Source: Planctomycetota bacterium (lineage in GTDB: Bacteria; Planctomycetota; Phycisphaerae; Phycisphaerales; UBA1924). From it: a stretch of DNA of 64,000 bases. Of this stretch, positions 1 through 64,000 are shown piece by piece (positions within the stretch are counted from its first letter, which is position 1; each line of letters begins with the position of its first letter). The translations under genes and the position numbers were made by a program. A model generated the notes under the pieces. It saw nothing but the letters and a program-made list of their open reading frames with translations, was not told the origin of the DNA and did no database searches. The DNA is taken from positions 62,001-126,000 of the forward strand of contig JAFEBP010000003.1 in NCBI GenBank assembly GCA_018242605.1, read 5' to 3'.

Positions 1-1
1 G

Positions 2-1108
2 CCCGAGGGCAAGGACGCCATCGTCTCGGACTTCACCGATCCCTCCGTGCTCCTCTGCTCGCCCCACGCCCTGTTCGTGACCTACCAGTTGGGCGGCCCC
101 AACGAGATCCGCGTCTTCGATCACTACGGCCACCCCGCCGCGGCCCCCGCCCAACTGCCCATCGGCGACGCCGGCGGCATGTGCGTCGCGGGCCTCAAGG
201 TGCTCTTCAACGACACCTCCTACGTGCACCCCCAGGCCTGGTTCGAGTTCGACCCCGGCACCGGCAAGACCGCCGAGACCGCCCTCAAGGTCTCCGCCCC
301 CGTGGACTTTGACGACTGCGAGGTCGTCCGCGAGTTCGCCACCAGCAAGGACGGCACCAAGGTGCCCGTGAACATCCTGCGCAAGAAGGGCATCGCCCTC
401 GACGGCTCGCACCCCTGCCTCGTCACGGCCTACGGCGGCTACGGCGTGAACATCACCCCTTCGTTCCGCTCCACCCTGCGTGTGTACCTGGACGAAGGAT
501 TCGTGTGGGCCCAGGCCAACATCCGCGGCGGCGCGGAGTACGGCGAGGAGTGGCACCGCCAGGGCGCGCTCCTGAACAAGCAGAACGTCTTCGACGACTT
601 CTACGCCGCGTGCAAGTTCATGGTGGACAGCAAGCACACCAGCCCGGCGAAACTCGCGATCGAGGGCGGCAGCAACGGCGGCCTGCTCATGGGCGCGGCC
701 CTCACGCAGCACCCCGACGCGTTCCGCGCCGTCGTCAGCCACGTGGGCATCTACGACATGCTCCGCGTCGAGCTCTCCAGCAACGGCGCGTTCAACATCC
801 CCGAGTTCGGCACCGTGAAGGACGAAGCGCAGTTCAAGGCCCTGTACGCCTACTCGCCCTACCACCACGTGAAGGACGGCGTGAAGTACCCCAGCGTCAT
901 CTTCCTGACCGGCGCCAACGACCCCCGCGTCGACCCGATGCAGAGCCGCAAGATGACCGCCCGCCTCCAGGCCGCCGGCGCCGACGTCCTGCTCCGCACC
1001 AGCGCCAACAGCGGCCACGGCGGCGGCACCGCCCTCTCCGAACGCATCGAACAGCAGGTCGACGTGGTCTCGTGGTTGTTCGATCGGCTGGGCGTGTCGA
1101 AGAAATGA
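2..1108 (+). CDS. Prolyl oligopeptidase (S9A), C-terminal part, cut by window edge
   Basis: The reading frame is open from base 2, so the true start lies left of the window. The visible part holds the end of the beta-propeller and the whole alpha/beta-hydrolase domain of a prolyl oligopeptidase, which cleaves after proline in short peptides. The catalytic triad is visible: Ser in GGSNGG (codon at 671), Asp in ANDPRVDP (codon at 920) and His in SGHGGG (codon at 1016). The AYGGYG and NIRGGAEYG motifs are typical of S9A enzymes. Signal sequence and localisation cannot be judged because the N-terminus is missing. Assignment to S9A is secure; substrate preference is not known. Confidence 0.93.
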   Translation, partial: PEGKDAIVSDFTDPSVLLCSPHALFVTYQLGGPNEIRVFDHYGHPAAAPAQLPIGDAGGMCVAGLKVLFNDTSYVHPQAWFEFDPGTGKTAETALKVSAPVDFDDCEVVREFATSKDGTKVPVNILRKKGIALDGSHPCLVTAYGGYGVNITPSFRSTLRVYLDEGFVWAQANIRGGAEYGEEWHRQGALLNKQNVFDDFYAACKFMVDSKHTSPAKLAIEGGSNGGLLMGAALTQHPDAFRAVVSHVGIYDMLRVELSSNGAFNIPEFGTVKDEAQFKALYAYSPYHHVKDGVKYPSVIFLTGANDPRVDPMQSRKMTARLQAAGADVLLRTSANSGHGGGTALSERIEQQVDVVSWLFDRLGVSKK

Positions 1109-1126
1109 GCCGCCGAGCAAGGCGCG

Positions 1127-1453
1127 TTACGCGCGAGTGTCAACGATGTACACCCGCCGCTCCAGCCGCTCACCCAGCAGTTTGAGCACCGCGGGCGCGA
1201 ACGGCGCGATGGTTTCGGGCCGGTTGTTGAACGCGAGCATCACGATGATCGCGATCGGCAATGAGGACGCGTGCTGTTGAAACGGGATGCCCCGATCCAG
1301 GGTCAGAAGAACGTCAAAGCCCGCCGCCGCGGCCTTCAGCAGTTCGCCGTTGTCCTTGTCCTCCCAGCCCATCGATCGCGCGGTGCGCACATCATGTCCG
1401 ACCAGAAGTCGGCCGAACCGCTTCGGCGTGCAATGGTCCAGCAGCACTCTCAC
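1127..1453 (-). CDS. DUF5615 PIN-like toxin
   Basis: This 108-residue protein resembles the DUF5615 family, PIN-like predicted ribonucleases that act as toxins. It shows the N-terminal hydrophobic strand followed by Asp6 in LLDHC, the RLLVGHDV segment and the LLTLDRGIPFQQ strand that carries the second acidic position. Its ATG overlaps the stop of the upstream DUF433 gene by four bases (ATGA, 1450-1453), the usual antitoxin-first arrangement and a sign of translational coupling. Toxicity is inferred from the family and gene pairing, not shown by sequence. Confidence 0.85.
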   Translation of the reverse strand: MRVLLDHCTPKRFGRLLVGHDVRTARSMGWEDKDNGELLKAAAAGFDVLLTLDRGIPFQQHASSLPIAIIVMLAFNNRPETIAPFAPAVLKLLGERLERRVYIVDTRA

Positions 1454-1692
1454 GCGGCTCGCCGCTCCCGGAAAAGCGAGCCCGGGACCGCGTGCAGAAC
1501 GCCGACGGCCTGCTCTCTGGTCACGCCCTCGAAATCATCGAGGAACTCGTTGAGGTCATAGCCGCCTTCAAGATACTCAAACAGCACGCGGACGGGCACG
1601 CGGGTGCCTTTGAACAACACCTCACCCCCGAGTCGGTCGGGCGAGCACGCCACGAACTCGGCCAGTTCAGGGGGAATCGTTGATTCGTCCAT
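1450..1692 (-). CDS. DUF433 antitoxin
   Basis: An 80-residue DUF433-family protein, a small winged-helix antitoxin commonly found upstream of DUF5615 toxins. The family signature is visible in GGEVLFKGTRVPVRVLFEYL (residues about 22-41), followed by a Gly-Tyr-Asp-Leu segment and the DDFEGVTREQAVGVL helix. It is expected to neutralise the overlapping downstream toxin and to autoregulate the operon. The start at 1692 leaves an intact N-terminus; the 33 bases upstream to 1725 probably carry the promoter and operator. Confidence 0.85.
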   Translation of the reverse strand: MDESTIPPELAEFVACSPDRLGGEVLFKGTRVPVRVLFEYLEGGYDLNEFLDDFEGVTREQAVGVLHAVPGSLFRERRAA

Positions 1693-1806
1693 GCATGGAT
1701 CTTAGGGTCCATACAGTGCTCCAACGTGCCACGCGGGGAGCGGCGCAGGCCGGAATCCTTGGGACGGGCACTCAACCATCCGCCCGCCTCCCGGTACACC
1801 CGGTTG

Positions 1807-2289
1807 ATGGGCCACAGGACTTTCGCCGCATTGACCTTCTTTGAGTCCACTCTCGCCGCGGTTGGCCGATCGCTCGACAGGGCGTGCGAGATCGTCGCCG
1901 CGCTCTTCCACAAGCTCACCGACGGGTACTGGGTGCGCTCGCGGACCCGAGCGGCCAAGGAGTGGATGGGCGGCGCCGCCGACGCCGCGGCCCAGGGCGC
2001 CCGCCGCGTCTCCGAAAAGGTCAAGGACCAGTTGCAGGAGCAGGAGTCCGGCACGAAGAGAACGCCCTGGCTGCACATGACCGCCGCCGCCCTGGCGACG
2101 GGCGCGGTGGTGTGGGCCATCCTGCACTTCACGCGGCCGGACACCGGGGCCGACCTCTCGCCCGCGTTCACCGAAAGTCTGGTCAAGGCCCGCAAGGCCG
2201 CGGAGAACACCGGCATGGGCACGCCCGCCGCGATGAAGTCCGTTGAGGCCGTCAAGCCCGTGGAATCTCCCAAGCCCGCCGGCAAGTAA
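1807..2289 (+). CDS. Small single-pass membrane protein, unknown function
   Basis: A 160-residue protein not matched to a known family. The frame is open from 1726, but the first 27 codons are Arg/Pro-rich and unlike a real N-terminus, so the ATG at 1807 (MGHRTF) is preferred. There is a charged amphipathic first half with a possible coiled-coil (AARRVSEKVKDQLQEQES), one membrane segment around residues 98-115 (MTAAALATGAVVWAILHF) and a Lys/Pro/Ala-rich tail. It lies 35 bases ahead of the cysteine synthase gene on the same strand. Function is unknown. Confidence 0.6.
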   Translation: MGHRTFAALTFFESTLAAVGRSLDRACEIVAALFHKLTDGYWVRSRTRAAKEWMGGAADAAAQGARRVSEKVKDQLQEQESGTKRTPWLHMTAAALATGAVVWAILHFTRPDTGADLSPAFTESLVKARKAAENTGMGTPAAMKSVEAVKPVESPKPAGK

Positions 2290-2324
2290 CGCCTCGGAGC
2301 CCGCACCGGGCCAATCATTCGAGC

Positions 2325-3299
2325 GTGAACACCAAGGACAACTCCGCGAGAACGTACGGCAGCGTCTTCGACATGCTGCCCGACGAGGACAACCCCACGC
2401 CGCTGGTGCGGATCAATCACCTCAACCCCGCGCCCGGGTTCGAGCTGTGGGGCAAACTCGAATGGATGAACCCCTTCGGCAGCGTGAAGGACCGCGCCGC
2501 CTGGGCGATGCTCCGCCAACTCGAAGAACGCGGCGAAGTCACCAAAGACCGCGGCATCGTGGAGCCCACCAGCGGCAACACCGGCATCTCGCTCGCCGGC
2601 CTCGCGAGCGCCCGCGGCTACCACATGCGCGCCATCGTCCCCAACAAGGTGCCGATGGAGAAGAAGGTGCTCCTGCGCATCTTCGGCGCGGAACTGGACG
2701 TGATGAACGACAACCTCTGCCCCAGCCCCGGCATGGGCGAGGGCGCCATCGGCATGGCCCGCAGCTACGCCAAGGCCATGCCCAACAAGTACGTGATGCC
2801 CAACCAGTACGAGAACGTCGCCAACCGCGAAGCGCACGAACAGACCACCGGGCCCGAGATCTGGCGGCAGACGCAGGGACGCATCACGCACCTGTTCGTG
2901 AGCCTGGGCACGTGCGGCACGGTCTCGGGCCTGTCCCGCTACCTCAAGGCGAAGAACCCCGCGATCAAGGTGGTGGCCGTACAACCCAGCGAAGGGCACG
3001 ACGTGCCCGGCCTGCGCAACATCTCTGAACTGCACGTGAGCAAGCTCTTTGACCCCGCGCTCATCGATGAAATCCTCGAAGTGGATTTCAACCGCGCCTA
3101 CAGCGGCGCACTGGCCCTGTGCCGGCGCGAAGGGTTGATGGCCGGGCCCAGCAGCGGACTCATCCTCGAGGGCGCCCGCGACGTGCTCACCCGCGACAAG
3201 CCCGCGTCGGGCCTGGGCGTCGCGATCTTCTGCGACAGCATCCTCAAGTACGTCTCCAGCATGATCAAGCACCTGCCGGAGCTGGCGGTAGAGTCGTAA
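2325..3299 (+). CDS. PLP-dependent cysteine synthase family protein
   Basis: A fold-type II PLP enzyme of the cysteine synthase/CBS family, which normally makes L-cysteine from an activated serine (O-acetyl- or O-phosphoserine) and sulfide in the cytoplasm. The Schiff-base lysine is Lys55 in FGSVKDRAA, the substrate loop is PTSGNTG (81-87), and the glycine-rich phosphate loop reads SLGTCGTVSG. The length of 324 residues is normal for the family. Translation starts at a GTG (2325). Whether it uses O-acetylserine or another acceptor, or acts as a CBS-like enzyme, cannot be decided from sequence. It precedes the next gene by only 7 bases, suggesting co-transcription without an obvious functional link. 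Confidence 0.9.
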   Translation: MNTKDNSARTYGSVFDMLPDEDNPTPLVRINHLNPAPGFELWGKLEWMNPFGSVKDRAAWAMLRQLEERGEVTKDRGIVEPTSGNTGISLAGLASARGYHMRAIVPNKVPMEKKVLLRIFGAELDVMNDNLCPSPGMGEGAIGMARSYAKAMPNKYVMPNQYENVANREAHEQTTGPEIWRQTQGRITHLFVSLGTCGTVSGLSRYLKAKNPAIKVVAVQPSEGHDVPGLRNISELHVSKLFDPALIDEILEVDFNRAYSGALALCRREGLMAGPSSGLILEGARDVLTRDKPASGLGVAIFCDSILKYVSSMIKHLPELAVES

Positions 3300-3306
3300 C
3301 CAACGC

Positions 3307-4872
3307 ATGCCGCAGGACGCCCCCACGACTCACGGCCCATCGCGATTCTGGGTGGCCGCGTGGTCGTGGCCGCCCTGCCTGATCGCGTTAGCGCTGCGCG
3401 TGCTGGTGATCGGCCGCCCCCCCTTCACCGATGACGGGTGGTACACCTCGATCGCCTGGTTCGCGCACGAAGGCCTGGAACCAGCGATCCATAGCCCCGT
3501 CACGGCCTACCCGCGGCTGCTCTCCTGGGTCTTTTCGGTCACCGACCGCCCGCTGCTCTGGCTCCGCGCGATCGACGGCATCATCGCGGTGCTGGTAGCC
3601 CTGGTGGTCTTCAAGCTCCTGCGGACGCTGGTGCCGCGGCGAGCGGCCTGCGTCATGGCCTCGCTCTTCACGCTGCTGGTCAACCAACCCAAGTTCATCG
3701 ACGCGGGATTCAAGAACCAGATCAACGCGGCGACGCTGCTGCTGGCCCTGTCGCTCATCGCGGCGTTCAAGCCCCGCACCCGGGATTGGCCGATCGTGAG
3801 CGGCGCGCTCGCGGGAGCGTTCGTCGCCGGCGCGGTGCTGCTGCGCGAGGCGTTCGTGCCGTTCGCGCTCGTCGCCGCGGCGGCCTGCTGGATGCGCCAT
3901 GGCTGGCGCGGGGCGTGCGCGTTCGCAGCGACGGCGGGAACCTCGGCCCTCGCGGGCCTCAGCCTGATCGCCCACGGTCCCGGGCGCATCGGCGAGTTGC
4001 TGGCGCAGTGGAGAGAGTCCGCCACCGCGCTCACCAACCTCGCGGCGGTGATGAAGCGCGACTGGACGGCGGTGTGGGTTGATTCTGGAACACAGGCGTT
4101 CGCGGCTGGCGGTTGGGGGCTTGTCTTTGTCGCGCTCGGGGCCGCGGCGGGGCTCGCGGGCACATGGAGCTGGCTTCGCTCGGGGACCATCGGCGCAGGG
4201 CGGGCGGTCTCGGCACGCGGCATCGCGCCGGTCGTGGGGCTTGGATTGCTCCTCGCGCCCGCGCCGGAGATGCTGGCCAAGCTCGCGTTCCCGTACCACT
4301 TCGCGCAGTTCGCGTTGGGCGCCGTCGTGCTGTGCGCCTGCCTGCACCGGCGGATGAACGTTGCCTCGCGGCGGATCGTCTGGACGATCGCCGCGTTGAT
4401 CGCAACATACCCGATGTTTACCTCCGCACGCTACGCCATGGAGCCGTGGCGCGAATCGCGCCGCTGGTGGCCGGTGATGGTGCAGAGCGCTCACGATGCT
4501 CCCCTCATCCGCGATTCCTTCTACCTCCGCCTGACCGATGCACTTCGCCGGGCCGCGAAGCCCGGCGATCGCGTGCTCTGCTCCGGTTTTTACTTCGGGC
4601 CGCTCGCGCTCGCCCGGGTTCACCCCGTTCGCGGCGACGCGGCCGATGCGTCATTCCTCACCTGCCTCCCGGAGGGTGGCACGCGGACGCAAGCGGCGCG
4701 GGCGATCGCGCAAGCGATGCCGCGGATCGTCGTGGAATCGTCGCGCATCAAGACCGATTTCACGGAGTTCGTGCCGGGGTTCCCGAACGGCTACACACTC
4801 TTCGAGCGGATCGAGCCGGGGACGTACTCCTCGTACTCGCCGTACGACGCGCGGGTGTGGGTGCGGGACTAA
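3307..4872 (+). CDS. Polytopic membrane protein, GT-C glycosyltransferase-like
   Basis: A 521-residue inner-membrane protein with about ten hydrophobic helices. After the first membrane helix it has a PPFTDDGWYTSI segment. An acidic pair at this place, at the start of the first extracytoplasmic loop, is typical of GT-C fold (ArnT/PMT-like, GT39-type) glycosyltransferases that use polyprenyl-linked sugars. The C-terminal third is a soluble domain (SGFYFGPLALARVHPVRGD). The assignment rests on topology plus that motif, so it is tentative. The stop codon TAA (4870-4872) overlaps the TAG of the convergent FtsK-like gene in the tetranucleotide CTAA. Confidence 0.6.
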   Translation: MPQDAPTTHGPSRFWVAAWSWPPCLIALALRVLVIGRPPFTDDGWYTSIAWFAHEGLEPAIHSPVTAYPRLLSWVFSVTDRPLLWLRAIDGIIAVLVALVVFKLLRTLVPRRAACVMASLFTLLVNQPKFIDAGFKNQINAATLLLALSLIAAFKPRTRDWPIVSGALAGAFVAGAVLLREAFVPFALVAAAACWMRHGWRGACAFAATAGTSALAGLSLIAHGPGRIGELLAQWRESATALTNLAAVMKRDWTAVWVDSGTQAFAAGGWGLVFVALGAAAGLAGTWSWLRSGTIGAGRAVSARGIAPVVGLGLLLAPAPEMLAKLAFPYHFAQFALGAVVLCACLHRRMNVASRRIVWTIAALIATYPMFTSARYAMEPWRESRRWWPVMVQSAHDAPLIRDSFYLRLTDALRRAAKPGDRVLCSGFYFGPLALARVHPVRGDAADASFLTCLPEGGTRTQAARAIAQAMPRIVVESSRIKTDFTEFVPGFPNGYTLFERIEPGTYSSYSPYDARVWVRD

Positions 4873-7800
4873 CCCAGGATCTGCCCCAACGCCGCCTCTT
4901 TCCACTCCTCCGGCGGCAACGCGTACGGACGGAACTTCTCGATCGTCCCAAGTTCTTCGCGGTAGAGCAGCGCCCGGTACCGACCCAGCGTCGCCGCGGC
5001 GGGCGAATCAATGAGCTGCGTGGAGTCGTTCGCCGACACCTGGAAGAGCACGCGGGCCTCGAACTCGCGGATCGTCTGGCGTTCAAGGGTCCGCTCCAGG
5101 TTCGCCGCGGTGTCGCACCAGGCGATGGTGTGGATGCCCACGGCCGGGCCGTCGCGCAGGATCCTGGCGAACTGCTTGTCGGGGGCGGGCTTGTCGCTGT
5201 CGCCGCCGAAGGAAAAATCGTCGCTCTTGCGGATGTCCCGGAAGCGGTGCAGGCCCATGATGATCAGGAACATGGGCGGGGCGTTGTTCGCGGGGTTGGC
5301 CTCGCGCGCGGCGAGTTCATCGGCGATCTGCGCCACCGTCGCGCCGGCCGATCGCGGGTTGGAAAACGGCCGCGGCCCTGTGGCGTTCGCGCCGCCGAGC
5401 CGCTCGGCGAGCTGCGAGAGCACCATCGCGTCGGCCGAGTCGGCCGGGGTCGAGTCGAAGAAGATCAGTTGCGGGGCCAGCGCCTTGTGGGCCGCGAGGC
5501 TCACCGCGCTGCTCACCAGCAGCGCCGTCGCGGCGTCCTCCTGCTGGCCGATGATGAGCAGGTTGCTGGCGCTCTGCCGGCGGAAGACCATGCTGGTGGG
5601 GTCCTTGATCGAGACGGCGTCGCCGAGCCAGGCGTTGGGCGCCGCATTGGGCGAGAGCTTGGTCTCGCCCGCGAGCAGCGCCGCGAGCACGTGGTTGCGG
5701 CGGATGTCGGCGGGGATGTTGCCCTCAAAGACGATCGCGGGCGGACGGCGGACGATCTCGCCCCGCAGCGCCGCGGGCTCGGCCCGATGGCGGATCGAGG
5801 CCAGGCGCGTCTCGCGCGTCTCCTCCGAGAGCCACACGATCTGGAACGGGCTGTTGCCCTCGAGCATGCCGCTGGCATCGTTGTAGATCGCTTCGCCCGG
5901 GCGGTTGAGCAGGCGCGGGGCGTTGTTGTCCTCGGCCATGATGAGGTACGAATCCGCCTCGCTGCACTGCAGCGCGATGCGCACCGCCATCTGCCCCAGC
6001 GTGCTGCGGGCCAGCGAGTACGCCCCGCCCAGCGTCTGGCTGCCCAGGATGACGTGCATGCCGAAGGCGCGGCCCTGACGCACCAGGCGGTCCATGAGCA
6101 GCGCGGCCTCCTGCGCGAGTTTGTCGTCCTCGACGAAGAACTCCTGGAACTCGTCGACGATGAGCAGCGTGCGGGGCAGCACGGGCAGCGCCGCCGCGCC
6201 GTTCACCGGCGCCGACCGCTCCCTGGCGGCCCGCCGGTACGCGGCCAGGTCCTGCACGCCCAGGTCGCGGAACAACTGGCCGCGGCGGGTGAGCTCGCCA
6301 TCGAGCCGACGCAGCACCGAAAGCCCGAACTCTCGCTCACTCTCTACCGCGATCACGCGGGCGTGGGGCAGCGCCTGCGTGGCGTAGGCCTTGAACTCCA
6401 CGCCCTTCTTGAAGTCAACCAGGTACAGCTCGACTTCATCCGGGCTGCACCACAGGCCAAGGTTGGTGATGATCACGTGCAGCAGCGTGGACTTGCCCGA
6501 GCCGGTGCGGCCCGCGATGAGCGCGTGCTGCGCCGTGCCCTGCCCCAGCGTGAGGTACTGGAGCTTGGTGGCCCCCGCGCGGCCCAGGGGGATGCGCACC
6601 TGGTCGGCCGTGCTGAGCGACCACTCCTGACCCGGCGGCGGCGCCACCATCTCGAACGGCACGCGGACCTTGCCCAGGTCCTTGGCCATCTGGCCGATCT
6701 GCGTGAGCAGGCGCGTCGTGGTGTCTTCGTTGGGCGGGGCCTCGAGCGTCGCGGGCCAGGGCGCAAAGTCCTCGTCCTGGTGGACGAAGCGCCCGTCCCG
6801 CCACGAGAGCATCACCGCGGCCTTGGCCATCTCCGCCGTCGGCAGCCACGCCGCGGGCTTGGTGCGCGCGTCGTGCGCGATCAGCGTGTACACGCCGCAG
6901 CGCGGGCCGCTGGAAACGATGCTCGCCAGCCGCTTGGCGGCCTGCTCGGTCAGGTTCGCCGGGAAATCCGCGATCACCAGGAAGCGGTACGGTTCGGCCA
7001 CCTCGCCGGCCTGCTCGTTGTATTCCTGGATCGAGCCGAACTCGTTGCGTAGGTACTTCTGGATCACCGTCTCCATGTGCTCGGTAAGTTCGCCCAGCTT
7101 CTGCTCGATCTGCCGCGGCTCGGTCCAGATGCGGTCGCTGACCAGTTGCTCGTTGTGATCCGCCAGATGCATGAACGCTGCGAACGACTGGCCCAGCCCC
7201 ACGGGGTCCAGGAGAGTGAACCGCACCTTGGCGGGCGGGAAGGCCGTCAAGAGCCGCATCATCGTGTTGTTGAGCGCGGTCAGGGCCGCGGCTCGACCGT
7301 CTGAGTTGTACCGCAGGAGCAGCGAGGCCTTCTCGTGCAGATCAAGCACGAGCGGCAGGCGGAACCTCGTCGGACGCGCCGATCGGTACCACGGCGGAAC
7401 CCCGCCGGGGAGCGAAGCCAGATCAACCTCGAACGAGCCGAACGACACCACCGGGGGCACCTCGGCGACCGGCGCGAACGTCTGCCACCGCGGCAGATCC
7501 CACGATGGGCAGAGCGCATCGGCGCTCGCTCTGATCGCATCCGCCGCCAGAGCGAGCTCCTCCAAGCTCTGCGTGAACTCCTGCACCAGCGCGGCGTGGT
7601 CGTGCTGCTGCGTGGCCTTTGCGATGCGGGTGGCGCGGGCGTGGTCTTCATCGGCCTGCGCAGCTGCGGTCTCAAACGTCTTCTCCGCCGCGCTCTGCCG
7701 GGAGGCCCTCGCAGCGTCGGCGGCGTCTTGCTCTCTCTGTGCCTTGGCCTCAATCGCCGCGATGGTCTCGGCGTGCCGGGCCCGCAGCGCGGGCTCCTCG

Positions 7801-8882
7801 ACCGTGCGGCGCCGGTCGATCTCGGCGCGTTCGGCGTCGAGCCGCTCGCGGGCGGTCTTCACTTCGCCATCACGCTTGGTCTTCGCCGCTGCGAGTGAGG
7901 CATCCCTCACCGCCTCCGCGTCCTTCAGGCACCGCTTCCCCGCGCCCGCGGCACGCGAGAGCGCAGAGGCGAGTTGCTCCGCCGCGGGCTTCACGCGGGC
8001 CCGCAGCGCCACTCGGAGCACGGCGAAGACGATCAGTGTCGCGACGATGCCCGTGCCCGCGCCCCCGCCGATAGTCCCGGCCGACACCGGCTTGATGACG
8101 CTCGCGCCGCCGATCGCCGCCCCCACCGCCGCGAGGGCCGCGGCCCCGATGATGAACCCGGGGTTCATCACGAACGGACGGACGCGCCGGCCCAGCAGAT
8201 CAAGAGCCAACAACGCCTCGGAGCCCGCCTGCTCCAGGTCGGCTCTCGGATCAGCGCCCGCGGCGTCGGTTTCACGCGTAATCGTCGGCAGCGGCGCGTG
8301 CTTGTACGCCTTGAGCAGCGCCTGGGCCTGCGCCTCCATGCCCGCCAGTTCCTTGCTGCGGGATTCGAGCGCGGCGCGGGCGGCGTCGAAGTCCTGGCGG
8401 ATCTTCTTGCCCGCGGATTCCAGCAGCGTGTCGGCGAGCCACGCCTTCTCTTCGCCGCGTTCCTTGGCGGTGACCTCCATCACGTTGGTCTGGGTGGTGT
8501 ACTCGCGGACCTGCGCGTCGCGAGCGGCGACCGCCGCGGCGTGATCCGCGGCGAACTTCCCGGCGATCCGGCCGCTCAGCGCGCGATGCTCCAGCTCGGA
8601 GCTTTTGAGTTCCTTGGCGAGTTGCGCGTCGGCGTCGGCGCGGCGGGCGGCGAGTTCGCGGTTGGCCGCCACGAGCGCGTCCTGGGCTGCCTGCGCGATC
8701 ATGTCCTCGCGCCGGGCGCGTTCCGCCGTGAGTTCGCCGAAGCGGCGGAGCAGGTCGCGTTGTTGCTGGGTGAAGGACGGTATCAAGGAGGGCAACTCGG
8801 GGTTCGGTCGCGGGTCGGGATCATCCGACGAGACACGAACCGTACACCCGTTCTCCCACCGTTGCGCGCGGAGATCAATCAC
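4869..8882 (-). CDS. FtsK/SpoIIIE-type ATPase with three RecA-like modules
   Basis: A 1337-residue membrane ATPase. Order of parts: long Ala/Arg/Glu-rich coiled coil (about 45-200), two membrane segments (about 240-285), second coiled coil (about 295-460), a first RecA-like module without a P-loop (about 500-690), a canonical FtsK/SpoIIIE module with Walker A GRTGSGKS near residue 795 and Walker B LLIVDEFQEFF near 908, and a third degenerate module (from about 1095) where the P-loop is replaced by IIGQQEDAAT. Three-module FtsK proteins occur in type VII secretion (EccC/EssC); classic FtsK has one motor and a gamma DNA-reading domain, which I do not see here. Substrate (protein or DNA) is unresolved. 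The start is a GTG at 8882 without a clear ribosome site, so the N-terminus is uncertain. It is last in a minus-strand set with genes at 8981, 9730 and 10719. Confidence 0.8.
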   Translation of the reverse strand: MIDLRAQRWENGCTVRVSSDDPDPRPNPELPSLIPSFTQQQRDLLRRFGELTAERARREDMIAQAAQDALVAANRELAARRADADAQLAKELKSSELEHRALSGRIAGKFAADHAAAVAARDAQVREYTTQTNVMEVTAKERGEEKAWLADTLLESAGKKIRQDFDAARAALESRSKELAGMEAQAQALLKAYKHAPLPTITRETDAAGADPRADLEQAGSEALLALDLLGRRVRPFVMNPGFIIGAAALAAVGAAIGGASVIKPVSAGTIGGGAGTGIVATLIVFAVLRVALRARVKPAAEQLASALSRAAGAGKRCLKDAEAVRDASLAAAKTKRDGEVKTARERLDAERAEIDRRRTVEEPALRARHAETIAAIEAKAQREQDAADAARASRQSAAEKTFETAAAQADEDHARATRIAKATQQHDHAALVQEFTQSLEELALAADAIRASADALCPSWDLPRWQTFAPVAEVPPVVSFGSFEVDLASLPGGVPPWYRSARPTRFRLPLVLDLHEKASLLLRYNSDGRAAALTALNNTMMRLLTAFPPAKVRFTLLDPVGLGQSFAAFMHLADHNEQLVSDRIWTEPRQIEQKLGELTEHMETVIQKYLRNEFGSIQEYNEQAGEVAEPYRFLVIADFPANLTEQAAKRLASIVSSGPRCGVYTLIAHDARTKPAAWLPTAEMAKAAVMLSWRDGRFVHQDEDFAPWPATLEAPPNEDTTTRLLTQIGQMAKDLGKVRVPFEMVAPPPGQEWSLSTADQVRIPLGRAGATKLQYLTLGQGTAQHALIAGRTGSGKSTLLHVIITNLGLWCSPDEVELYLVDFKKGVEFKAYATQALPHARVIAVESEREFGLSVLRRLDGELTRRGQLFRDLGVQDLAAYRRAARERSAPVNGAAALPVLPRTLLIVDEFQEFFVEDDKLAQEAALLMDRLVRQGRAFGMHVILGSQTLGGAYSLARSTLGQMAVRIALQCSEADSYLIMAEDNNAPRLLNRPGEAIYNDASGMLEGNSPFQIVWLSEETRETRLASIRHRAEPAALRGEIVRRPPAIVFEGNIPADIRRNHVLAALLAGETKLSPNAAPNAWLGDAVSIKDPTSMVFRRQSASNLLIIGQQEDAATALLVSSAVSLAAHKALAPQLIFFDSTPADSADAMVLSQLAERLGGANATGPRPFSNPRSAGATVAQIADELAAREANPANNAPPMFLIIMGLHRFRDIRKSDDFSFGGDSDKPAPDKQFARILRDGPAVGIHTIAWCDTAANLERTLERQTIREFEARVLFQVSANDSTQLIDSPAAATLGRYRALLYREELGTIEKFRPYALPPEEWKEAALGQILG

Positions 8883-8980
8883 GCTGGGTTGTACGTGCCG
8901 GGGCCGGGGTTGGGTGCAGGATTCGTCATCCTGCTCCCATGGGGGATAAAGATGCCCGGAACTGGGGCGTTATGCGACGC

Positions 8981-9721
8981 TCAAGAGCACGCCCCCGCCG
9001 CCCGTTGCTTCTGTCTCCTTCTTCGGGACGCGATGATCACCGCGGCCATGGCGCCGAGAACGCCGCCGATGGCGCCCCCGCTGCTGCCTTTGGACTTCTT
9101 CCGTCCCTTGAACTCCTGGCCGGGGTCGATCGTGACGGACGCAAGGAACGCATCGAACCCGGGCTTGGCAGCGTCGAACGATTCGTCGGGCGCATAGCAG
9201 TTGAACTGCACGAGGCCCGAGGCGGTCAGGTGCATCACGCAGTGGGCGCGTGATCCCTTGCCCGCGGGCGTGGTCATGTGCATGCCGTAGATCACGCGGT
9301 TGTTATCGCGATCGGCGACGGGGGCCTCGAACTTGGTGCCCGCGACCAACCCTCCCGAACTTTCCTTGATGGTCTCTTCAACACCCTTGGTGGCCCCGCC
9401 GGAGAGGCCCTTGACCATCTCGTCGATCGTCATCGCCGACGTGTCGAAGGTCTGCGCCTGCACGAGGATGTACGGATCGTTCTCCTCGAACGGCCATCGC
9501 GGCGCGAAGCACGCGATGTACCGCTGCATATTGCCCTTCACGACCCTCGAGAAGTAGTCGTTGATCTGCACGAGTTGTTCGGGCGTCGCGGCGAGCCACC
9601 CCTCGGGCACGCGCGCGGACCAGTGATTGACTGGGTCTTGGTACATTTGACCCAACGCCCGCGCGCTCAGGGTCACCACGAGCACGATCAGGAGACTGGC
9701 GAACCGTCGGAGTTGGTGCAT
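8981..9721 (-). CDS. Exported protein with C-terminal membrane anchor, unknown function
   Basis: A 246-residue protein with an N-terminal signal peptide (LLIVLVVTLSARALGQ, cleavage probably after Ala-Leu-Gly) and a C-terminal glycine-rich hydrophobic helix (GGAIGGVLGAMAAVIIA, about 218-234) followed by an Arg/Lys-rich tail. That end resembles a rhombosortase or tail-anchor type sorting signal, but no motif decides it. The central domain starts with DPVNHWSARVPEGW, a phrase often seen in small periplasmic domains of the PsbP/DUF1795 kind. It is separated by 8 bases from the upstream lipoprotein gene and lies 98 bases from the FtsK-like gene. Confidence 0.65.
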   Translation of the reverse strand: MHQLRRFASLLIVLVVTLSARALGQMYQDPVNHWSARVPEGWLAATPEQLVQINDYFSRVVKGNMQRYIACFAPRWPFEENDPYILVQAQTFDTSAMTIDEMVKGLSGGATKGVEETIKESSGGLVAGTKFEAPVADRDNNRVIYGMHMTTPAGKGSRAHCVMHLTASGLVQFNCYAPDESFDAAKPGFDAFLASVTIDPGQEFKGRKKSKGSSGGAIGGVLGAMAAVIIASRRRRQKQRAAGACS

Positions 9722-9729
9722 GTATGTCT

Positions 9730-10668
9730 TCAGTTAGCGACCAGGTTGCGGACGGTGGCGAGGCGGGCCGCCGCCCTTGAGTTCATCTCGAGCGCCTTGA
9801 GCCACGCGCCCACCAGGCCGGACGCACGCACGCCGGTGGCGCCGGTCAGCGCCTGGCGCATGCGGGCCGACGCGTCGCTGGTGAGGAGCGCTTCCTGGAA
9901 CTGCTTCCCCAGGGCTTCGATGTCCTTCGCCGCCGCTTCACGCTGGTCCGGCGAGAGTTCGGTGAGGCCCATCTCCTTGAGGAACGGAGAGTTGTCGCGG
10001 ATCATCTTCGCGGCCAATGCCGTTTCGTGCGCGAAGACCTCGCGAAGGTTGCACGGGTCGGTGGGGTTGAGGCCGGCCAGGGCCTGCTGCACGTCGGTCT
10101 TCCACGCCGCGCCCTTGATGATCGACGACCACGCTTCGATCTCCGACGCGGCCATGTCGAACACGCCGAAGCCGGTGAGCGCCATCAACAGCATGCGGCC
10201 GTCCTGGAGCATGTGGCGGCTGAGCCTCACCGTCGCGGCGACCCTCTTGCACAGACCGTCGGCGTCGTTCTCGGCGGCGCAGCGCGCCGCGTCGGCGCGG
10301 AGCAGGCGGGCGACCGCCCGAGCGCCGGAAGTTGGCACGACGGTGTTGGGGTCATCCAGCGCACCATCGATCTGCCACTGCGCACTGCCGGCCTTGGTGG
10401 CCTCGATGACCGCATCGATGTGCGCGGCGTGAGCGCGAAGAGTCGCGAGCGCTTCGGCGCTTGGCGCCGAGGTCGCGTCGGCGGCGGCTATCGCCGAGGC
10501 CTGCTCCTTGGTGAGCGAGTCGGCGGCGGCGGCGTACACCTGCGCGGGGGTGGACGCTGCGGGCGCCGATGGCGCCGCGGGCGCGGGGGCGGGCTTTTTC
10601 TGATCGCACGCTGCGGGCGCCATCGCCAGGCCGGCGCACACCATCACTGCGATCGCGCGGGAGATCAT
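9730..10668 (-). CDS. Predicted lipoprotein, unknown function
   Basis: A 312-residue exported protein. The N-terminus MISRAIAVMVCAGLAMAPAAC forms a signal peptide ending in a lipobox-like Ala-Ala-Cys at residue 21, followed by a Pro/Ala linker. The rest is helical and Ala-rich, with no catalytic motif that I recognise. An AAAGGA ribosome site lies upstream of the ATG at 10668. It sits between the TlpA-like gene (50 bases upstream) and the exported protein at 8981 (8 bases downstream), so it is very likely co-transcribed with them. Confidence 0.7.
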   Translation of the reverse strand: MISRAIAVMVCAGLAMAPAACDQKKPAPAPAAPSAPAASTPAQVYAAAADSLTKEQASAIAAADATSAPSAEALATLRAHAAHIDAVIEATKAGSAQWQIDGALDDPNTVVPTSGARAVARLLRADAARCAAENDADGLCKRVAATVRLSRHMLQDGRMLLMALTGFGVFDMAASEIEAWSSIIKGAAWKTDVQQALAGLNPTDPCNLREVFAHETALAAKMIRDNSPFLKEMGLTELSPDQREAAAKDIEALGKQFQEALLTSDASARMRQALTGATGVRASGLVGAWLKALEMNSRAAARLATVRNLVAN

Positions 10669-10718
10669 CTACGGTCCTTTCCAAGCTTGCCGGCTCGCCG
10701 GCGGTGCGTCGCGTGCCA

Positions 10719-11993
10719 TTACTTTGGCAACGCCTTCTCGATCACGTTTGCGATGGCGGTTTCGTTTTCTTGCGCGAATCCGACGCTGGTGTACAGAATG
10801 TTCCCGTCCGGGCCCACCACGTAGAACGTCGGGATGCCCGTGACCTTGTACGCCTTGGCGACTTCATCGCCCTTGAGCAGCGTGGTGTAGGTGAACTTCT
10901 GCTTCTTCATGTACGCCGCGGCGTCGGCCCGCTCCCAGCAGTTGACGCCGAAGACCATCACGGGCTGATCCTTGAACCGCTCGTGGAGCTTCTGCACGCC
11001 GGGCATGGCCATTTTGCACGGGCCGCACCAAGTGGCCCAGAAGTCCATGACGACGACCTTGCCCTTGAGATCGGAGAGCTTGTACTTGGCGCCGGCGGGG
11101 TCGGCCAGCTCCCAATCCGGGGCCTTGTCGCCCACCTTGAGCAGGCCCGGAGCGGCGGGCGGCTCGCCCTTGGGCTTGTCCTTGTTGGCCGTTTGCTTCT
11201 TGGAAGTTGATTCTGCCACCTTCACGCGGAATCCGCTGGGCACTTCAAGGTTGTACGCGCCCGACGCGGCTTCCTGACCGATGCGCAGTTCGGTGAGTTC
11301 GAGCACCCGGGCGTCCTTGGTGGGAGTTGGTCCGTCCTTGGGCTTTTCGGCCGGGAGCACGACGCGCTCGATCCGCCGCGGCATCAGGTCGGACTTGGCA
11401 ATGTACACACGCACGCCGCCCTCCATATCGGGCTCGGCCTTGGCAGGAGCGGGGAAGAAGACGATGTGACAATCCTGGCCGCCGGCTTTGCCTTCACCCT
11501 CAAGCTTCGCGAGGGCTTCATCGCCCGCGAGCGGGCTGTCACCGAGAATCTCCCAGGCCACCTGGTGCTTGGCCTGCTGCGAACTCAGGAACACTGCCAG
11601 GTCGGTGGTGTCGGAGATTGTCTTTTCCACCACGACCTTGTCGGCCTCGCGGATGGAGCGTGCGGTCACGCCGTCGTACCCGATCTCTACCGCCGCGCCG
11701 CCGTCGGCCTTGCCCTTGATGTACAAACGCCAGCCACCGGCGTCAGCACGTGCCGCGGCGACCTCGGCGGTGGACCCGGGCACCTTGCCCTCCAGCGCGC
11801 CCACCCCGAAGGTCCTGGCGCTGTAGGAAATAGCCTGGGCCTTGGTGACCGCCTCTCGGGCTTCCTTGATGATCGTCGCCGCGTCCACCGCGGCCACAGA
11901 CAACGCGGGCGCTGCCCAGACCTTGCAGGGCTCGATCGGTACCAGGGTGAGTGCGGAACAAGCGGCCAACTGCACGAGAATTGCGCGGTTCAT
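10719..11993 (-). CDS. TlpA-like thioredoxin-fold protein with N-terminal LolA-like domain
   Basis: A 424-residue exported protein. A signal peptide covers about residues 1-28; an N-terminal region (about 40-240) resembles the LolA/DUF2092-type lipid-binding fold often fused to thioredoxins in planctomycetes; a charged linker (SKKQTANKDKPKGEPP) leads to a TlpA/ResA-type thioredoxin domain with the redox motif WCGPC at 322-326 and the cis-Pro in TGIPTFYV. TlpA-like proteins reduce disulfides in the cell envelope, for example during cytochrome c maturation. The frame is open far upstream, but the ATG at 11993 has a strong GGAGG site and starts the signal peptide, so it is taken as the start. 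It leads the minus-strand set that ends with the FtsK-like ATPase. Confidence 0.85.
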   Translation of the reverse strand: MNRAILVQLAACSALTLVPIEPCKVWAAPALSVAAVDAATIIKEAREAVTKAQAISYSARTFGVGALEGKVPGSTAEVAAARADAGGWRLYIKGKADGGAAVEIGYDGVTARSIREADKVVVEKTISDTTDLAVFLSSQQAKHQVAWEILGDSPLAGDEALAKLEGEGKAGGQDCHIVFFPAPAKAEPDMEGGVRVYIAKSDLMPRRIERVVLPAEKPKDGPTPTKDARVLELTELRIGQEAASGAYNLEVPSGFRVKVAESTSKKQTANKDKPKGEPPAAPGLLKVGDKAPDWELADPAGAKYKLSDLKGKVVVMDFWATWCGPCKMAMPGVQKLHERFKDQPVMVFGVNCWERADAAAYMKKQKFTYTTLLKGDEVAKAYKVTGIPTFYVVGPDGNILYTSVGFAQENETAIANVIEKALPK

Positions 11994-12059
11994 GTAAGAT
12001 TGCCTCCGATCAGATGATACGTCGCTTGCCCGGAGCACGCCCGCGGCACACCATTCGCC

Positions 12060-12752
12060 GTGACCAACGCGCCCGCGCCAACCCCGAACCGCCAACGCCC
12101 TCGGTGGGGCAGGCGGGTGCTGTTGGGGGCGCTGCTGCTGCTCATCCTCGCCGGAGTGGCGCTGGTGTGGGCGTGGCGGCTCTCCGCGACGCCCCCGGCG
12201 TGGTACGCCCCAGCGCACGCCGAAGTTCCCCGCGTGGCGGAAGCCGCCAAGGACATCGAGAACGCGGTGACGACGCAGCTCTCGCTGGTGCGTGATCAGG
12301 CCCCCTGGTCGGTGACCGTGAGCGAGGAAGATGCCAACGCGTGGCTCGCGGCCCGGCTGCCCCAATGGTGCCGCAGCCGCGAGATCACGCTGCCCGGGCA
12401 GATGAGCGAACCCAGCGTCGCGTTCGTGGACGGATCGGCGATGCTCGCGGCGACGATGCACGCTGGCGGGTCGTCGCGGGTGGTGAGCCTGGACATCACG
12501 CCCCGCATCGGCGAGAACGGCGCGCTCTACGCCGCGGCGACGGCCGCGCGGATCGGCCGGGTGCGGGCCCCCCTGGATACCGCCCTCTCGATGATGGGCT
12601 CGGAGAAGATCGCCGCGATGCTGCGCGGCGAGGCTCCGGTGACGGAGAAGCCGGTGGTGACGCTCGCGGACGGACGGCGGGTGCGGCTGCTCTCCATCGT
12701 CCCCACTAGCGGGGGGCTGGAGATCACGTGCCGCACCGAATCGGCGCGATAA
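12060..12752 (+). CDS. Single-pass membrane protein, unknown function
   Basis: A 230-residue protein with a Pro/Arg-rich cytoplasmic N-terminus, one membrane helix (VLLGALLLLILAGVALVWAW, about 20-39) and an extracytoplasmic domain of about 190 residues. The VSEEDANAWLAARLP segment, about halfway along, resembles a phrase found in uncharacterised planctomycete membrane proteins, but I cannot name a family. Translation would start at GTG 12060, divergent from the TlpA-like gene by 66 bases, so the two probably share a promoter region. Confidence 0.6.
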   Translation: MTNAPAPTPNRQRPRWGRRVLLGALLLLILAGVALVWAWRLSATPPAWYAPAHAEVPRVAEAAKDIENAVTTQLSLVRDQAPWSVTVSEEDANAWLAARLPQWCRSREITLPGQMSEPSVAFVDGSAMLAATMHAGGSSRVVSLDITPRIGENGALYAAATAARIGRVRAPLDTALSMMGSEKIAAMLRGEAPVTEKPVVTLADGRRVRLLSIVPTSGGLEITCRTESAR

Positions 12753-12811
12753 ACGCGGCACAATCTGGATAGTCGTTGAAGTCGCGCGCCGATCGCGCCG
12801 ACGTTCGATGT

Positions 12812-13099
12812 ATGCAGCCCTCGTCGCTCAGCACCGCCGCGATCAACGCGTGGAAGACGGGCGTCGTCCTGAACGTGGTGGACGAATCGCTCGAAGCCTC
12901 CCGCGCAGCCCGCGAACGCGCAGAGGCGGAACGCGCCAAGCGCGAAGCCGAGGAGGCCCGCGCCAAGGCCGACGCGGAGCGCGACCGGCGCACGCGCGAG
13001 CAGATCGAGGCCGATGATGCGCGACGACTGGCGGATGAAAACTCCGCCGCGGCCCGGGCCGCCCGCCGTCGGGCATTCCTCGAGCAGGCCGCGCAGTAA
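12812..13099 (+). CDS. Small charged coiled-coil protein, unknown function
   Basis: A 95-residue protein. After MQPSSLSTAAINAW comes a nearly uninterrupted Ala/Glu/Arg helix (about residues 30-90) with heptad-like spacing, predicted to be a coiled coil. The frame is open from 12776, but the ATG at 12812 begins a more protein-like N-terminus. Low-complexity composition makes family assignment unsafe, and high GC could produce such an open frame by chance. The codon pattern and short spacing to neighbours favour a real gene. Confidence 0.5.
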   Translation: MQPSSLSTAAINAWKTGVVLNVVDESLEASRAARERAEAERAKREAEEARAKADAERDRRTREQIEADDARRLADENSAAARAARRRAFLEQAAQ

Positions 13100-13108
13100 G
13101 CATGTGAT

Positions 13109-14335
13109 TCAGAGCAGTTCGCGCAGAGCCGCGATGAGGCGATCGATCTCCTCGGGCGTGTTGTAATGCAGCGGGCTGGCGCGGACCACCCCGTCATCGG
13201 GATCAAGGCCGATGCGCTCCACCAGCCGCTTGCTGTAGAAGTGGCCGAAGCGAACGGCGAGCCCCCGGGCGTTGAGGGCCTGCGCGATCTGCCGCGAAGA
13301 GCGGCCGGGCTTGGAGAAGGCGATGGTACAGACACGCGTCGCCGATGCGACCGGGCCGCCGTGGATCTTCACGCCCGGCGCGCCGCGCAGGAATGTCAGA
13401 AGGCGATCCGCGAGTTCGTGCTCCAACCGCTCGATGCGTCGGTACGCCCCCACGATCGCGGCGCGATCGTCCGGCGCGTCGCCCGCGAGGGCTCGGAAGT
13501 ACCGCGAAGAACCGACGATCATCGCGCACCCCTCGTGGCTCACGCCGCCCGGTTCGAACTTGTACGGCACATCATCCTTTCGGATGAACGGGTGGTTGGG
13601 TCCTTCGAGTGGCGCGAGCGCTTCGAGCGACCCGTACATCGCGCCCATGTGAGGGCCGAAGACCTTGTACAGCGAGTAGACGTACCAGTCGCACGCCAGT
13701 TCCCTGACGTCGATGGCGCGGTGGGGCGCGTACGCGACGCCGTCGATGCAGACCCGGGCGCCGAACTGGTGCGCGACGCGGGTCACCTCCGCCGCGTCCC
13801 AGATGTCTCCCAGGATGTTCGATACGTGCGGAAAGGCGACGAGCAGCGCCCTGGGGCCCAGCAGGCCGCGGAGCGCCTCGGTGTCGAGGCTCCACGAGCC
13901 GTCCCCGTTGGGCCTGGGGTGCCACTCCACCACGTCGAGCCCGCGGGAACGCAGGCGCAGCCACGGCCAGATGTTCGCCTCGTGCCCCGCGGTGCTCACG
14001 ACGATCCGGTCGCGCCCGCCCAGCCGCCCCGCGGCGTGGGCGTCGGCGTACGCGTTGGCGATCGTGTGGACCAGCGCGGTGGTGGATGATCCCAGGATGG
14101 CGCGGCCCTCGCCGGCGTTGAAGCACTTCTCGGCGAACGCGTGCGCCGCGGCCACGGTGGCGGTGGCGGCCCGGGAGATGTCGTAGTCCGCACCCAACTG
14201 CACATAGGAGCGGCGCATGTAGTCCGCCGCGGCGTCGATGACGCACGCGGGCAACTGCGAGCCGCCGGCGTTGTCCAGCAGCACGGTCGGTTGGGCAAGG
14301 CCCGGGAACTGTTCGCGGATGGCGCTCAACTGCAT
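13109..14335 (-). CDS. Class V aminotransferase, cysteine desulfurase-like
   Basis: A 408-residue fold-type I PLP enzyme of the aminotransferase class V family, closest in layout to the cysteine-desulfurase-like proteins that begin with a LDNAGGSQLP motif. The PLP lysine is predicted to be Lys224 in YSLYKVFGPHMG. The STAGHEANIWPW and CIDGVAYAPHRAIDV segments match cofactor-contact regions of the family; the C-terminus carries RFGHFYSKRLVERIG. These proteins are often annotated SufS-like but usually lie outside suf operons, as here, so the true substrate is open. It is divergent from the gene at 14366, with only 30 bases between. Confidence 0.85.
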   Translation of the reverse strand: MQLSAIREQFPGLAQPTVLLDNAGGSQLPACVIDAAADYMRRSYVQLGADYDISRAATATVAAAHAFAEKCFNAGEGRAILGSSTTALVHTIANAYADAHAAGRLGGRDRIVVSTAGHEANIWPWLRLRSRGLDVVEWHPRPNGDGSWSLDTEALRGLLGPRALLVAFPHVSNILGDIWDAAEVTRVAHQFGARVCIDGVAYAPHRAIDVRELACDWYVYSLYKVFGPHMGAMYGSLEALAPLEGPNHPFIRKDDVPYKFEPGGVSHEGCAMIVGSSRYFRALAGDAPDDRAAIVGAYRRIERLEHELADRLLTFLRGAPGVKIHGGPVASATRVCTIAFSKPGRSSRQIAQALNARGLAVRFGHFYSKRLVERIGLDPDDGVVRASPLHYNTPEEIDRLIAALRELL

Positions 14336-14365
14336 GGGCGAGGGTACTCGGCGCTACAGTCCGCC

Positions 14366-15004
14366 GTGAGCACTACGCAAGCCGTTTCAACCCCCACGTA
14401 TGACCAGTACCGGGCCGCGCACCAGCAGATCGTCAAGGTCCTGATGCCGCGGATGCCCAAGGCGGTGCGCGACGCGGCGCTGCGAGTTCTGTGCGTGCCG
14501 GTGGTGAACGGGCGGCCGGTGCTCAAGCGCAAGGAGACGCTCGACAACGTGCTGGAGTTCGCGTTCGTCGGGCTGCTGCGGACGGGGCGCAACTACGCCG
14601 CCCAGAGCCTGACGGAGCGCTGGCCGGCGACGCCGGTGGAGCGTGCGGCGCTCACCGCGGCGGGCAACGCGCGGTACCTGTTCGGCAAGTTCACCGACAT
14701 CAAGGCGGGCGAGGGCGTGGAGGTGGAGGACTTCCACGGCCACAAGACGTTCATCGCCGACCGCCAGATGAGCAACAACGCCAAGATCGGGCTGGGCATG
14801 GCGGGCTTTGTCATGCAGTTGCCCGGGGTCACCATGCTGAGCGGCTCGCCGTTCCTGGTGAACTGGGAAGTGCTGGGGCCGCGGCTGGCCGAAGCGGCCA
14901 AGGGCGGGATCCTGCCCTCGCTGGATCAGCCGCTGGACGGCGTCAAGCGTGAAAAGCACATGGGCTTCGTCGCGTCGTTCATCTCGACGGTGCTGAACGA
15001 GTAG
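14366..15004 (+). CDS. Hypothetical protein
   Basis: A 212-residue soluble protein without signal peptide or obvious family. The frame is open from 14141, but that upstream part overlaps the divergent aminotransferase gene, so the GTG at 14366 (after CCGCC) is taken as start. It has an Arg/Lys-rich helical N-terminal half and a mixed C-terminal half containing FHGHKTFIADRQMSNNAKIG. The stop lies two bases from the convergent MlaF-like gene, so the pair ends head to head. Function is unknown. Confidence 0.6.
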   Translation: MSTTQAVSTPTYDQYRAAHQQIVKVLMPRMPKAVRDAALRVLCVPVVNGRPVLKRKETLDNVLEFAFVGLLRTGRNYAAQSLTERWPATPVERAALTAAGNARYLFGKFTDIKAGEGVEVEDFHGHKTFIADRQMSNNAKIGLGMAGFVMQLPGVTMLSGSPFLVNWEVLGPRLAEAAKGGILPSLDQPLDGVKREKHMGFVASFISTVLNE

Positions 15005-15006
15005 CG

Positions 15007-15885
15007 TCAGCCGCGGGTGGGCAGAATGCTGGGCGTGTGAATGACCGATTCCTCGACCATGAGGGCCCGGGCGAGCGCGCCGTGGTCGCGGCGTTCGGTG
15101 ATCGGCCCCTCGGGCGCGCCGCGGAGGAACTGGCGGATCAGCCGCTTGTCCTCGGGCATCGATTCGGATTCGGCATCGCCGGTCTTGCGGAGCGCATCGA
15201 ACCAGGCGCGGTCTTCCACGGCGAGCATCTTGCCCCGGTCGAACATCGCCATGCGGTCGGCGATGGTGAAGGCCGAGTCCATCTCGTGGGTCACGACGAC
15301 GCTGGTGACGCCGAGCTTGCGGGTAAGGTCAAGGATCAACTGGTCGATCTGGGCGCTGGTCACGGGGTCCAGCCCCGCGCTGGGTTCATCGTAAAAGAGG
15401 ATCTCGGGATCGAGCGCCAGGGCGCGGGCGAGGCCGGCCCGCTTCTTCATGCCGCCGGAGATCTGGGCGGGGTACTTGTCGGCGGCCTCGAGCAGGCCGA
15501 CCAGTTCCAGCTTGATCTTCACCTGGATGTCGATGATCTCGCGGTCGAGCTGGGTGTGTTCGTGGATCGGGAGGGCGACGTTCTCGGCGAGCGTCATGGA
15601 GTTGAAGAGCGCGCCGGACTGGAAGAGAATGCCGAATCGCTGCCGGACCGTGTCGAGCGTGCGGCGGTCGGCGGTGGTCATTTCTTCGCCGAGGAGCTTG
15701 ATGCTGCCGCGTTCGGGCTTGAAGCTGCCGATGATGAGTCGCAGCAGGGTGCTCTTGCCCGAGCCGCTGCCGCCCATGATGACCATGGTCTCGCCGCGGT
15801 GAACGTCGAAGTTCACGCCTTGCAGCACGGGGCGGCCGTCGAAGGCCTTGTGCAGATCGCGGATTTGGATGACCGGCTCTTCCAT
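15007..15885 (-). CDS. MlaF-like ABC transporter ATPase
   Basis: A 292-residue ABC ATPase of the MlaF/Mkl type, which powers phospholipid transport between inner and outer membrane with the MlaE permease and MlaD MCE protein. Walker A GGSGSGKST lies near residues 38-46, the signature is ISGGMKKRAGLARA, Walker B is ILFYDEPSAGLDP and the switch His is in VVTHEMDS. The GILFQSGALFNSMTL Q-loop is characteristic of this subfamily. A C-terminal extension of about 50 residues is typical of MlaF homologues. No mlaE or mlaD gene is adjacent; the gene follows a DUF4190-like membrane protein by 7 bases. Confidence 0.88.
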   Translation of the reverse strand: MEEPVIQIRDLHKAFDGRPVLQGVNFDVHRGETMVIMGGSGSGKSTLLRLIIGSFKPERGSIKLLGEEMTTADRRTLDTVRQRFGILFQSGALFNSMTLAENVALPIHEHTQLDREIIDIQVKIKLELVGLLEAADKYPAQISGGMKKRAGLARALALDPEILFYDEPSAGLDPVTSAQIDQLILDLTRKLGVTSVVVTHEMDSAFTIADRMAMFDRGKMLAVEDRAWFDALRKTGDAESESMPEDKRLIRQFLRGAPEGPITERRDHGALARALMVEESVIHTPSILPTRG

Positions 15886-15892
15886 CGCGGGA

Positions 15893-16702
15893 TCACTTGG
15901 GCGGCGGAGGGGTGCCTTCGGGCTTGGCTTCGGGCTTGGCGGGGGGTGCCGGGGGCGTGGGGGCGTCGGGCGACTTGACCTCGGGGGGGATCGGGCGGTT
16001 GTCGGGGTCGTAGAGGGTGATGGTGGAGTTGAGGCGGGTCACGATCTGGATGTTGGAGAACGAGAACGTGCCGGTTGCGGCGGGGTTACTGGTCCGATCG
16101 ACCACGACCACGACCAGGGCCGGGCCCTTGTCGAACAGGAACGGCATCGGCAGCACGCCCTGCGTGTTGCCCTGGTAACGCTGCATCTGCTGCGAAAGGG
16201 CCATCCATTGCTGCACGGCGTCCCACGCGCCGGATGGGGCGGACTTGTACTTGCCCAGTTCCTTGGAGTACGCGGCGCGGAAGGCGTCGAGATCGGCCTG
16301 GGTGAGCTTCTGGCTCGAGGTGCCGGTGATCCCGGCCTTGACCGCCGTCAGGTCGTTGGCCTCGACCGACTGCATGAGCTTGTCGACGGGGACGACGAGC
16401 TCATCGTGCATCTTGCCGAAGGCGGTCATGACGACCACCAGGAACAGGACCCAGGCGAAGGTCATGAGGATGCCCACGGCGACCGCCGCGATGGCGATGC
16501 CGCGGCCGGCCAGACGCCCGCCTTCTTTCGCGATGAAGACCAGCGCGGTGACACCCAGCATGGCGCCGATGACGCCGAAGAGGGGGACGCAGCAGATGAG
16601 GCTGAAGACCAGGCCGATGATGGCGGTGACGCTGGTGCGTTCCTCGACCACACCCTCGTTGCCTGAATATGGATTGACGCCGCCGGTGTGCATGGTGCTC
16701 AT
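15893..16702 (-). CDS. DUF4190-like membrane protein with exported domain
   Basis: A 269-residue protein with two to three N-terminal membrane helices (AIIGLVFSLICCVPLFGVIG and AVAVGILMTFAWVLFLVVVM) arranged as in DUF4190 proteins, followed by an extracytoplasmic domain of about 150 residues and a Pro/Ala/Lys-rich C-terminus. The family has no fixed function. It is translated just before the MlaF-like ATPase and 62 bases after the mutase-like gene, so all three may form one transcript; a role as a membrane partner is only a guess. Confidence 0.65.
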   Translation of the reverse strand: MSTMHTGGVNPYSGNEGVVEERTSVTAIIGLVFSLICCVPLFGVIGAMLGVTALVFIAKEGGRLAGRGIAIAAVAVGILMTFAWVLFLVVVMTAFGKMHDELVVPVDKLMQSVEANDLTAVKAGITGTSSQKLTQADLDAFRAAYSKELGKYKSAPSGAWDAVQQWMALSQQMQRYQGNTQGVLPMPFLFDKGPALVVVVVDRTSNPAATGTFSFSNIQIVTRLNSTITLYDPDNRPIPPEVKSPDAPTPPAPPAKPEAKPEGTPPPPK

Positions 16703-16764
16703 GTCGCCCGGAGGGTATTACGCCGCGGGGGGGCGTGCGGGGGATTCCGGGCCGCGGCGCACGC

Positions 16765-18393
16765 TCAGTCGCCGCCGACGCCGGCCTCTTCCTCGCCGAT
16801 CTCGCCGGCCTGAAGGTCGCCGACGTGGTGGGTCTCGGGCTTGACTTCCACGAGGCGCTTCTCGCCGCTGCCGGCCTTGGCGCTGCGTTCGTGCACGGCG
16901 GCCTGGCGGCCGTCCTCGGTGATCCGGTAGACGACGCCGATGGTGGTCTCGGGCTCGCCCAGGACCAGGCGGTTGACCAGTTCCACGCCCTGCATGAGCG
17001 TGTGGTCGGTGTTGGCGACCTCGTACTTCCACATGCCGAAGCGGCCGCGGCTGTAGATGCCGCGGTCTTCGAGCCACGGGATGACGCGGCTCAGGATGTC
17101 GTCGCGGTCGACGCTGGGCGTGGGGTACGAGTAGTCGGCGTAGTAGTGCCAGGTGCTGACGATGTCGTTGCGTTCGCCGGGCTCGAGCAGGCCGGCGTTC
17201 TCCAGACCGGTGATCGTCTCTTCGATGATGCGGGCGGCGTCGACAGGCTTGCGGGGGCTGCAGCTGGTTTCGCAGAGCAGGGAGTAGAAGGACGCATCAC
17301 CCTTGGTGTTGTCGGCGGGGGTCATGAAAGGCGAGTAGTTGGAGAGGTACGTCACGCGGTAGAACGGGCAGTTCTCCTCGGGGAAGTACATCCAGCTCTT
17401 GGTGCTGGGGCAGCGGCGCCTGATGCCGATGCCCACCATGTGGCCGCCGCTGTGCAGCAGTTTGGAAGACTCCTCACGCACGTGCGCGGGCACGCCGCCG
17501 GTAAGCATCTTATTGCACAGGATGTCCAGGGGCGTGGTCGAGACAAGCATGTCGTACTTGGTGTGCGTGCCGTCGGCGAAGTGCACGGTCCGGGCGTCGA
17601 CATCAATCGAGACGCACTTCTTGTTCAGGCGGATGTGGCTGCCGGGGGTCTCGCGGCCGTCCTGCGTGAGCCCCAGCACGGGGCCGAAGCGGCGGTAGAA
17701 CTCGCCGGTGCCGCCCTTCCTGGGGAACTTAAAGCGGTTGTTGGGGCCCCAGCCGTAATCGTCCTTGCCCAGGATCAGGTTCTTGAGGGCCCGCTCGTAG
17801 TCGATGACGGCGACGCGCTCGCCGATCCAGTGCTTGTTCATCATCTCGGGCGGGTAGGCCCAGACCTTGAAGTTGTACGGACGCATGAAGTGCTTGGCGA
17901 GGCCCTCGCCGAAGACGGCGTCGATGAACTCGCCGAAGTTGCGGGCGTCGTGGTGGCTCTTGATCTCGCCGCGGCCGGTCTGGGCGCGGATCAGACCCTG
18001 GATGCACTCGTGGGCCATCTCCGGGGGCAGGTAGCGGATGTTGTTCTGGAACGGGTACGGCACCCAGCGGTTGGCGATGCGGACCCAGCTCTCACGGTCG
18101 TTGAGCGTGAAATCCTCGCCCATGAGCTCGTCAAAGACGCGGTCGTAGTACGAGTAGTGGCTGAACATCACGTGGCCGCCGATGTCCCACGTGAAGCCGA
18201 CCGGGTCGGTGAAGGAGTGGGACAGCCCGCCCACGAACCCCTGGGCCTCAAAGACCTCGAAGTTGGTGTACCCCAGCTCCTTGAGGCGGTAGGCGGCCCC
18301 CAGCCCGGTGGGGCCGGCGCCGATGATGACGATGCGGGGTTGTGCGCCGGGAGACACCTTCTGTCGCCCGTTGGCGGCGTGTTGATCGGTCAT
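16765..18393 (-). CDS. glf: UDP-galactopyranose mutase-like flavoprotein of the eukaryotic class
   Basis: A 542-residue FAD enzyme. UDP-galactopyranose mutase converts UDP-galactopyranose to UDP-galactofuranose for surface glycans. The dinucleotide motif is GAGPTG (25-30). The segments GGHVMFSH (72-79), WVPYPFQNNI (110-119), MRPYNFKVWA, YFPEENCPFYR and YSRGRFGMWKYEV follow, in order, the conserved segments of fungal and trypanosomatid mutases as I know them, including the histidine loop and the late flavin-contact stretch. Bacterial Glf proteins are shorter (about 370-390 residues) and lack most of these. The C-terminus carries a charged extension of about 50 residues. The ATG at 18393 follows AGGACTTCAC. 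Its upstream region is the long repeat-filled stretch up to 19538. Confidence 0.82.
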   Translation of the reverse strand: MTDQHAANGRQKVSPGAQPRIVIIGAGPTGLGAAYRLKELGYTNFEVFEAQGFVGGLSHSFTDPVGFTWDIGGHVMFSHYSYYDRVFDELMGEDFTLNDRESWVRIANRWVPYPFQNNIRYLPPEMAHECIQGLIRAQTGRGEIKSHHDARNFGEFIDAVFGEGLAKHFMRPYNFKVWAYPPEMMNKHWIGERVAVIDYERALKNLILGKDDYGWGPNNRFKFPRKGGTGEFYRRFGPVLGLTQDGRETPGSHIRLNKKCVSIDVDARTVHFADGTHTKYDMLVSTTPLDILCNKMLTGGVPAHVREESSKLLHSGGHMVGIGIRRRCPSTKSWMYFPEENCPFYRVTYLSNYSPFMTPADNTKGDASFYSLLCETSCSPRKPVDAARIIEETITGLENAGLLEPGERNDIVSTWHYYADYSYPTPSVDRDDILSRVIPWLEDRGIYSRGRFGMWKYEVANTDHTLMQGVELVNRLVLGEPETTIGVVYRITEDGRQAAVHERSAKAGSGEKRLVEVKPETHHVGDLQAGEIGEEEAGVGGD

Positions 18394-19538
18394 GTGAAGT
18401 CCTGAAGGCCCCGGGTTGATGCGCTGCAGCGCCGGTTGGTTCGCGGGGGAGGCAAGTGTAGGGGATTTGGGGCCGAAAAGGGGTGCGGGGGGGCGTGCGG
18501 GGGTGGGGCGATGAACTTTTGTTGTGATGCGCGGGAGGTTGGCGGCGGGTTGGCCGCAGGTCGGCAGCGGATTGCCCGGGCGACTTGGAGAGGGGCGAAC
18601 GTGGCTCCGGGCACTTCGCGACCAGCGCCCCGGGGCGGGAGCCCGTGCATTTGAACTTTTGGTGGCGTGCTCGCGAGCGGAGGTTATTGGGACGATGGGG
18701 AAATGGGGAAATCAGGACATGGGGAAAGGGGGAAATGAAGTCGGGCGGGCAGTGCGGGCAGGTTGTGGAGGGGGAGCGGGCTGTAAGAAGTAGTTTGTGA
18801 TTCGATGAGCGGGGCCCGGGCGCGTGCGGATGAAGTTTTGGTGCGAACCAAGCCATGCAGACTCCCCCGACGGCACGCGCGATGAACTTTTGGTGGCGTA
18901 CGGGGCGGCGATGCGCCTGCCTGTGGCACGCTGGGGCCAATGCCGGGCGACCGACCGCGGTGGTGCGGATGAACTTTTGGTGGGGCGGGTTGGGAAGTAG
19001 GGTGCTTGCCGCCGCGGGCGATGAACATTTGGTGGCACGCGGGGCGGCGATGCGGCTGCCTGTGGCACGCCGGGGCCGGTGCCGGGCGATCTACCGCGGC
19101 GGGGCGGATGAAGTTTTGGTGGGGCGGGTTGGGAAGTTGGGTGCCTGCGGCCCCACGCGATGAACTTTTGGTGGCGCGCGGGGCGGGGAAGCGGCTGCCT
19201 GTGGCACGCCGGGGCCGGTGCCGGGCGATCGACCGCGGCGGGGCGGATGAACTTTTGGTGCAAGCGCGGCCAAGGAGGCCCCCGTCGCCGCGCGCGATGA
19301 ACTTTTGGTCGTGCGCATCGCTCCATCGGACTCGGTGCGCGGCGAACTGATGTTCGGATTTCAAAGAACAACGGCCGCGGGCGGTTGGGCGGGCGGCTCA
19401 AGGGTGATACGCGGGCGGCGGGGGGAGTTCCAGCGGTTTGTTCGCGAGTACACGCGATGTGCGCACGGGGGTGGGCGGTGGATGCGCACCGACAGTGGTG
19501 GAGTGAAGCCTCCTGCTCAGCGCTTTACAATGTGATTC
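18394..19538. other. Gene-free stretch carrying motif cluster 1
   Basis: No credible gene is seen in these 1145 bases. Open frames exist on both strands but are Pro/Arg-rich artefacts of composition, and the motif is read in different frames from one copy to the next. The stretch contains ten copies of a 16-nt AT-rich motif, seven of them in a regular tandem array, and a purine-rich patch at about 18697-18780 built from repeated GGGGAAA units. It lies between the divergently transcribed mutase gene (start 18393) and the MntA gene (start 19539), so it must include promoters for both. Confidence 0.8.
18510..19313. repeat. Motif cluster 1: ten copies of a 16-nt motif, partly a 139-bp tandem repeat
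   Basis: Consensus GATGAACTTTTGGTGG (plus strand). Copies begin at 18510, 18650, 18829, 18881, 18968, 19020, 19107, 19159, 19246 and 19296. From 18829 the spacing alternates 52, 87, 52, 87, 52, 87 and 50 bases, so the unit is 139 bp with two motifs; units run 18881-19019, 19020-19158 and 19159 to about 19262. The 87-base arm repeats a block reading CTGCCTGTGGCACGC and CCGGGCGA. Substitutions are few inside the motif (GAAG for GAAC, CATTT for CTTTT). On the strand of the adjacent mutase gene each copy reads CCACCAAAAGTTCATC. Confidence 0.9.
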
Positions 19539-19844
19539 ATGCTGCGGCTGCACGATATTGCCTTTGATCTTCCCCGCATCGGCGCGGCGTGCCGCCGCTT
19601 GGGCGTCGTGCGATTGTTTCTGTTCGGCTCCATCCTGACCGACCGGTTCCGCCCCGACAGCGATATCGACATGCTCGTCGAGACCGACCCGCTGCACCCG
19701 CCGGGCCTGCTCGCGTTGGGGGGCTTGCAGATGGAGCTTTCTGATATCCTCGGCAGGCACGTCCATCTGACGCTGCTGGGCGGCATTCCGCCGAACGAGC
19801 GGCCAGCGGTGCTGGCCCGCGCGAGGATGCTCGAAGCCGCCTGA
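19539..19844 (+). CDS. MntA-type nucleotidyltransferase antitoxin
   Basis: A 101-residue minimal nucleotidyltransferase. It has the complete signature GSx10DxD: Gly30-Ser31, Asp42 and Asp44 within LFLFGSILTDRFRPDSDID. In characterised MntA/HepT pairs the MntA protein transfers AMP residues to a tyrosine of the HEPN toxin and so inactivates it. The HEPN gene follows on the same strand. The start ATG at 19539 gives the family's usual length. A near-complete active site suggests a functional antitoxin. Confidence 0.87.
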   Translation: MLRLHDIAFDLPRIGAACRRLGVVRLFLFGSILTDRFRPDSDIDMLVETDPLHPPGLLALGGLQMELSDILGRHVHLTLLGGIPPNERPAVLARARMLEAA

Positions 19845-19908
19845 TTCGAATCCATCTCCAACGCCCGCTACGCATCCCACCCCTGAAGATCGCAAGCGGG
19901 TCGAGCAC

Positions 19909-20238
19909 ATGCTCAAGTGTTCACGCGATGCGCGAACGATCGTGGCCGGCGACGATGCCGCGGCGATCGCTGCCGACATGGTGCGGACGCGGGCGCTGGT
20001 GAACTGCTTTACTGAAATCGGCGAGGCCGCGGCGCGGTTGACGCCGCCGGGCCGTGCGCTCGTGGGCGCGGTTCCCTGGCGGCAAATCGTCGGGATGCGG
20101 AACATCGTGGTCCACGTCTACTGGGGCATCGACCTCTCCGAACTGGTCAAGACCGCGCGCGTCGACCTGCCGATCCTGATAGCTGCGCTGGAAGCCGCGC
20201 TCGCGGCGTGGCCGGCCGATACGCGGTCTGCACTCTGA
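19909..20238 (+). CDS. HepT-type HEPN ribonuclease toxin (DUF86)
   Basis: A 109-residue HEPN protein with the toxin motif RX4HXY complete: Arg64, His69 and Tyr71 in RNIVVHVY. In characterised systems Arg and His cut RNA and the Tyr is AMPylated by MntA. The first in-frame ATG/GTG/TTG is the ATG at 19909, but the frame is open further upstream and reads PTPEDRKRVEHML, which matches the usual first helix of HepT proteins. The annotated start therefore clips the N-terminus, or an unusual start codon is used. The 64 bases after the MntA stop contain no other gene. Confidence 0.82.
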   Translation: MLKCSRDARTIVAGDDAAAIAADMVRTRALVNCFTEIGEAAARLTPPGRALVGAVPWRQIVGMRNIVVHVYWGIDLSELVKTARVDLPILIAALEAALAAWPADTRSAL

Positions 20239-20345
20239 CCGAGCGGCCATGCGTGACTGACGCAAGACTTGTACGCCGCTCAATAAGCGAGGTCCCCCAA
20301 ACTTCTAGCCCGTGATCTCAAATGGCAACTCGTGAAAAGACTCCC

Positions 20346-20816
20346 CTAGGTTCTGTCTGACGGATCATCCGGGGCCAGAATCCGCAGGTACTTTCGGATG
20401 ATGGCCAGGTTCACGAACGACACGAAGCTGGACGCCAGTTTGTCGTATCGGGTGCCCGCGCGGCGGTTCTCCTTGAGCCAGCCCACGCACCGCTCCACCC
20501 GCACCCGCTTCTTGTACACGCGGCGGTCGAGCGTCCGACGACCTTCGTAGCGCTCCTGATCGCTCCGCTGCGGGATCACCTGCTCGATCACGCGATCTTC
20601 CAGCCACGCCCGGATCGCCGGATAGCTGTAGCCCTTGTCCCCGGCGACCCGCAGCTGCCAGTCGGTCCACCGCGGCGGACGTACCCGGTGCATCAACGCG
20701 ACGAACGACCGGCTTTCGTGCTCCTGCCCCGCCGTGACGAGGGCGGCGAGGGGAACTCCGTGACCGTCAACGACCAGGTGGAGTTTGGATCCCCACCCGC
20801 CTCGCGAGCGGCCCAA
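20346..20816 (-). CDS. IS5-type transposase, OrfB part
   Basis: The 3' half of an IS5-family (IS427-like) DDE transposase. It contributes the second catalytic Asp in LHLVVDGHG and the Glu in the VERCVGWLKENRR helix, plus the conserved DKGYSYPAIR segment. It overlaps OrfA in the -1 frame, and the A7 run at 20852-20858 (read as AAAAAAAG on the minus strand) is a likely slippage site that would fuse the two frames into one protein of about 290 residues. The Met at 20816 is probably not a real start. The stop lies at the left end of the element. Confidence 0.88.
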   Translation of the reverse strand: MGRSRGGWGSKLHLVVDGHGVPLAALVTAGQEHESRSFVALMHRVRPPRWTDWQLRVAGDKGYSYPAIRAWLEDRVIEQVIPQRSDQERYEGRRTLDRRVYKKRVRVERCVGWLKENRRAGTRYDKLASSFVSFVNLAIIRKYLRILAPDDPSDRT

Positions 20817-21339
20817 TGCGTGATCTCCTTGGTCTCGGCCCGGTTCTTCGCTTTTTTTGAAGGCCCCGCCGCGGACCGCGATGCACGCACGTTGGTGCCG
20901 TCAACGCACCAGAGGTCCCAGTCGATGTACCCGTTCTTGTCCAACCGGATCCGCAGCGCCTTGAGTACGCGATCAAATGTTCCGTCCTTGCGGTATCGGT
21001 TGAAGCGGTCGTACACGCTCTGCCACTTGCCGTAGCGCTCGGGAAGATCACGCCATGGAGCCCCCGTCCTGAGCACCCAGAGGATGCCGTCGAACATCAG
21101 GCGATGGTCGTTCCACCTCCCGCCCCGCGACTGCTTGGGCAGCAACGGCCCGATCAGTTTCCACTGCGCATCGCTGAGATCGCCGCGTGCCTGTTTGCGT
21201 CCTGCCGTGCTCATGAAAGGCCTCCATGCCAGAGGCCACATCATTCCCGCCTGAGCCACGCCGCGTCGCCCCGCGCGAAACATAATCTCGCCATCAAAGC
21301 GCCGTACATGCGCCGAACGGGAGATCCGTCAGACAGGGC
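20350..21339 (-). mobile_element. IS5-family (IS427-like) insertion sequence
   Basis: About 990 bp with imperfect terminal inverted repeats: left end GTTCTGTCTGACGGATC (20350-20366), and the right end read on the minus strand GCCCTGTCTGACGGATC (21339-21323), two mismatches in 17. Both ends are flanked by CTAG (20346-20349 and 21340-21343), consistent with the TA/CTAG target duplications of the IS427 group. The exact boundary is ambiguous by one to two bases because the repeat and target overlap. It carries one frameshifted transposase gene. Confidence 0.85.
20693..21214 (-). CDS. IS5-type transposase, OrfA part
   Basis: The 5' half of the IS5-family transposase: N-terminal DUF4096-type region LSDAQWKLIGPLLP, the RTGAPWRDLPERYGKW segment and the first catalytic Asp in LWCVDGTNVRA. 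The open frame extends to 21283, but the ATG at 21214 (MSTAGRKQ) is the family-like start. After codons for PSKK the reading frame meets the A7 run at 20852-20858; without slippage translation continues in a meaningless frame to 20693, and with -1 slippage it enters OrfB. Both parts look intact, so the element may still be active. Confidence 0.88.
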   Translation of the reverse strand: MSTAGRKQARGDLSDAQWKLIGPLLPKQSRGGRWNDHRLMFDGILWVLRTGAPWRDLPERYGKWQSVYDRFNRYRKDGTFDRVLKALRIRLDKNGYIDWDLWCVDGTNVRASRSAAGPSKKAKNRAETKEITHWAAREAGGDPNSTWSLTVTEFPSPPSSRRGRSTKAGRSSR

Positions 21340-21398
21340 CTAGCACCGACGGCTTCAGAAGAGACTCAAGCATTGGGGCAGACGACCATCGGTGGTCA

Positions 21399-23111
21399 TT
21401 AGCAGCCCCCCTCCCACGCTGCGAAGAACGTCGCTAAATCCAAGCCATCGACGCCCCCATCGACATTCACATCGGCCACTTCGAGTCCCGCTTCCCAAGC
21501 CGCAAAAAACGCCTCCACATCTGCTCCGTCTGTGCCACCGTCACAATTGAACTCTCCAATACAGATCGTGAGACGCGCGGGGTTACTGGCCCGCGACCCG
21601 CACGCATTGGAAACGACGGCCCGGAACTCGCGGCGAGGACCAGCGACAGCGAAGGACATGCCAATTGGCTCGACTCCAATCTCCCGGATTCCAGAGCCGG
21701 TTGCGACGAACGAAGGCTCGCCGGAACGGGGGTCAATGTTCTCGCCGTCTACTACATCGACCCATGCACTCGGTCCTTCGATGCGCCATTGCCATCGGTA
21801 ACCAAACAGGCCGGTTCCCGCTGCATCGACGGAAAACCTCACCTCTGACAGAAAACAACTCGTAACCTCTGAGGGGTCGCCGACGATCACCGGCTTCGCA
21901 GAGAACACCCATGTGTCCCCATAAGTAGTGGTAACCACTGACGAGGTGAGCGAACGTCCGCCGTAGAGGAGGGCACCTTGAAGCACGGTGTCGTACGCCA
22001 TTGCGTAGAGACCGCGTCCACTCGCGTTGGGCAAGGCGGGATTCTGAATCGCACCAAGGTTGGTCCAGTTCAATGTCGCGGGGTCGAGCATGAACGAATC
22101 AGATAGACTGTTATTTACTCCTCCAGAGATCCGCTCGCCTCCATACAGGAGCATTTTACCAAGATCAGGCAGCCAGCAGAACCGGCACGAGTAGCGTCCG
22201 CTCGGCGATCCCATAGTCGGAAAGACGGTCCAAGCCTGCGAGGAACAGTCAAACCTGTGGGTCGAGCGAAACGCAGGGTCCGCGGGGCAACACTCCGGAT
22301 GGCCGCCAAACCAAACAGCAAACGTTGACACTGGGTCGTACGCGACAGCGGGCCGCACCGCCGTGAGCGTGCCCGGGAGCGTGCCGGCTGAAACCAGCGC
22401 CCATTGGCGCGTTAAGCAGTCATACTGGTATGTTGACGTAAGCCGAGTGCCAGAAGCATCCGATCCACCCGCGACGATGACCCTTTCTAGACACTCATCG
22501 AAGAACATCTCGTGCCCCGCGCGTGCGGGAACTGACGGAGGAACCGTGATAGACGCCCAACTCGTTCCGTCCCATTCCCAGGTTTGATTGACAACGTTGC
22601 TTGCGGTAGTGCCCCCGAAAAGGACGGTCCGCCCGCAGCGGGGGTCATAGGCCATCCCGGAGTCGAAAACTGCCGCAGGATGCCCGGCAACTGCTGCCCT
22701 AGTCCATCGGCGGTCAGATGACCGCCACAGCCACGTTTCGTCTGACACCGATTGAGATGGGGTCGCGCCGGTAAAGCCGCCGAACATGACGGCTTCTTGC
22801 CTGCTAGTGTCGTATGCCATTGCGTGCGCCGCGCGTACACCTGGTCCTTCGGCAGTTGACGCCACACGCACCCAAGCCCCCGAGATGCACTGAGCAATCG
22901 CCTCCGGAGCGGACCACCCGAGGACACCCAGAGCGATCAGCATTGAACTCGATCGCAATGCCCTCGCCGCCGAAGGGCGGTGCCGCTGCGATCGGTTCCG
23001 GAAGCGCTTCTCCCTGTGGTTCGAGACCGCCTCCGACGCCGTTGGGAAAACGTCATCTGGGGTATAGATCGGGTTTCCGTCCACGATAGCGACGATCGTG
23101 CTTGATCTCAT
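21399..23111 (-). CDS. Secreted kelch-type beta-propeller protein with Ig-like and GC-type dockerin-like domains
   Basis: A 570-residue secreted protein. The start ATG at 23111 has an AGGGAG site; a long polar N-region (about 55 residues) precedes the hydrophobic core MLIALGVLGWSAPEAIAQ. Residues about 80-420 form kelch-like repeats, recognisable by recurring AMAYD...VLFGG or LLYGG units, followed by an Ig-like region (about 425-520) and a C-terminal pair of Asp-rich repeats (FNCDGGTDGADVEAFFAAWE and VNVDGGVDGLDLATFFAAWE) ending in Gly-Gly-Cys. Similar ends occur on proteins at 32804 and 51517. Substrate binding is unknown. It lies between two insertion sequences and its coding sequence looks less GC-rich than its neighbours, which suggests acquisition. 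Confidence 0.8.
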   Translation of the reverse strand: MRSSTIVAIVDGNPIYTPDDVFPTASEAVSNHREKRFRNRSQRHRPSAARALRSSSMLIALGVLGWSAPEAIAQCISGAWVRVASTAEGPGVRAAHAMAYDTSRQEAVMFGGFTGATPSQSVSDETWLWRSSDRRWTRAAVAGHPAAVFDSGMAYDPRCGRTVLFGGTTASNVVNQTWEWDGTSWASITVPPSVPARAGHEMFFDECLERVIVAGGSDASGTRLTSTYQYDCLTRQWALVSAGTLPGTLTAVRPAVAYDPVSTFAVWFGGHPECCPADPAFRSTHRFDCSSQAWTVFPTMGSPSGRYSCRFCWLPDLGKMLLYGGERISGGVNNSLSDSFMLDPATLNWTNLGAIQNPALPNASGRGLYAMAYDTVLQGALLYGGRSLTSSVVTTTYGDTWVFSAKPVIVGDPSEVTSCFLSEVRFSVDAAGTGLFGYRWQWRIEGPSAWVDVVDGENIDPRSGEPSFVATGSGIREIGVEPIGMSFAVAGPRREFRAVVSNACGSRASNPARLTICIGEFNCDGGTDGADVEAFFAAWEAGLEVADVNVDGGVDGLDLATFFAAWEGGC

Positions 23112-23217
23112 ACGAGTCTCCCTGTTTGGTGGCCACACTCGGACAATCCAGCGTACAGGAACGGGCCGCGCTCCGCAAGGCATCTTTTTTGAAAGAGCAG
23201 CAGAACGCGTGCAACTA

Positions 23218-24276
23218 GAGCGGCTTCATCCCAAAACTAGGGCCGTATGGTACATGGTCGGGTTGCGCGATGGGTAGTGTTCGTGTAGCTTATGTTCTTG
23301 CACGCGGAGCGTTCGGTACCAAGGAGCTTCACGGATGGCATCACCGTTCTCGCAGGATTTGAGGTCTCGGGTGCTGGCGGCGGCGGATCGCGGCATGCAG
23401 ACCAAGCATATCTCGGAGATTTTCAACGTCAGCCCGGCGTGGGTGCGTCGCGTCAAGCAGCGCCGACGCGAAGCCGGGGAGACTTCGCCGCGGCCGATGG
23501 GTGGCGCGAGGGTGATCAAGATCGACATGGTGCTGCTGCGCGAGCTGGTCAGGGCGCGGCCCGACGCGACGCTCAAGGAACTGCGTGCGCAGCTGGGTGT
23601 GGTCTGCTCCGAGTCGGCGGTGTGCATGGCGCTCCAGCGTCTGGGGCTGTCTTTCAAAAAAAGCAATCCACGCGGCGGAGCAGGACCGCCCGGATGTAGC
23701 GGAGCGGCGCGAGAACTGGCGTGGGGGCCAACCCGGGCTGGATGCATGCCGATTGATCTTCATCGATGAAACCTGGGCCAAGACCAACACGACAGCACTG
23801 CGGGGGCGTGCCCCGATCGGCGAGCGACTGGTGGCGAAAGTGCCGCACGGGCACTGGAAAACCACATCACTGATCGCCGCCCTGGGGATGGGCGGCGTGC
23901 GCTGCTCGACGGTGGTTGACGGCGCGATCAATCAGGATGTCTTCGACGCGTTCGTCGAGCAGGTGCTGGCGCCCGAGCTGCGCCCGGGAGACATCGTGGT
24001 GATGGACAATCTCTCCAGCCACAAGAGCGTCCGCGCGCGTGACCTCATCGAGTCACGCGGCGCCACACTGGAGTTCCTCCCGCCTTACAGCCCGGACCTC
24101 AACCCGATCGAGATGGTGTTCGCGAAAGTGAAGCAACTGCTCCGCTCGCTGGAATGCCGCACCTCGCACGCGCTTTGGAGCGCCATGCAAACCGTGCTGG
24201 ATGCCGTCAGCTCTACAGACGCCGCCAACTGCTTCCGCCACTGCGGATACTCGCTATGCGCAGACCGAGAACGCTC
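23218..24276 (+). mobile_element. IS630-family insertion sequence (ends tentative)
   Basis: An IS630/Tc1-mariner type element carrying one frameshifted DDE transposase. TA dinucleotides at 23216-23217 and 24277-24278 flank ends that share GAGCG (left GAGCGGCTTC; right, minus strand, GAGCGTTCTC). TA duplication is the rule for this family. The inverted repeats are short and poor, so boundaries are tentative. The transposase frame has no stop before the proposed right end and runs about 90 bases past it, which either means the right end is further out or that the C-terminus is read from flanking DNA. Confidence 0.65.
23335..23769 (+). CDS. IS630-type transposase, N-terminal part
   Basis: The N-terminal helix-turn-helix region of an IS630 transposase: [41 protein letters not shown], then [31 protein letters not shown] in two pieces of similar helix-turn-helix character. 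At the A7 run 23656-23662 (codons for FKK) the frame would shift by one base into the catalytic part; without slippage translation ends after about 35 unrelated residues at 23769. Confidence 0.85.
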
Positions 24277-24367
24277 TAATGCACAGCGGCCGGAGCTACC
24301 GCTCCCGTCAGCTCCGCCCAAACCGGTTAAAGCAATCGTCGCGCCGCGCGATGGGCTACGACGGTAG
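23585..24367 (+). CDS. IS630-type transposase, catalytic part
   Basis: The DDE domain of an IS630 transposase. Catalytic positions are visible: Asp in [12 protein letters not shown], Asp in [11 protein letters not shown] and Glu in [18 protein letters not shown]. Only the part after about 23656 is meaningful; the ATG-like start at 23585 lies in the overlap with the first part and is probably not used. Joining both frames at the A7 run gives a protein of about 340 residues, normal for the family. The tail after [10 protein letters not shown] continues past the probable element end to a TGA at 24365. Confidence 0.85.
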
Positions 24368-24630
24368 CCTCTCGCTCTCCACTCACCAGCTCAGAGCGCC
24401 TCTCGCCCGAAGCACACGACTCACATGCCAACTCTATGGAGCGGGTGAAATCAGATGTTGCGATGCAGGCGATGAAGCGTCTGACGGCATCACATCTGAC
24501 GGCAACGCACACTCTGCCGGCGAAGCCGCGGACTTCTGCTCAACCGCGACAACATTGCATAGGCCCTTGGACTCACTACGCACACAGCTCCCGCGGCCTA
24601 TTGCACCACCACCACGCTCCCCCACCCCCA
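24368..24630. other. Region after the IS630 element without recognisable gene
   Basis: Nothing supportable is seen here. Open frames are short and overlap on both strands. Composition is somewhat less GC-rich than the surrounding genes, as expected for DNA next to a mobile element. Confidence 0.4.
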
Positions 24631-24981
24631 TCACGAATGCACAAACGCCGTCAGCGTCCACGAGAGGCTGTCGTTGCTGTCGAGCATCAGACGCGCGGTG
24701 CCGTTGATGCGGCGCACCTGGAATTCGACGGTGATGGAGTCTTCCGGCGTCGTGGTGATAGACGAGCTCGAGGCGAGTAGGTGGGTGGCCGCGGGGTTGA
24801 CGGTCCATCGGACCGGGGTGCCGGTGACGGCGCCGAAGACGCGGCGCACCTCGAAGACAGACCAGGGGAGTTCGGTGGCCCCGAGAGGCTCCACGCCAAG
24901 GTGGCGTCGCTCGCGGCGGCGGGGGTGAGCCGCGCCGCTCACCACAGTTCGCGCGAAAATCGCCGAACACCGGTCGCTCAC
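24631..24981 (-). CDS. Possible gene remnant or hypothetical protein
   Basis: A 116-residue frame of uncertain reality. The first 30 residues (Arg-rich) look non-coding, whereas the last 80, from LGATELPWSVFEVRRVFGAV to DSNDSLSWTLTAFVHS, have a protein-like mix of beta-strand residues and could be the C-terminal end of a larger exported or structural protein whose 5' part has been lost. No family is recognised. It lies in the disturbed region downstream of the IS630 element. Confidence 0.35.
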   Translation of the reverse strand: MSDRCSAIFARTVVSGAAHPRRRERRHLGVEPLGATELPWSVFEVRRVFGAVTGTPVRWTVNPAATHLLASSSSITTTPEDSITVEFQVRRINGTARLMLDSNDSLSWTLTAFVHS

Positions 24982-24991
24982 AAGTCAATAA

Positions 24992-25050
24992 CCCAGACTG
25001 CCTCCGGTCTGGGAGGAGTGTTCGCTGTTTACCCGCCGCGAATCGGCGGG
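24992..25050. other. Two adjacent GC-rich hairpins ahead of the FKBP gene
   Basis: Two perfect 7-bp stems follow one another: CCCAGAC (24992-24998) pairs with GTCTGGG (25007-25013) around an 8-nt loop, and CCCGCCG (25032-25038) pairs with CGGCGGG (25044-25050) around a 5-nt loop. Neither is followed by a T-run, so they are not canonical intrinsic terminators on either strand. They lie 95 to 150 bases upstream of the FKBP start and could be leader structure, or chance in GC-rich DNA. Confidence 0.45.
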
Positions 25051-25144
25051 GCACCCCAAAGGGCACCTCATAGGCCTGGGCAAAGCCCCCAAACCCCCGG
25101 CCACCCCCCTGGGACTATCCTCCCGCCTTCTCGAAAGGATCCTG

Positions 25145-25972
25145 ATGCGTCTTGCCTTATCGCTTGTGATTGTCGCCGGGTGCGCGTGCTCGGTGTTGGC
25201 CCAGGATGGAAAGCCCGCGGCCGCTGCGCAGCCCGCCGCGGCGGCGCAGCCCGCGGCGACCAAGGGCATCCCCGTGCCCGACATGCCCGTGGTCAAGAAA
25301 ACTGAACTGGAGGGCGGCCTGATCGCCGAGGACCTGAAGATCGGCGAAGGGACCGAGGTCAAGGCGTGCGGCGCGGTGGTGGCGCATTACCACGGCACGC
25401 TCAAGTCCAACCCGTCCAAGGTCTTCGATTCATCCTTTGAACGCGGCGAGCCCGTGGCGTTCCCGCTCTCGGGGGTCATCAAGGGCTGGCAGAAGGGCGT
25501 CCCGGGGATGAAGATCGGCGGCGTGCGCCGGCTCACGGTGCCCGCGGCGATGGCGTACGGACCCCAGTCCCCCACTCCTGACATCCCGCCGAACTCGGAC
25601 CTGATCTTCGTCATCCAGCTCGTGGACTCGCTGCAGACCGAGGACCTCAAGGTCGGCGAGGGCGACGCGACGGCCTCTTCGCGGTGCGTGGCCATCACGA
25701 CGTACACGATCACCGACAAGGACGGCAAGGTGATCGAGAAGCACGACGCCAGCGACCCGTACATCTGGGTGCCGGGCGAGTACCAGCCGATCAACGCCGG
25801 CATCGAGGGCATGAAGAAGGGCGGCAAGCGCAAGATCACGGTGCCCGCGGCGTTCAATCAGTCCAACCCCCAGTTGGCGCCCTCGCGTCCGCAGAACGTG
25901 CCGCTGACCATCGAGGTGGAACTGCTCAACCTGCGGAACCTGCCGGCGCCTGACACGACGCAGGGATGCTGA
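25145..25972 (+). CDS. Exported tandem FKBP-type peptidyl-prolyl isomerase
   Basis: A 275-residue protein with a signal peptide (LALSLVIVAGCACSVLAQ), an Ala/Gln/Pro linker and two FKBP domains. The first (about 60-160) carries the classical surface: VVAHYHGTL, VFDSSFERGEPVAFPLSGVIKGWQ, GVRRLTVPAAMAYG and SDLIFVIQLVD. The second (about 165-265) is degenerate: it keeps YTITDKDGKVIE and GMKKGGKRKITVPAAF but lacks the aromatic set of an active site, so it may be structural or a chaperone lid. The protein is expected to speed proline isomerisation during folding of envelope proteins. The ATG at 25145 follows AAAGGATCCTG. Confidence 0.9.
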   Translation: MRLALSLVIVAGCACSVLAQDGKPAAAAQPAAAAQPAATKGIPVPDMPVVKKTELEGGLIAEDLKIGEGTEVKACGAVVAHYHGTLKSNPSKVFDSSFERGEPVAFPLSGVIKGWQKGVPGMKIGGVRRLTVPAAMAYGPQSPTPDIPPNSDLIFVIQLVDSLQTEDLKVGEGDATASSRCVAITTYTITDKDGKVIEKHDASDPYIWVPGEYQPINAGIEGMKKGGKRKITVPAAFNQSNPQLAPSRPQNVPLTIEVELLNLRNLPAPDTTQGC

Positions 25973-26078
25973 ACAGCGCGGGCCAGCGCCGGCGCAACCA
26001 CATGTGTACCTTCGCATCACTCCCCATTGAGCGGGAGCGACGCGTCTTGGTGCGGCGCGGACCTGATCGGTCGCCGCG

Positions 26079-27035
26079 TCACAGCGTCTTGCGCATCGCC
26101 ACGCTGGGCAACTCCACGCCCGAGCGGGTGCGGTGGGTGTCGCGGCCGAGTTCGGCGAAGCCCATGTGCGAGTAGAAGGGTGCGGCGTTGACGGTGCCCC
26201 GGACGAACAGGGATGTCGCGCCGGCCTCGCGGGCGAGGGACTCCAGGCGACGCATCATCGCGCCGCCGATGCCGCGGCCGGCGGCGGCGGGGGAAAAGTA
26301 CAGGCCGTGGACCTCCCACTCGCCGGGCAGTTCGCTGCGGGCGGGGCCGACATCACCGAAGCCCAGCACGCGGCCGGATTCCTCGGCGACGAACCAGGGC
26401 GATTTCTGAAGCAACATCTCGTACATCGCGGGGTTCTTGCCGTCGCACCAGGCCTGCACCTGATCCGGCGTGTAGTGCGGGGCGCAGAGTTCGCGGATGG
26501 ATTGCAGGTGCACTTCGCAGATCGCGGGGCAGTCGGAGACGTGCGCGGGGCGGATGTGCCAGCCGCGAGGGGCGGAGAGATGGAGCGCAAGTCGATCGGC
26601 GGTGCGGACCCAGCCCCGGCGTTCGAGCCAGCCCGTTGGTTCCAAGGGGGCGGAAAGTTCGGCGAAACCCCGGGAGTCGGCGAAGGCGCGGGCCGCGGCG
26701 AGGAGGGCGGTTGCGACGCCGCGGCGGCGCAGGTGCGGGGCGACGACCAGCCCGGCCAGTTCCGTACGGTGTGTGTTCACAACTGAGACGCCGATAACGG
26801 CGTTTTCGAGGAGCGCGACGAGGAATGTGCCGCCAAGCGAGAAGTCCGGGGCGTGGGTGTCACGCGGCGCGGCGGAATCTCGCATACTGGTAGTATGAGC
26901 TCGCGTGAGCGCGGTGGCCGCGTCGCGGTCGGATGGCGAGGCGGGGCGGACCACAATATCGGCGAGCGCCTGCACGTCAAGATCGTACAGCCGCGACGGC
27001 TGCTGAAAGATGCAAGACCGACCCGCGTACCACAC
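26079..27035 (-). CDS. Tandem GNAT-family acetyltransferase
   Basis: A 318-residue protein with two GNAT folds. The N-terminal one (about 28-155) has the acetyl-CoA loop in LVVAPHLRRRGVATALLAAA; the C-terminal one (about 165-315) has LYFSPAAAGRGIGGAMMRRL and the closing APFYSHMGFAELG beta-bulge region. Double GNAT proteins usually have one active half; both P-loops look intact here. Acceptor is unknown. The start is uncertain: 27035 is the most distal Met, while a Met near residue 51 is also possible. It is divergent from the RsbU-type gene at 27124. Confidence 0.8.
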   Translation of the reverse strand: MWYAGRSCIFQQPSRLYDLDVQALADIVVRPASPSDRDAATALTRAHTTSMRDSAAPRDTHAPDFSLGGTFLVALLENAVIGVSVVNTHRTELAGLVVAPHLRRRGVATALLAAARAFADSRGFAELSAPLEPTGWLERRGWVRTADRLALHLSAPRGWHIRPAHVSDCPAICEVHLQSIRELCAPHYTPDQVQAWCDGKNPAMYEMLLQKSPWFVAEESGRVLGFGDVGPARSELPGEWEVHGLYFSPAAAGRGIGGAMMRRLESLAREAGATSLFVRGTVNAAPFYSHMGFAELGRDTHRTRSGVELPSVAMRKTL

Positions 27036-27123
27036 ATCCAGAAGCGCGAAACGCGCGACAGGAACCTCCGAAGACTAGTTCCCCAATCCGCCGCCCCCCA
27101 CCACCCACACGACAGGCTCCATC

Positions 27124-28653
27124 ATGCCCCCGCTCGTCATCGAAAACCCCCAGTTGCACGCCCACATCGCGGGGGTGGTGGACACGGAGCGCGAGCGGAA
27201 CCTCCGGCGTCGCGGCATCTGGTACTGCGTGAGCATCCTGGGGCTGATGATCTTCAGCGCCGCGATGACGATCGTGGACCTGGGCACGCCGGAGGCGGTG
27301 AGCCAAACGGAGCTGTTCTGGGAATCGTTCATGGACGGCTCGCTCTTCCTGATCCACTCGGTGGCGCTGGCGGCGCTCCTGGCGCGGCCGTGGTCTCGGG
27401 CGCGGCTCATCGGCGGGATCATGTGGGTGGCGGTGCTGTCCGCCGCGGCGATCGTGATCGCGACGCCGTTCATCGACAACAGCGCGCTGATCTCGGCGGC
27501 CAAGCCGGGCGTGCCGGGGTGGTCGGCGTTCACGCAGCAGTTGGTGTGCCTGTTCTCGCTCTTCCTGGTGCACTTCGTGGCGTCGATGTTCATGGCGCTC
27601 TCGGCGCGCGAGGGTCTGTTCCTGCTGCTGGGGATGATGGCGGTCTTCTCGGTGGGCGCTCTCACGCACGAGGGGCTGAACCCCGCGGCGCGGGCGATCG
27701 CGATCGCGCTCTTCCCGTTCGCGGGCCTGCCGGGCTTCATCTGGGCGTGGGCGCGGTACCAGGGGTTCACGGACCGGCTGGTGAGCCGCGAGATATCGGC
27801 GCGGTACGGTGAACTCTCCGACGAGCTGGCGGACGCGCGGCGCGTGCACGAGGCGCTGTTCCCGCCGCCGATCAGCCGCGGCTCGATGCGGCTGTCGTAC
27901 AAGTACGAGCCCATGCGCGACATCGGCGGGGACTTCCTGTTCGTGCGGCCGCTCTCGTTCCCGCCGGCGGCGAGCATGGAGCCTCTGAGCGTGGTGCTGA
28001 TCGACGTCACGGGGCACGGCGTCGCGGCGGCCCTGGCGGTGAACCGGCTGTACGTGGAGCTCACCCGCATCTACGCGTCGGCGCCGATGCCGCACCCGCA
28101 GGCGGTGATCTCGCAGCTCAACGAGTTCTGCAACCAGGTGATGGCGCCCCAGGGCGTCTTCGCGACGGCGATCTGCCTGCAGGCCGACCCGGGCGCGGGC
28201 GTCATCCGCTGGTCGAGCGCGGGGCACCCGCCCGCGCTGCTGCGGCGGGCGGGGGGCGACGTCATGCGGCTGGACTCGGGGGCCACCATGCTGGGCGTGC
28301 TGGCGCCCGAGGAGTTCGACGCCAATGAGTGCATGACGCCGTTCACGCATGGGGACCGGGTGCTGGCCTACACCGACGGGCTCAGCGAGGCCGTGAGCGT
28401 CCGGGGGGAGGAACTGGGCATTTCTGGAGTGCAAGGCCTGGTGAGCGGGGTCAGCGGGGGTGAGCACGGCGCGATCGCGGCGTCGGTGTTCGAGGCCCTG
28501 GCGGCGTTCCGGCACGGCCCGCCGCGGGACGACATCCTGATGGTGGAGCTGGCGCTGGCCGATCCCCCCTGTCCGGACTCCCCCCACATCACCCAAACCA
28601 ACACTACCGATAGGGCAAAAGGGCCAAAATCGAGGTTTGTGCAGCCGACGTAG
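27124..28653 (+). CDS. Membrane-bound RsbU-type (SpoIIE/PP2C) serine phosphatase
   Basis: A 509-residue protein. Six or so membrane helices occupy about residues 30-220, a short linker helix follows (SARYGELSDELADARRVHEALFPP, typical before SpoIIE domains), then a PP2C-like SpoIIE domain. Metal-binding aspartates are visible: Asp266 and Asp270 in RDIGGDF, Asp294 in VVLIDVTGHG, a later TDGLSEA and a final RDDILMVEL. Such enzymes dephosphorylate an anti-sigma-factor antagonist (STAS protein) in partner-switching stress pathways. No STAS or anti-sigma kinase gene is adjacent. The cobalamin-sensor gene follows after 33 bases on the same strand. Confidence 0.87.
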   Translation: MPPLVIENPQLHAHIAGVVDTERERNLRRRGIWYCVSILGLMIFSAAMTIVDLGTPEAVSQTELFWESFMDGSLFLIHSVALAALLARPWSRARLIGGIMWVAVLSAAAIVIATPFIDNSALISAAKPGVPGWSAFTQQLVCLFSLFLVHFVASMFMALSAREGLFLLLGMMAVFSVGALTHEGLNPAARAIAIALFPFAGLPGFIWAWARYQGFTDRLVSREISARYGELSDELADARRVHEALFPPPISRGSMRLSYKYEPMRDIGGDFLFVRPLSFPPAASMEPLSVVLIDVTGHGVAAALAVNRLYVELTRIYASAPMPHPQAVISQLNEFCNQVMAPQGVFATAICLQADPGAGVIRWSSAGHPPALLRRAGGDVMRLDSGATMLGVLAPEEFDANECMTPFTHGDRVLAYTDGLSEAVSVRGEELGISGVQGLVSGVSGGEHGAIAASVFEALAAFRHGPPRDDILMVELALADPPCPDSPHITQTNTTDRAKGPKSRFVQPT

Positions 28654-28686
28654 CATCCAGAGCCGGATTCGGTCGAATCCTGAGGC

Positions 28687-29775
28687 ATGGAGTCGGTCAG
28701 CGTGGAAGCCACAACTCAACGACGGCTCATCGCCGAGTCGCTCCGGGCCAGAGCGCCCGAGTTGGCCGAGGCGCTCGCGCGCCGCCTCATCGCGGATCAT
28801 CCGGGGTTGGAGTCGCGGTACGCACCGCTGCCCGTCGACAAGTGGGCGGAGCATTACATGGGGCGGTTGTGCGATCTGGCCGCGGCGATCGACGCCGACG
28901 CGCCGGCCGTCTTCGCGACGCAGGTGGGTTGGGCCAAGGCCGCGTTCTGCGCGCGGGGCGTGCCGATCTCCGATCTTGAAGCCTGCCTTGACACGCTCGC
29001 GGCGGTTCTGCCGGCCGAGCTTGATCCTTCGGACACGGGGCTGATACACACGTTCCTCACGGCGGGCCGCGATGTGCTCCGCACGCCGCCGGAAACTCCT
29101 TGCCCCGCGCTCTCGGTGTGCACGCCGCAGGGACGGCTGGGCGGCGAGTATCTGCTGGCGCTGCTGGAGGGCGACCGGATCCGGGCGGCGACGCTCGTGC
29201 TGGACGCCGTGAAGAACGGCCTGAGCGTGCAGGACGCGTATCTCAATGTGTTCGCGCCGGTGCAGCGCGAGGTGGGACGCATGTGGCACCTGGGCGAGAT
29301 CTCGGTGGCCGAGGAGCACTTCGCCACCGCCACCACGCAGATCGTGATGTCGCAGGTGGCCATGCACGCCGTGCGCCGCCCGCCCAACGGGTTCAGCGTG
29401 CTCGCGGCGTCGCCCGAGCTCAACAGCCACGAGATGGGCATCCGCATCGTCGCCGATTTCTTCGAGTTCGCCGGGTGGCGCGTGATCTTCCTGGGGTGCA
29501 ACATCCCCGCGGCGGACATCGCGCGGGCGGCGATCGAGTTCAACGTCGATCTGGTCGCGCTCTCGGCGATGCTCCCGACACACCTGTGCCCGATCGAGGA
29601 CGCCATCCGGCAGATCCGCGAGTTGTGCGCCGGGTCTCCCAGGCCGCGGATCATCGTCGGCGGCAAGGGTTTCGAGAGCTGCCCCAGCGTCTGGAAGAGC
29701 ATCGGCGCCGACGGGTGCGCGATGGACGCCCCGGGCGCGGTGCAGCTGGGCGCGTCGCTGGTGGCCGGGATGTGA
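28687..29775 (+). CDS. Stand-alone CarH-like cobalamin-binding sensor protein
   Basis: A 362-residue cytoplasmic protein. The N-terminal helical region (about 1-125) resembles RsbR/RsbRD-type sensor domains of partner-switching regulators. A helical cobalamin cap follows (about 140-225) with the Trp-x9-Glu-His motif of CarH photoreceptors: Trp200, Glu210, His211, and His201 next to the Trp as in CarH. A Rossmann B12 domain follows (about 230-360) with NSHEMG at 246-251, His248 being the lower axial ligand; the family usually has Asp where Asn246 stands. GGKGFE closes the site. There is no DNA-binding domain, unlike CarH itself. The short gap to the RsbU-type phosphatase gene suggests co-transcription and a shared signal pathway. 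Confidence 0.85.
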   Translation: MESVSVEATTQRRLIAESLRARAPELAEALARRLIADHPGLESRYAPLPVDKWAEHYMGRLCDLAAAIDADAPAVFATQVGWAKAAFCARGVPISDLEACLDTLAAVLPAELDPSDTGLIHTFLTAGRDVLRTPPETPCPALSVCTPQGRLGGEYLLALLEGDRIRAATLVLDAVKNGLSVQDAYLNVFAPVQREVGRMWHLGEISVAEEHFATATTQIVMSQVAMHAVRRPPNGFSVLAASPELNSHEMGIRIVADFFEFAGWRVIFLGCNIPAADIARAAIEFNVDLVALSAMLPTHLCPIEDAIRQIRELCAGSPRPRIIVGGKGFESCPSVWKSIGADGCAMDAPGAVQLGASLVAGM

Positions 29776-29779
29776 ATCC

Positions 29780-29810
29780 AAAAACGCAGCGCGGGCCGTT
29801 GAGCCCGCGC
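29780..29810 (-). terminator. Probable intrinsic terminator for the PEP-CTERM-like gene
   Basis: On the minus strand GCGCGGGC (29810-29803) pairs with GCCCGCGC (29796-29789) around a 6-nt loop, followed by TGCGTTTTT. This is 57 bases past the stop of the minus-strand gene at 29867. On the plus strand no T-run follows, so it would not serve the convergent cobalamin-sensor gene. Confidence 0.55.
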
Positions 29811-29866
29811 CACGAAGCACACCACAGGTGAGAGACACTCACCGAAGACTGTCAATTCCAGAGCAA

Positions 29867-30529
29867 TCAGGTTGTGACGGTCGGCCGGGACCTGCGTCCG
29901 AGCGCTCCCAGCACACCAAGTCCCAGCAGCAGCCCCGCGCCGGGCGAGGGCGTCACGAAGACGTTGTCCACGCCCAGCACCGATTCGAACGTGCCGTCAA
30001 AGTCGGTGACGGTGAACTCCAGCGTGTAGGACCCCGGGCCGGGCAGCGGGAACGACACATGCGTCCAGTCGACGTTCACGTCGTCGCCGAGCAGGGCCAT
30101 CGGATCGATGTTGAAGGCGATGAGCGTGGCGGCGCCGGTGGCCCAGCGCAGCGTCGCCTGCGCGGTGTCGTAGGCGGGGGCGAAATCGCCGAAGTCAAAG
30201 AACACGTCGAACTCGAGGGCCGCGGCGGGCGGGGCCTCGAATGTCTGCGTGAGTTGCGCCGTCGACGAGTCCAGGGAGTCGGTGCTCCAGAGCGCGGCGA
30301 AGTAGTTGCCGTCCAGCGGCCGCCACTCGCCGCTCAGCGGCGCCTGCGTGCCGGCGTTGAGCGGGTCGCGGGCCAGGAGGCCGTTTGCGGCGGACGAGCC
30401 GGTGTTGCCGGTGTAGGTCCAATCGGCGAAGGTGCCGGTTTCGAATCCGCCGTTGGTGACGGCCGCGGCGGAAATAGTCGCCGCGCCCAGCACGCCCATG
30501 GCGGTGGTCATGATCAGTCGGGTCTTCAT
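29867..30529 (-). CDS. Exported PEP-CTERM-like protein
   Basis: A 220-residue secreted protein with signal peptide (LIMTTAMGVLGAATISAAA), an NGGFETGTFADWTYTG opening like that of small carbohydrate-binding jelly-roll domains, and a C-terminal sorting signal: a Pro-Ser-Pro-Gly-Ala turn, a hydrophobic helix (GLLLGLGVLGAL) and Arg-Arg. This matches PEP-CTERM-type signals processed by exosortase, here with Ser-Pro-Gly for the usual Pro-Glu-Pro. An AAGGAG site precedes the ATG at 30529. It is likely placed on the cell surface or in extracellular polymer. No exosortase gene is in the window. Confidence 0.75.
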   Translation of the reverse strand: MKTRLIMTTAMGVLGAATISAAAVTNGGFETGTFADWTYTGNTGSSAANGLLARDPLNAGTQAPLSGEWRPLDGNYFAALWSTDSLDSSTAQLTQTFEAPPAAALEFDVFFDFGDFAPAYDTAQATLRWATGAATLIAFNIDPMALLGDDVNVDWTHVSFPLPGPGSYTLEFTVTDFDGTFESVLGVDNVFVTPSPGAGLLLGLGVLGALGRRSRPTVTT

Positions 30530-30645
30530 TCGTTTCTCTCCTTGCTCTTTGAAAATACGGAGCAGTCACTGTCTCTCTTGAAATGTCGGCCACCGGCGGC
30601 GCGCCGGGGTGAGACGGCCGCCGGTTCCGACCCACATGGAGCCTG

Positions 30646-32643
30646 TTACGGGCTGACCGCCACGGAGTCAACGCCCTCGATGATCACGCCGTTGGCCAGC
30701 GTGGCGCGGAGCATGCCCGTGCCGTTGCCGGGCGTGAAGCCGCAGTCGATGGTGCGGAACCCCAGGAGCAGGTCGGCCGTCCCGTCGCGGTTCACGTCAA
30801 CGACCGAGCCGGCACGCACGGGGACCGCCTCGACGCCGGTGCGGCCGAAGCGGATGCTCGCGGGGAACACCTGCCGGACGTCCAGAGTCGGGCTGCCCAG
30901 CAGCGCGACGTACACGGTGTAAGGCTTGCCCACAACGATCTTGTTGGGCGTGATGTTGGGGGTAATGTCGATCGCCGCCACCGCCGGGCCGCGGATCGTC
31001 AGGTCCTGCAGCACGGGCGTGTCGGCGACGCCGACGCTCCGGGAGAGGGTCGTGCGCACTTCGATGTACCGCCCGTTGACGCCGGTGGCGTTGAAGGGCA
31101 CGCCGTTGGCGACCGTGCGGAACGGCACGCCGGCCAGGCCCGCGTGCGTGTCCGCGGCGCGGACCACCACGGCGATGGCGGTGCCGGTGGGCTCGACGCT
31201 GTGCCAGGAGACCGTTCCCCAGTCCATGCCATTGAGCGCGCTGTCGTACACGATATCCCACGAGCCCTGCTGGCTGGTGATGCCCACGGCGACCGAGCCT
31301 GTCATGTCCGAGTAGTTGTACGGCCCGGCGCCGCCGCCCAGCGGCACCGTCAGGTCCACGGCGCCCAGCGCATCGCCGCCGCCGACGGGGTTGATGCGCA
31401 TCACGGTGCTGGAGTTGTAGTTGGTGACCCAGACCTTGCCGTTGGCGTCCACAGCGACGCCGGTGGGGTGATCGCCCACGCCGATGATCTTGCGGATGTT
31501 GCCGTCGTTGTCCATGCGGACCACGGCGTTGGAATAGCTGGTGGCGATCCACACGTTATTGTCGGTCGGGGTGATCGCCACGCCGCGGCCGCCGCTGGCG
31601 TTGAGCCCCTTGGGGAACCCGGCGAAGACGCCGCCGGCGGGGTTCAGCTTGAAGACGCTGTTGTCGGTCCAGTTGGCGTTCCAGATGTTGCCGTTCACGT
31701 CGGCGCCCATGCCGTAGGTGAGCCGGCCCAGCGGGATCGCGGCGCCCGTGTCGGTCGCCGGGTCATAGCGGAGCAGGGCGCGCTGGTTGAGGCTGGCGGA
31801 CCACAGGATGCCGTTGCCGTCGACCAGGCCGCCGTAGCCGCCGCAGCCGAAGCGGGCCGCGACGTTGACGCTGGACATCACCGCGCCCGTGTCGCCGTTG
31901 AGTTTCAGGAACCACGCGGGGTTGTACCCCGGGAAGCCGCCCGCCCAGACGTTGTTGTCGCGATCGATGGAGACGTGCCGCACTTCCGCGGCGTTGGGCG
32001 TGCGGGCGTAGACGATGATCGCCTCGTCGTTCGCGGTGCTGACGCCCCCGTTGTTGTCCGCGCCGCCGGTGTTGGGCCACCCCAGGATATTGCCCAGCCC
32101 GCGCGACGTGCGGATCAGCCCGTCGCCGTCGCGGTCCACGGCGGTGCTGTAATAGAAAGGCGGCTGGAGATACTCGCCGTTGGCGTTGGGCACAAAGGAC
32201 CCGTCGGGCATCTTGTCGCCCCGCAGGCCGCCGATCACCACGCCGATCTTGACGACCGAGCCCGCGCCGTTGGCGTTCTCGTTGCGGTTGCCGCACCAGA
32301 CGTTGCCGTAGAGGTCGACCGTGGTGCGGGACGGATTCCTGCCGCGGCCGTCGGGCGCGGACCAGTACTCGCCCAGCACCTGCCCGGTGTTGGTCTCGAT
32401 GCGCACGATGCTGCCCCGGTCGGAGCAGGCGACGCAGATGAACGGGAACGGTTCGGCGAACGGGTTGAGTTGGAGTTGGTTGTTGAACGGTGGGTTGTGG
32501 TTCAGGTTCACCAGCGAGCCCAGATCAAAGTCGGCGTCGGTGGTGTAGGTACGGGTCTGCGCGGCGGACAAGCCCGCCGCAAGCCCGATCCCCAGCAACG
32601 AATAACCAAGGGACCTGCGGATACACAGAAGGTCATGCCTCAT
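30646..32643 (-). CDS. Secreted beta-propeller protein (NHL/SMP-30/Vgb-like)
   Basis: A 665-residue secreted protein with a signal peptide (LLGIGLAAGLSAAQ). The region 60-440 contains repeated strands of the form GNVWCGNRN, NVWAGGFPG, GNIWNANW, NVWIATS and GKVWVTNYN, characteristic of NHL/Vgb-type six- or seven-bladed propellers. About 450-560 is a jelly-roll-like segment and 570-660 a beta-rich region with VDVNRDGTADLLLGF, a Ca-binding type loop like that of FG-GAP/thrombospondin-3 repeats. The ATG at 32643 has a strong AAGGAG site. Ligand unknown. It belongs to a cluster of three secreted proteins on the minus strand. Confidence 0.78.
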   Translation of the reverse strand: MRHDLLCIRRSLGYSLLGIGLAAGLSAAQTRTYTTDADFDLGSLVNLNHNPPFNNQLQLNPFAEPFPFICVACSDRGSIVRIETNTGQVLGEYWSAPDGRGRNPSRTTVDLYGNVWCGNRNENANGAGSVVKIGVVIGGLRGDKMPDGSFVPNANGEYLQPPFYYSTAVDRDGDGLIRTSRGLGNILGWPNTGGADNNGGVSTANDEAIIVYARTPNAAEVRHVSIDRDNNVWAGGFPGYNPAWFLKLNGDTGAVMSSVNVAARFGCGGYGGLVDGNGILWSASLNQRALLRYDPATDTGAAIPLGRLTYGMGADVNGNIWNANWTDNSVFKLNPAGGVFAGFPKGLNASGGRGVAITPTDNNVWIATSYSNAVVRMDNDGNIRKIIGVGDHPTGVAVDANGKVWVTNYNSSTVMRINPVGGGDALGAVDLTVPLGGGAGPYNYSDMTGSVAVGITSQQGSWDIVYDSALNGMDWGTVSWHSVEPTGTAIAVVVRAADTHAGLAGVPFRTVANGVPFNATGVNGRYIEVRTTLSRSVGVADTPVLQDLTIRGPAVAAIDITPNITPNKIVVGKPYTVYVALLGSPTLDVRQVFPASIRFGRTGVEAVPVRAGSVVDVNRDGTADLLLGFRTIDCGFTPGNGTGMLRATLANGVIIEGVDSVAVSP

Positions 32644-32803
32644 ACAGAATCTCCTTCTCCTATCGGTGTGGACCAGGGCAGCTTCCTGCTGTCAACGGGG
32701 AATCATGCCGTTTCAGACCGCCGTTCGCTACAGGGAAATTTCCCCGATCGACTCCTGCGGCCGCGCTGGGTCCGCGGGGGGTCCACGCCGACGCGGCCGG
32801 CCC

Positions 32804-33856
32804 TCAGCCGCAGCCGCCCGCCGTCCACGCGCCGAAGAAGAAGTCAACATCGGCCCCGTCGACGCCGCCGTCGGCGTTCACGTCCGCGTCGCACGAACCC
32901 TCTTCCCACCGACCGAAGAACGCCTGCGCATCGGAGCCGTCGACGCCCCCGTCCTGATTGAAATCCGCCGGGCACGTGAGGCAGCCGCAGAAGGCCAGTG
33001 TCGCCGCGTCGGACTCGACCGTGCGGCACGCGTCGGTGACGACGCACCGGTACGCCCCCGGAGATTCGGGCGCGGGGTCGGAGATCGTGAGCGTGTCGGT
33101 GAGCGTGCCGCTGAACGCCCCGGGCGCACCCGCCGGACCGTCGGTGATGTTCACCCACGCGAAGGCCGCGTTCCGCCGCTGCCACTGGTAGGTGAACGGA
33201 CCCAGGCCGCCGGCCTCGACGGCGAAACTCGCCTCTGATTCCGGGCAGATCGTGATCGAAGCGGGCTGCGACACCACCCGCACGCACTCCCCGAAGGTAA
33301 TGTCGTCGAGCGCGAAGTCATTGCCGTAATCGGCGCCAAGCAGGTCCGCGATCTTGATCGTCGCCGAGGTCGCGTTCCCTGAGTTCCACGTGCCGCTCAG
33401 GTGCCGCCACGTGCCGGTGGGGCCGGCGACGCTGGCCAGCGTCACCTGGGCGGTGTTGATCTTGAGCTGCAGGATCGGCGAGGGAGACTTGAAAATCATC
33501 GCGCTCCACACGCCGAAGATGTAACGAGTGTCGGGCCGCACCGAGATCGTCTCGCGCCACACGATGGTGCCCGTGCTCGTGTTCGTGCCGTTGACGCACA
33601 TCATCTTGCCGCGGCCGCTGGTGTGATCGCGCACCGGGTACCACGAGTACCACAGCGCCGAAGCGAGCGAGGAGACGCCGTAGGTGCCCGAGGTGCTCGG
33701 CACCGTGAGCGGGATGTACCCCGAAGAGAACCCCGTGTTGCCCGATTCAAAGCCGGGGTTGGCGACCAGGTTCTGGGCCAGCGCCGGCGCGGCGACGGCG
33801 AAAATCGCGGCGGTCCGCAGGGCCCGGCATGCCTGAGCGATTCGGGTGGTGTTCAT
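32804..33856 (-). CDS. Secreted protein with carbohydrate-binding-like, Ig-like and GC-type dockerin-like domains
   Basis: A 350-residue secreted protein. The ATG at 33856 with GGAGCGCACG upstream begins a signal peptide ending in APALAQ. The first domain (about 28-190; NLVANPGFESGNTGF opening) is like CBM4/9-type carbohydrate-binding modules; an Ig-like domain (about 195-295) carries FTYQWQRRN and YRCVVTDAC; the C-terminus has two Asp-rich repeats (CPADFNQDGGVDGSDAQAFF and ADVNADGGVDGADVDFFFGA) ending Gly-Gly-Cys-Gly. The Asp-rich repeats resemble dockerin Ca-binding loops and probably attach or sort the protein. Confidence 0.8.
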   Translation of the reverse strand: MNTTRIAQACRALRTAAIFAVAAPALAQNLVANPGFESGNTGFSSGYIPLTVPSTSGTYGVSSLASALWYSWYPVRDHTSGRGKMMCVNGTNTSTGTIVWRETISVRPDTRYIFGVWSAMIFKSPSPILQLKINTAQVTLASVAGPTGTWRHLSGTWNSGNATSATIKIADLLGADYGNDFALDDITFGECVRVVSQPASITICPESEASFAVEAGGLGPFTYQWQRRNAAFAWVNITDGPAGAPGAFSGTLTDTLTISDPAPESPGAYRCVVTDACRTVESDAATLAFCGCLTCPADFNQDGGVDGSDAQAFFGRWEEGSCDADVNADGGVDGADVDFFFGAWTAGGCG

Positions 33857-33979
33857 CGTGCGCTCCAACGTTCGCGGGACGCCCGCCACGCCGCGGCGAC
33901 GCCGCGACCGATGACCGGCCGACCACTACGAACGCGGAATCCGCGCCCCGCTCACGCGCCGCGCCATGGAATTCCCATT

Positions 33980-35068
33980 TCACCGCACCATCGACGTCTG
34001 CAGGTCCTTGGTCGAGAGCCCGCGCATCATCATCGCCAGCGCCTCGGGGTTGGTCGCCAGGCGCAAGGCCTCGGTGCCCGAAATAGCCTCGGACTTGTGC
34101 AGCTTGGTCAGGTGCTGATCGAAGAGCTGCATGCCCCCGTCGCCGTTGGCGATGGCCTGGGGAAGCAGCGACGTGTCCTGCTCGGCGATGATCTTGCGCA
34201 CCACCGGCGAGCTGCGCATCACCTCCACCACGGGCAGCCGGTCCTTGCCGTTGCGGGTCTTGGCCAGGCGCTGGCTGATGACCGCCTCCAGGTTCGCCGC
34301 CAGCTGCATCTTGAGCAGGTCGCGCTCGTCGGGGGGGAACAGCGCGATCATGCGCTGCACGGTCTGCGAGGCGTTGGTCGTGTGCATCGTGGAGTACACG
34401 ATGTGGCCCGTGTCCGCGGCCTGCAGCGCGGTGCGCATCGTGACGGCGTCGCGCAGTTCGCCCACCAGAATCAGGTCGGGGTCCTGCCGCAGCGCCACGC
34501 GCAGCGAATCGTTGAAGCTCGGGGTGTCCTGCCCCAGCTCGCGCTGCGCCACAAGCGACTTCTTGTTGGTGTGCTGGAACTCGATGGGGTCCTCGATCGT
34601 GATGATCCGGTCGTGCCGCTTGGTGTTGACGTAATCGATCATCGCCGCGAGCGTCGTGGATTTTCCGCTGCCCGTCGTGCCCGTCACCAGCACCAGCCCG
34701 CGCGGGGACATCGCGATCTCCTCGATCACCGGCGGCAGGTGCAGGTCGGCGAACGCGGGGATCGTCAGCGGGATGCGGCGGAACGCCAGCGCCAGGTGCT
34801 GGCGCTCGTAGAACGCGTTGATGCGGAAGCGCGAAGCGCCCACCATCTCAAAGGCAAAGTCCGCGGAACGGTCCTTCTCCAGCCGGATCTGCGCATCGCC
34901 CGGGGAGATCTGCCGCATGATCTCGCGGATCTCTGAATCCTGCAGCGGGGGCACGTCCAGGGCCTTGAGGTCGCCGCCGATGCGGACCATCGGGGGGGCC
35001 CCGGCCTGCAGATGGAGATCGCTGCCGCCGAGAGAGATCAGGGCTCCGAGCAGACGTACGAGTTCCAT
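33980..35068 (-). CDS. PilT-type twitching motility ATPase
   Basis: A 362-residue cytoplasmic hexameric secretion ATPase of the PilT/PilU group, which retracts type IV pili. Visible motifs: N-terminal GGSDLHLQAG, Walker A GTTGSGKST near residue 132, Asp box with ITIEDPIEF, Walker B LILVGELRD, His box YSTMHTTNASQTVQRMI, and the AIANGDGGMQLFDQHL segment of PilT. The frame is open to 35155, but the ATG at 35068 with GGAGATCAGC upstream is the family-like start. No other pilus gene is adjacent. PilU or a related orphan ATPase is the alternative. Confidence 0.9.
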   Translation of the reverse strand: MELVRLLGALISLGGSDLHLQAGAPPMVRIGGDLKALDVPPLQDSEIREIMRQISPGDAQIRLEKDRSADFAFEMVGASRFRINAFYERQHLALAFRRIPLTIPAFADLHLPPVIEEIAMSPRGLVLVTGTTGSGKSTTLAAMIDYVNTKRHDRIITIEDPIEFQHTNKKSLVAQRELGQDTPSFNDSLRVALRQDPDLILVGELRDAVTMRTALQAADTGHIVYSTMHTTNASQTVQRMIALFPPDERDLLKMQLAANLEAVISQRLAKTRNGKDRLPVVEVMRSSPVVRKIIAEQDTSLLPQAIANGDGGMQLFDQHLTKLHKSEAISGTEALRLATNPEALAMMMRGLSTKDLQTSMVR

Positions 35069-35284
35069 GCTGATCTCCAGGGCAGCGCGGCGCCGCGTCA
35101 ACGGGCCGCGCTTGTTGTCCGATCCACGGATCGCTCCGCGGGCCGGCGTGCTCACCGTGATGCCGGACGCGACGCAGGCGCCCGTTCGGCGTAATGCTAG
35201 GTTCGCATATCCAGCATTGTCTCAAACGCCCGCGGCGCTTCACCGGCGCACCACGCCCCCTTGGCTACGCTTCGACACACCCCC

Positions 35285-36787
35285 ATGAAACTCTCCCACA
35301 CCCTGAGCGTGCTGGCCGCGACCCTCGGCGTGTTGTGCAGCGCCGGCCGCGCGCAGCCGCCCGCCACGCGGCCCAACATCCTGTACATCATGTCCGATGA
35401 TCACGCCGCGCACGCCATCAGCGCGTACGGCTCCACGATCAACGCCACGCCCAACATCGACCGCATCGCCCGGGAGGGCGCCCGGTTCACCAACTGCTTC
35501 TGCGAGAACTCGCTCTGCTGCCCGAGCCGCGCGGCGATCTTGACCGGCACCTTCAGTTGCAGGAACGGCGTGGTGGACCTCTCCACCCCGCTCGACCCCG
35601 CCAAGACCACGCTGCCCACGCTGATGCGCAGCGCCGGCTACCAGACCGCCATCGTCGGCAAATGGCACATGCACCGCGAACCCACCGAGTTCGATCACTG
35701 GGATGTGCTCCCCGAGCAGGGCGTGTACCACAACCCGGACTTCCTCACGCCCGGCAAGCGGACCAAAGAGACGGGCTACGTCACCGACATCATCACCGAC
35801 AAGTGCATCAACTGGCTCGAACGCCGCGACCCTTCCAAACCGTTCATGCTGCTGTGCCACCACAAGGCCCCCCACCGCCCCTGGGAGCCCGACGCCGCGC
35901 ACGCGAACATGTACGAGGACGCGGACATCCCCGAGCCCCTCACCTTCAACGACGATCACGCCACCCGCTCCGACGCCGCCCGCCGCCAGAAGATGGCGAT
36001 CGAGGACCTCACGCCCACTGATGTAAAGCAAACACCCCCGCCCGGCCTCACGCCCGCGCAACTCAAGCACTGGAAGTACGAGCGGTACATCAAGGACTAC
36101 CTGCGCTGCGTCGCCAGCGTGGACGACAACGTCGGGCGCCTGCTCAAGTATCTGGACACCCACGGCCTCACCGAGAACACCATCGTCGTCTACACCTCGG
36201 ACCAGGGCTTCTACCTCGGCGATCACGGCTGGTTCGACAAGCGCTGGATGTACGAAGAGTCACTCCGCATGCCGCTGCTGGTGCGCTACCCCGGCCACGT
36301 CGCGCCCGGCAGTGTGTGCGACAAGTTCGTGCAGAACATCGACTTTGCCCCCACCATGCTCGACTACGCCGGCGCCGCGGCCCCCGAATCCATGCAGGGC
36401 GCCTCCATCCGCCCGCTGCTCGAAGGCAAGCCCACCCCGGCGTGGCGCACATCCATCTATTACCACTACTTCGAGGAAGGCACCGAACACCACGTCGCGG
36501 CACACTACGGCATCCGCACCGACCGCTACAAGCTCATCCGCTTTTACTCAGAGGTCAAGGCGTGGGAGCTGTACGACCTGCGCCAGGACCCCCACGAACT
36601 CAAAAACGTCTACGCCGACCCCGCGTACGCCGACACCGTGAAGGACCTGACCGCCCAGTTGGATGCGCTGCGCACGCGCTACGGGGATACCAACGAAGCC
36701 AGCGTCAAACGGCCCGCGCCGCCCCCAGCGCAACCCAAGCCAGCACAACCCAAGCCAGAGCAACCCAAGCCACCGAACCCAAAGTAG
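35285..36787 (+). CDS. Secreted formylglycine sulfatase 1
   Basis: A 500-residue exported S1-type sulfatase. Signal peptide HTLSVLAATLGVLCSAGRAQ. The catalytic cysteine to be converted to formylglycine is Cys78 in CCPSRA (C-x-P-S-R), with following AAILTGTF. Metal ligands are expected in MSDDHAA near the start and in SDQGFYLGDHGWFDK, and GKWHM supplies active-site Lys and His. It has a long Pro/Gln/Lys-rich C-terminal tail built from Gln-Pro-Lys-Pro units (36724-36784). Substrate is probably a sulfated polysaccharide, which is typical for planctomycetes. A second sulfatase gene follows after 13 bases. Confidence 0.9.
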   Translation: MKLSHTLSVLAATLGVLCSAGRAQPPATRPNILYIMSDDHAAHAISAYGSTINATPNIDRIAREGARFTNCFCENSLCCPSRAAILTGTFSCRNGVVDLSTPLDPAKTTLPTLMRSAGYQTAIVGKWHMHREPTEFDHWDVLPEQGVYHNPDFLTPGKRTKETGYVTDIITDKCINWLERRDPSKPFMLLCHHKAPHRPWEPDAAHANMYEDADIPEPLTFNDDHATRSDAARRQKMAIEDLTPTDVKQTPPPGLTPAQLKHWKYERYIKDYLRCVASVDDNVGRLLKYLDTHGLTENTIVVYTSDQGFYLGDHGWFDKRWMYEESLRMPLLVRYPGHVAPGSVCDKFVQNIDFAPTMLDYAGAAAPESMQGASIRPLLEGKPTPAWRTSIYYHYFEEGTEHHVAAHYGIRTDRYKLIRFYSEVKAWELYDLRQDPHELKNVYADPAYADTVKDLTAQLDALRTRYGDTNEASVKRPAPPPAQPKPAQPKPEQPKPPNPK

Positions 36788-36800
36788 GAGCACCCCGAGC

Positions 36801-38228
36801 ATGAAGACACTCCTCGCCACCCTCGCCGCCGCGGCGATCGGGGCTCTGCTCCAGCCCGCCGTTGCGGCCGACAAGCCCAACCTCATCATCATCCTCGCCG
36901 ACGACCTGGGCTACGGCGATGTGGCGTGCAACGGCGGCAAGAACGTCGTGACGCCCAACCTCGACCGGCTCGCGTCGGAGGGAATGCGGCTCACCTCGTT
37001 CTACGTGACGCAGGGGCAGTGCTCGCCCTCGCGCGCCTCGCTGCTCACGGGGTGTTACGCCAACCGCATCGGCATCGACTACGTGCTGAGCCCGGGATCG
37101 AAGATCGGCCTCAACCCGCGCGAGTGGAACCTCGCGCGGATGTGCAAGGACGGCGGGTACGCCACGGGCGCCCTGGGCAAGTGGCACCTGGGCGATGCCC
37201 CGCGCTTCCTGCCGACCAAACTGGGCTTTGATTCGTGGTGGGGCCTGCCGTACAGCCACGACTACTGGCCCAAGGACTACGACGGCAAACCCAGCACCAA
37301 GAAACCCTGGCCGCCGCTGCCGCTCATGCAGAACGAGGAGCGCATCCGCATCATCGACTCGCTCGAAGACCAGGCCACGCTCACGCAGGGCGTCACCGAG
37401 CGGGCCGTGCGCTTCATCCACGACCACAGGGACGGCCCGTTCTTTCTCTACGTCGCGCACCCGATGCCGCACGTGCCCCTCGCCGCGAGCCCGGCGTTCA
37501 GGGGCAAGAGCGGCAAGGGGCTCTACGCCGACGTCGTCATGGAGATCGACTGGTCCGTCGGCGAGATCGTGGCCGCGGTCGACCGCGAGGGGCTCGCGGC
37601 GAGCACGTTGATCCTCTTCACCAGCGACAACGGCCCGTGGATGAACTTCGGCAACCACGCCGGCTCGGCCCTCCCGCTGCGCGAGGGCAAGGGCAGCGAT
37701 TGGGAGGGCGGCGTGCGCGAGCCGTGCATCTTCCGCTGGAAAGGCGTCATCCCCGCCGCCGCGGTGCGCGACAACATCGCCTCCACCCTCGACATCCTCC
37801 CCACCTTCGCCAAGATGGCCGGCCTCAAGGGCCCCGAGCAGGAGATCGACGGTGTGGACATCACCCCGCTCCTCACCGGCGAGGTGAGCGCCGGCCCGCG
37901 CCGCGAGTTTCTGTTCTATTACGGCTCCACGCTCCAGGCCGTCCGCCGCGGCGAGTGGAAACTGCACCTGCCCCACGACTACCGCAACTACGAAGGCGTC
38001 GAACCCGGCCGCGACGGATACCCCGGCGAGACCCGCACCGGCCGCACCGGCTGGGAGCTGTACAACATGAAGACCGACGCGGCGGAACGCCGCAACGTCG
38101 CCGACCTGCACCCGCAGATCGTGCAGGACCTGCGCGCGTTCGCCGAGGAATCAATCAAGGTGCTGGGCAACGACAAGAACAAAGGCACCGGTCAGCGGCC
38201 GCCGGGCACCGTGGATGATGCGCCGTGA
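36801..38228 (+). CDS. Secreted formylglycine sulfatase 2 (arylsulfatase A-like)
   Basis: A 475-residue exported sulfatase with signal peptide (LATLAAAAIGALLQPAVAA). The formylglycine cysteine is Cys74 in CSPSRASLLTG. ILADDLGYGD supplies metal-binding aspartates, GKWHLG the Lys/His pair and FTSDNGPW the second metal site. WEGGVREP is typical of arylsulfatase A-like enzymes. The frame is open from 36663, overlapping the first sulfatase, but the ATG at 36801 begins a proper signal peptide after TAGGAGCACCCCGAGC. The two sulfatases may act on different positions of one polymer; no sulfatase-activating enzyme is encoded in the window. Confidence 0.9.
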   Translation: MKTLLATLAAAAIGALLQPAVAADKPNLIIILADDLGYGDVACNGGKNVVTPNLDRLASEGMRLTSFYVTQGQCSPSRASLLTGCYANRIGIDYVLSPGSKIGLNPREWNLARMCKDGGYATGALGKWHLGDAPRFLPTKLGFDSWWGLPYSHDYWPKDYDGKPSTKKPWPPLPLMQNEERIRIIDSLEDQATLTQGVTERAVRFIHDHRDGPFFLYVAHPMPHVPLAASPAFRGKSGKGLYADVVMEIDWSVGEIVAAVDREGLAASTLILFTSDNGPWMNFGNHAGSALPLREGKGSDWEGGVREPCIFRWKGVIPAAAVRDNIASTLDILPTFAKMAGLKGPEQEIDGVDITPLLTGEVSAGPRREFLFYYGSTLQAVRRGEWKLHLPHDYRNYEGVEPGRDGYPGETRTGRTGWELYNMKTDAAERRNVADLHPQIVQDLRAFAEESIKVLGNDKNKGTGQRPPGTVDDAP

Positions 38229-38739
38229 TTATCACATACACGGCGCGCTGTGGCATCCACCGCTGGTGTCTGGGCGTGACGCGATCACCCATCGCCGCGA
38301 TGGCGGCACGCCGGCACTTGAAGCGTGCGGCAGAGCTCGTTCGCGCTGCGGTTCCCGGGCGGCAGAGAGATTGCTTGGACTGTTGCCCAACGCCTGACTG
38401 CCGATGCCGTCCGGTATCACCTATCCCAATGAACCGCCCCAACGCTCCCCCTCTTCGCCCCGGACGGGGCGACGGGCTGTAGCCACGCGGTGCAGCGCAG
38501 TCCGGCGAAGCCGCACGAAGCGAAACCTGTGGACCGCGCGGCACACGTAAGGCCACGCAGGGGAACTGGAACCGCATGCCGGCACACGAGTGGTGCAGGA
38601 AGTCACCCGCTGCGCCACGAGAGAGGTGCCAGCGCCGAGAGAGTAACACAAACCCGCAACCACGCTCTCCAACCCGTTCAAACAACACACAGGTTTTTCG
38701 CTTATTTACAGCCTTTTCTCGATGCGCCGTAAATCCGCC
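38229..38739. other. Intergenic stretch without recognised feature
   Basis: No credible gene, RNA or terminator is seen in these 511 bases between the second sulfatase and the convergent STAND gene. Composition drifts from GC-rich to clearly less GC-rich near the STAND gene stop, where a weak inverted ATTTAC/GTAAAT pair (38706-38733) is not convincing as a terminator. Confidence 0.5.
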
Positions 38740-41700
38740 TTATGGCGTATACCCGGCGGCCTTCATTGATTCTCGGACGGATTTTACTTTCGGGTGTTCC
38801 TCATCAAAGTGCTTGAGGAAGATACCCAGGGCTTTCTCAAAACTCGCGCAGGCTGCGGCACGATCGCCCTCCCGATAGCATATTGTCGCCAAGTTGGTGT
38901 ATCGAACGCCGATATCCGGGTGGTCCGGGGCGAAGTGCTTGGACTCGATCGCGATGGCCCTTTCAATACTGACCCGCGCCTCCGGTAAGGAGCCTTGGGC
39001 CAGCCGAATAAGCGCCAAATTGTTAAAGCGGATGGCGAAAGTCGGGTGGTCTGGGGCGAGGTGTTTGGAGTCGATCGCGATGGCCTTCTCAATGCTGGCC
39101 AGGGCCGCCGGTAGGTCGCCCTGGGCCCGCTGGATCATTGCCAGGTTGGAGTAGCTAGTCGCGAAAGTGGTGTGATCCTGTGCAAAGTGCTTGGACTGAA
39201 TCGCGATGGCTTTATCCATGTTGGCCCGCGCTCCCGACAAGTCGCCTTGCTCTTGCTGAATCACCGCGAGGTTGGAGCGCATGGTGGCGAGGTGAGGGTG
39301 CTCCGAATCAAGGTGCTTCTCGGCGATCGCGATCGCTTTCTCCATGCTGGCCCGCGCACCCGCCAGGTCGCCCTGATCCTGCTGAATCAGCGCGAGGTTG
39401 GAGCAGCGGGTCGCGAAGGTCGGGTGGTCCGGGGGGAAGTGCTTGGACTCGATCGCTACAGCCTTCTCCAGGTTGGCCCTCGCGCCGGGCAGATCGCCTT
39501 GGGCCCTCAAAATGGCCGCAAGGTTGGAATAGCTGGCGCCCATCTGGGGATGATCATCGCCGAAGTGCTGGCGCTCGATCTCCATCGAGAGCAACTTGTA
39601 CCGCGAAGCCTCGGCGAACTCGCCAAGTTCCCTCAGGATCATCGCTAAATTGTTGTAGCTAGTCGCAAAGGTCGGGTGATCCGGCGTGAGGTGATTGCAC
39701 TCAATCTCAATGGCCTTCTCCATGCTGGCCCGTGCCGACGACAACTCGCCCTGATCCTGCTGAATAAGAGCGAGATTGGAGTGGAGGATCGCGAGATGTG
39801 GGTGATCCGGCGGGAGGTTCGTCAAGTCGATCGCGATGGCCTTCTCAATGCTGGCCCGGGCCGCCGCCAGATCGCCCTGAGCCTTTTGGATCATCGCGAG
39901 GTTGGAGTGGCGGATCGCAAAGGTCAGATGATCCGGAGCAAAGTGCTTGGAGTCGATCGCGATAGCACTCTCCATATTGGCCCGCGCCGCCGGAAGGTCG
40001 CCCTGGGCTTGGCGGACTAAGGCGAGGTTGGATAGAAGCGCAGACATGTTGGGGTGCTCCGGCCCGAACATGGCTGCGGTCAGCGGTATGCAGGTCTCGT
40101 AGGTCCGCTGAGCTTCGGCGTATCGCCCGACTAACTTCAAATACGTTCCCAACTCGTTGGCAAGCTTGCCAGTACCCTGTGTCGGATGATCTGACGACGC
40201 CTGCGACACGAGCGCGTCGGCGTGCGCAGCGAGCATCGATAGTCGCGGCCATTTCGTGTGGTCGTCCGGATTGTCGAACTCCGATTTCAAAGACTCCACC
40301 ACTGCGTCGATCATTAGATCTCGGGTTTCGCGATCGAGCATCGACCGCACCACAGCCTGTGTCAGCGGGTGCACGCTGAGCGTTCCCGGATACTCGATGA
40401 TCGAGAGGTCCGCTAGATTACGGGCGAGCCTGCGAGCCGCGCCAATGTCCACCTTTGTAGCCTTTGCAAGCACGTCCAGCGGGACAGTCGTCGGGGCGCA
40501 GAATGACGCCAACCCTAGCAGCACCATCTCGCGCTTGCCCGCGAACTTGTCAAAGTGCAGCGATAGACACGAGCGGATGCTGTGGTAGTACCGCAGCAAA
40601 AGGGGGTCGTTCTCTCCCCACTCAGGCGGCACCGCGCCGCCATCAACGCTCTTGCCCGCCAACATCGCCGAGTAGTCCCGGGCCTCCACGTCGCGATACT
40701 TGGCGAGATAAGCGCCCGCCAGAGCGACGGCGAGTGTGTGACAATCGACCGCGCGAGCGATGGCCCGCAAATGCTCCTCCGGGTGCGAGGGCGTGCGCTC
40801 CGCCGTCTGCTTGGCGAGCAGGTCCACCGCCGCGTCCTCGCTCAACACTTCGACCTTGAACGCGCCGATCGTGGCCGCGCCCGACAGTTCCAGCCGCGTC
40901 GTCGCCAATACGCGGAAATGGCGCCCCGGCGGAAAGAGCGAGAGCCTCGCGGGCGAATCGAGGTTGTCGAGGATGACTAGGTGCCGCCCTGTGTTCCACA
41001 GGGCGCGGAGTTCGCGGGCCGCATCCTCTGGCTTGGTGTCGGGCGCGGCGGGCGTGCCCGTGGCGTACCCGAACGCGCGGATCACCGAGTCGGAAAAGCC
41101 CGCGTCCGAGGCGTCGATCCACCAGACGCCGTCGTACTCATCCGAAAAGGTCAACGCGAAAGCTCGGGCAAGTTCGGTCTTGCCGACGCCACCCGCGCCG
41201 AAGATGATGCGCGAGATCGCCAGCGAACCCTTCGCCAGTGCCTCGTGCAGCCGCGCCAAGTCCGCCTCTCGACCGGTGAAGAACCGGTTCCAACGGATGT
41301 CGGCGTCGGCGAAGTTGTTCTTGGCCTTGAGAGTTGGGCCCGTCTGCGCTGGGTTGCGCACGGCGTCGAGAATCTTGTTGAGCGTCGCTTCCGAGGCCCC
41401 GCCGAAATACTCGGCTCTCAGGTCGGCGTGCGCATTCAACAAATCCCTGAAGTCGCACCACCCATAGACCCTCACCTCGAAGAGCCCGGCGGACTTGTGT
41501 TCGCGCGTCACGTTCGCCGCCCAGGCGGTGTGGTCGTTCGCGTCGTCAGTCGTGGCGATGACGAATCGGCTGATGTGGACCTTCTTTCCGGTCTCGTCAT
41601 CAATGAGGTCCTTGGCGGCCGCTACATCCTGTTCAGCGTCCGCTCGTTTGAGCCCTTTCATCGTGTTACGCAGTTTGCACTGAACGACCACCGCTTTGCC

Positions 41701-41865
41701 GTTGGCATCGGTCGCAATAAGGTCGATGCCATGCTGCTTTTGGCCACGGCGTCTGAACTTTTGAAAAGGACCAACACCCAGCGCTCGCTCCATAGCGCGG
41801 GTGCAAATCGTTTCCCAGTCCGTTTCGTTATTCGGAGGCGGAAATTGGAACGAGCCGTGAGGCAT
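38740..41865 (-). CDS. STAND NTPase with Mrr-like nuclease and TPR sensor, candidate defence protein
   Basis: A 1041-residue protein in three parts. Residues 1-150: a PD-(D/E)xK (Mrr-like) nuclease with Asp47 in HGIDLIAT and the QxK motif (Gln61, Lys63). Residues 185-600: a STAND/NB-ARC-type ATPase with Walker A GAGGVGKT (222-229), Walker B LVILDN (295-300), the arginine sensor LATTRLE and a winged-helix-like region. Residues about 605-1025: ten tetratricopeptide repeats of 42 residues. This nuclease-STAND-repeat plan is that of Avs-type antiviral proteins that oligomerise on sensing a phage protein and then degrade DNA. The frame is open to 42180, but the ATG at 41865 (MPHGSFQF) begins the nuclease fold. 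Target ligand unknown. Divergent from the gene at 42170. Confidence 0.82.
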   Translation of the reverse strand: MPHGSFQFPPPNNETDWETICTRAMERALGVGPFQKFRRRGQKQHGIDLIATDANGKAVVVQCKLRNTMKGLKRADAEQDVAAAKDLIDDETGKKVHISRFVIATTDDANDHTAWAANVTREHKSAGLFEVRVYGWCDFRDLLNAHADLRAEYFGGASEATLNKILDAVRNPAQTGPTLKAKNNFADADIRWNRFFTGREADLARLHEALAKGSLAISRIIFGAGGVGKTELARAFALTFSDEYDGVWWIDASDAGFSDSVIRAFGYATGTPAAPDTKPEDAARELRALWNTGRHLVILDNLDSPARLSLFPPGRHFRVLATTRLELSGAATIGAFKVEVLSEDAAVDLLAKQTAERTPSHPEEHLRAIARAVDCHTLAVALAGAYLAKYRDVEARDYSAMLAGKSVDGGAVPPEWGENDPLLLRYYHSIRSCLSLHFDKFAGKREMVLLGLASFCAPTTVPLDVLAKATKVDIGAARRLARNLADLSIIEYPGTLSVHPLTQAVVRSMLDRETRDLMIDAVVESLKSEFDNPDDHTKWPRLSMLAAHADALVSQASSDHPTQGTGKLANELGTYLKLVGRYAEAQRTYETCIPLTAAMFGPEHPNMSALLSNLALVRQAQGDLPAARANMESAIAIDSKHFAPDHLTFAIRHSNLAMIQKAQGDLAAARASIEKAIAIDLTNLPPDHPHLAILHSNLALIQQDQGELSSARASMEKAIEIECNHLTPDHPTFATSYNNLAMILRELGEFAEASRYKLLSMEIERQHFGDDHPQMGASYSNLAAILRAQGDLPGARANLEKAVAIESKHFPPDHPTFATRCSNLALIQQDQGDLAGARASMEKAIAIAEKHLDSEHPHLATMRSNLAVIQQEQGDLSGARANMDKAIAIQSKHFAQDHTTFATSYSNLAMIQRAQGDLPAALASIEKAIAIDSKHLAPDHPTFAIRFNNLALIRLAQGSLPEARVSIERAIAIESKHFAPDHPDIGVRYTNLATICYREGDRAAACASFEKALGIFLKHFDEEHPKVKSVRESMKAAGYTP
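38793..40052 (-). repeat. Ten 126-bp coding repeats (TPR array) in the STAND gene
   Basis: The 3' part of the STAND gene is built from ten consecutive 126-bp units, each coding for a 42-residue tetratricopeptide repeat of the pattern HPxxA...SNLAxIxxxQGDLxxARAxxEKAIAI. Units 2, 3, 6, 7, 8 and 9 remain similar at DNA level (for example GCGATGGCCTTCTC and CAGATCGCCCTG recur), while the fourth is diverged. The coordinates are approximate and set by the His-Pro that opens each unit. Confidence 0.85.
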
Positions 41866-42169
41866 TATAGATATTACACACGACTTGATATGCTGGAAAG
41901 AGCAGAGATTGGACCGTGTTGCGATGAGTAAATCATGCCGATCAATCGTACACCCGGCTGGTGCGAGCAACAGATTCGCTCTCAATTCAATGGCGATTGG
42001 CGCGCCGCGAGTCGGGTCCCGCTCCCGTAGCCCATCGTGTGGCCATTTCGACGCCATACTGCGCCATTCCGTCGCCGAGATGTTCAAAGACAGATTTGAA
42101 GTCCATTTCTCTCCGCACGCCGCCGGCACCCTACGGCGGCTCTCCCTAACCTTGCCCAAGGAGCAGGCC
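41866..42169. other. Divergent promoter region between STAND gene and 201-residue gene
   Basis: This stretch of 304 bases separates two divergent genes. It is less GC-rich near the STAND start (ATTATAGATATTACACAC, 41864-41881), where a promoter is plausible, although no clear -35/-10 pair can be named. Open frames cross it on both strands but are not protein-like. Confidence 0.4.
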
Positions 42170-42775
42170 ATGCGAGCCAACGAGCAACCCTACCTCGTCC
42201 GCGAGTTCCTCAAGAAGACGGGCTGGCCTCCGCCGCGAGACCCCGACATCGCCCGTCGCATGCAGGTGGCGCTGCTGTTCTTTCGCCAGCGATTGAACGG
42301 CTGGTGCGATCGGCCCCTGGACCAGACCGATCGCGGGTACCGGGTGCACGGGTTCAATCCGTCCCAGGACACCGCCCGCGGCAAGCCGACGAAGCTGACC
42401 GGCGCGATGCAGGCGATCAACTTTCATTTCGAAGTGCGCCTGACGCAACTCGACGAGAACCACAAGCTGCGTCGATACGGCCGCCCCGCAGAAGGCAAGG
42501 GCGCATCGGTCAGCGGATTGTGGTTCACCGAGTGGTGGGTGCCCGCCGCGAAACTGGCCCTGCCCCCCGATCAGAACTTCGCGTACAACAGCGTGGTCAG
42601 CGCCAAGAACGGAATCTTGGTGCTCGAGAGCACTGCCGGGGATCTGCTGGTGGATTGGAACATGCAGGCGAACGCCTCGGTTGTGCCCGAGAATGGGCGT
42701 GACTACTTCTACCGATCCGGCGGGGGAGTTCAGTTCACGATTCCCAGCGCTGAATCTGTCCTGCGGCCTGTCTGA
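42170..42775 (+). CDS. Hypothetical protein
   Basis: A 201-residue soluble protein, no recognised family. The frame is open from 41885, yet the ATG at 42170 has a strong AAGGAG site 7 bases ahead and begins a convincing N-terminus (MRANEQPYLVREFLKKTGW). Features are a basic helical first half and a C-terminal half with WFTEWWVPAAKLALPPDQ, NGILVLESTAGDLLVDWNMQ and RSGGGVQFTIPS. It is divergent from the STAND gene, and whether it is part of the same defence locus is open. Motif cluster 2 begins about 150 bases downstream. Confidence 0.65.
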   Translation: MRANEQPYLVREFLKKTGWPPPRDPDIARRMQVALLFFRQRLNGWCDRPLDQTDRGYRVHGFNPSQDTARGKPTKLTGAMQAINFHFEVRLTQLDENHKLRRYGRPAEGKGASVSGLWFTEWWVPAAKLALPPDQNFAYNSVVSAKNGILVLESTAGDLLVDWNMQANASVVPENGRDYFYRSGGGVQFTIPSAESVLRPV

Positions 42776-43420
42776 GAGTCCTTCGCGCGACATGGGCCGC
42801 CCTTGTGCGCATCCCCGCGGCGGGTCCAAACAAAACCGGCCACGCCTGCGTTGTTCCGGCGTAGTCATGAGCGGCCCGCCCTGATCTTTGACAACCCATC
42901 CTGATCCCCCTTCGCGGCACACGCGCCACCAAAAGTTCATTGCGCGCACGCCCACCTCCATCTTCCATTCCAATCTCCAGAATCCCTCGTACTCCCACCC
43001 GAACGCGGCTCGCCCGCCGAACGTCCGAATAACTGCCAGGGCCGCGAAGGCGCACACACCACCAAAAGTTCATCCACCCTTCCCCTCTCCCCACCGCACC
43101 CAACCCAGTGAATTCAGGCCCAAAGTGCCACTCCCACCCCGTCCCATCCGCGGCGCACCTCACACCAAAAGTTCATCGCGCCCGCGGTGTCCGGCACTCG
43201 GCATCGGTCAGCGACCGCCGGACCCCGCCGGGAAGGCCCCCACCGCACGCACTCGGCGGTTCCAACACCCTTCACCCCTCCAACGCCCCAATAACCCGCT
43301 CCAGCGCGCCGCGCGCACGCCGCCAAAAGTTCAAACGCACCCCTTCAGCGCCGCCGACCACCGCTCCCAGACCCCACCTTCCGCCCGTCATACACTTGTC
43401 CTTCTCATTCGAGCCACTCC
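42776..43420. other. Gene-free stretch carrying motif cluster 2
   Basis: No credible gene lies in these 645 bases. Open frames are Pro/Arg/Ser-rich and follow GC composition. The region contains four copies of the same 16-nt motif found 24 kb away at 18510-19313. It ends at the start of phhB. Confidence 0.75.
42925..43336. repeat. Motif cluster 2: four copies of the 16-nt motif
   Basis: Plus-strand copies read CCACCAAAAGTTCATT (from 42927), CCACCAAAAGTTCATC (43060), ACACCAAAAGTTCATC (43163) and CGCCAAAAGTTCAAAC (43321), the reverse complement of the cluster 1 consensus. Spacing (about 133, 103 and 158 bases) is irregular, unlike cluster 1. The last copy shares its flanks with the copy at 18650: both read TTTGAACTTTTGG followed by YGGCGTGC on the strand opposite to the downstream gene. 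As in cluster 1, every copy has the CCAAAAGTTCA orientation toward the next gene. Confidence 0.88.
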
Positions 43421-43756
43421 ATGACTACCGCGGCCCCCGCCAAGATGACTGATCCGCAGATCGAGGACGCCCTCAAGGGCTTGAGCGAGTGGTCGCTCGT
43501 GGGAGAGTCCATCCAGCGGACCTACCAGTTCGGCGACTTCATCGCCTCGATGAAGTTCGTCAACGATGTGGCCCAGGCGGCCGAGGCCAGCCAGCACCAC
43601 CCCGACATCCTCATCCGCTACAGCCGCGTGACGCTCACCCTCGCCACGCACGATGCCGGCGGCATCACCGAGAAGGACTTCGCCCTCGCCAAGCGCGCCG
43701 ATGAGTTCGCGGCACGGCACGAGGCCCCCAAGGCCAAGCCGTCCAAGAAGAAGTAA
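43421..43756 (+). CDS. phhB: 4a-hydroxytetrahydrobiopterin dehydratase (pterin-4a-carbinolamine dehydratase)
   Basis: A 111-residue PCD/DCoH family protein. The enzyme dehydrates 4a-hydroxytetrahydrobiopterin to recycle the pterin cofactor of aromatic amino acid hydroxylases. The signature is visible: SQHHPDILIRYSRVTLTLATHD (split around His58-His59-Pro60), with the following GGITEKDFALA helix. The length is normal. No phenylalanine hydroxylase gene is in the window, so its partner, or a role in molybdopterin or pterin repair, remains open. The Lys-rich tail is probably disordered. Confidence 0.92.
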   Translation: MTTAAPAKMTDPQIEDALKGLSEWSLVGESIQRTYQFGDFIASMKFVNDVAQAAEASQHHPDILIRYSRVTLTLATHDAGGITEKDFALAKRADEFAARHEAPKAKPSKKK

Positions 43757-44153
43757 ACCACGCATCCGCTCACGTCACGAGCCCAAACCGGTGTTTTTCC
43801 CGGCTTTGTTTACTTATACATTCAGAATTTTGGTGAATCCGCGCGCCGCGTCCGCATGAACTAGATATGGAATCAACCGGGCAGTCGCGTCCGCTCTGAA
43901 CACCCCGCCCTCAAACCAGCATTCCCCCCCACAGCCCACCGCCGCGATGCAGATCGTGGCGGTGGGTTTTTTCCTGCCTGCTCGCTGGTCGACAACCGCG
44001 CTCGGCTTTATCGGCCTTCCCCACCTACCATCACCCCAAAACCATGAATCCCGCGGCGAAAACCGCCGATCTTCCCGGGCCGACGTGTGATCCGTGCCGC
44101 GGCCCGAGCGGGCAAAAGTTCGTGCCCACCCATCCAACAGGGGCGTATCCAGC
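43757..44153. other. Intergenic region with AT-rich island and terminator
   Basis: A stretch of 397 bases between phhB and the asparagine-synthase-like gene. It holds an unusually AT-rich island (TTTGTTTACTTATACATTCAGAATTTT, about 43804-43830) in otherwise GC-rich DNA, followed by the strong terminator at 43935-43972. A small-RNA transcription unit is possible. A short GGGCA...TGCCC repeat at 44110-44127 carries CAAAAGTTC but is not a full copy of the dispersed motif. Confidence 0.55.
43935..43972 (+). terminator. Strong intrinsic terminator
   Basis: CCCACCGCC plus GCGAT (43935-43948) pairs with ATCGT plus GGCGGTGGG (43953-43966) around a GCAG tetraloop, giving a 14-bp stem with one G-U pair, followed immediately by six T (43967-43972). 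It lies 178 bases after phhB, which is far for that gene, so it may end a separate small transcript. Confidence 0.88.
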
Positions 44154-45956
44154 GTGTTCCTACTCCAAGTTCTTCGAAACCCCGCCATCCCGGCCAAGCC
44201 CGCCGAACTGAGCCAGACGGCGACCCTCACGCTCCCCGGCGGCTTCACCGCGTACGCCTCGTGCGACCACTTCCTCGGCCATGTCGGGGCTTCATCCGAC
44301 ACGCTTGGCGTGGGCGAGCGCGCCCCGGGGGCCGCGGCGATGCCGCTGGTCAACGTCACGCTCACCACCCGGGCCGGTTTCGCCAAGGGCACGATGGAAC
44401 GCGTCGCCCACGGCGGCCGGAGCCTGTACTACCACATCGGTCGCGACGGGAGCCTGCTGGTCTCCAGCCACCTGCGCTTCCTGGCCGCGGCCGGCGTGCC
44501 GATGCGCGAGACCATCGGGCAGATGCCCGAGTTGTACCTGTACCGCCACGTCTGCCCACCCCGCACACTCATCGAAGATGTCTTCCAACTGGCGGTGGGC
44601 GACACGGCGAAACTGACGTTCGAGGGGGCCAACGGCTGGAAGGTGGAGCGCACGCCCGGCTTCATCCCGCCCCAGCAGGATCAGTCCCTCAGTGGTGGCG
44701 CGGAGGACGCGGCGGTCGTGAACGCCATGCGCGATGCGCTGGAAGCCGCGACGCTCCGCCCGGATGAACGCGGCGACCGCGTCGGGTGCATCCTCAGCGG
44801 CGGCGTGGATTCATCGATCCTCACCGCGGTGAACGCCCACAAGCTGGGGTCAAGCAAGTCCTTCTCGTCCGCGTACCCCTTCGAGGACGCTTCGAGCGAC
44901 ACCGAGTATCGCTACGCCACCACCGCCGCCAAGGCGTTGGGCACGACGCACGAGGTGTACATCCCCACCGTTGCGGACTATCTGCACGGAGTGATCGACG
45001 CGATCGCAACGGCGGAAATCCCGGTGATGCACCTGCAGAGCGTCCTGGTGCACCTGCTCTGCAAGAACGTGCTCAAGAAGCACGGCTACACGCTGGTGCC
45101 CTGCGGCGAAGGCGCCGACGGCATGTACGGCGGGCGGCTGCAGCGGCTCTTCACGACCTTCACCCAGCACCCGATGCGCAAGAAGATGCTGGAACTCCCC
45201 GGCGTGGCCCCGCTGCTGCGGGCCATCTCGCAGCGCACCAACCGCTGGGGCATGATCGCCGACCTAGCCGACCGTCCCTGGGACGCCAACTCGCCCGTGA
45301 CCGACCCGCGCCACGCGATCTACACCTTCGCCGTGTTCAGCGATCGCCGCTGGCTGCGCCATCACCTCAAGTGCACGGACGAGATGATGGTCCGCGACCG
45401 CATCAAGACCATGGCCCCGTACGTGGGGCGCGACCCGCGCGATTGCGTCTCGATCCTCGCCTTCCTGAGCGAAACCGCCGAGACCCAGGCCCTGTGGGGC
45501 CGGCTCGCCGAGGCCCAGGGGATGTGCTTCACCTACCCCTTCCAGGACCCGGCGGTCTCCGATCTGACCTACCGAATTCCGTGGGAGGCCAAGCTGCGCG
45601 GGAGCAAGCCCGTGGCGCGTGCCGCGGCGGTGGCCCTGGGCGTGCCCAAGGACATCGTCTACCGCCCCAAAGCCTCGTTCGACATCGACCCGCACAAATG
45701 GGCCTCGCGGGGCGGGATCTTTGAGCCCCTCATCTCCCTCGCCGCGCCGGTGGTGGGCGAGGACACACTCCGCGAACTCCAGTCGACCTACGTCTTCAAG
45801 GCCCACACGCTCTGGACGGTGATCAACTACGCCCTGTGGAAGCGGATGCTCCTGAACGGCGAGACCGCCACATCGCTGCACGCCAAACTGGACGAATCCA
45901 TGCGGACGCTCGGCGTGGCCGAGGCGTACGCCAAGCCGGTGGTGCGCCCGGCCTGA
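44154..45956 (+). CDS. Asparagine-synthase-family protein lacking the glutaminase cysteine
   Basis: A 600-residue protein. The C-terminal synthetase domain (from about 195) has the PP-loop SGGVDSS that binds ATP, and the GEGADGMYGGR loop typical of AsnB-type enzymes. The N-terminal region follows the class II glutamine amidotransferase fold but starts VFLLQVLRNP, with no Cys at position 2, so ammonia cannot be cut from glutamine in the usual way. Beta-lactam synthetases and lasso-peptide enzymes share this loss. The start is uncertain: GTG 44154 is chosen over ATG 44094, whose 20 extra residues look non-coding. Product is unknown. The lipoprotein gene at 45978 follows after 21 bases. Confidence 0.8.
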   Translation: MFLLQVLRNPAIPAKPAELSQTATLTLPGGFTAYASCDHFLGHVGASSDTLGVGERAPGAAAMPLVNVTLTTRAGFAKGTMERVAHGGRSLYYHIGRDGSLLVSSHLRFLAAAGVPMRETIGQMPELYLYRHVCPPRTLIEDVFQLAVGDTAKLTFEGANGWKVERTPGFIPPQQDQSLSGGAEDAAVVNAMRDALEAATLRPDERGDRVGCILSGGVDSSILTAVNAHKLGSSKSFSSAYPFEDASSDTEYRYATTAAKALGTTHEVYIPTVADYLHGVIDAIATAEIPVMHLQSVLVHLLCKNVLKKHGYTLVPCGEGADGMYGGRLQRLFTTFTQHPMRKKMLELPGVAPLLRAISQRTNRWGMIADLADRPWDANSPVTDPRHAIYTFAVFSDRRWLRHHLKCTDEMMVRDRIKTMAPYVGRDPRDCVSILAFLSETAETQALWGRLAEAQGMCFTYPFQDPAVSDLTYRIPWEAKLRGSKPVARAAAVALGVPKDIVYRPKASFDIDPHKWASRGGIFEPLISLAAPVVGEDTLRELQSTYVFKAHTLWTVINYALWKRMLLNGETATSLHAKLDESMRTLGVAEAYAKPVVRPA

Positions 45957-45977
45957 ACCGCGTGTACGCTTGGGGCG

Positions 45978-46571
45978 ATGAGAACCGCCCTCCTGTGCGC
46001 CCCGCTCCTGCTGCTGGCCTCGTGCGGCCCGCGCGCGGACACCAACCAGTTCGCGGTCGCCCCCGGCGGCTACGACGCCGCGTTCGACGCGACGCGCGAG
46101 ACGCTGCGGTCGGCGCGGTTCCAGTTGGCGCGGGTGGATGCTCAGGCGGGCGTGATCACCACCGAGCCCAAGCACAGCGCCGGCCTGTTCACGCCCTGGG
46201 ACATGGAACAATCCAACGTCTCCCAGGAGTTCGAGGACGCCATCAACGACCAGAACCGCTCCGTCCGCGTGACGTTTGAGGACACCAACGACGGCGGCAA
46301 GGTCGGCCACGTCTGGGTGACGGTGACCCGCGTGCAGAAGCCCGGCGCGCGCATCCCCAGCCGCGCCATCACGCTCACGAGCGCGACGCAGGACCCCTAC
46401 CGCACCGGCCAGGGCGTGGGCTACGCCTACGAAATCCCCACCGTGCGCGACGAGGAGTTCGAACGTCGCCTGGCGGGTCGGATCACGGAAGAGACGGCGA
46501 AGCGGGCCAAGGCCGCCGCGGCGGAAGCACCAGCCCAGCCCACGACAACCGAGCCGCCGAACCCGCAGTGA
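45978..46571 (+). CDS. Predicted lipoprotein, unknown function
   Basis: A 197-residue exported protein. The N-terminus MRTALLCAPLLLLASCGP has a clear lipobox LLAS/Cys16, so it should be lipid-anchored. The mature domain (about 30-165) begins YDAAFDATRETLRSARFQLARVDAQAGVITTEP, a pattern common in small outer-membrane lipoproteins that resemble BamC-like/DUF domains, and the C-terminus is an Ala/Glu/Thr/Pro-rich tail. It lies 21 bases after the asparagine-synthase-like gene, and may be co-transcribed with it. Function unknown. Confidence 0.72.
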   Translation: MRTALLCAPLLLLASCGPRADTNQFAVAPGGYDAAFDATRETLRSARFQLARVDAQAGVITTEPKHSAGLFTPWDMEQSNVSQEFEDAINDQNRSVRVTFEDTNDGGKVGHVWVTVTRVQKPGARIPSRAITLTSATQDPYRTGQGVGYAYEIPTVRDEEFERRLAGRITEETAKRAKAAAAEAPAQPTTTEPPNPQ

Positions 46572-46584
46572 TCGCGGGCCCGAT

Positions 46585-47448
46585 TCAAGGAATCTGAACG
46601 CGCCGGAGCAGATCGGTGCGCGACTTCACACCGAGTTTCAAGTAGACCGAGCGCATCGCATCGCGGATGGTGTGGGGGCTGCGCTGCATCTCGGCGGCGA
46701 TCTGGCTCTCGGTCAACCCCTTGACGACGGCGAGAAATATCGCGTATTCGCGCACGGTCAGAAAGCGGGTCTGGTTGAACGGCCCGTGACCGAACGCGCG
46801 ACGGGCGCACACGCACAGTGCGGCGATCGCGCTCAACGCGGCGCGAGCGTCGGCGGGCGCGAGTTCGCCGGGGGAAGCGATATAGAACAGCGCGGCGGTG
46901 CGTCGAGCTTCATCAATCCACGCCGCGGCGGCCAGCACGTTCGGTTCGCCCAGCGCGGCCCAGATGGAAGCGTGCGGCTGGGTGCGCCATTGCGGCGGTG
47001 AAAGCACCTGGGCCGCGGGAAGCGTTGAGGCGGCACCATTCACGAACGAACTGCCGCTGAGATGAGCGAAGTGACATCGCCATTCATGGATGTCGGAGGC
47101 GAGCCCCGGGGGAGCGGGCGCCGACAACGGCACCGACCCGGCGCAGCCGCACGTCTGCAGATCACCAATTCGGTGCTCGGCATCGAGTTCGGTGAGGAGT
47201 GTAATGGTCGCCGTTCCGGGCCAGGCGAGGGCGAGACGCTCGGCGGCAAGATCCAACCAATGCACCGTGGGAAACCATGGAATCTCGGAGAAATCGCACT
47301 TCTTGGCCGTCGAGAGATCGTTGGAAGAAGCCAACAACTCATCGCGTTCGTGACGATCTGCGTTCTCTTCAGGCGGTGGCGTTGCAGCCACTGTGTTACT
47401 CCTGATCCCACAAAAGCAAGTGAAACGAGTCGGTTGACGCGAACGCAT
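46585..47448 (-). CDS. LuxR-type transcriptional regulator
   Basis: A 287-residue protein. The C-terminal 60 residues are a LuxR/GerE helix-turn-helix: LTVREYAIFLAVVKGLTESQ leads into IAAEMQRSPHTIRDAMRSVYLKLGVKSRTDLL, with the invariant Glu and Gly-Leu-Thr positions and the recognition helix HTIRDAMRSVY. The 220-residue N-terminal region has no membrane helix and resembles a PAS/GAF-like sensor by size only. The frame starts at TTG 47451 with ATG at 47448; the ATG is preferred. Ligand and targets are unknown. No histidine kinase is adjacent. Confidence 0.82.
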   Translation of the reverse strand: MRSRQPTRFTCFCGIRSNTVAATPPPEENADRHERDELLASSNDLSTAKKCDFSEIPWFPTVHWLDLAAERLALAWPGTATITLLTELDAEHRIGDLQTCGCAGSVPLSAPAPPGLASDIHEWRCHFAHLSGSSFVNGAASTLPAAQVLSPPQWRTQPHASIWAALGEPNVLAAAAWIDEARRTAALFYIASPGELAPADARAALSAIAALCVCARRAFGHGPFNQTRFLTVREYAIFLAVVKGLTESQIAAEMQRSPHTIRDAMRSVYLKLGVKSRTDLLRRVQIP

Positions 47449-48010
47449 CAAGCAAGGAAGAAGAAATGCGGGGCTGAAGAGAGTGATTCCAGCCGCCGCA
47501 ATCGGGCGCGACGCCCGCGTGTGCTCATACGGGCGTTAGCCCGCTTTGTGTGCGATTGCCGCAATCCAAGACCAAGAAACGGCTGCCCCGTAACTGGTGT
47601 ACGCGGTTGATCGAACATCCGTTGCAATGCATCCGAACGTATGACACGATCGGACACATACCTCCGTCACGCTGCGGCTAGGGAAGCCCACGGTTTCACC
47701 TGCCCCGCCGCTCGGCGTGAATGAGCGACGGGCCGTTCCCTTACCTCGCGCACGGCCAAGTACGATTCAAAGTGCCGCACGGTCAAGTCATGGACCGGCG
47801 GCCGTGTCAGTACTCCGGCACTATGCTGGAAAGCGGGAGCTAGCTGCGCAGAATCAGAAACAAAATCCTCAGTTCGGCGGTCACCGCAGGCTCACGATGT
47901 GGCGATCGGAGTTTCGGAAACAAGTAAGTTCGTGTCTGGTACCCGTTCGTAGATTGCCCGAACGGGCGCACTCCACTTTGCGTGGGATCAAACCACTCTT
48001 GAGCCCGTGT
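47449..48010. other. Intergenic stretch without recognised feature
   Basis: Between the divergent-looking LuxR-type gene start and the kinase gene end lie 562 bases with no protein-like frame. A GC-rich hairpin reading GGGCGCGACGCCCGC (about 47503-47517) is present but not followed by T residues. Confidence 0.5.
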
Positions 48011-50761
48011 TTATCGCATCGGCAGGTCCCCACCGAGCCTTGCGACCGCCGCGTCGAATCGGGCGCGTGCATCGGCGGTGAGTTGCCGCGAGGGCCAATC
48101 CGGTTCGAGCTGCGCGGCGTACTCCTCGGTCTTGCGGACGAGGGCTTCGATGGTCGGTCGCGAAGCGTCCCACGACCCGGCGCGATCGGCGCGGTCCATC
48201 TCGCCCTGGGCGAGTTCCGCGTAGCGGACCACCTCGACCCACTCCACGGCCCGCGGCCTTCCCGCGGCTGACTCGATCTCCATTCTCCGGCGGATGATGT
48301 CGAGCGCGCGGTCGCTGTCGCCCTGGAGGCGTATGACCCAGGCAAAGAGCAGTTCGTGGAAGATCGCCCAGCCGTCGCCGCGTTCGAGCAGATCGGGCGC
48401 GCCCTCCACCGCTTGGCGCGCGGCGTGCTCGGCCTCGGCGGAATGCACACCCTGCGACAGCAGGGAGCGGGCGAGCCGCCCGAACGCCTTGGTGGTGTAG
48501 AACGAGTGGGCGCCGAGCATGGCCTGTGCGCCGGCGACCTGCTTGCGGGCCGCGTCCTCTGCTCCGGCGAAGTCCTTGAGTTGCAGACAGACGAAGTAGG
48601 CGTTGCTCCACCACTCGTAGGTCGATTTGTCCATGCCGCCGTAGTAACTGGTGGAGAGCGCGGCGCCCTGCCGGAGCGTTTCGAGCGCGCCCGGAGAATC
48701 TCCCGCGAGCCGCTGCAGTTCCTGCTTCAGGAAGAGCACGACGAGCGTCAACTCGCCGGGGTTAGGTTCGAGTCGGGCGGCGCGGTCGAGCAGATCGGGG
48801 ATGCGGCTCAGAGAAGACGCCGCGTTCTGCTTCGTGGCCGAGGTGCGCAGGATCGCGAGATCGAGCGTGAGGGTGGAGCGGTCCCCCTCCGGCACAGCCG
48901 CGGCGAGTTCTTCGCGGATCTGCCGCAACAGAGCGAGCGCCTGCTCGGACTTGCCGCTCAGGCTCATGGCCTGGAGGTACAGAGTCGCGACGCGGCAGAG
49001 CAGCTCCCGGTCCCCTGTGTTCGCGGTGCTTCGGAGTGTGGCGAGATCACTCTCTATCTCGGGCAACGCCGCGCCCGCGCCGTCGAGCAGCATGGTGGAG
49101 TGGAGGAGGTGCCGGGCGATGAGCGTGCGGCGGTCGTCGGCTCCGTAGGCCTGCTGCAGCAGTTCCGCGGCCCGCTTCTGCAGGCTCTGGAGCCTGGGAT
49201 CGGAGATGGACGCGGCGGTCTGCGCCAGCGCGGCGGCCATGTCGGCGCGCAGCGCGGGATCATCGGGGAAGGACGCCTCCAACTGCTCCATCGCGACCAT
49301 GATGAGATCGCCGACGGCGGGCGCCCTGCCGGGGCTGGCGGCGCTGGGCCAATGGTCGTCGCCCTCGCCGGGCAACTGCGCGGCCGTGAAGCGGTCCTCG
49401 AACTTTTCGCCGCGGAACGGGCTTGCGGAACGGAGCATCTGCATCACGAAGCGCGAGGTGCGGTCGGCCCGCTGCGCCTGCAGGATCGCCCGCTGCTCGC
49501 TCTGCCGGGCGCGCGACAACCCCACCCGCAGCCCGGCGAACCCGACCACCACGGCGACGAGCGCGACCGCTGACGCGGCGGCGAGGCCGGTGTGCCGACG
49601 TGCGAACAGGAGCGCGTGCCGCCACACCGGGCTGGGCCGCGCGAGGATGGGCTCGAATCGAAGCACGCGGCGAAGATCCGCGCCGAGTTCCGCGGCGGAC
49701 TGGTAGCGATCGGCCGGTTCGTTCTCCATCGCCTTGAGCACGATTGTCTCGATGTCGCCCCGGCACTCGGGCCGCAGGCGCGAGAGGGGCTGGGTGGGCG
49801 GGTTTCGCGACAGGACCCCGGCCTGGTGCGGCGTCAGACCCGTGCTGCCGCGCGGATGGCGACCCGCGAGCAGTTCGTACGCGACGACGCCCAGTGAGTA
49901 CACGTCGGCGCGTGTATCGACCTCGTTCATGCCTTGAACGAACGCCTCGGGGGCCATGTACGCCGGCGTTCCCGCGACCTCGCCGGTGTTGGTCGTGCCC
50001 GGCTCGGCGGATTCGCCCACCAATCTGGAGAGGCCGAAGTCGATGACCTTGACCTCGCCCGCGCCGCTCACCAGGATGTTGGATGGCTTGATGTCTCGGT
50101 GGAGCACACCCTTCTGGTGGCCGTGGTGAACCGCGTCGCAGACGGTCGCGAGCAGTTCGAGGACGCGGCGGACATCGGGCGCGTGCTCGCGCGCCCACGC
50201 GTCGAGCGTGCGTGCCGCGGGCACAAACTCCATCGCGAAGTAGGGAAGGCTAAAGACCTGGCCGGCGACGGTGTGCACGCCGGCCTCGAAGACGCGGGCG
50301 ATGGCGGGGTGTTCCAGCTTCGCGAGCGCCCGGGCCTCGGTCTCGAAGCGGCGACGGGCCCGCGCGGACGCCATGCCGAGGTTGAGAAACTTGATCGCCA
50401 CCTTGCGGTTCAGGGAAGCGTCGAAGGCTTCGTAGACGGTGCCCATGCCACCGCTGCCGAGCGAAGCGCCGAGTTGGTAGCGGCCGACGTGCGCTCCCTG
50501 GGCCACCGGCGCGGCCGCCACGGCTTCGCCGAGCACTTGGGCGGGGATGCCGTCGTGCGAGAGCACGCCGGACTGCGTGTCCGACGCGGCGATCAGCGCG
50601 AGCACCTGCGCGAACAGATCCTGTTCGTCGCCGCAGCGATCCCGCACGAACGCGTCGCGTTCGGCGGACGGCAGTTCGAGCGCCTCGCCGGTGATGGACT
50701 TGACCATGGCCCACGTCGGGCCGGTCGCGGTCGGGGGTTGTTGCTTCGCTTCATTCTCCAT
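48011..50761 (-). CDS. Membrane Ser/Thr protein kinase with C-terminal TPR-like domain
   Basis: A 916-residue PknB-type kinase of the planctomycete kind. The N-terminal 85 residues precede a kinase domain (about 92-370): glycine loop LGSGGMGTVYEAF near 100, VAIKFL lysine, HRDIKPSNIL near 220, DFGLSR and APEAF. One membrane helix (about 390-410) is followed by a long helical, TPR-like extracytoplasmic region that ends with ARFDAAVARLGGDLPMR. It lies 7 bases after the ECF sigma gene. In planctomycetes such kinase/sigma pairs are thought to replace the anti-sigma factor by phosphorylation. The ATG at 50761 is the likely start. Confidence 0.9.
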   Translation of the reverse strand: MENEAKQQPPTATGPTWAMVKSITGEALELPSAERDAFVRDRCGDEQDLFAQVLALIAASDTQSGVLSHDGIPAQVLGEAVAAAPVAQGAHVGRYQLGASLGSGGMGTVYEAFDASLNRKVAIKFLNLGMASARARRRFETEARALAKLEHPAIARVFEAGVHTVAGQVFSLPYFAMEFVPAARTLDAWAREHAPDVRRVLELLATVCDAVHHGHQKGVLHRDIKPSNILVSGAGEVKVIDFGLSRLVGESAEPGTTNTGEVAGTPAYMAPEAFVQGMNEVDTRADVYSLGVVAYELLAGRHPRGSTGLTPHQAGVLSRNPPTQPLSRLRPECRGDIETIVLKAMENEPADRYQSAAELGADLRRVLRFEPILARPSPVWRHALLFARRHTGLAAASAVALVAVVVGFAGLRVGLSRARQSEQRAILQAQRADRTSRFVMQMLRSASPFRGEKFEDRFTAAQLPGEGDDHWPSAASPGRAPAVGDLIMVAMEQLEASFPDDPALRADMAAALAQTAASISDPRLQSLQKRAAELLQQAYGADDRRTLIARHLLHSTMLLDGAGAALPEIESDLATLRSTANTGDRELLCRVATLYLQAMSLSGKSEQALALLRQIREELAAAVPEGDRSTLTLDLAILRTSATKQNAASSLSRIPDLLDRAARLEPNPGELTLVVLFLKQELQRLAGDSPGALETLRQGAALSTSYYGGMDKSTYEWWSNAYFVCLQLKDFAGAEDAARKQVAGAQAMLGAHSFYTTKAFGRLARSLLSQGVHSAEAEHAARQAVEGAPDLLERGDGWAIFHELLFAWVIRLQGDSDRALDIIRRRMEIESAAGRPRAVEWVEVVRYAELAQGEMDRADRAGSWDASRPTIEALVRKTEEYAAQLEPDWPSRQLTADARARFDAAVARLGGDLPMR

Positions 50762-50768
50762 GCATCAC

Positions 50769-51422
50769 TCATCCGGCGACGGCACGCATCCGCTGCAGCA
50801 ACCACGCCCGCGCGACCAGCCACTCACGGTTGATGGTCCGGGCTGAAACTCCCAGAGCCATCGCCGCTTCTTCAACCGTGAGGCCCGCGAAGTACCGCAG
50901 GTGCACGATCTCGGCGAGCGCCGGGTCGTGCGCTTCCAACGCTTGCATCGCGGTCTCGAGCGCCAACCAGTCTGCCTCCTGCTGATCCGGAGCAAGGTTC
51001 TCGGGCCCGCCCAGCACATCGGGGCTTCCCTCGGCCATCTCAAGCGAGACTTGCCGCCCGGCAACGCCACGTTTCGGACCCTTTTTCGCGCGGGCGCGGT
51101 CGACGAGAATGCGGCGCATCGCCAGCGCGGCCGCGGCGAGGAAATGCCGCTTGTCGTTCCACGGCCGTTCCGATCCGACCAGTTTGAGATACGCCTCGTG
51201 CACGAGAGCGGTGGGCGGGAGCGACTGGCCCGGGGCTTCGTTGGCCATCTTGGAGCGGGCCAGCGAGCGCAGGTGGTCGTAAACCAGGGGGAGCAGCTCC
51301 GCCGCGGCCCCGGGCTGCCCTTGGGCGGCGCGTTCCAGCAGTTGATCAATAGAGAGCGCGGACCCCGCATGCGATGGCGGGGTCGGCTGGTCCTGATCCG
51401 GGGATGGCTGGTCCGGGCCCAT
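50769..51422 (-). CDS. ECF-type RNA polymerase sigma factor
   Basis: A 217-residue ECF-like sigma factor of the planctomycete group. Region 2 is IDQLLERAAQGQPGAAAELL to LVYDHLRSLARSKM; region 4 is ALAEIVHLRYFAGLTVEEAA to MALGVSARTINREWLVARAW, a typical recognition helix. A Pro-rich N-terminal extension (about 20 residues) is unusual for short ECF factors but common in this group. No anti-sigma gene is adjacent; the kinase gene follows after 7 bases, so control by phosphorylation is likely. It is divergent from the lectin/dockerin gene at 51517, which could be a target. Confidence 0.87.
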   Translation of the reverse strand: MGPDQPSPDQDQPTPPSHAGSALSIDQLLERAAQGQPGAAAELLPLVYDHLRSLARSKMANEAPGQSLPPTALVHEAYLKLVGSERPWNDKRHFLAAAALAMRRILVDRARAKKGPKRGVAGRQVSLEMAEGSPDVLGGPENLAPDQQEADWLALETAMQALEAHDPALAEIVHLRYFAGLTVEEAAMALGVSARTINREWLVARAWLLQRMRAVAG

Positions 51423-51516
51423 CGCGCGGGTCCATGGCGCGGAAATCGTGTCGCTGTTCTTTGGCGAGCTCCGCTATAGCGTGCAGGAGCCGGCTCTATC
51501 GCCGCGAGGAGAACCC

Positions 51517-53976
51517 ATGAAGATTGTACACGCAAGCGATTTCGATACCCGCCACCGTCCCACCCACCACGCGTTCTCGGGCTTGCATGCCCCGTTGCTT
51601 CGCCGCGTGATCGCTTCGGCGGTCGCCGGCCTGGCGGCAACGGCGGTTGGGCAGAGCATCGTGGTTGACCAGTTCACCCAGCCCGTCGGGGAGTACCTGT
51701 CTTCGTGGGGGGGCGGACGAGGGTTCGAGTCCGCGTGGTACACGTACGGCAACTCCCTCTCGGTCGCGGCCCAGGGGTTGACCTATCGCGATGAGATGAA
51801 CGGGGTGGACCTGGCCACGTTCGCGGGCAAGGCGGTGAACACGCTGGGGCCGGCGGGCGCGAACAGCAACAACCGCACCATTCCGATCGGCTCGTTCCCA
51901 TCCGGCGCCGAGATGTGGGGGAGCTTCCTGATCGAGACACCCAGCGACGGAACAGGCGCGGCGTCGGTGGGGCTGCGAAGCCCTTCGAATCCATTCTCCC
52001 TTCGTTTCGGGGTCAGCGGAGGCTTGTTTGCGATCAGCACGGTTTCCGATATTGCCTGGGCGTACGACGTGTATCCGGGCGGCACCACGCTGGTGCTCTT
52101 TCGCATCGAGTCGGCGAACGGAGGAGGCGGGCAAGTGTCGATGTGGTTGAATCCGCCGCTGACAGGCGGTTTGCCCTTTCCCTCCGCTGTGCTGCCGTAC
52201 TGGAATCTGGAGGCCGTGGGACCGAACGAGATCGAGTTGTACGCGATCGGGAGTCAGTGCGGGCTCGATGAGTTGCGGCTCGGCGTTTCGCCGGCGGCGG
52301 TGCTGCCCAGGACGACGCTGCAATGGCCGTGCGAACAGGGCGGGAACGGCCATCGGTACGAGATGGTGTACTCGGCCCAGCCGATCTCGCGGGCGGACGC
52401 GGCGGCCGGGGCGCTGGCGCGCGGGGGGATCCTGGCGACCGTGTCAGACGCGGCGGAGAATGCGCTGGTGTTCGAGAACCTGGTGGCGCGCGAGGACATC
52501 TGGGACCGGGCATACGGCGACCTGAGCTTTGTCGACACGCGCGGGCCATGGATCGGCGCGCAGCGGCCCATATATTTTCCCGATCCGGTGATCGGGTGGG
52601 AGTGGATCGACGGCACGCCGTGGTCGTACGCGAGCTGGGCGCCCGAGGGGTTGGTGGGCATCGGCGAGTTGTTCGCGTCGTACTACCTCGCCACCGACGC
52701 CGCGTCGCCGACCTGGCGTTACGCCGATGCAGACGGGTATGGACGCGTGCACGGCTACATCGTGGAATACGCCGACACGATCACGCGGCAGCCGCCGGAC
52801 GTGCGCGTGCAGCCGCGCGGGACCGCGGAGTTCTCGGTGGCGATGGCGGGCGGCGCGCTGTCATACCAATGGATGCGGGAGGGTGTGCCTCTGGCCGACG
52901 GGCCAACGTCGTTCTACTCGGAGATCCAGGGCGCCACGACGCCGACCCTCGTGCTGACCGACGCGGCGATCGAGGATTTGGGGGCCTACTCGGTGCAGGT
53001 CACCACGGCGTGCGGCGTGTTCGAGAGCCGCGCCGCGCGGTTGAGCCTGGAGACGACACTGGGGCCGGTGGTCGATCCTGACACCTGCAAGGTCTACCAG
53101 ATCATCGACACCGATGCGCAGTTCACCTGGTGGGATGCGTTCAACGACGCGATCGCCCGCGGCGGGGAACTGGTCTCGATCACGACCCCCCGGACGCAGG
53201 TCATGGTCGATGCGCTGGCGGGAGATCCGAGTTACTGGCGCACCAACTCGCTGGGACAATCGGTCGGCCCGTGGATCGGCGGGAGCTACATCGGCGGCGG
53301 AGAATGGCTCTGGCGCAACTTCTACACCATCAGCGCGGCGGGCTTCGAGAACTGGGCCCCGGGTCAGCCCGACAACGCCGATGGGTTTGAGCAGTACATG
53401 CACCTCACGCGGAGCACCGGCACGTATTCAACGGCGTGGGCCGATCTCGCGTCGGGCAACCCGGTGGGCGGGACGTTCCCCCGGAGCCACATCATCGAAT
53501 GGAACTCCGCGATCGCCCCGGATCCGTACCCCGCGACTGTCGATTGCGGCGGGACTCTCACGCTCAGCGGTCGCGTGATCGCGGCGGGGCTGGACGTAAT
53601 CGCGATCTGGCAGGGGCCCACCGGCATCATCGTTGACGGAGTGAGCGCGAACGGTTCGGAGTTCAGCGGGCAGGGCACGCTCAGCCTGACCATCAACGGG
53701 ATGACGGCGGCGGACGCCGGCACGTACTACCTGAGTACCTACACGCAGGGGTACTGGTGCGGCTGGGGCGCCACATACACCGTGTCGGTCGGGGAGTGCG
53801 GCGCCGCGTGCCCTGCGGACTTCAACCAGGACGGCGGGATCGACGGCTCGGACGTGGACGCCTACTTCGCGGCGTGGGAAATTGGCGATGCGAGCGCGGA
53901 CGTGAACCTGGACGGCGGCGTGGACGGCAGCGATATCGGTACGTTCTTCGCCGCGTGGGAAGCGGGAGGGTGTTGA
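51517..53976 (+). CDS. Secreted double C-type-lectin protein with Ig-like and GC-type dockerin-like domains
   Basis: An 819-residue secreted protein. The ATG at 51517 with GAGGAG upstream precedes a signal peptide (LLRRVIASAVAGLAATAVGQ). A jelly-roll-like region (about 45-250) is followed by a C-type-lectin-like domain (about 270-430, GPWIGAQRP and WEWIDGTPWSYASWAPEG), an Ig-like domain, a second lectin-like domain (about 525-670, GPWIGGSYIGGGEWLWRNF and FENWAPGQPDNADGFEQYMH), another Ig-like stretch and a C-terminal pair of Asp-rich repeats (CPADFNQDGGIDGSDVDAYF; ADVNLDGGVDGSDIGTFFAA) ending Gly-Gly-Cys. Carbohydrate binding is inferred from the lectin folds. Confidence 0.85.
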   Translation: MKIVHASDFDTRHRPTHHAFSGLHAPLLRRVIASAVAGLAATAVGQSIVVDQFTQPVGEYLSSWGGGRGFESAWYTYGNSLSVAAQGLTYRDEMNGVDLATFAGKAVNTLGPAGANSNNRTIPIGSFPSGAEMWGSFLIETPSDGTGAASVGLRSPSNPFSLRFGVSGGLFAISTVSDIAWAYDVYPGGTTLVLFRIESANGGGGQVSMWLNPPLTGGLPFPSAVLPYWNLEAVGPNEIELYAIGSQCGLDELRLGVSPAAVLPRTTLQWPCEQGGNGHRYEMVYSAQPISRADAAAGALARGGILATVSDAAENALVFENLVAREDIWDRAYGDLSFVDTRGPWIGAQRPIYFPDPVIGWEWIDGTPWSYASWAPEGLVGIGELFASYYLATDAASPTWRYADADGYGRVHGYIVEYADTITRQPPDVRVQPRGTAEFSVAMAGGALSYQWMREGVPLADGPTSFYSEIQGATTPTLVLTDAAIEDLGAYSVQVTTACGVFESRAARLSLETTLGPVVDPDTCKVYQIIDTDAQFTWWDAFNDAIARGGELVSITTPRTQVMVDALAGDPSYWRTNSLGQSVGPWIGGSYIGGGEWLWRNFYTISAAGFENWAPGQPDNADGFEQYMHLTRSTGTYSTAWADLASGNPVGGTFPRSHIIEWNSAIAPDPYPATVDCGGTLTLSGRVIAAGLDVIAIWQGPTGIIVDGVSANGSEFSGQGTLSLTINGMTAADAGTYYLSTYTQGYWCGWGATYTVSVGECGAACPADFNQDGGIDGSDVDAYFAAWEIGDASADVNLDGGVDGSDIGTFFAAWEAGGC

Positions 53977-54156
53977 GGGAGCGGGCATCAGTCGATCGGC
54001 TTCGGGCATCAGGGATTGCGAGCCACGCGGCCGCTGACGCCCATTGCACGAACGAAAGTGCCCGAGTTGATCGGGCACCGGAACATTCACGATGAGCGTC
54101 GGCTGCGAACCGTGTGCCCGGAACAAAGCATGAGTTGATCGCAGGCTTCACCCATG

Positions 54157-54192
54157 GACGCCGCGCCGAGTTGTTTGGCGCGGCGTCTTTTT
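54157..54192 (+). terminator. Intrinsic terminator for the lectin/dockerin gene
   Basis: GACGCCGCGCC (54157-54167) pairs perfectly with GGCGCGGCGTC (54177-54187) around a 9-nt loop, followed by five T (54188-54192). It lies 180 bases after the lectin gene stop and just before the convergent putA stop. Only the plus strand has the T-run. Confidence 0.88.
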
Positions 54193-54224
54193 CGTTCAAC
54201 CCTGTGGCGCGGACTGCGCGGCGG

Positions 54225-57200
54225 TCAGAGTTCAGGCGCGAAGCCGCGGCGCATGGTGTTCTCGCAGCAGGCGCGGGGCTCGACGAACTGGAGGAGGTAG
54301 TCAGCGCCGCCGGCCTTGCTGCCCACGCCGCTCATGCCGAAGCCGCCGAAGGGCTGGCGGGCGACGAGGGCGCCGGTGCTGCCGCGGTTGATGTAGAGGT
54401 TGCCGACGCGGAACTCTCGCTTGGCGAGCTCGATGTGGCTGGGCTTGCGGGTGAAGACAGCGCCGGTGAGCTTGTAGACGCTGTCGTTGGCAATGGCGAC
54501 GGCGTCGGCGAAGGTCGGGGCGTGCATCACGGCGAGGACCGGGCCGAAGATCTCCTCGCGGGCGATGCGGTGCTGGGGCTTCACGCCGGAGAAGATGTGC
54601 GGGCCGACGAACGAGCGCCCGGTGGCCGCGGCGGCTGGGGGAACGGGCATCGCCAGTTCCAGCTTGCACGATTTGGCCGCGTCGTCGATGTACCCCTGGA
54701 TCTTGGCGCGGGCCTCTTCATCGATCACCGGGCCCACGTCGGTGCCGGGCAGGCAGGGATCGTTCACGGTCAGGGCGCGGGTGGCCTCGACGAGTCGGCG
54801 CGTGAAGGCGGCGATCGCCGGGCCGTTCTCGCCCTCGGGGTCCACGACGATGACGCGCGAGCAGGCCGAGCATTTCTGGCCCTGGAAGCCGAAGGCGCTG
54901 TGGCGGACGCCGAGCACGGCCTCGTCAAAGTCCGCGCTGGTGTCGATGATGATGGCGTTCTTGCCGCCCATCTCGCAGACCACGCGCTTCACGTGCGTGA
55001 GGCCGGCGACCTGGGCGCGGTTCGGGCCGAAGGGGGTCGGGGGAGCGGCGGCGTTGAGAATGTCCAGACCGACATCGCGCGAGCCGGTGAAGGCGATGAG
55101 TGCGATGCGGGGATCACGCACGAGGGCGGCGCCGGTGGTCTCGCCGGGGCCGGGGCACAGGTGCAGCACGTCGCGCGGCACGCCGGCCTCCCACAGGATG
55201 TCCTTCATGATCGCGGCGATGCCGGGGGTCTGCTCGGCGGGCTTGAGCACCACGGTGTTGCCGGTGACAAGGGCGGCGACGGTCATGCCGCAGCAGATGG
55301 CCAGCGGGAAGTTCCACGGCGAGATGACGGCGGCCACGCCGCGGGGCTGGTACCAGACTTCATCGAGCTCGCCGATGAACCTGCCCAGGCGAGAGCGCGA
55401 GAACATGGGCACGGCGAGGCGCGCGTAGTACTCGCAGAAGTCGATGGCCTCGCAGACATCGGCGTCGGCCTCGCGCCAGGTCTTGCCGGCCTCGCGGATC
55501 ATGACGGCGGCCAGGCCGTCGCGCTGCTGGCGCATGAGCGCCGCGGCCTTCACGAGGCAGGCGGCGCGGTGCTTGGGGTCGGTGTCGCGCCACGCGGGGA
55601 AGGCGCGTTCGGCGGCGGCGACCATCTCGGCGGCGTGCTGGGGCGTGCGGTCGTTAGCGATCTTGGGGACGCTGGCGCGCGAAACGGCGGCGGCGAATGC
55701 CTCGCGCTGGCGGCGGTACGAGAAGTCCCGCATCGGCTCGTTGACGAACGGGCGGCTGTCGCCCACGCCCTGGGGCGCGGGGCTCAGCGAGTGCCGCTCG
55801 GGCGCGATCGCGGCGAGGTCGCGTGCCGGCGCGACGCCGGGCTTGGCGGCGGGGGCAGCGAGGAGCACGGCGGGGTCGGCGTTGTCCATGAAGCCGGCCT
55901 TGAGCCAGCTCTCGTTGCTCGTGTTTTCAAGCAGTCGGCGGACCAGGTACGCCATGCCGGGGATCATGTCGCCCACGGGCACGTACTCGCGGATGCGCAG
56001 GCCCATCTCCATCGAAGCGTACTTGAGCTGGTCCGCCATGCCGTGGAGCATCTGGAGTTCAATGGCGTCGCGGGGCAGGCCGCGTTCTTCCAGGCCCACG
56101 AGCGCGGCGGCGATGCTGCGGACGTTGTGGCTGCCCAGCGCGAGCTTGACCCCGCCGCCGGTGGCGCCCTTGGCGGGACAGGCGTCGAGCAGGATGGCGG
56201 CCATCTCCTCGAAGCAGGCGTCGGTCTGCCACTTCTGGCCCCAGACCGGGCAGGGCCAGCCGTTCATCTCGCTCTTGATCGTCTCGGCGTCCCAGTACGC
56301 GCCCTTCACGAGGCGGATGGTGACGACCTTGCCGCTGCGCCTGGCCCAGTCGGCCACGCGGCGCGCGTCCTCGGCCCCGCTCTTGAGGTACGCCTGGAGC
56401 ACGACGCCGCCGGTGAAGTTCACCTCATCCATGCAGCGCTGGAAGAGCTCGATGGTGAGGTCCTTGAACGCGTGGTGCTCCATGTCAAAGTGCACGTGCA
56501 CGCCCTTGGCCTTGGCGGTGGTCAGGATGGGCCGCAGCCGCTTCATCAGGTCGTTGATGGAGCCCTCGGTGTCGATGGGGTCGCAGCGGGCCGAGAGGGC
56601 GGAGATCTTGATCGACACGTTGGTGCGCGGGATGGCGCCCAGGTGATCGGTCTCCAGGCGGGGCTGAGATTTCCACGTCGCGACCTTGTCGGGCAGGTTG
56701 CCGATCAGGTCCATGTACTTCTTGGCGTAGTCGTCGGCCTCTGCGTCGCTCACGCAGGTTTCACCGAGCAGATCGACGCTGAAGCCGATGCCGTCGTCCC
56801 ACATGTCGCGCAGGCCCGGGAGGGCGGTCGCGGCGTCGGTGCCAGCGATGAACTTGCCGGCCATGCCCTTGATCTGCGAGGAGGCGGTCGCGGCGGCGGG
56901 GCCCTTGAGCAGGTTGCCCGCCTTGAGGAGCATCGCGAAGGTGGGCGGGACGGTGACGCCCGGCTGGGTCAGGTAGTCGTTGAGATGATCGAAGACCGCT
57001 TCGGGGGTCTTGAGCATCGGGAAGCAGTCGACGAACCGGAAGACCTGCACCTTGAAGTTGGGGTCCTTCATGGACCATTCCATCAGCGCATCGCTGTAGA
57101 ACTTCGCGCTGAGCAGGCCGCTCTTGTGAGCGCGGGCCTTTTCCAGCAGTTCACGGCCCACAGCGATGATTCTCTGTTCGCGCTGGGATTGGGGGGCGTG

Positions 57201-57296
57201 CGCGGCCGCGGGGGAGGGAGATGCCGCGCCGGAAGAGGTGCCGGAGACGACGACTTTCTCGGGGGCGGTTTTGGGCTTGCGGGAGAAGAGAGCCAT
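54225..57296 (-). CDS. putA: Bifunctional proline dehydrogenase / delta-1-pyrroline-5-carboxylate dehydrogenase
   Basis: A 1023-residue PutA enzyme that oxidises proline to glutamate in two steps, with FAD and then NAD. The ProDH barrel covers about 85-450 (SIKISALSARCDP, VHFDMEHHAFKDLT, RLVKGAYWDAE, HNVRSIAAAL and RRLLENTSNESW). The P5CDH domain covers about 520-1015 with catalytic Cys near 808 in FQGQKCSACSR and Glu near 773 in VCEMGGKNAIIID. There is no N-terminal ribbon-helix-helix DNA-binding domain, so it is not a self-repressing PutA. The frame is open to 57344, but the ATG at 57296 (MALFSRKPK) is preferred. No proline transporter is adjacent. Confidence 0.93.
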   Translation of the reverse strand: MALFSRKPKTAPEKVVVSGTSSGAASPSPAAAHAPQSQREQRIIAVGRELLEKARAHKSGLLSAKFYSDALMEWSMKDPNFKVQVFRFVDCFPMLKTPEAVFDHLNDYLTQPGVTVPPTFAMLLKAGNLLKGPAAATASSQIKGMAGKFIAGTDAATALPGLRDMWDDGIGFSVDLLGETCVSDAEADDYAKKYMDLIGNLPDKVATWKSQPRLETDHLGAIPRTNVSIKISALSARCDPIDTEGSINDLMKRLRPILTTAKAKGVHVHFDMEHHAFKDLTIELFQRCMDEVNFTGGVVLQAYLKSGAEDARRVADWARRSGKVVTIRLVKGAYWDAETIKSEMNGWPCPVWGQKWQTDACFEEMAAILLDACPAKGATGGGVKLALGSHNVRSIAAALVGLEERGLPRDAIELQMLHGMADQLKYASMEMGLRIREYVPVGDMIPGMAYLVRRLLENTSNESWLKAGFMDNADPAVLLAAPAAKPGVAPARDLAAIAPERHSLSPAPQGVGDSRPFVNEPMRDFSYRRQREAFAAAVSRASVPKIANDRTPQHAAEMVAAAERAFPAWRDTDPKHRAACLVKAAALMRQQRDGLAAVMIREAGKTWREADADVCEAIDFCEYYARLAVPMFSRSRLGRFIGELDEVWYQPRGVAAVISPWNFPLAICCGMTVAALVTGNTVVLKPAEQTPGIAAIMKDILWEAGVPRDVLHLCPGPGETTGAALVRDPRIALIAFTGSRDVGLDILNAAAPPTPFGPNRAQVAGLTHVKRVVCEMGGKNAIIIDTSADFDEAVLGVRHSAFGFQGQKCSACSRVIVVDPEGENGPAIAAFTRRLVEATRALTVNDPCLPGTDVGPVIDEEARAKIQGYIDDAAKSCKLELAMPVPPAAAATGRSFVGPHIFSGVKPQHRIAREEIFGPVLAVMHAPTFADAVAIANDSVYKLTGAVFTRKPSHIELAKREFRVGNLYINRGSTGALVARQPFGGFGMSGVGSKAGGADYLLQFVEPRACCENTMRRGFAPEL

Positions 57297-57514
57297 AGGG
57301 AGGGATGGTAGGAAAAGGGAAGGGGGGTGGGCCCGCATCCGCACGGATTCAAGCCGGGGTGGTGGTCGGAGGATGGGTGGGCCCAGCGCCGCGTCGGCGG
57401 CGTTGCAACGAAGCAGAGCTGATGTGACGCGGCGGGCGAAAAGCCCCCGGTTTCGGGCATCTTTCCGGGCGGTTTGCTCCGGGAACTTCGGCTCCCGCGC
57501 TACGCTGCCCCCCC

Positions 57515-58933
57515 ATGCTCACACTCAACTACGCCAACTGCCTCGCCGACCGCGTCGGCACCCACGGGCTTGATCCGGCGCTGCTGCACCCCACCGCCGG
57601 CGTCGCGTCGGCGATGGAGGCTCTGACGGACCGCCTGCAGGCCTCTCGGGGCAAGGGGTGGGAGCGGTGGCGGGAACTGCCGTTCGAGCCGATGCGCTCG
57701 GCGCACGTGGAGGGGGTCAAGAAGATCGCGGCCCAGTGCGCGGGCTCATTCGACACGCTGGTGGTGCTGGGCATCGGCGGCTCGGCGCTGGGCAACATCG
57801 CCGTGCAGTCGGCTCTCAACCCGCACACGTACAACCTGATGGAGGCCAAGGACCGCAAGGGCCCGCGGCTGTTCGTGGTGGACAACGTCGATCCCACGTA
57901 CGTCGGCGACGTGCTGGACCTGTGCGAACGCCAGCCCGGCGGGCTGTCGCGCACGCTCTTCAACGTGGTGAGCAAGAGCGGCGAGACGGCCGAGACGGCC
58001 GCGCAGTTCATGGTGATCCGCGACAAGCTCAAGGCGCTCTTCGGGGCCGGGCACGCCAGGCACGTGGTGGCCATCACCGACCCGGCCAAGGGCACGATGC
58101 GGCAGATCTGCGAGCGCGAGGGATACGCGACCCTGCCCGTGCCCGACGGCGTGGGCGGACGGTTCAGCGTGCTCTCGCCGGTGGGGCTCTTCTCCGCCGC
58201 GATGTGCGGGATTGATATCGACGCGCTGCTCACGGGCGCGGCGGAGATGGACGTGCGCTGCCGCGAGAAGAAGTTCACGAAGAACCCCGCGGCGATGCTC
58301 GCCTATCTCCTTGTGGAGCTTGGACAGACCAAGGGCAAGTCGAACCACGTGATGATGCCGTACGCCAACTCGCTCTATCTGCTGGCGGACTGGTACCGGC
58401 AGTTGTGGGCCGAGAGCCTGGGCAAGCAGAAGGACCTGGCCGGCAACGTGGTGTACGCGGGCTTCACGCCCATCAAGGCGCTGGGAGCCACCGACCAGCA
58501 CAGCCAGGTGCAGCTCTACCGCGAGGGGCCCAACGACAAGGTGATCGGCCTGGTCGAGGTGCAGCAGTTCTCGCGGGACGTGGCGATCCCCACGGGCCTG
58601 GGCGTGGAGGCCATCCGGTACCTGGAGGGCAAGAGCATGTCGGCGCTGCTCGCGGCGGAGAAGCGGGCCACCGAGTACGCCCTGGTGGAATCGCTGCGGC
58701 CCAACTACACGATCACGTTCCCCAAGCTCGACGCCCACCACGTGGGCGAGTTCATCTCGCTCTGGCAGATCGCCACGGCGTACGCCGGGCTGCTGCTCAA
58801 CATCGACGCCTACGACCAGCCCGCCGTGGAACTGGGCAAGCAGGCGACGTTCGGGCTGATGGGCCGGGCGGGCTACGAGAAGTTCAACGACGCTGTTTCG
58901 CGGACGTTGGGCAGGACCGAACGGGTGATCTGA
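57515..58933 (+). CDS. pgi: Glucose-6-phosphate isomerase
   Basis: A 472-residue PGI that interconverts glucose-6-phosphate and fructose-6-phosphate. The signatures are present: VVLGIGGSALGN (about 85-96), the phosphate-binding VSKSGETAET, the ATDQHSQVQLY region with the catalytic His, and the final base-supplying Lys in LGKQATFG near 447. The length is that of the shorter, Gram-positive-type enzyme. It is separated by about 220 bases from the divergent putA start and starts at ATG 57515. The next gene downstream (59121) is unrelated. Confidence 0.93.
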   Translation: MLTLNYANCLADRVGTHGLDPALLHPTAGVASAMEALTDRLQASRGKGWERWRELPFEPMRSAHVEGVKKIAAQCAGSFDTLVVLGIGGSALGNIAVQSALNPHTYNLMEAKDRKGPRLFVVDNVDPTYVGDVLDLCERQPGGLSRTLFNVVSKSGETAETAAQFMVIRDKLKALFGAGHARHVVAITDPAKGTMRQICEREGYATLPVPDGVGGRFSVLSPVGLFSAAMCGIDIDALLTGAAEMDVRCREKKFTKNPAAMLAYLLVELGQTKGKSNHVMMPYANSLYLLADWYRQLWAESLGKQKDLAGNVVYAGFTPIKALGATDQHSQVQLYREGPNDKVIGLVEVQQFSRDVAIPTGLGVEAIRYLEGKSMSALLAAEKRATEYALVESLRPNYTITFPKLDAHHVGEFISLWQIATAYAGLLLNIDAYDQPAVELGKQATFGLMGRAGYEKFNDAVSRTLGRTERVI

Positions 58934-59120
58934 CCGCGCCGGGGGCGGTGGCCGGTCCGCGAAGTGCAAGAAACAAAGGCCGGGGCTGTAGAACAATGCC
59001 GCGACGGGCGGCGACGACCGACCGCACCCGGAACCACGCACCGATGAGCACAAAGAACACGATCACCCACATCACCCACCGCTCGCGGGCGCACCGCGGG
59101 AGTTGTCAGCGGGTGGGAGC

Positions 59121-60212
59121 ATGAGCGGCGCGGTGGCGACAACGATGGCGCCGTGGGCGATGAACCTCACGCACGTGAGCAAGATGTACCGGGGCAAGGT
59201 GCACGCGCTGCGCGGGATCGAGATGAAGGTGCACTCGGGCGAGATCTTCGGCCTGCTGGGCCCCAACGGCGCGGGCAAGAGCACGCTGGTCAAGATCCTG
59301 ATGACGGTGATCCGCGCCACGCAGGCCGAGGGCACGATGCTGGGCGGGCGCGTGGGCGACAAGGAAGTGCTGCGGCGGGTGGGCTACCTGCCCGAGCACC
59401 ACCGCTTCCCCGAGTATCTCACCGGCGCGCAGGTGCTGGAGTTCTACGGGGCGATGTCCGGCGTGGCGCGGCGCGACCGGCGCACGCGGCGCGACGAACT
59501 GCTCGACCTGGTGGGCATGCGGGCGTGGGCCGACAAGGCCGTCCGCGGCTACAGCAAGGGCATGCGCCAGCGCATCGGCATCGCGCAGGCGCTCATGAAC
59601 AACCCCGAGCTGGTCGTGCTCGATGAACCCACCGACGGCGTGGACCCCGTGGGCCGGCGCGACATCCGCGTGATGCTCCAGCGTCTGCGCGACGAGGGGC
59701 GGACGGTCTTCCTCAACTCGCACCTGCTCAGCGAGCTGGAGATGGTCTGCGACCGCGTGGCCATTCTGGTGCAGGGCAAGGTCGTGTCGCAGGGCACGAT
59801 CGCGGAACTGACCGACCACCGCCGCTGCTACGAGATCGAGGCGGTGCTGCCCGGCGAGAACAACGCGTACGCCGCGGCCCTGGGCGGCCACGACGCGGCG
59901 CCACTGCTCATCAGCGGGCCGGGATCGCAGGTGATCGAGGCGGCGCGGCCCGCGCCGCCGGGCCAATCGCTCATGGGCCGGCTCGCCACCGGCGAGCCGG
60001 TGTGGATGGAACGCGGCGCTCTGCGCGTCGGCACGGAGAAGCCCGAGACGGTCCAGCCGATCATCGATGCGCTGCGGGCGCGGGGGGCGATCATCAAGAC
60101 GGTGCGCGAACTGCGGCCGAGCCTCGAGGACCTGTTCATGGAGGCCGTGACCGACCCGAACACCGGGCGCGCCCTGGCGCCGGGCGCGGCGGGCAAGGAG
60201 GCCACGCCATGA
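59121..60212 (+). CDS. ABC-2 type exporter ATPase
   Basis: A 363-residue ABC ATPase of the ABC-2/CcmA (GldA/NatA-like) type. Walker A is LLGPNGAGKST (about 44-54), signature YSKGMRQRIGIAQAL (YSKGM in place of LSGGQ, as is usual in this subfamily), Walker B VVLDEPTDGVDP and switch His in LNSHLLSELE. A C-terminal domain of about 130 residues of the CcmA type follows. The open frame begins at a TTG at 59103; the ATG at 59121 with GGGAGC upstream is the better start. Its stop overlaps the next gene's ATG (ATGA at 60209-60212). Confidence 0.9.
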   Translation: MSGAVATTMAPWAMNLTHVSKMYRGKVHALRGIEMKVHSGEIFGLLGPNGAGKSTLVKILMTVIRATQAEGTMLGGRVGDKEVLRRVGYLPEHHRFPEYLTGAQVLEFYGAMSGVARRDRRTRRDELLDLVGMRAWADKAVRGYSKGMRQRIGIAQALMNNPELVVLDEPTDGVDPVGRRDIRVMLQRLRDEGRTVFLNSHLLSELEMVCDRVAILVQGKVVSQGTIAELTDHRRCYEIEAVLPGENNAYAAALGGHDAAPLLISGPGSQVIEAARPAPPGQSLMGRLATGEPVWMERGALRVGTEKPETVQPIIDALRARGAIIKTVRELRPSLEDLFMEAVTDPNTGRALAPGAAGKEATP

Positions 60213-61345
60213 TCCAGTCCTGGGCGCTGTTGGTGGATGCGTACCGCGAGCTGAAGGCCAAGAAGCTCTTCTGGATCACGATGATGCTCTCGGGGCTCGT
60301 CGTGCTGGCGTTCGGGCTGGTGGGGATCAACTCCAAGGGGTTGACCATCATGTGGTGGGAGTTCCCGCTGCCGATGCTCAACACCAACGTGATCCAGCCG
60401 TCGGTCTTCTACAAGTTCGTGTTCGTGCAGCTGGGCGTGCCGATCTGGCTCACGTGGATCGCCTCGGCCCTGGCGCTCATCTCCACGGCGGGGATGATCC
60501 CGGACTTCATCGCCGGGGGCGCGGTGGAGATGACGCTGAGCAAGCCCATCGGCCGCCTGCGGCTGTTCCTGACCAAGTACTGCTGCGGGCTGCTCTTTGT
60601 CGCACTGCAGGTGGCGGTGTTCGCGGGGGCGTGCTTCCTGGTGATCGGCTTCCGCGGCCACTCGTGGGAGTGGCGGCTGTGGCTGGCGGTGCCCATCGTG
60701 CTGCTGTGCTTTTCTTACCTGTACTGCGTGTGCGCCCTGGTGGGGCTGCTCACGCGGTCGACCATCGCGGCGCTGCTGCTCACCATCCTGTTCTGGTTCC
60801 TGCTGTTCATCCTCAACACCGTTGACGCGGTGATGGTGGCGCAGCGCGAATCGTCGATCGTCCGGCTGGAGAGCTCCGAGAAGATGCTCGCCACGCGCGA
60901 GGCCAACGTCCGCAAGCTGCTCCCCGCCGACCTGCCCGACGACGCGGCCCGCGACGCCGAGGTGGCCAAGCACCCGATGGTGGAGTACGCACGCTCGCAG
61001 GTGAAGGACGCCCAGCAGTCGGTCAAGACCTGGACCAACACCGCCCGCATCTTCTACTTCATCCGCACGGTGCTCCCCAAGACCAACGAGACCACGGCGC
61101 TGCTCAACCGCAACCTGCTCTCGATGGATGAACTGCGCAAGTTCATGCCGCAGGACGACGAGAACGACGAGGACGTCGAGGGGCCGCCCAAGCGCCGTCG
61201 CGGCGGGCCCAACGGCAAGGTGCAGGACCGCATCGAGGCCGCGATGCGGTCGCGTTCGGCGTACTGGGTGGCGGGCACCTCGGTGACGTTCGAGATCATC
61301 ATCCTGGGCATCGCGTGCGTGGTCTTCTGTCGGCGCGATTTCTAA
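60209..61345 (+). CDS. ABC-2 type exporter permease
   Basis: A 378-residue membrane protein translated from an ATG that overlaps the ATPase stop by four bases, so the two are translationally coupled. About six hydrophobic helices are visible: LFWITMMLSGLVVLAFGLVG, LTWIASALALISTAGMIPDF, a large group at 110-200, and the C-terminal VTFEIIILGIACVVFCRRDF. Between helices five and six is a long charged loop (about 215-345) with Glu/Asp/Lys runs and PPKRRRGGP. Substrate is unknown; related ABC-2 exporters move polymers or drugs. The stop TAA overlaps that of the convergent glycosyltransferase gene (CTAA). Confidence 0.85.
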   Translation: MIQSWALLVDAYRELKAKKLFWITMMLSGLVVLAFGLVGINSKGLTIMWWEFPLPMLNTNVIQPSVFYKFVFVQLGVPIWLTWIASALALISTAGMIPDFIAGGAVEMTLSKPIGRLRLFLTKYCCGLLFVALQVAVFAGACFLVIGFRGHSWEWRLWLAVPIVLLCFSYLYCVCALVGLLTRSTIAALLLTILFWFLLFILNTVDAVMVAQRESSIVRLESSEKMLATREANVRKLLPADLPDDAARDAEVAKHPMVEYARSQVKDAQQSVKTWTNTARIFYFIRTVLPKTNETTALLNRNLLSMDELRKFMPQDDENDEDVEGPPKRRRGGPNGKVQDRIEAAMRSRSAYWVAGTSVTFEIIILGIACVVFCRRDF

Positions 61346-62622
61346 ACAGCGGTATTCTGGCGAGCGAGGCGCTCGAGTTCGTCGGCCGCGCGGGCCGGGC
61401 CGTTCTCAACGGCGATCTTCGCGCCCAGCGACGCCGCGGCGTGGGCCGGGCCGGGTTCAAGAGCGCGCGAGAGTGCGTCGGCGAGCCGCCGCTCGTTGAG
61501 GCGGCCGGCGTGGAGCGTGACCGAGACGCCTAAAGCCTTGGCCCGTCGGGCGTTGTCGAACTCGTCGTTGGCGAAGGGGATGATCACGGTGGGCTTGCCG
61601 GCGCGCATCGCCTGGCCGGTGGTGCCGACGCCGCCGTGATGCACCACCGCCGCGGCGTTCGGGAAGATGGTCGAGAACGGCGCGTACGCGAAGGCGCGGA
61701 TGCCGGGGGGCAGGTCGCGCGGGGCGTACTCCATCTTGCCCACGAGCAGCGCGGCGCGCCGGTTGATCGCGCGGCAGGCGCGGGCGGCGATCTCGTAGAA
61801 CCCGTTGTGATGGTGGACGATGCTGGTGCCCAGCGTAAAGACGATCGGCGGCTGGCCGGCGTCGCGGCATTCCTCCAGGAACTGCTCGACCTCGTGCGGC
61901 GCGGTCTCGTTGGCGTGCGCCCGGTCGAAGAAGCAGAAGCCGCAGATCACGCCCGGCTCGGGATCGTCGGGCAACGGCCCGCGAAAATGCGGCGACCACA
62001 GCCCCAGCACGCGGGGCGTGCCGAGCGCTTCGGTGAAGAACTGATCCCGGGCCGGCGGCCACCCCAACGCGCGGCGGCGGCGGTTGAGGGGGCGGTCGAA
62101 GATCATCCGCATGCCGAAGCGACTGATCGTCAGTCGCAGGCGCATGAGCCAGCGCGGGGCCTTCTCCAGTTGATACGAGGTGTGCACGCACGGGTCCTGG
62201 CGGTTAAACCAGAAGACCGGCGCCAGGATCGCCGTGACGCAGGGGATGTTCTCGCGTTCGCAGACCCAGCGGCTCCCCAGGCTGATGTGGTGTCGCAGCA
62301 CGACATCGGGCCGGAACTCTCGCAGCGAAGCTTCGACGCCCTGGATCGTGGGCTCGACGGTCTCGTCGATCAGTTCGCGGATGACCAGGCCCGCGCTGCG
62401 CATCTCCTTGGCCAGGTGCGGGTTGTGGAGCACGCGGAGCAGTTGCTCCTCGCTGCCCAGCGGGCGGTAGCCCAGCCCCTCGGCGCGGACTCGCGGCTCG
62501 TAGTGCGGGTTCACGAGCATCTCGACGGCGTGACCGCGCCGACGCAGCTCGGCGCCGATGGCGACGAAGGGGTTGATGTCGCCGGAGGAACCGACGGTGG
62601 TGATGAGGAATCGCAGCGGCAT
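61342..62622 (-). CDS. Glycosyltransferase of the UGT/GT1-GT28 kind
   Basis: A 426-residue GT-B fold glycosyltransferase. N-terminus LRFLITTVGSSGDINPFVAI is the classical opening of the UGT/sterol-glucosyltransferase group. The nucleotide-sugar site is visible in the C-terminal half: VFTLGTSIVHHHN, then VVHHGGVGTTGQAMRAGKPTVI with the His-His-Gly-Gly and the Pro-x-x-x-Pro-x-x-x-Asp-Glu-Phe-Asp tail. Acceptor is unknown, a lipid or surface glycan is likely given the O-antigen-ligase-like gene 13 bases upstream. The ATG at 62622 is preferred over the longer frame. Confidence 0.87.
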   Translation of the reverse strand: MPLRFLITTVGSSGDINPFVAIGAELRRRGHAVEMLVNPHYEPRVRAEGLGYRPLGSEEQLLRVLHNPHLAKEMRSAGLVIRELIDETVEPTIQGVEASLREFRPDVVLRHHISLGSRWVCERENIPCVTAILAPVFWFNRQDPCVHTSYQLEKAPRWLMRLRLTISRFGMRMIFDRPLNRRRRALGWPPARDQFFTEALGTPRVLGLWSPHFRGPLPDDPEPGVICGFCFFDRAHANETAPHEVEQFLEECRDAGQPPIVFTLGTSIVHHHNGFYEIAARACRAINRRAALLVGKMEYAPRDLPPGIRAFAYAPFSTIFPNAAAVVHHGGVGTTGQAMRAGKPTVIIPFANDEFDNARRAKALGVSVTLHAGRLNERRLADALSRALEPGPAHAAASLGAKIAVENGPARAADELERLARQNTAV

Positions 62623-62635
62623 GGACCGCCCGAGT

Positions 62636-64000
62636 TTACGACTGGCCTTCGGCGGGCGCCCAGCCGTATTCATGGCCGGGCTCTTCGAGGGCGTGCTGCT
62701 CGTAATCGCCGTAGCCGGCGGCGTACGCCGCGGCCTCGTCCTTCAGGCGGATGAGCAGGCCGTACGCGAGCGTGGAGAACGTGAGGAAGAAGACCAACTG
62801 CGGGGACATTCGGGCCACGCCGTAGCCCTCGGCCATGTTGCCCAGCCAGTACATCGTGAAGAAGCCGATGCACAGGTCAATGAGCCGCTTGACGTGCGGC
62901 TGGGCGCCGAAGCGGTTGGCCACCAGGCGCATGCACAGGAAGCCGGTCACGATCATCATGAGCAGCAGCAGCAACGGCACCGTGATGCCGAAGCTGGCGA
63001 AGCCGTAGAGGAACCCGTTCTCGCTGCCGCCGGCCTCGTTCAGACCCACCCCGATGGCGGGGTTGGACATGCCGGTCTCCCACATCGTGGACCACTTGTC
63101 GCTTCGGGTATCGCTGCTGCTGGTGAGTCGCTCGAAGCCGAACTTCACGCCCATCTCCGTCGCCAAAAGCACCAGGCCGTACACCGCGGCGGCGACGACG
63201 GGGGCGAAGAGCACCGCCTTGCCAATGCGGGCGTAAAAGATCGCCGTCAGGCCCGCGACCGTGGTGATGAGACCGGTGCGGCTGCCCGTCCACAGCACGA
63301 ACACCACGTGGCTCGCCGCGATCGCGGCCCACATCAGTTTCCACCGCTTCTTGGGGTCGTTGAGGAAGAGCCACGTGCACGTGACGGTGAGCACGGCGGA
63401 GAGGCCCGCGGCGTGCTGGGGGTTGCCGGAGAGACCCACGAAGCGCCGGCCCGAGCCGGTGATGAGCACGCTCTGGTCGATGCCGAACTGCACGGTGCAG
63501 GCGATCGTCCAGGCCAGCGCGCCCAGGGCCAGGAACCGCAGCACCACGATCCAGTCGTCCCATTCCTTGAGGACGGCGGAGATCAGCAGCATCATCGGGA
63601 CCATGGTGAGCAGCGCGAAGATGATGGCCAGGAATCCGGCGATGGGACCACCGGTGGGCTGGATGATGATGATCATGCCCATCAGCACGTTGAGGAAGAC
63701 GTACAGCCAAGAGAGGGGCGCGGTGTAGCGGGGGTTGACCTTGGAGGCGTGCGCGAACAGGCCCAGGCACATGAGGGCGGCGCACCCGGCGTACATGAAG
63801 TTGCGCTTGTCCTGGATCGAGAAGAGCCAGGTGCGGTACTCGGTGCCCTTTTCGGCGTCCTTGGGAAGACCCAGGCCGGCGAGGAAGAGCATGGCGGACA
63901 GCAGGAACAACCCCCCCTTGGGGGACTTGAGCATCATGAAGATGATGCTCACCACCGCCGCGGCGACGATGCCGAGTTTCCAGATGTTGTCTGCGCTGAA
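62636..64000 (-). CDS. O-antigen-ligase/polymerase-like membrane protein, cut by window edge
   Basis: At least 439 residues, with the 5' end beyond the window: the frame stays open to base 64000. About ten membrane helices are seen, and the Wzy/WaaL-type signature region is present: GLSGNPQHAAGLSAVLTVTC, LWTGSRTGLITTVAGL (the Arg of the SRTG motif), and NPAIGVGLNEAGGSENGFLY, which corresponds to the GxG...HNxyl loop. It should attach or polymerise glycans in the envelope. The Glu/Tyr/Ala-rich cytoplasmic tail is unusual. The glycosyltransferase gene follows after 13 bases, so the two are probably one transcript. Confidence 0.85.
   Translation of the reverse strand, partial: FSADNIWKLGIVAAAVVSIIFMMLKSPKGGLFLLSAMLFLAGLGLPKDAEKGTEYRTWLFSIQDKRNFMYAGCAALMCLGLFAHASKVNPRYTAPLSWLYVFLNVLMGMIIIIQPTGGPIAGFLAIIFALLTMVPMMLLISAVLKEWDDWIVVLRFLALGALAWTIACTVQFGIDQSVLITGSGRRFVGLSGNPQHAAGLSAVLTVTCTWLFLNDPKKRWKLMWAAIAASHVVFVLWTGSRTGLITTVAGLTAIFYARIGKAVLFAPVVAAAVYGLVLLATEMGVKFGFERLTSSSDTRSDKWSTMWETGMSNPAIGVGLNEAGGSENGFLYGFASFGITVPLLLLLMMIVTGFLCMRLVANRFGAQPHVKRLIDLCIGFFTMYWLGNMAEGYGVARMSPQLVFFLTFSTLAYGLLIRLKDEAAAYAAGYGDYEQHALEEPGHEYGWAPAEGQS

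Follow-up and report, generated by a model that had tools for sequence, protein, structure and literature searches.

The window, the whole 64-kb stretch of DNA that was analysed, is part of contig C26 of a 4.98-Mb genome assembled in 32 contigs and 86.6% complete, and it contains two arrays of the same short motif, one per strand. The first lies beside a mutase-like gene, and each array is followed on its own strand by a tail of four boxes, B to E.

16765–18393, minus strand: gene of the flavin amine oxidase / NAD_binding_8 family (mutase-like) flanking array 1, outside the element and transcribed away from the array
18511–18524, plus strand: motif copy 1 (ATGAACTTTTGTTG), from the motif matches in the window
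18651–18664, plus strand: motif copy 2 (TTGAACTTTTGGTG)
18683 (start), plus strand: A2-like box GTTATTGGGAC, after motif copy 2
18830–19310, plus strand: dense array part with eight copies (14-mer starts 18830, 18882, 18969, 19021, 19108, 19160, 19247 and 19297)
19359–19367, plus strand: tail box B of array 1, TTTCAAAGA (consensus TGTCAAAGA)
19404–19412, plus strand: tail box C of array 1, GTGATACGC
19437–19446, plus strand: tail box D of array 1, TTTGTTCGCG (consensus TTTGTTTGGA), 33 bp from the start of C
19458–19466, plus strand: tail box E of array 1, TGTGCGCAC, 21 bp from the start of D
42927–43334, minus strand: second array, with copies at 43321–43334, 43163–43176, 43060–43073 and 42927–42940
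42805–42893, minus strand: tail of the second array (B 42885–42893, C 42859–42867, D 42825–42834, E 42805–42813)

All ten copies that a sequence-only reading had reported in the first array are present at their positions (16-mer starts 18510, 18650, 18829, 18881, 18968, 19020, 19107, 19159, 19246 and 19296), with 0–2 mismatches to the 16-mer. The 139-bp tandem period that it claimed is recovered by TRF at 18878–19260 (period 139, 2.8 copies, 89% matches); 139-bp units counted from 18880 are 75–86% identical to one another, and copy spacing within the dense part alternates between 52 and 87 bp. A 15-mer search of the 64-kb window with up to 3 mismatches returns 16 matches versus 0.45 expected. 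That first description was sound as to copies and period and missed the minus-strand array, the tail at about 19359–19466 and the roughly 50 arrays found genome-wide. Elsewhere in the window, a long minus-strand ORF (38740–42180) encodes an NTPase-like region and many TPR-like repeats and is the source of a 126-bp tandem repeat at 38917–40008, and transposase-like genes at 20346–21283 (minus strand) and 23335–24367 (plus strand) each show up as a pair of ORFs, overlapping or adjacent, in different frames.

The motif is a 14-letter sequence, ATGAASTTTTGGTG (S = C or G), and we find that array and tail form a polar element of chromosomal DNA, of which this genome has about 51 copies. With up to 1 mismatch, ATGAACTTTTGGTG gives 212 matches in this genome and 0 in the reversed control, far from random genome-wide frequency. 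Besides the window, 48 further stretches were read, giving 50 arrays with 260 copies, and one additional array at C26:128.5 kb brings the number to ~51. Each array has 1–11 copies in one orientation per locus, spaced 16–222 bp apart (median 97) without fixed helical phase, which makes the 139-bp period real at the first array but local to it. Spacings are uniform modulo 3 (73/68/69), indicating that the arrays are not coding; a protein-coding repeat was rejected, as copies are not kept in one frame, and the earlier suggestion that nucleotides rather than a peptide are conserved is borne out. The motif logo is G.GCssG-ATGAA[C/G]TTTTGGT[G/C]-G.GTGCGCG, in which position 6 is C or G except in 3 of 259 copies. 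On the motif strand, the DNA separating the copies is rich in G (G 0.48, C 0.195); a G-quadruplex array was rejected, with a G4 count of 58 versus 59.3 in shuffles. Many contig ends (C6, C11, C13, C20 at both ends, C25 and C32) have an array within a few kb, and further arrays may thus be lost in assembly gaps.

Alignment of the sequences 3′ of the last motif copy reveals that most arrays carry a conserved composite tail on the same strand, in the order box B, box C, 33 bp on box D and 21 bp on box E, the last of which contains the palindrome GTGCGCAC. Box B is strong in 34 loci at a distance from C of mostly 18–30 or ~45, the 33/21 spacing of C-D-E holds in 29 well-scoring loci, and the tail is divergent or unrecognisable in a minority (L036, L041, L048, L045, L049, L068 and L075–L077). 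The tail model R1 matches array 1 at 19397–19474 with an E value of 1.3e-12, the array 1 tail being among its training sequences. The tail sequence model, built from the array loci, scores strongly in this genome only, at those loci, and strong matches were found in no other genome. Structured RNA, one of the roles first proposed, was rejected, as the 29 aligned tails have 0 consensus base pairs and 18300–19700 has no Rfam match up to E = 1. The rigid spacing of the tail and its lack of RNA structure suggest that proteins bind the DNA, and the element does look, as the sequence-only reading supposed, like a set of sequence-specific sites. Three loci, L036, L041 and L048, have two-copy arrays with 0.5–1.5 kb of homologous sequence in common, no usual tail and negative upstream skew; they may represent a repeated gene region, and two of the three are near contig ends.

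The arrays lie essentially between genes, and the upstream gene is often directed away; a handful overlap low-scoring ORFs, and a handful occur at loci of repeated genes. Genes beside the arrays are unrelated to one another (S2, SHMT, aldehyde dehydrogenases, BipA), so that control of the mutase gene in particular, as had been suggested, is not supported, and a regulator of a single pathway was rejected. The 20 flanks scanned contain ordinary genes, with no initiator gene seen beside the arrays.

A search of the relatives places the element in this genome alone. No motif arrays were found in 60 relatives searched; among 397 genomes of the class only this one has more than 2 motif copies (193), and arrays occur in 0 of the 396 others. 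Elsewhere, a search of 85k genomes gives two single matches to the extended motif, and viral contigs give none, in sets that may omit records near-identical to this genome. In the congener G001, compared over the first half of its contig, 6 of 6 gaps orthologous to array sites are short (33–218 bp) and without boxes, which indicates that the element was gained here or lost in G001; gene order between the two is strongly shuffled. No different array family was found in 400 kb of G001 sampled, and the sole tandem repeat there was rejected as a counterpart array, as it is coding. That repeat, a 141-bp coding unit at L153:12494–14842, belongs to a secreted-looking cysteine-rich protein with ~47-aa repeats and a dockerin-like end.

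A dispersed, non-autonomous mobile repeat, inserting intergenically near replication-active places so that its link to strand skew is one of target choice, would explain the confinement of ~51 copies to one species, the longer homologous stretches that some arrays have in common and the six empty orthologous sites, though loss in G001 could also give the latter. We consider it quite unlikely, since most locus pairs are alike in short boxes at fixed spacing only, with diverged spacers (a minority share 200–1000 bp), whereas unselected insertions would decay evenly; the full-length similarity between copies expected of such a repeat is missing, and neither inverted ends nor a transposase is seen in the element. 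REP/BIME and other dispersed intergenic repeats also have many intergenic copies in one genome and are absent from relatives, but here no palindromic unit surrounds the motif, the tail has no RNA pairing and there is a polar link to strand asymmetry.

In 46 of 50 arrays the motif strand is the locally G-rich one, as judged by positive GC skew on it in flanks of ~4.5 kb with the array itself excluded. Across the 36 arrays with ±20 kb of sequence, motif-strand skew stays within −0.018 to +0.010 in the stretch from −20 to −6 kb. It climbs between −6 and −2 kb, reaches +0.10 to +0.146 over −4 to +14 kb and remains at ~+0.07–0.08 from +14 to +20 kb. The paired downstream-minus-upstream difference is +0.111 (n = 36, p = 9.6e-10), with positive skew downstream at 34 of 36 arrays versus upstream at 19 of 36, and when random sites are oriented to the G-rich strand, a step of the observed size is reached in 4 of 2000 trials; at array 1 of the window, the downstream skew is weak. 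A polar skew step precedes the element: its best-fitting position has a median of −4.5 kb and falls between −5 and −2.5 kb in 17 of 36 cases, with many arrays 3–6 kb downstream of the step. Fourfold sites have a skew of −0.06 to +0.08 on the upstream side, compared with +0.3 to +0.4 over the array itself and beyond it downstream, alike for genes of either strand, and both gene orientations are skewed over at least 15–20 kb. Transcription-driven skew was rejected, as genes of both orientations are skewed and T-A skew around the arrays is ~0. Array-proximal genes have an oriented skew of +0.243 here versus +0.039 in their G001 orthologues (n = 36, p = 0.0025).

Upstream genes are directed away from the array at most loci, the first gene at 29 of 36 and the next two at 27 of 36 each, as might be expected of a cis-regulatory leader in which the opposite strand is read, the tail with its rigid, promoter-like C-D-E spacing is the promoter region and the array is a long C-rich leader of the outward-pointing gene. 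This is very unlikely: 7 of 36 loci have their first upstream gene directed towards the array, the neighbouring genes are unrelated, and such a leader cannot account for skew beyond +14 kb on the other side, in genes of both strands. Nor does the skew step depend on outward-pointing upstream genes: at loci where these face the array, positive skew is still kept over several genes.

Known Chi sites are 5–8 nt long and scattered every few kb. Chi-like recombination hot spots, that is, oriented sites at which a RecBCD/AddAB-type nuclease is switched, recombination taking place on the 5′ side and restarted forks running 3′, would have the polarity, the G-rich strand and the short upstream and long downstream zones of asymmetry seen here, and the motif end TGGTGG resembles part of E. 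coli Chi, a lead only. We regard this reading as highly improbable, given tailed arrays about every 100 kb and given that Chi alone leaves net fork direction unchanged.

The complete 1-Mb contig C28 shows how the arrays relate to skew over longer distances. C28 has no net skew and several waves, many of them N-shaped, with an abrupt rise and a slow fall, and skew autocorrelation is gone by ~80–100 kb. Seven of its 13 strongest up-steps lie 3.0–5.6 kb upstream of an array, in the array's own frame, and the mean step at predicted places is 0.088 versus −0.002 ± 0.019, with 0 of 20000 random sets as large, at a predicted offset (−4.5 kb) learned from arrays that include C28's own. The largest up-step, at 557.5 kb (loci L112/L113; −0.18 to +0.11), lies beside an elongation-factor-G-like gene and has no array in a relaxed scan; it is possibly an ordinary bidirectional origin or an assembly join. 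Smooth ~100-kb domains in a genome of strongly shuffled gene order suggest that the skew reflects present replication rather than old inverted blocks.

Another reading is an orientation or segregation element (KOPS/AIMS/parS-like), where the arrays would load or point a DNA translocase or organiser on the leading strand without starting replication, and the skew domains would stem from past rearrangements or from origins elsewhere. A partition or organiser site was fairly listed among the first guesses, which missed the link to strand asymmetry. The bias of the arrays to the G-rich strand would fit such an element if that strand is the leading one, and the shuffled gene order relative to G001 fits it too, as do AIMS, leading-strand-biased 8-mers that are commoner towards the terminus (PMC5993296). 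KOPS/AIMS are likewise short oriented sequences, on the leading strand there and on the G-rich strand here, but AIMS are defined as 8-bp sequences, whereas ours are intergenic clustered arrays with a tail, at skew steps (PMC5993296). We judge this reading unlikely, since its sites are expected inside skew domains rather than at a clustered offset from up-steps, and smooth N-shaped gradients are unexpected from inversion-pasted blocks.

We tentatively favor the possibility, drawn from base composition, that arrays and tails are polar, replication-associated sites, origin-like or fork-establishing. An upward strand-skew step at or near the site, a general criterion for replication origins, is found here (n = 36, p = 9.6e-10), clustered at −3 to −6 kb, and by the logic of human N-domains, where an up-jump marks an initiation zone, the arrays would lie near places where forks start running in the motif direction. 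The upstream skew averages zero rather than minus, and the sites would thus be polar. The 14-mer repeats and the tail boxes at their rigid spacing would be bound by proteins, after which leading-strand synthesis would proceed mainly in the motif direction; loading of a D-loop or of a stretch of single-stranded DNA 5′ of the site before the fork leaves would, speculatively, fit the 3–6 kb offset. This origin-like reading supposes that skew follows fork direction, that the G-rich strand is leading, and that the element binds protein and causes the step rather than sits there. Against it stand the displacement of the step from the array by 3–6 kb, the arrayless largest up-step of C28 and the skew of G001, which fluctuates despite the absence of arrays. 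The presence of two DnaA genes, the lack of DnaA-box clusters and of an AT-rich tail, and the weak downstream skew at array 1 also count against it. The G-rich strand carries no excess of genes (46%) and the nearest upstream genes run mostly against the inferred fork, which leaves the leading strand unproven; were it C-rich, the arrays would be terminators.

The array does not resemble a DnaA-type oriC, which was rejected on two counts. DnaA boxes (TTATCCACA-like) do not cluster at the arrays on C26 or C28, with TTWTNCACA occurring 0 times in C26 and 12 times in C28 (1 Mb), as a single pair only, at 84 kb, away from the arrays; and no AT-rich unwinding region follows the array, AT being 33–38%, the array average, from the last motif to +350 bp. 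Two DnaA-domain genes are present (C28:85039–85518 and C32:255735–256214), as in nearly all relatives checked, and DnaA loss as in some cyanobacteria was therefore rejected, as was R-loop replication via loss of RNase HI, since RNase H is present. The C28 DnaA-domain gene is ~7 kb from an array and ~1 kb from that contig's only pair of DnaA-box-like sites. Iterons are ~20 bp long and closely packed beside a rep gene. Iteron-type plasmid origins share with our element direct binding-site copies in one orientation next to other conserved boxes, but an iteron origin was rejected, as the motif here is 14 bp at a median spacing of 97 bp, in many chromosomal copies, with ordinary genes and no initiator gene at the 20 flanks scanned.

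The accepted view is that a bacterial chromosome is replicated from a single origin. Some cyanobacteria with irregular skew have, by experiment, been shown to use several origins (Synechocystis and Nostoc, independently of DnaA; PMC7198777), a bacterial setting like the present one; in the part of that source drawn on here, no defined repeated element marks those origins, whereas this genome has ~51 sequence-defined sites and keeps dnaA in two copies. For others, multi-origin replication has been proposed on skew alone (PMC3269012, PMC4403523), and Gao points out that skew minima need not be origins and that rearrangements disturb them (PMC4403523). In human N-domains, upward skew jumps mark initiation zones, or master origins, and the linear fall between them is a gradient of fork polarity (PMC3320577). 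The sharp up-jump and gradual fall are alike here, where both gene strands show the skew, but human N-domains are megabase-sized versus ~100–200 kb, their borders have no common array and tail, and their jumps invert sign, whereas the upstream side here averages zero (PMC3320577).

We found in the literature no described system that places oriented, rigid-tailed arrays at skew steps, and agree with the sequence-only reading that no known repeat family fits. More doubtful than the origin-like reading of the sites themselves is its extension to the whole chromosome, which would replicate in ~50 domains whose fork direction is dictated by polar, origin-like sites of defined sequence (a 14-mer array in one orientation and a four-box tail) gained in one species-level lineage. 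If true, ~51 recognizable polar sites at skew steps would provide defined sequences for testing bacterial multi-origin replication, and a counterpart in bacteria to the skew domains known from animals. Even if its role proves to be segregation or recombination, a polar element that is spread over the genome of one species and tracks local strand composition is new.

Follow-up and report, generated by a model that had tools for sequence, protein, structure and literature searches.

A gene in the window, by which we mean the whole 64,000-nucleotide stretch analysed here, probably encodes a stand-alone photocobilin-type light sensor, in which a photoglobin domain precedes a B12-binding domain and whose output would pass by protein contact, an ECF sigma factor with its RskA-type anti-sigma factor being the likeliest target in the family. 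We put the probability of this reading at roughly 70%. Both domains, their fold, the residues of the adenosyl pocket and the lower-ligand histidine are established in the protein. Its open reading frame (28687-29775, plus strand, 362 aa) is present as the earlier note described it, in a genome of 4.98 Mb on 32 contigs that is 86.6% complete and in which a genome search also found an adenosyltransferase gene. The nearest named relative of the protein, at 48% identity, belongs to a Phycisphaerales MAG (L006).

Domain architecture

28687-29775, plus strand: photocobilin-type protein, photoglobin and B12-binding domain, 362 aa
28714-29091, plus strand: N-terminal photoglobin or phycobiliprotein-like domain, residues 10-135 (profile A2 against the PDB, and its own model)
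29149-29352, plus strand: B12-binding four-helix cap, PF02607, residues 155-222 (Pfam)
29398-29733, plus strand: B12-binding Rossmann domain, PF02310, residues 238-349 (Pfam; Z 27.2 to 8j2w)

A Pfam scan of the protein returned PF02607 (2.9e-15) and PF02310 (5.1e-21), at scores so far over the cut-off that the domain assignment is not due to chance. These B12-binding domains were the only matches, and no DNA-binding domain was among them, which upholds the earlier description of a stand-alone CarH-like B12 sensor that lacks one. Modelled as a whole, the protein reached a pLDDT of 95.5 and a pTM of 0.91. The best PDB matches of the B12 half by sequence are photocobilins (6.5e-25; 1.8e-52 with a profile), and in a structure search this half matched 8j2w, the crystal structure of SasPcob, with an rmsd of 1.8 over 208 residues at the Z score listed above, CarH chains following at Z ~21. 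With the CarH equivalog model, whose cut-off is 400, the protein scored 72 bits.

Because this first structure search spanned the B12 half only, the N-terminal domain was modelled separately, with a pLDDT of 97.1. The resulting model matched allophycocyanin (Z 16.6, rmsd 2.1, 123 residues), the biliverdin-binding smURFP (Z 16.3) and the globin of SasPcob (Z 15.6, 29% identity). Middling Z scores between helical folds can arise by chance, and independent support comes from sequence: a profile of 37 relatives (A2), run against the PDB, found the SasPcob bilin domain at 1.4e-10, AbPcob at 1.8e-6 and allophycocyanin beta at 2.7e-4. In Pfam the N-terminal domain of the protein itself has no match, and PF00502 (Phycobilisome) is matched in this region by 3 of the 37 aligned relatives. 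Judged by profile match and modelled fold together, the helical N-terminus belongs to the phycobilin-type photoglobins, and the resemblance to RsbR-type sensors that the earlier note had seen there is not supported. An RsbR-type stressosome sensor would have a STAS domain at its C-terminus, whereas Pfam gives B12 domains only. The nearest matches of the globin in both profile and structure searches are photocobilin and phycobiliprotein globins; RsbR was not among the PDB matches listed for it, an absence that carries no evidential weight. The RsbR globin, which served as outgroup to photoglobins and phycobiliproteins in the available text of PMC10151467, would be at most a distant cousin of this domain.

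A photoglobin N-terminus joined to a B12 domain gives the protein a photocobilin-type dual-chromophore architecture. SasPcob from Saccharothrix syringae (PDB 8J2W and 8J2X; PMC10979010) matches our protein in both domains, in sequence as well as in fold, likewise has no output domain, and shares with it the Trp, the EH, the lower-ligand His and the equivalent of Trp296, but its domain order is reversed relative to ours, where the globin comes first. Both domains are also shared with AbDPcob/AbPcob, a photocobilin-diguanylate cyclase (PDB 8J2Y), from which our protein differs in having no fused GGDEF domain and, again, the reversed domain order. With CarH/LitR (TtCarH, PDB 5C8A) it has in common the Trp, the His132 equivalent, the EH and the lower-ligand His, yet it lacks the MerR-type DNA-binding domain of those proteins (no Pfam match) and carries a photoglobin in its place. 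Photoglobins, photoglobin-B12 proteins included, are reportedly the subject of Schneider et al. 2022. That paper is cited by both PMC10979010 and PMC10151467, and the available portions of PMC10979010 describe stand-alone as well as fused photocobilins and divide them into three groups, according to whether the B12 domain is N- or C-terminal and whether an output domain is present or absent. The globin-B12 order without an output domain is thus a group already in print, and on its sequence and model our protein is a further example of a photocobilin-type architecture that has been described before.

Predicted cobalamin and bilin sites

28852-28854, plus strand: His56, aligned with SasPcob Asp270; His in AbPcob too (alignments)
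28930-28932, plus strand: Trp82, aligned with SasPcob Trp296; W in 48/48 (alignment)
29284-29289, plus strand: Trp200 (adenosyl stacking) and His201 (equivalent of TtCarH His132); W in 48/48, H in 41/48
29314-29319, plus strand: Glu210-His211, EH motif, part of both adenosyl pocket and dimer interface; 48/48 and 47/48
29419-29430, plus strand: L245-N246-S247-H248 with lower-ligand His248; GxxH and E/DxH absent; G245 in 42/48

Residues were counted over 48 full-length sequences, 45 from the 201 genomes of the order (our own included) and three more; alignments A1 (n=36) and A2 (n=37) were drawn from these 48, with long, truncated or near-identical sequences omitted. Trp200, His201, Glu210, His211 and His248, which the earlier note had read as a Trp-x9-Glu-His motif with its adjacent and lower-ligand histidines, were all found where it had placed them. 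Besides Trp200 and Glu210, His248, Gly197 and Gly270 are present in 48/48 relatives; Pro274, like His211, occurs in 47/48, His201 is kept in 41/48, and the Gly at position 245, which is Leu in our protein, in 42/48. Position 246 is Asp in 27 relatives, Asn in 17 and Glu in 4, so that Asn is common there, and the earlier observation that Asn246 occupies the place of the Asp in DxHxxG proved correct.

The roles of the Trp in adenosyl stacking and of His132 as the bis-His light ligand are given in the available text of PMC10442372 and PMC11796333; in TtCarH, His132 follows directly after the Trp, becomes the second ligand in the light and is required for break-up of the tetramer (PMC10442372). 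By alignment, His201 is kept in our protein and is missing from both characterised photocobilins, with Gln at this position in SasPcob and Tyr in AbDPcob (PMC11796333). Across the larger set of 81 aligned sequences introduced below, position 201 is His in 54; it is Q, Q and E in the three relatives with a GGDEF neighbour and Q, E and Q in three fusions to a histidine kinase.

The light-responsive CBD signature derived with SignatureFinder consists of GxxW, EH, GxxH and GxxxP (PMC11796333, in the portion available). Our protein has GxxW (G197-W200), EH (E210-H211) and GxxxP (G270-P274), with LNSH in place of GxxH where SasPcob has GEWH; the W-x9/10-EH motif of photocobilins is also present (W200, E210-H211). 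At the lower ligand, E/DxH is reported for SasPcob and AbPcob (PMC10979010), where our protein has NxH. We use the label photocobilin-type, rather than photocobilin, because E/DxH is lacking and its status as a family-defining motif is uncertain. Since GxxH is broken and Asn stands at position 246, while near relatives mostly have Gly245, this copy could have a lower affinity for cobalamin or a weaker response to light.

At the bilin site, His56 falls at the position of SasPcob Asp270, a pairing for which the numbering offset was derived by hand from the Trp, Glu and His of the B12 half. According to the available text of PMC10979010, Asp270 is the main biliverdin contact of SasPcob, Trp296 touches both ring D of the bilin and the corrin, and AbPcob, which like our protein has a His at the main bilin position, binds biliverdin weakly. 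The Trp82 position is W in 79 of the 81 aligned sequences, the remaining two being partial sequences at contig ends. A search for heme oxygenase (PF01126) gave no match in our genome at its 86.6% completeness, and the domain is present in a same-genus carrier (G167). In the order, heme oxygenase showed no association with carriage of a photocobilin (14/45 carriers vs 67/156 non-carriers, Fisher p 0.17), and by eye the identity of residue 56 did not correspond to heme-oxygenase presence. Since the main bilin position is occupied by His and the search for heme oxygenase gave no match, the protein probably binds biliverdin weakly or not at all, and we would expect a cobalamin photochemistry, possibly CarH-like, in which the bilin is optional or lost.

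Gene neighbourhoods at the locus and across Planctomycetota

27124-28653, plus strand: SpoIIE/RsbU-type PPM phosphatase, 509 aa, PPM domain residues 288-475 (PF07228 9.7e-32)
28558-28686, plus strand: low-GC3 tail of the phosphatase ORF and 33-nt gap (GC3; promoter and terminator scan)

The gene preceding the sensor encodes a membrane RsbU/SpoIIE phosphatase, as the earlier note had recognised. Hydropathy predicts six TM segments (residues 35-209) ahead of the PPM motifs, of which GGD, DVTGHG, GHPP, YTDG and DDI are all present, and judged by these motifs the membrane PPM phosphatase looks catalytically intact. The membrane half showed no resemblance to the GGDEF proteins that neighbour other photocobilins. 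The gap of 33 bases noted earlier holds as the spacing of the ORFs, but the final ~30 codons of its ORF (28558-28650) have a GC3 of 0.68 vs 0.96 in the body and fall outside most homologue alignments, which puts the conserved phosphatase end ~130 nt from the sensor start and leaves the true spacing uncertain. A real gene end or a junction may sit upstream of this tail. No sigma-70 promoter or terminator match was found in 28558-28686. Further upstream in the window lie two transposase-like genes (20346-21283 and 23335-24367), each spread by eye over two overlapping frames, which we take to be IS5-like and IS630-like.

Whether the two genes are conserved together, a point the earlier note had wished to see checked, was answered in the negative. 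In the order, 117 of the 201 genomes carry a phosphatase homologue (E 1e-20 or better), and among those listed the one at our own locus is the only neighbour of a photocobilin; neither this comparison of homologue positions for the two proteins nor phmmer with the phosphatase on six-frame ORFs of the 47 other loci revealed a conserved pairing. An HMM built from 16 SpoIIE sequences placed a SpoIIE gene near 1 of 81 photocobilin loci, our own (1/48 in the order set, 0/33 in the phylum set). The genome has 10 SpoIIE genes, nine STAS matches and three HATPase_c_2 matches over the cut-off, including HATPase-STAS pairs, so the parts of a partner switch exist for the phosphatase to feed. The proposal that light enters a partner-switching pathway thus has STAS and HATPase_c_2 genes elsewhere in the genome on its side and lacks a conserved gene pair. 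Nor is an SpoIIE output a new idea, since STAS, SpoIIE and PP2C phosphatases are predicted partners of SasPcob in the available text of PMC10979010. Signalling from light to SpoIIE at this locus is possible, and the evidence for it is adjacency, not conservation.

The 81 loci comprise 48 from the order set and 33 from the phylum set, both of which are samples rather than all species. In the order, 45 of the 201 genomes carry both halves of the protein, and their E-values are clearly separated from those of B12-only matches. In the phylum set 41 of 392 genomes match at E 1e-25, and 33 of the 36 rows from outside the order were fetched, the three left out (G269, G249 and G303) matching in the B12 half only. 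Neighbours were taken from mechanical ORFs and counted only on an HMM or Pfam match; the HMMs were seeded from order loci, so that seeds and counts are independent in the phylum set but not in the order set.

An ECF sigma factor lies within 2 kb at 22/81 loci (4/48 order, 18/33 phylum), an RskA-type anti-sigma factor at 13/81 (4/48, 9/33) and a fasciclin gene also at 13/81 (4/48, 9/33), all of them lower bounds, since several loci end at contig ends. Beyond 2 kb, ECF matches fell at two of the loci in the order set and at none in the phylum set. The ECF-linked loci are L043, L048, L065 and L073, together with part of L153-L182. Pfam recovered sigma-70 regions in 4/4 ECF seeds, RskA_C in 2/4 anti-sigma calls (the short ORFs of L065 and L073 had no Pfam match), fasciclin in two of the seeds scanned and GGDEF in 3/3. 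A control of 14 stretches around SpoIIE homologues and our genome's own STAS and HATPase genes gave no ECF, RskA or fasciclin match.

Other outputs were also seen. A GGDEF neighbour occurs at 3/48 order loci and 0/33 phylum loci, each time directly after a separate photocobilin gene (L008:5923-6939, L052:2937-4037 and L077:7840-8946), an arrangement resembling an unfused AbDPcob; these photocobilins have no His201 equivalent. At 3/33 phylum loci the photocobilin is part of a fusion protein of ~800 residues that also contains HisKA, HATPase and receiver domains (L166:4663-7044, L167:5986-8394 and L171:1024-3417). Two more neighbour clusters are shared by 6/33 phylum loci (L161, L175, L178, L179, L181 and L182); the one representative scanned from each was a cyclopropane-synthetase-like methyltransferase and a DUF1365 protein. 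In Rhodobacter, genes of these two types are members of the sigma-E/ChrR regulon for light stress. L175 additionally has a fatty-acid desaturase. Many longest-ORF neighbours look like wrong-frame ORFs, being arginine-rich and without a Pfam match, and were not counted, and GH15 and other neighbours shared within a single family of the order (f2) look like lineage synteny.

By HMM, genes for ECF, RskA and fasciclin proteins are all missing from our own window. Elsewhere in the genome, on contig C4 (L191:7102-8510), there is an ECF-RskA pair of the same subfamily (HMM 9.9e-59 and 8.5e-35), with no photocobilin or fasciclin match in the stretch around it; this pair might be targeted in trans. In its main text, as available, PMC10979010 makes no mention of ECF, anti-sigma, extracytoplasmic, histidine kinase, fasciclin or Planctomyc-, and that of PMC11796333 none of ECF, Planctomyc- or SpoIIE. 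Signalling from light to an ECF sigma/anti-sigma pair is a better-supported theme of the family than signalling from light to SpoIIE, though not at our own locus.

Proposed mechanism and alternative readings

In the dark, the protein would dimerise, with adenosylcobalamin held where the helix cap faces the Rossmann fold; green light would then break the Co-C bond, adenosine would leave and the dimer would be altered. With His201 retained, ligation in the light may be of the bis-His kind found in CarH, whereas SasPcob has water as the ligand. The globin is predicted to cap the corrin through Trp82, with a role in this protein that may be mainly structural or allosteric. Output would run through protein-protein contact, as demonstrated in vitro for other photocobilins, which change DGC activity when added in trans (PMC10979010, available text). 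The recurrence of an ECF sigma factor with an RskA-type anti-sigma factor as neighbour makes this the likeliest target class in the family, although such linkage is a minority in our own order (4/48), which counts against an ECF output. In our own genome the adjacent SpoIIE phosphatase may serve as a local target, feeding a STAS/HATPase partner switch.

A reading that gives the phosphatase the leading role, in which sensor and SpoIIE gene form an operon and the light or the dark form activates the phosphatase to dephosphorylate a STAS anti-anti-sigma factor, strikes us as rather unlikely, though it is the strongest of the alternatives. The two genes share a strand, with 33 nt and no terminator match between them, the PPM motifs are intact, and with only 10 SpoIIE genes a chance adjacency would be rare, by our estimate roughly 1-2 per thousand genes. 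The nine STAS and three HATPase_c_2 matches, some as HATPase-STAS pairs, could supply the switch, SpoIIE and STAS proteins are predicted partners of SasPcob (PMC10979010), and coiled-coil linker control has been proposed as common to PPM phosphatases and GGDEF enzymes (PMC12143880, in its available part). The arrangement is nevertheless confined to 1/81 loci and absent from both same-genus relatives, the phosphatase homologues in 117/201 genomes sit elsewhere, the conserved phosphatase end lies ~130 nt upstream, and the transposase-like genes a few kb upstream mean that the gene order may be recent.

Less probable still is a sensor of cobalamin level or redox state that reports adenosylcobalamin supply and for which light is incidental. 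The broken GxxH, Asn246 and the lack of a heme oxygenase match in the genome would suit such a sensor, and in principle any B12 photosensor responds to B12 supply too; against this, the protein retains the bis-His ligand as well as the Trp, Glu and His that belong to the adenosyl pocket, and the nearest solved homologues are proven photoreceptors. We consider it quite improbable that our copy is a photocobilin losing its function, perhaps after parting from a former partner: Leu245, where 42/48 relatives have Gly, and the missing ECF partner nearby point that way, but the ORF is intact, every other pocket residue is kept and the model has a pLDDT of 95.5. A corrinoid methyl-carrier protein of the MtgC/MtbC type, which would be no sensor at all, is scarcely credible, as the NCBIfam matches to MtgC that suggest it reach 43 bits, far under cut-offs of 310-370 bits, and it is opposed by the photoglobin domain, the Trp and EH motifs and the photocobilins found as best matches.

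Taken as a photocobilin-type light sensor acting by contact, the protein invites a wider proposal, which we offer tentatively and with the balance somewhat against it: that stand-alone globin-B12 photocobilins of Planctomycetota may be exchangeable light-input subunits, attached mostly to ECF/RskA pairs (with fasciclin and lipid-modification genes), sometimes to diguanylate cyclases or fused histidine kinases and here to a membrane SpoIIE phosphatase, and that those forms of the phylum in which His201 is retained may have a CarH-like bis-His light state, unlike both characterised photocobilins. The SpoIIE pair by itself is the arrangement of one genome. PMC10979010, which defined photocobilins, describes in its available text what the stand-alone ones do as 'less clear', and the recurrent ECF/anti-sigma/fasciclin neighbourhood in Planctomycetota provides a concrete target class for them, while the retained His201 bears on whether bis-His ligation operates in a photocobilin.

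Follow-up and report, generated by a model that had tools for sequence, protein, structure and literature searches.

What is the cluster of short repeats that occupies the gene-free stretch in front of phhB in this Planctomycetota genome, and does it act on the gene that it faces? The cluster was analysed within a window of 64 kb (the whole stretch of DNA presented, 64,000 nucleotides) and across the assembly. It belongs to a family of interspersed non-coding elements of modular build, in which a fixed head is followed by 1–11 co-oriented units. This head-plus-array element is copied as a block. In the best explanation, to which we give a probability of about 40%, its head would start an untranslated transcript toward the gene that a boxA-like site may protect from Rho.

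The array and the head in front of phhB

A preliminary description had reported four copies of a 16-nt motif upstream of phhB. All four are present on the + strand, at 42926 (1 mismatch), 43059 (exact), 43162 (1 mismatch) and 43320 (3 mismatches), and only one of them is letter for letter CCACCAAAAGTTCATC. When up to 3 mismatches were allowed, the window held 16 matches against 0.18 expected, and none of 100 shuffles reached 16. The invariant core of the unit is CCAAAA(G/C)TTCA, and the unit is also written as CCAAAASTTCATC. Using a unit profile (R2), the four units were placed on the + strand at 42915–42943 (E 5.7e-5), 43049–43079 (the exact 16-mer, E 4.7e-6), 43151–43184 (E 2e-6) and 43309–43343 (E 2e-6), the last of these being gene-proximal and carrying a TTTGAAC variant on the other strand. 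The gene faced by this array is phhB (pterin-4a-carbinolamine dehydratase, 43421–43756, +; Pfam PF01329, E 3.5e-31), and in front of it the sequence TACACT (43391–43396, +) may be the −10 of its own promoter, since it resembles the TAYACTTG upstream of rpsB that is conserved in three species. A TAYACTTG promoter at a fixed distance from the last unit, as suggested by phhB and the first cluster, was rejected, TACACTTG being found just 3 times in 714 kb; no common motif was found in the sequences between last unit and gene. An accessory motif lies about 25–40 bp before a unit, as GTCCGAATAAC at 43023–43033 (+) and as CCAATAAC at 43288–43295 (+) before unit 4. In about 42 of the 180 units GTTAT is positioned at +39 to +41, and the accessory pattern GTCCNNATAAC was counted 36 times in this genome (reversed control, 0) and once in a 400 kb sample of the congener G001 (reversed control, 0).

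The other cluster of the window lies on the minus strand at 18510–19311. By profile it is an array of 10 units (18503–19316, −), formed partly by a 139-bp tandem duplication with 52/87-bp spacing. The gene that it faces (16765–18393, −) had been called a mutase; Pfam detects in it a flavin amine oxidase domain (PF01593, E 1.4e-21). Two other statements about this pair hold: both clusters have the same orientation relative to the adjacent gene, and the copies at 43321 and 18650 share a longer flank, both reading TTTGAACTTTTGG(T/C)GGCGTGC, with GTTATTGGG about 40 bp further on in both. Low-complexity GGGAAATGGGGAAA runs were seen at 18690–18740 of the window and in the array-gene gaps of five other loci (L036, L046, L048, L052, L066); they recur in spacers and beside arrays.

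On the gene-distal side of the array lies a conserved head (42797–42898, +; profile R1, 55.5 bits, E 3.6e-15), which was overlooked in the preliminary description and falls outside the span given there. Read toward the gene, the heads consist of TGTGCGCAC, CCAAACAAA(A), CGTATCACC and G(T/C/A)TCTTTGA(C/A)A(A/T)C, after which the units begin. In the phhB-upstream head, aligned with 30 others, the palindrome element is TGTGCGCA (42804–42811, +; a near-invariant column in the 31 heads) and the A-rich element of the head alignment is CCAAACAAAA (42826–42835, +). The CGTA(TCACC) element follows as GCGTAG (42859–42864, +), its GTA near-invariant in the 31 heads and its place a candidate −10-like position, and then the boxA-like GATCTTTGACA (42883–42893, +), a match to GHTCTTTGAMA. 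No recognisable −35 was found in the heads. Of the 29 heads scored, 25 have exactly 55 bp between palindrome and CGTA; the distance between boxA and CGTA varies from 17 to 52 bp. Since CAAAGA served to pick the heads that were aligned, its invariance in that alignment is by construction; its presence beyond most arrays is not. The profile of 31 heads found 32 loci at full or near-full length and several more in part, always on the strand of the units wherever units are present, and boxA is missing from several heads (partial matches L223, L063, L224, L225 and L060). The head of the first cluster lies at 19353–19474 (−; R1, 63.5 bits, E 1.1e-17), with the boxA-like GTTCTTTGAAA at 19359–19369. 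About 1 kb from this head, two overlapping ORFs (20346–21283, −) encode an IS4/5-type transposase (DUF4096, DDE_Tnp_1).

Size, polarity and copying of the family

The 13-mer CCAAAAGTTCATC occurs 97 times exactly in the whole assembly and 0 times in the reversed control. Statistics were based on 1.17 Mb, made up of all clusters of exact 13-mers with 20 kb surroundings, the clusters detected subsequently and 14 regions in which no cluster had been known. With a unit profile of consensus CGCGCAC.CCACCAAAA(G/C)TTCATC.GCAC, 244 unit matches were obtained by position weights, against 8 in reversed sequence, and 234 by covariance-model search; the 14 extra regions gave one isolated match only (L234). 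The matches form 44 arrays of 2–11 units and four single hits, with unit spacings of 37–414 bp and spacers mostly of 50–130 bp. A genome-wide search added a few further arrays that lie beyond these 1.17 Mb (contigs C13, C25 and C31, among others), and the family amounts to about 50 elements in this species.

Of 42 arrays, 36 have a gene start on the array side of the element, against a background of 0.589 in other intergenic regions of at least 200 bp (binomial p = 2.4e-4), and the other 6 point to the end of a gene. The gene calls come from our own simple coding-potential caller, so that single calls may be wrong, and at least one, L039, is possibly on the wrong strand. No bias was found for the head side (22 of 42), and tandem gene pairs gave a polarity of 15 to 3 (p = 0.0075). 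Random orientation or many copies within coding sequence had been named as what would speak against an element placed upstream of genes; besides the polarity just given, no array was of mixed strand and only 3 of the 244 unit matches fell inside called genes. Nearly all start-facing arrays end 17–384 bp from the start codon. The genes faced include rpsB, rplM, typA, uvrB, hpf, a glucokinase-like ROK gene and aldehyde dehydrogenases, as well as genes for MFS, T2SSE (PilT-like) and VgrG-like proteins. No common theme was detected by Pfam among about 30 of them, and a regulon was rejected on the same ground of functional unrelatedness.

About nine loci share 150–630 bp at 75–93% identity, always in the same orientation. 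Between L036 and L048/L069, 424–436 bp are common at 80–82%; this homology ends at the element edges and the flanking genes differ, which shows that the element moves as a block. Some other related loci share a paralogous gene too. Beside closely related arrays at L034, L048, L068 and L069 we observed paralogous secreted-looking proteins that start with ...DPSGIEFVT(V/I)GAPGNPAYAGPD, and hence some arrays spread together with a gene. Internal tandem duplications occur in at least 18 arrays. In the remaining loci spacer similarity is lost, and core and head are constant. Head and unit were absent from the three congeners and the other relatives searched, where the profiles gave just weak scattered matches, and among 397 genomes of the class two contained the exact 15-mer, this one with 65 occurrences and one other with a single occurrence. 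The earlier suggestion of a mobile short repeat upstream of genes fits these data, since homology between several unlinked loci stops at the element ends and the congeners are without the element. The companion suggestion of a regulatory or RNA-processing element stays a conjecture: the downstream genes share no function, the units give no RNA structure signal, and the rpsB array is placed upstream of that gene's conserved promoter region. A phage origin was rejected, as the unit pattern was not found in viral contigs.

A possible boxA-led transcript

The head motif G(T/C/A)TCTTTGA(C/A)A matches the rRNA boxA of relatives. The assembly contains no 16S, so the boxA reference was taken from relatives, in whose 16S leaders it reads GATCTTTGAAAAGT (congener G001), CCTCTTTGAAAAGT (G018) and GCTCTTTGAAATCT (G043 and G053); the gamma-proteobacterial boxA consensus is GYTCTTTAANA (PMC5725501). 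GHTCTTTGAMA occurs 3 times in the 64-kb window against 0.07 expected, and two of these are the two heads. The third boxA-like sequence, GCTCTTTGAAA (30544–30554, +), is intergenic and antisense to its neighbours, and carries neither units nor head. The genome encodes NusB-domain proteins. The boxA of E. coli is bound by NusB/E and prevents termination by Rho (PMC5725501), and the addition of boxA to a synthetic CRISPR array raised the transcript about 10-fold (PMC7862264). With rRNA leaders and CRISPR leaders the present arrays would share a boxA, here of putative function, upstream of a long untranslated RNA.

On the head-to-gene strand, the spacers are rich in C and poor in G. Their median (C−G)/(C+G) is +0.42, and the value lies above zero for 34 of 36 arrays; the 136 other intergenic regions have a median of 0.0 (Mann-Whitney p = 9e-15). 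Unstructured, C-rich and G-poor RNA is the classical Rho substrate. The boxA-like site and the spacer skew agree in direction, and this agreement is our main argument for transcription from head to gene.

What we observe is the sequence, order, polarity, distribution and block copying of the elements; promoter activity of the head, function of the boxA and an effect on the gene are our inference, as follows. The element is copied between loci as a block, and its arrays then grow by local tandem duplication. At the head, as a promoter-like site, an untranslated RNA would begin and extend across the array in the direction of the gene. The boxA-like site may load NusB/S10 and so keep RNA polymerase from Rho on the C-rich untranslated stretch, and the amount of read-through arriving at the gene's own promoter might depend on array length together with antitermination. 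Taken at its fullest, the model has a self-spreading array, equipped with promoter and boxA, from which long untranslated transcripts resistant to Rho run into some 50 unrelated genes; this is rather unlikely.

Several observations count against this model: the heads have no recognisable −35, their boxA lies at a variable distance from CGTA and is missing from several of them, the units give no RNA structure signal, the wobble in the unit core fits DNA better than RNA, and six arrays face the end of a gene. A further one comes from rpsB. Between the array position and the start codon, this genome and the congeners G001 and G003 have TAYACTTG...CAGGATCGA(G/A)C in common; both congeners are without the array, and G003 has a tRNA gene further upstream. 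Because the gene's own conserved promoter region lies between array and start codon, the rpsB array is not a plain 5' leader; it is an addition upstream of an old promoter region.

Should the head be transcribed, boxA-led arrays of differing length would form a natural genome-wide experiment on antitermination and Rho in Planctomycetes; if not, the repeat, being confined to one lineage, can still serve for strain typing.

Other explanations and related repeat families

The element may instead be selfish or passive, an interspersed repeat of the STAR or BOX type without function for the host gene; this is nearly as likely as the transcription model. Core and head would then reflect the needs of the spreading machinery, and the polarity an insertion preference or the tolerance of selection. 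The absence of the element from congeners and from the class-wide sample, the unrelated downstream genes and the block copying with local tandem growth all speak for it, as does STAR, which has the same layout of head, motif and spacer and a function that is unknown (PMC3532100). Against it, end-to-end comparison of three loci (phhB, L036 and L047) detected no terminal inverted repeats, no dedicated transposase was identified for the element, and core and head stayed constant while most spacers lost all similarity. The gene-start bias also sets the element apart from the repeats of the pneumococcus, whose excess lies between convergent genes (PMC3049150).

STAR of Staphylococcus aureus are intergenic direct repeats of a 14-bp motif in 1–6 copies, with locus-specific spacers and a 'start signature' ahead of them, and sit upstream of unrelated, often essential genes (PMC3532100). 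Short intergenic direct repeats, locus-specific spacers and variable copy number are found here too, and the head is the equivalent of the start signature, though its sequence is visibly not GTGGGACAGAAATGAT. Motif and phylum are different, STAR spacers measure 40–44 bp against mostly 50–130 bp here, and our element differs in a head of about 100 bp with rigid internal spacing and a boxA-like site, and in its measured polarity toward gene starts. The STAR consensus T(G/A/T)TGTTG(G/T)GGCCC(C/A) gave a single 1-mismatch match in the window, at 17737 and outside both arrays, against 3.0 expected. BOX of Streptococcus pneumoniae, intergenic and in about 100 copies, combines fixed end modules with variable middle units (PMC3049150). 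The likeness lies in a fixed end module, a variable number of repeated units and the intergenic site; BOX differs by a second end module, inverted ends, predicted stem-loops and a convergent-gene excess, whereas the present elements have a single head, ends that are not inverted, no signal of structure and a gene-start bias. Inverted ends and a stable stem-loop would also be expected of MITE-like elements. The 'boxA' of BOX is unrelated to the Nus boxA. MIRU (mycobacterial interspersed repetitive units) are intergenic tandem units of 40–100 bp, present at about 40 loci and oriented uniformly relative to the genes beside them. They are set apart by description, as mostly near-identical tandem units without a separate head. 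A narrow, open-access search returned nothing similar in the literature on Planctomycetes repeats. We regard the elements as a new family: modular, intergenic interspersed repeats with the build of STAR and an unusual head, separate from STAR and apparently undescribed. The purpose of STAR and BOX is unknown, and the new family adds two testable handles that they lack, a rigid head with boxA and a polarity toward gene starts.

We consider it unlikely that the array is a set of DNA operators, each unit binding a transcription factor or nucleoid protein that acts on a promoter between array and gene. The short distance from array end to start codon, the position of the rpsB array upstream of a native promoter and the conserved asymmetric core, with a G/C swap typical of minor-groove tolerance, would suit it. 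This G/C wobble at one core position is mixed within arrays, and so suits a double-stranded DNA reading better than an RNA reading. The units gave no RNA structure signal (mean z −0.07 in sense, −0.31 on the other strand), and no Rfam family matched in the window at gathering score. Against operators, the spacings show no helical phasing at 10.5 bp (Rayleigh p about 0.2–0.3) and the genes no common function, and boxA and strand skew are left unexplained. A CRISPR-like array or coding repeat (MNFWW peptide), suggested by repeats with spacers, a leader-like head and one frame open between some units, is hardly credible given spacings of 37–414 bp without 3-base phase (on which the peptide was rejected), degenerate repeats and flanks where CRISPR has near-identical repeats and uniform spacers, some 50 loci and no RNA structure.

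Two kinds of neighbouring genes were also observed. A small nucleotidyltransferase gene (NTP_transf_2; window 19539–19844, +) lies on the head side of the first array, and on the head side of another (L045, 2286–2684) a protein has a similar-looking start; both are possibly parts of MNT-type toxin-antitoxin systems. PADLOC 2.0.0 gave no match for the protein encoded at 38740–41865 (−), which combines an Mrr-type nuclease domain, an NB-ARC ATPase and many TPRs. This STAND-like architecture is one often seen in anti-phage defence.
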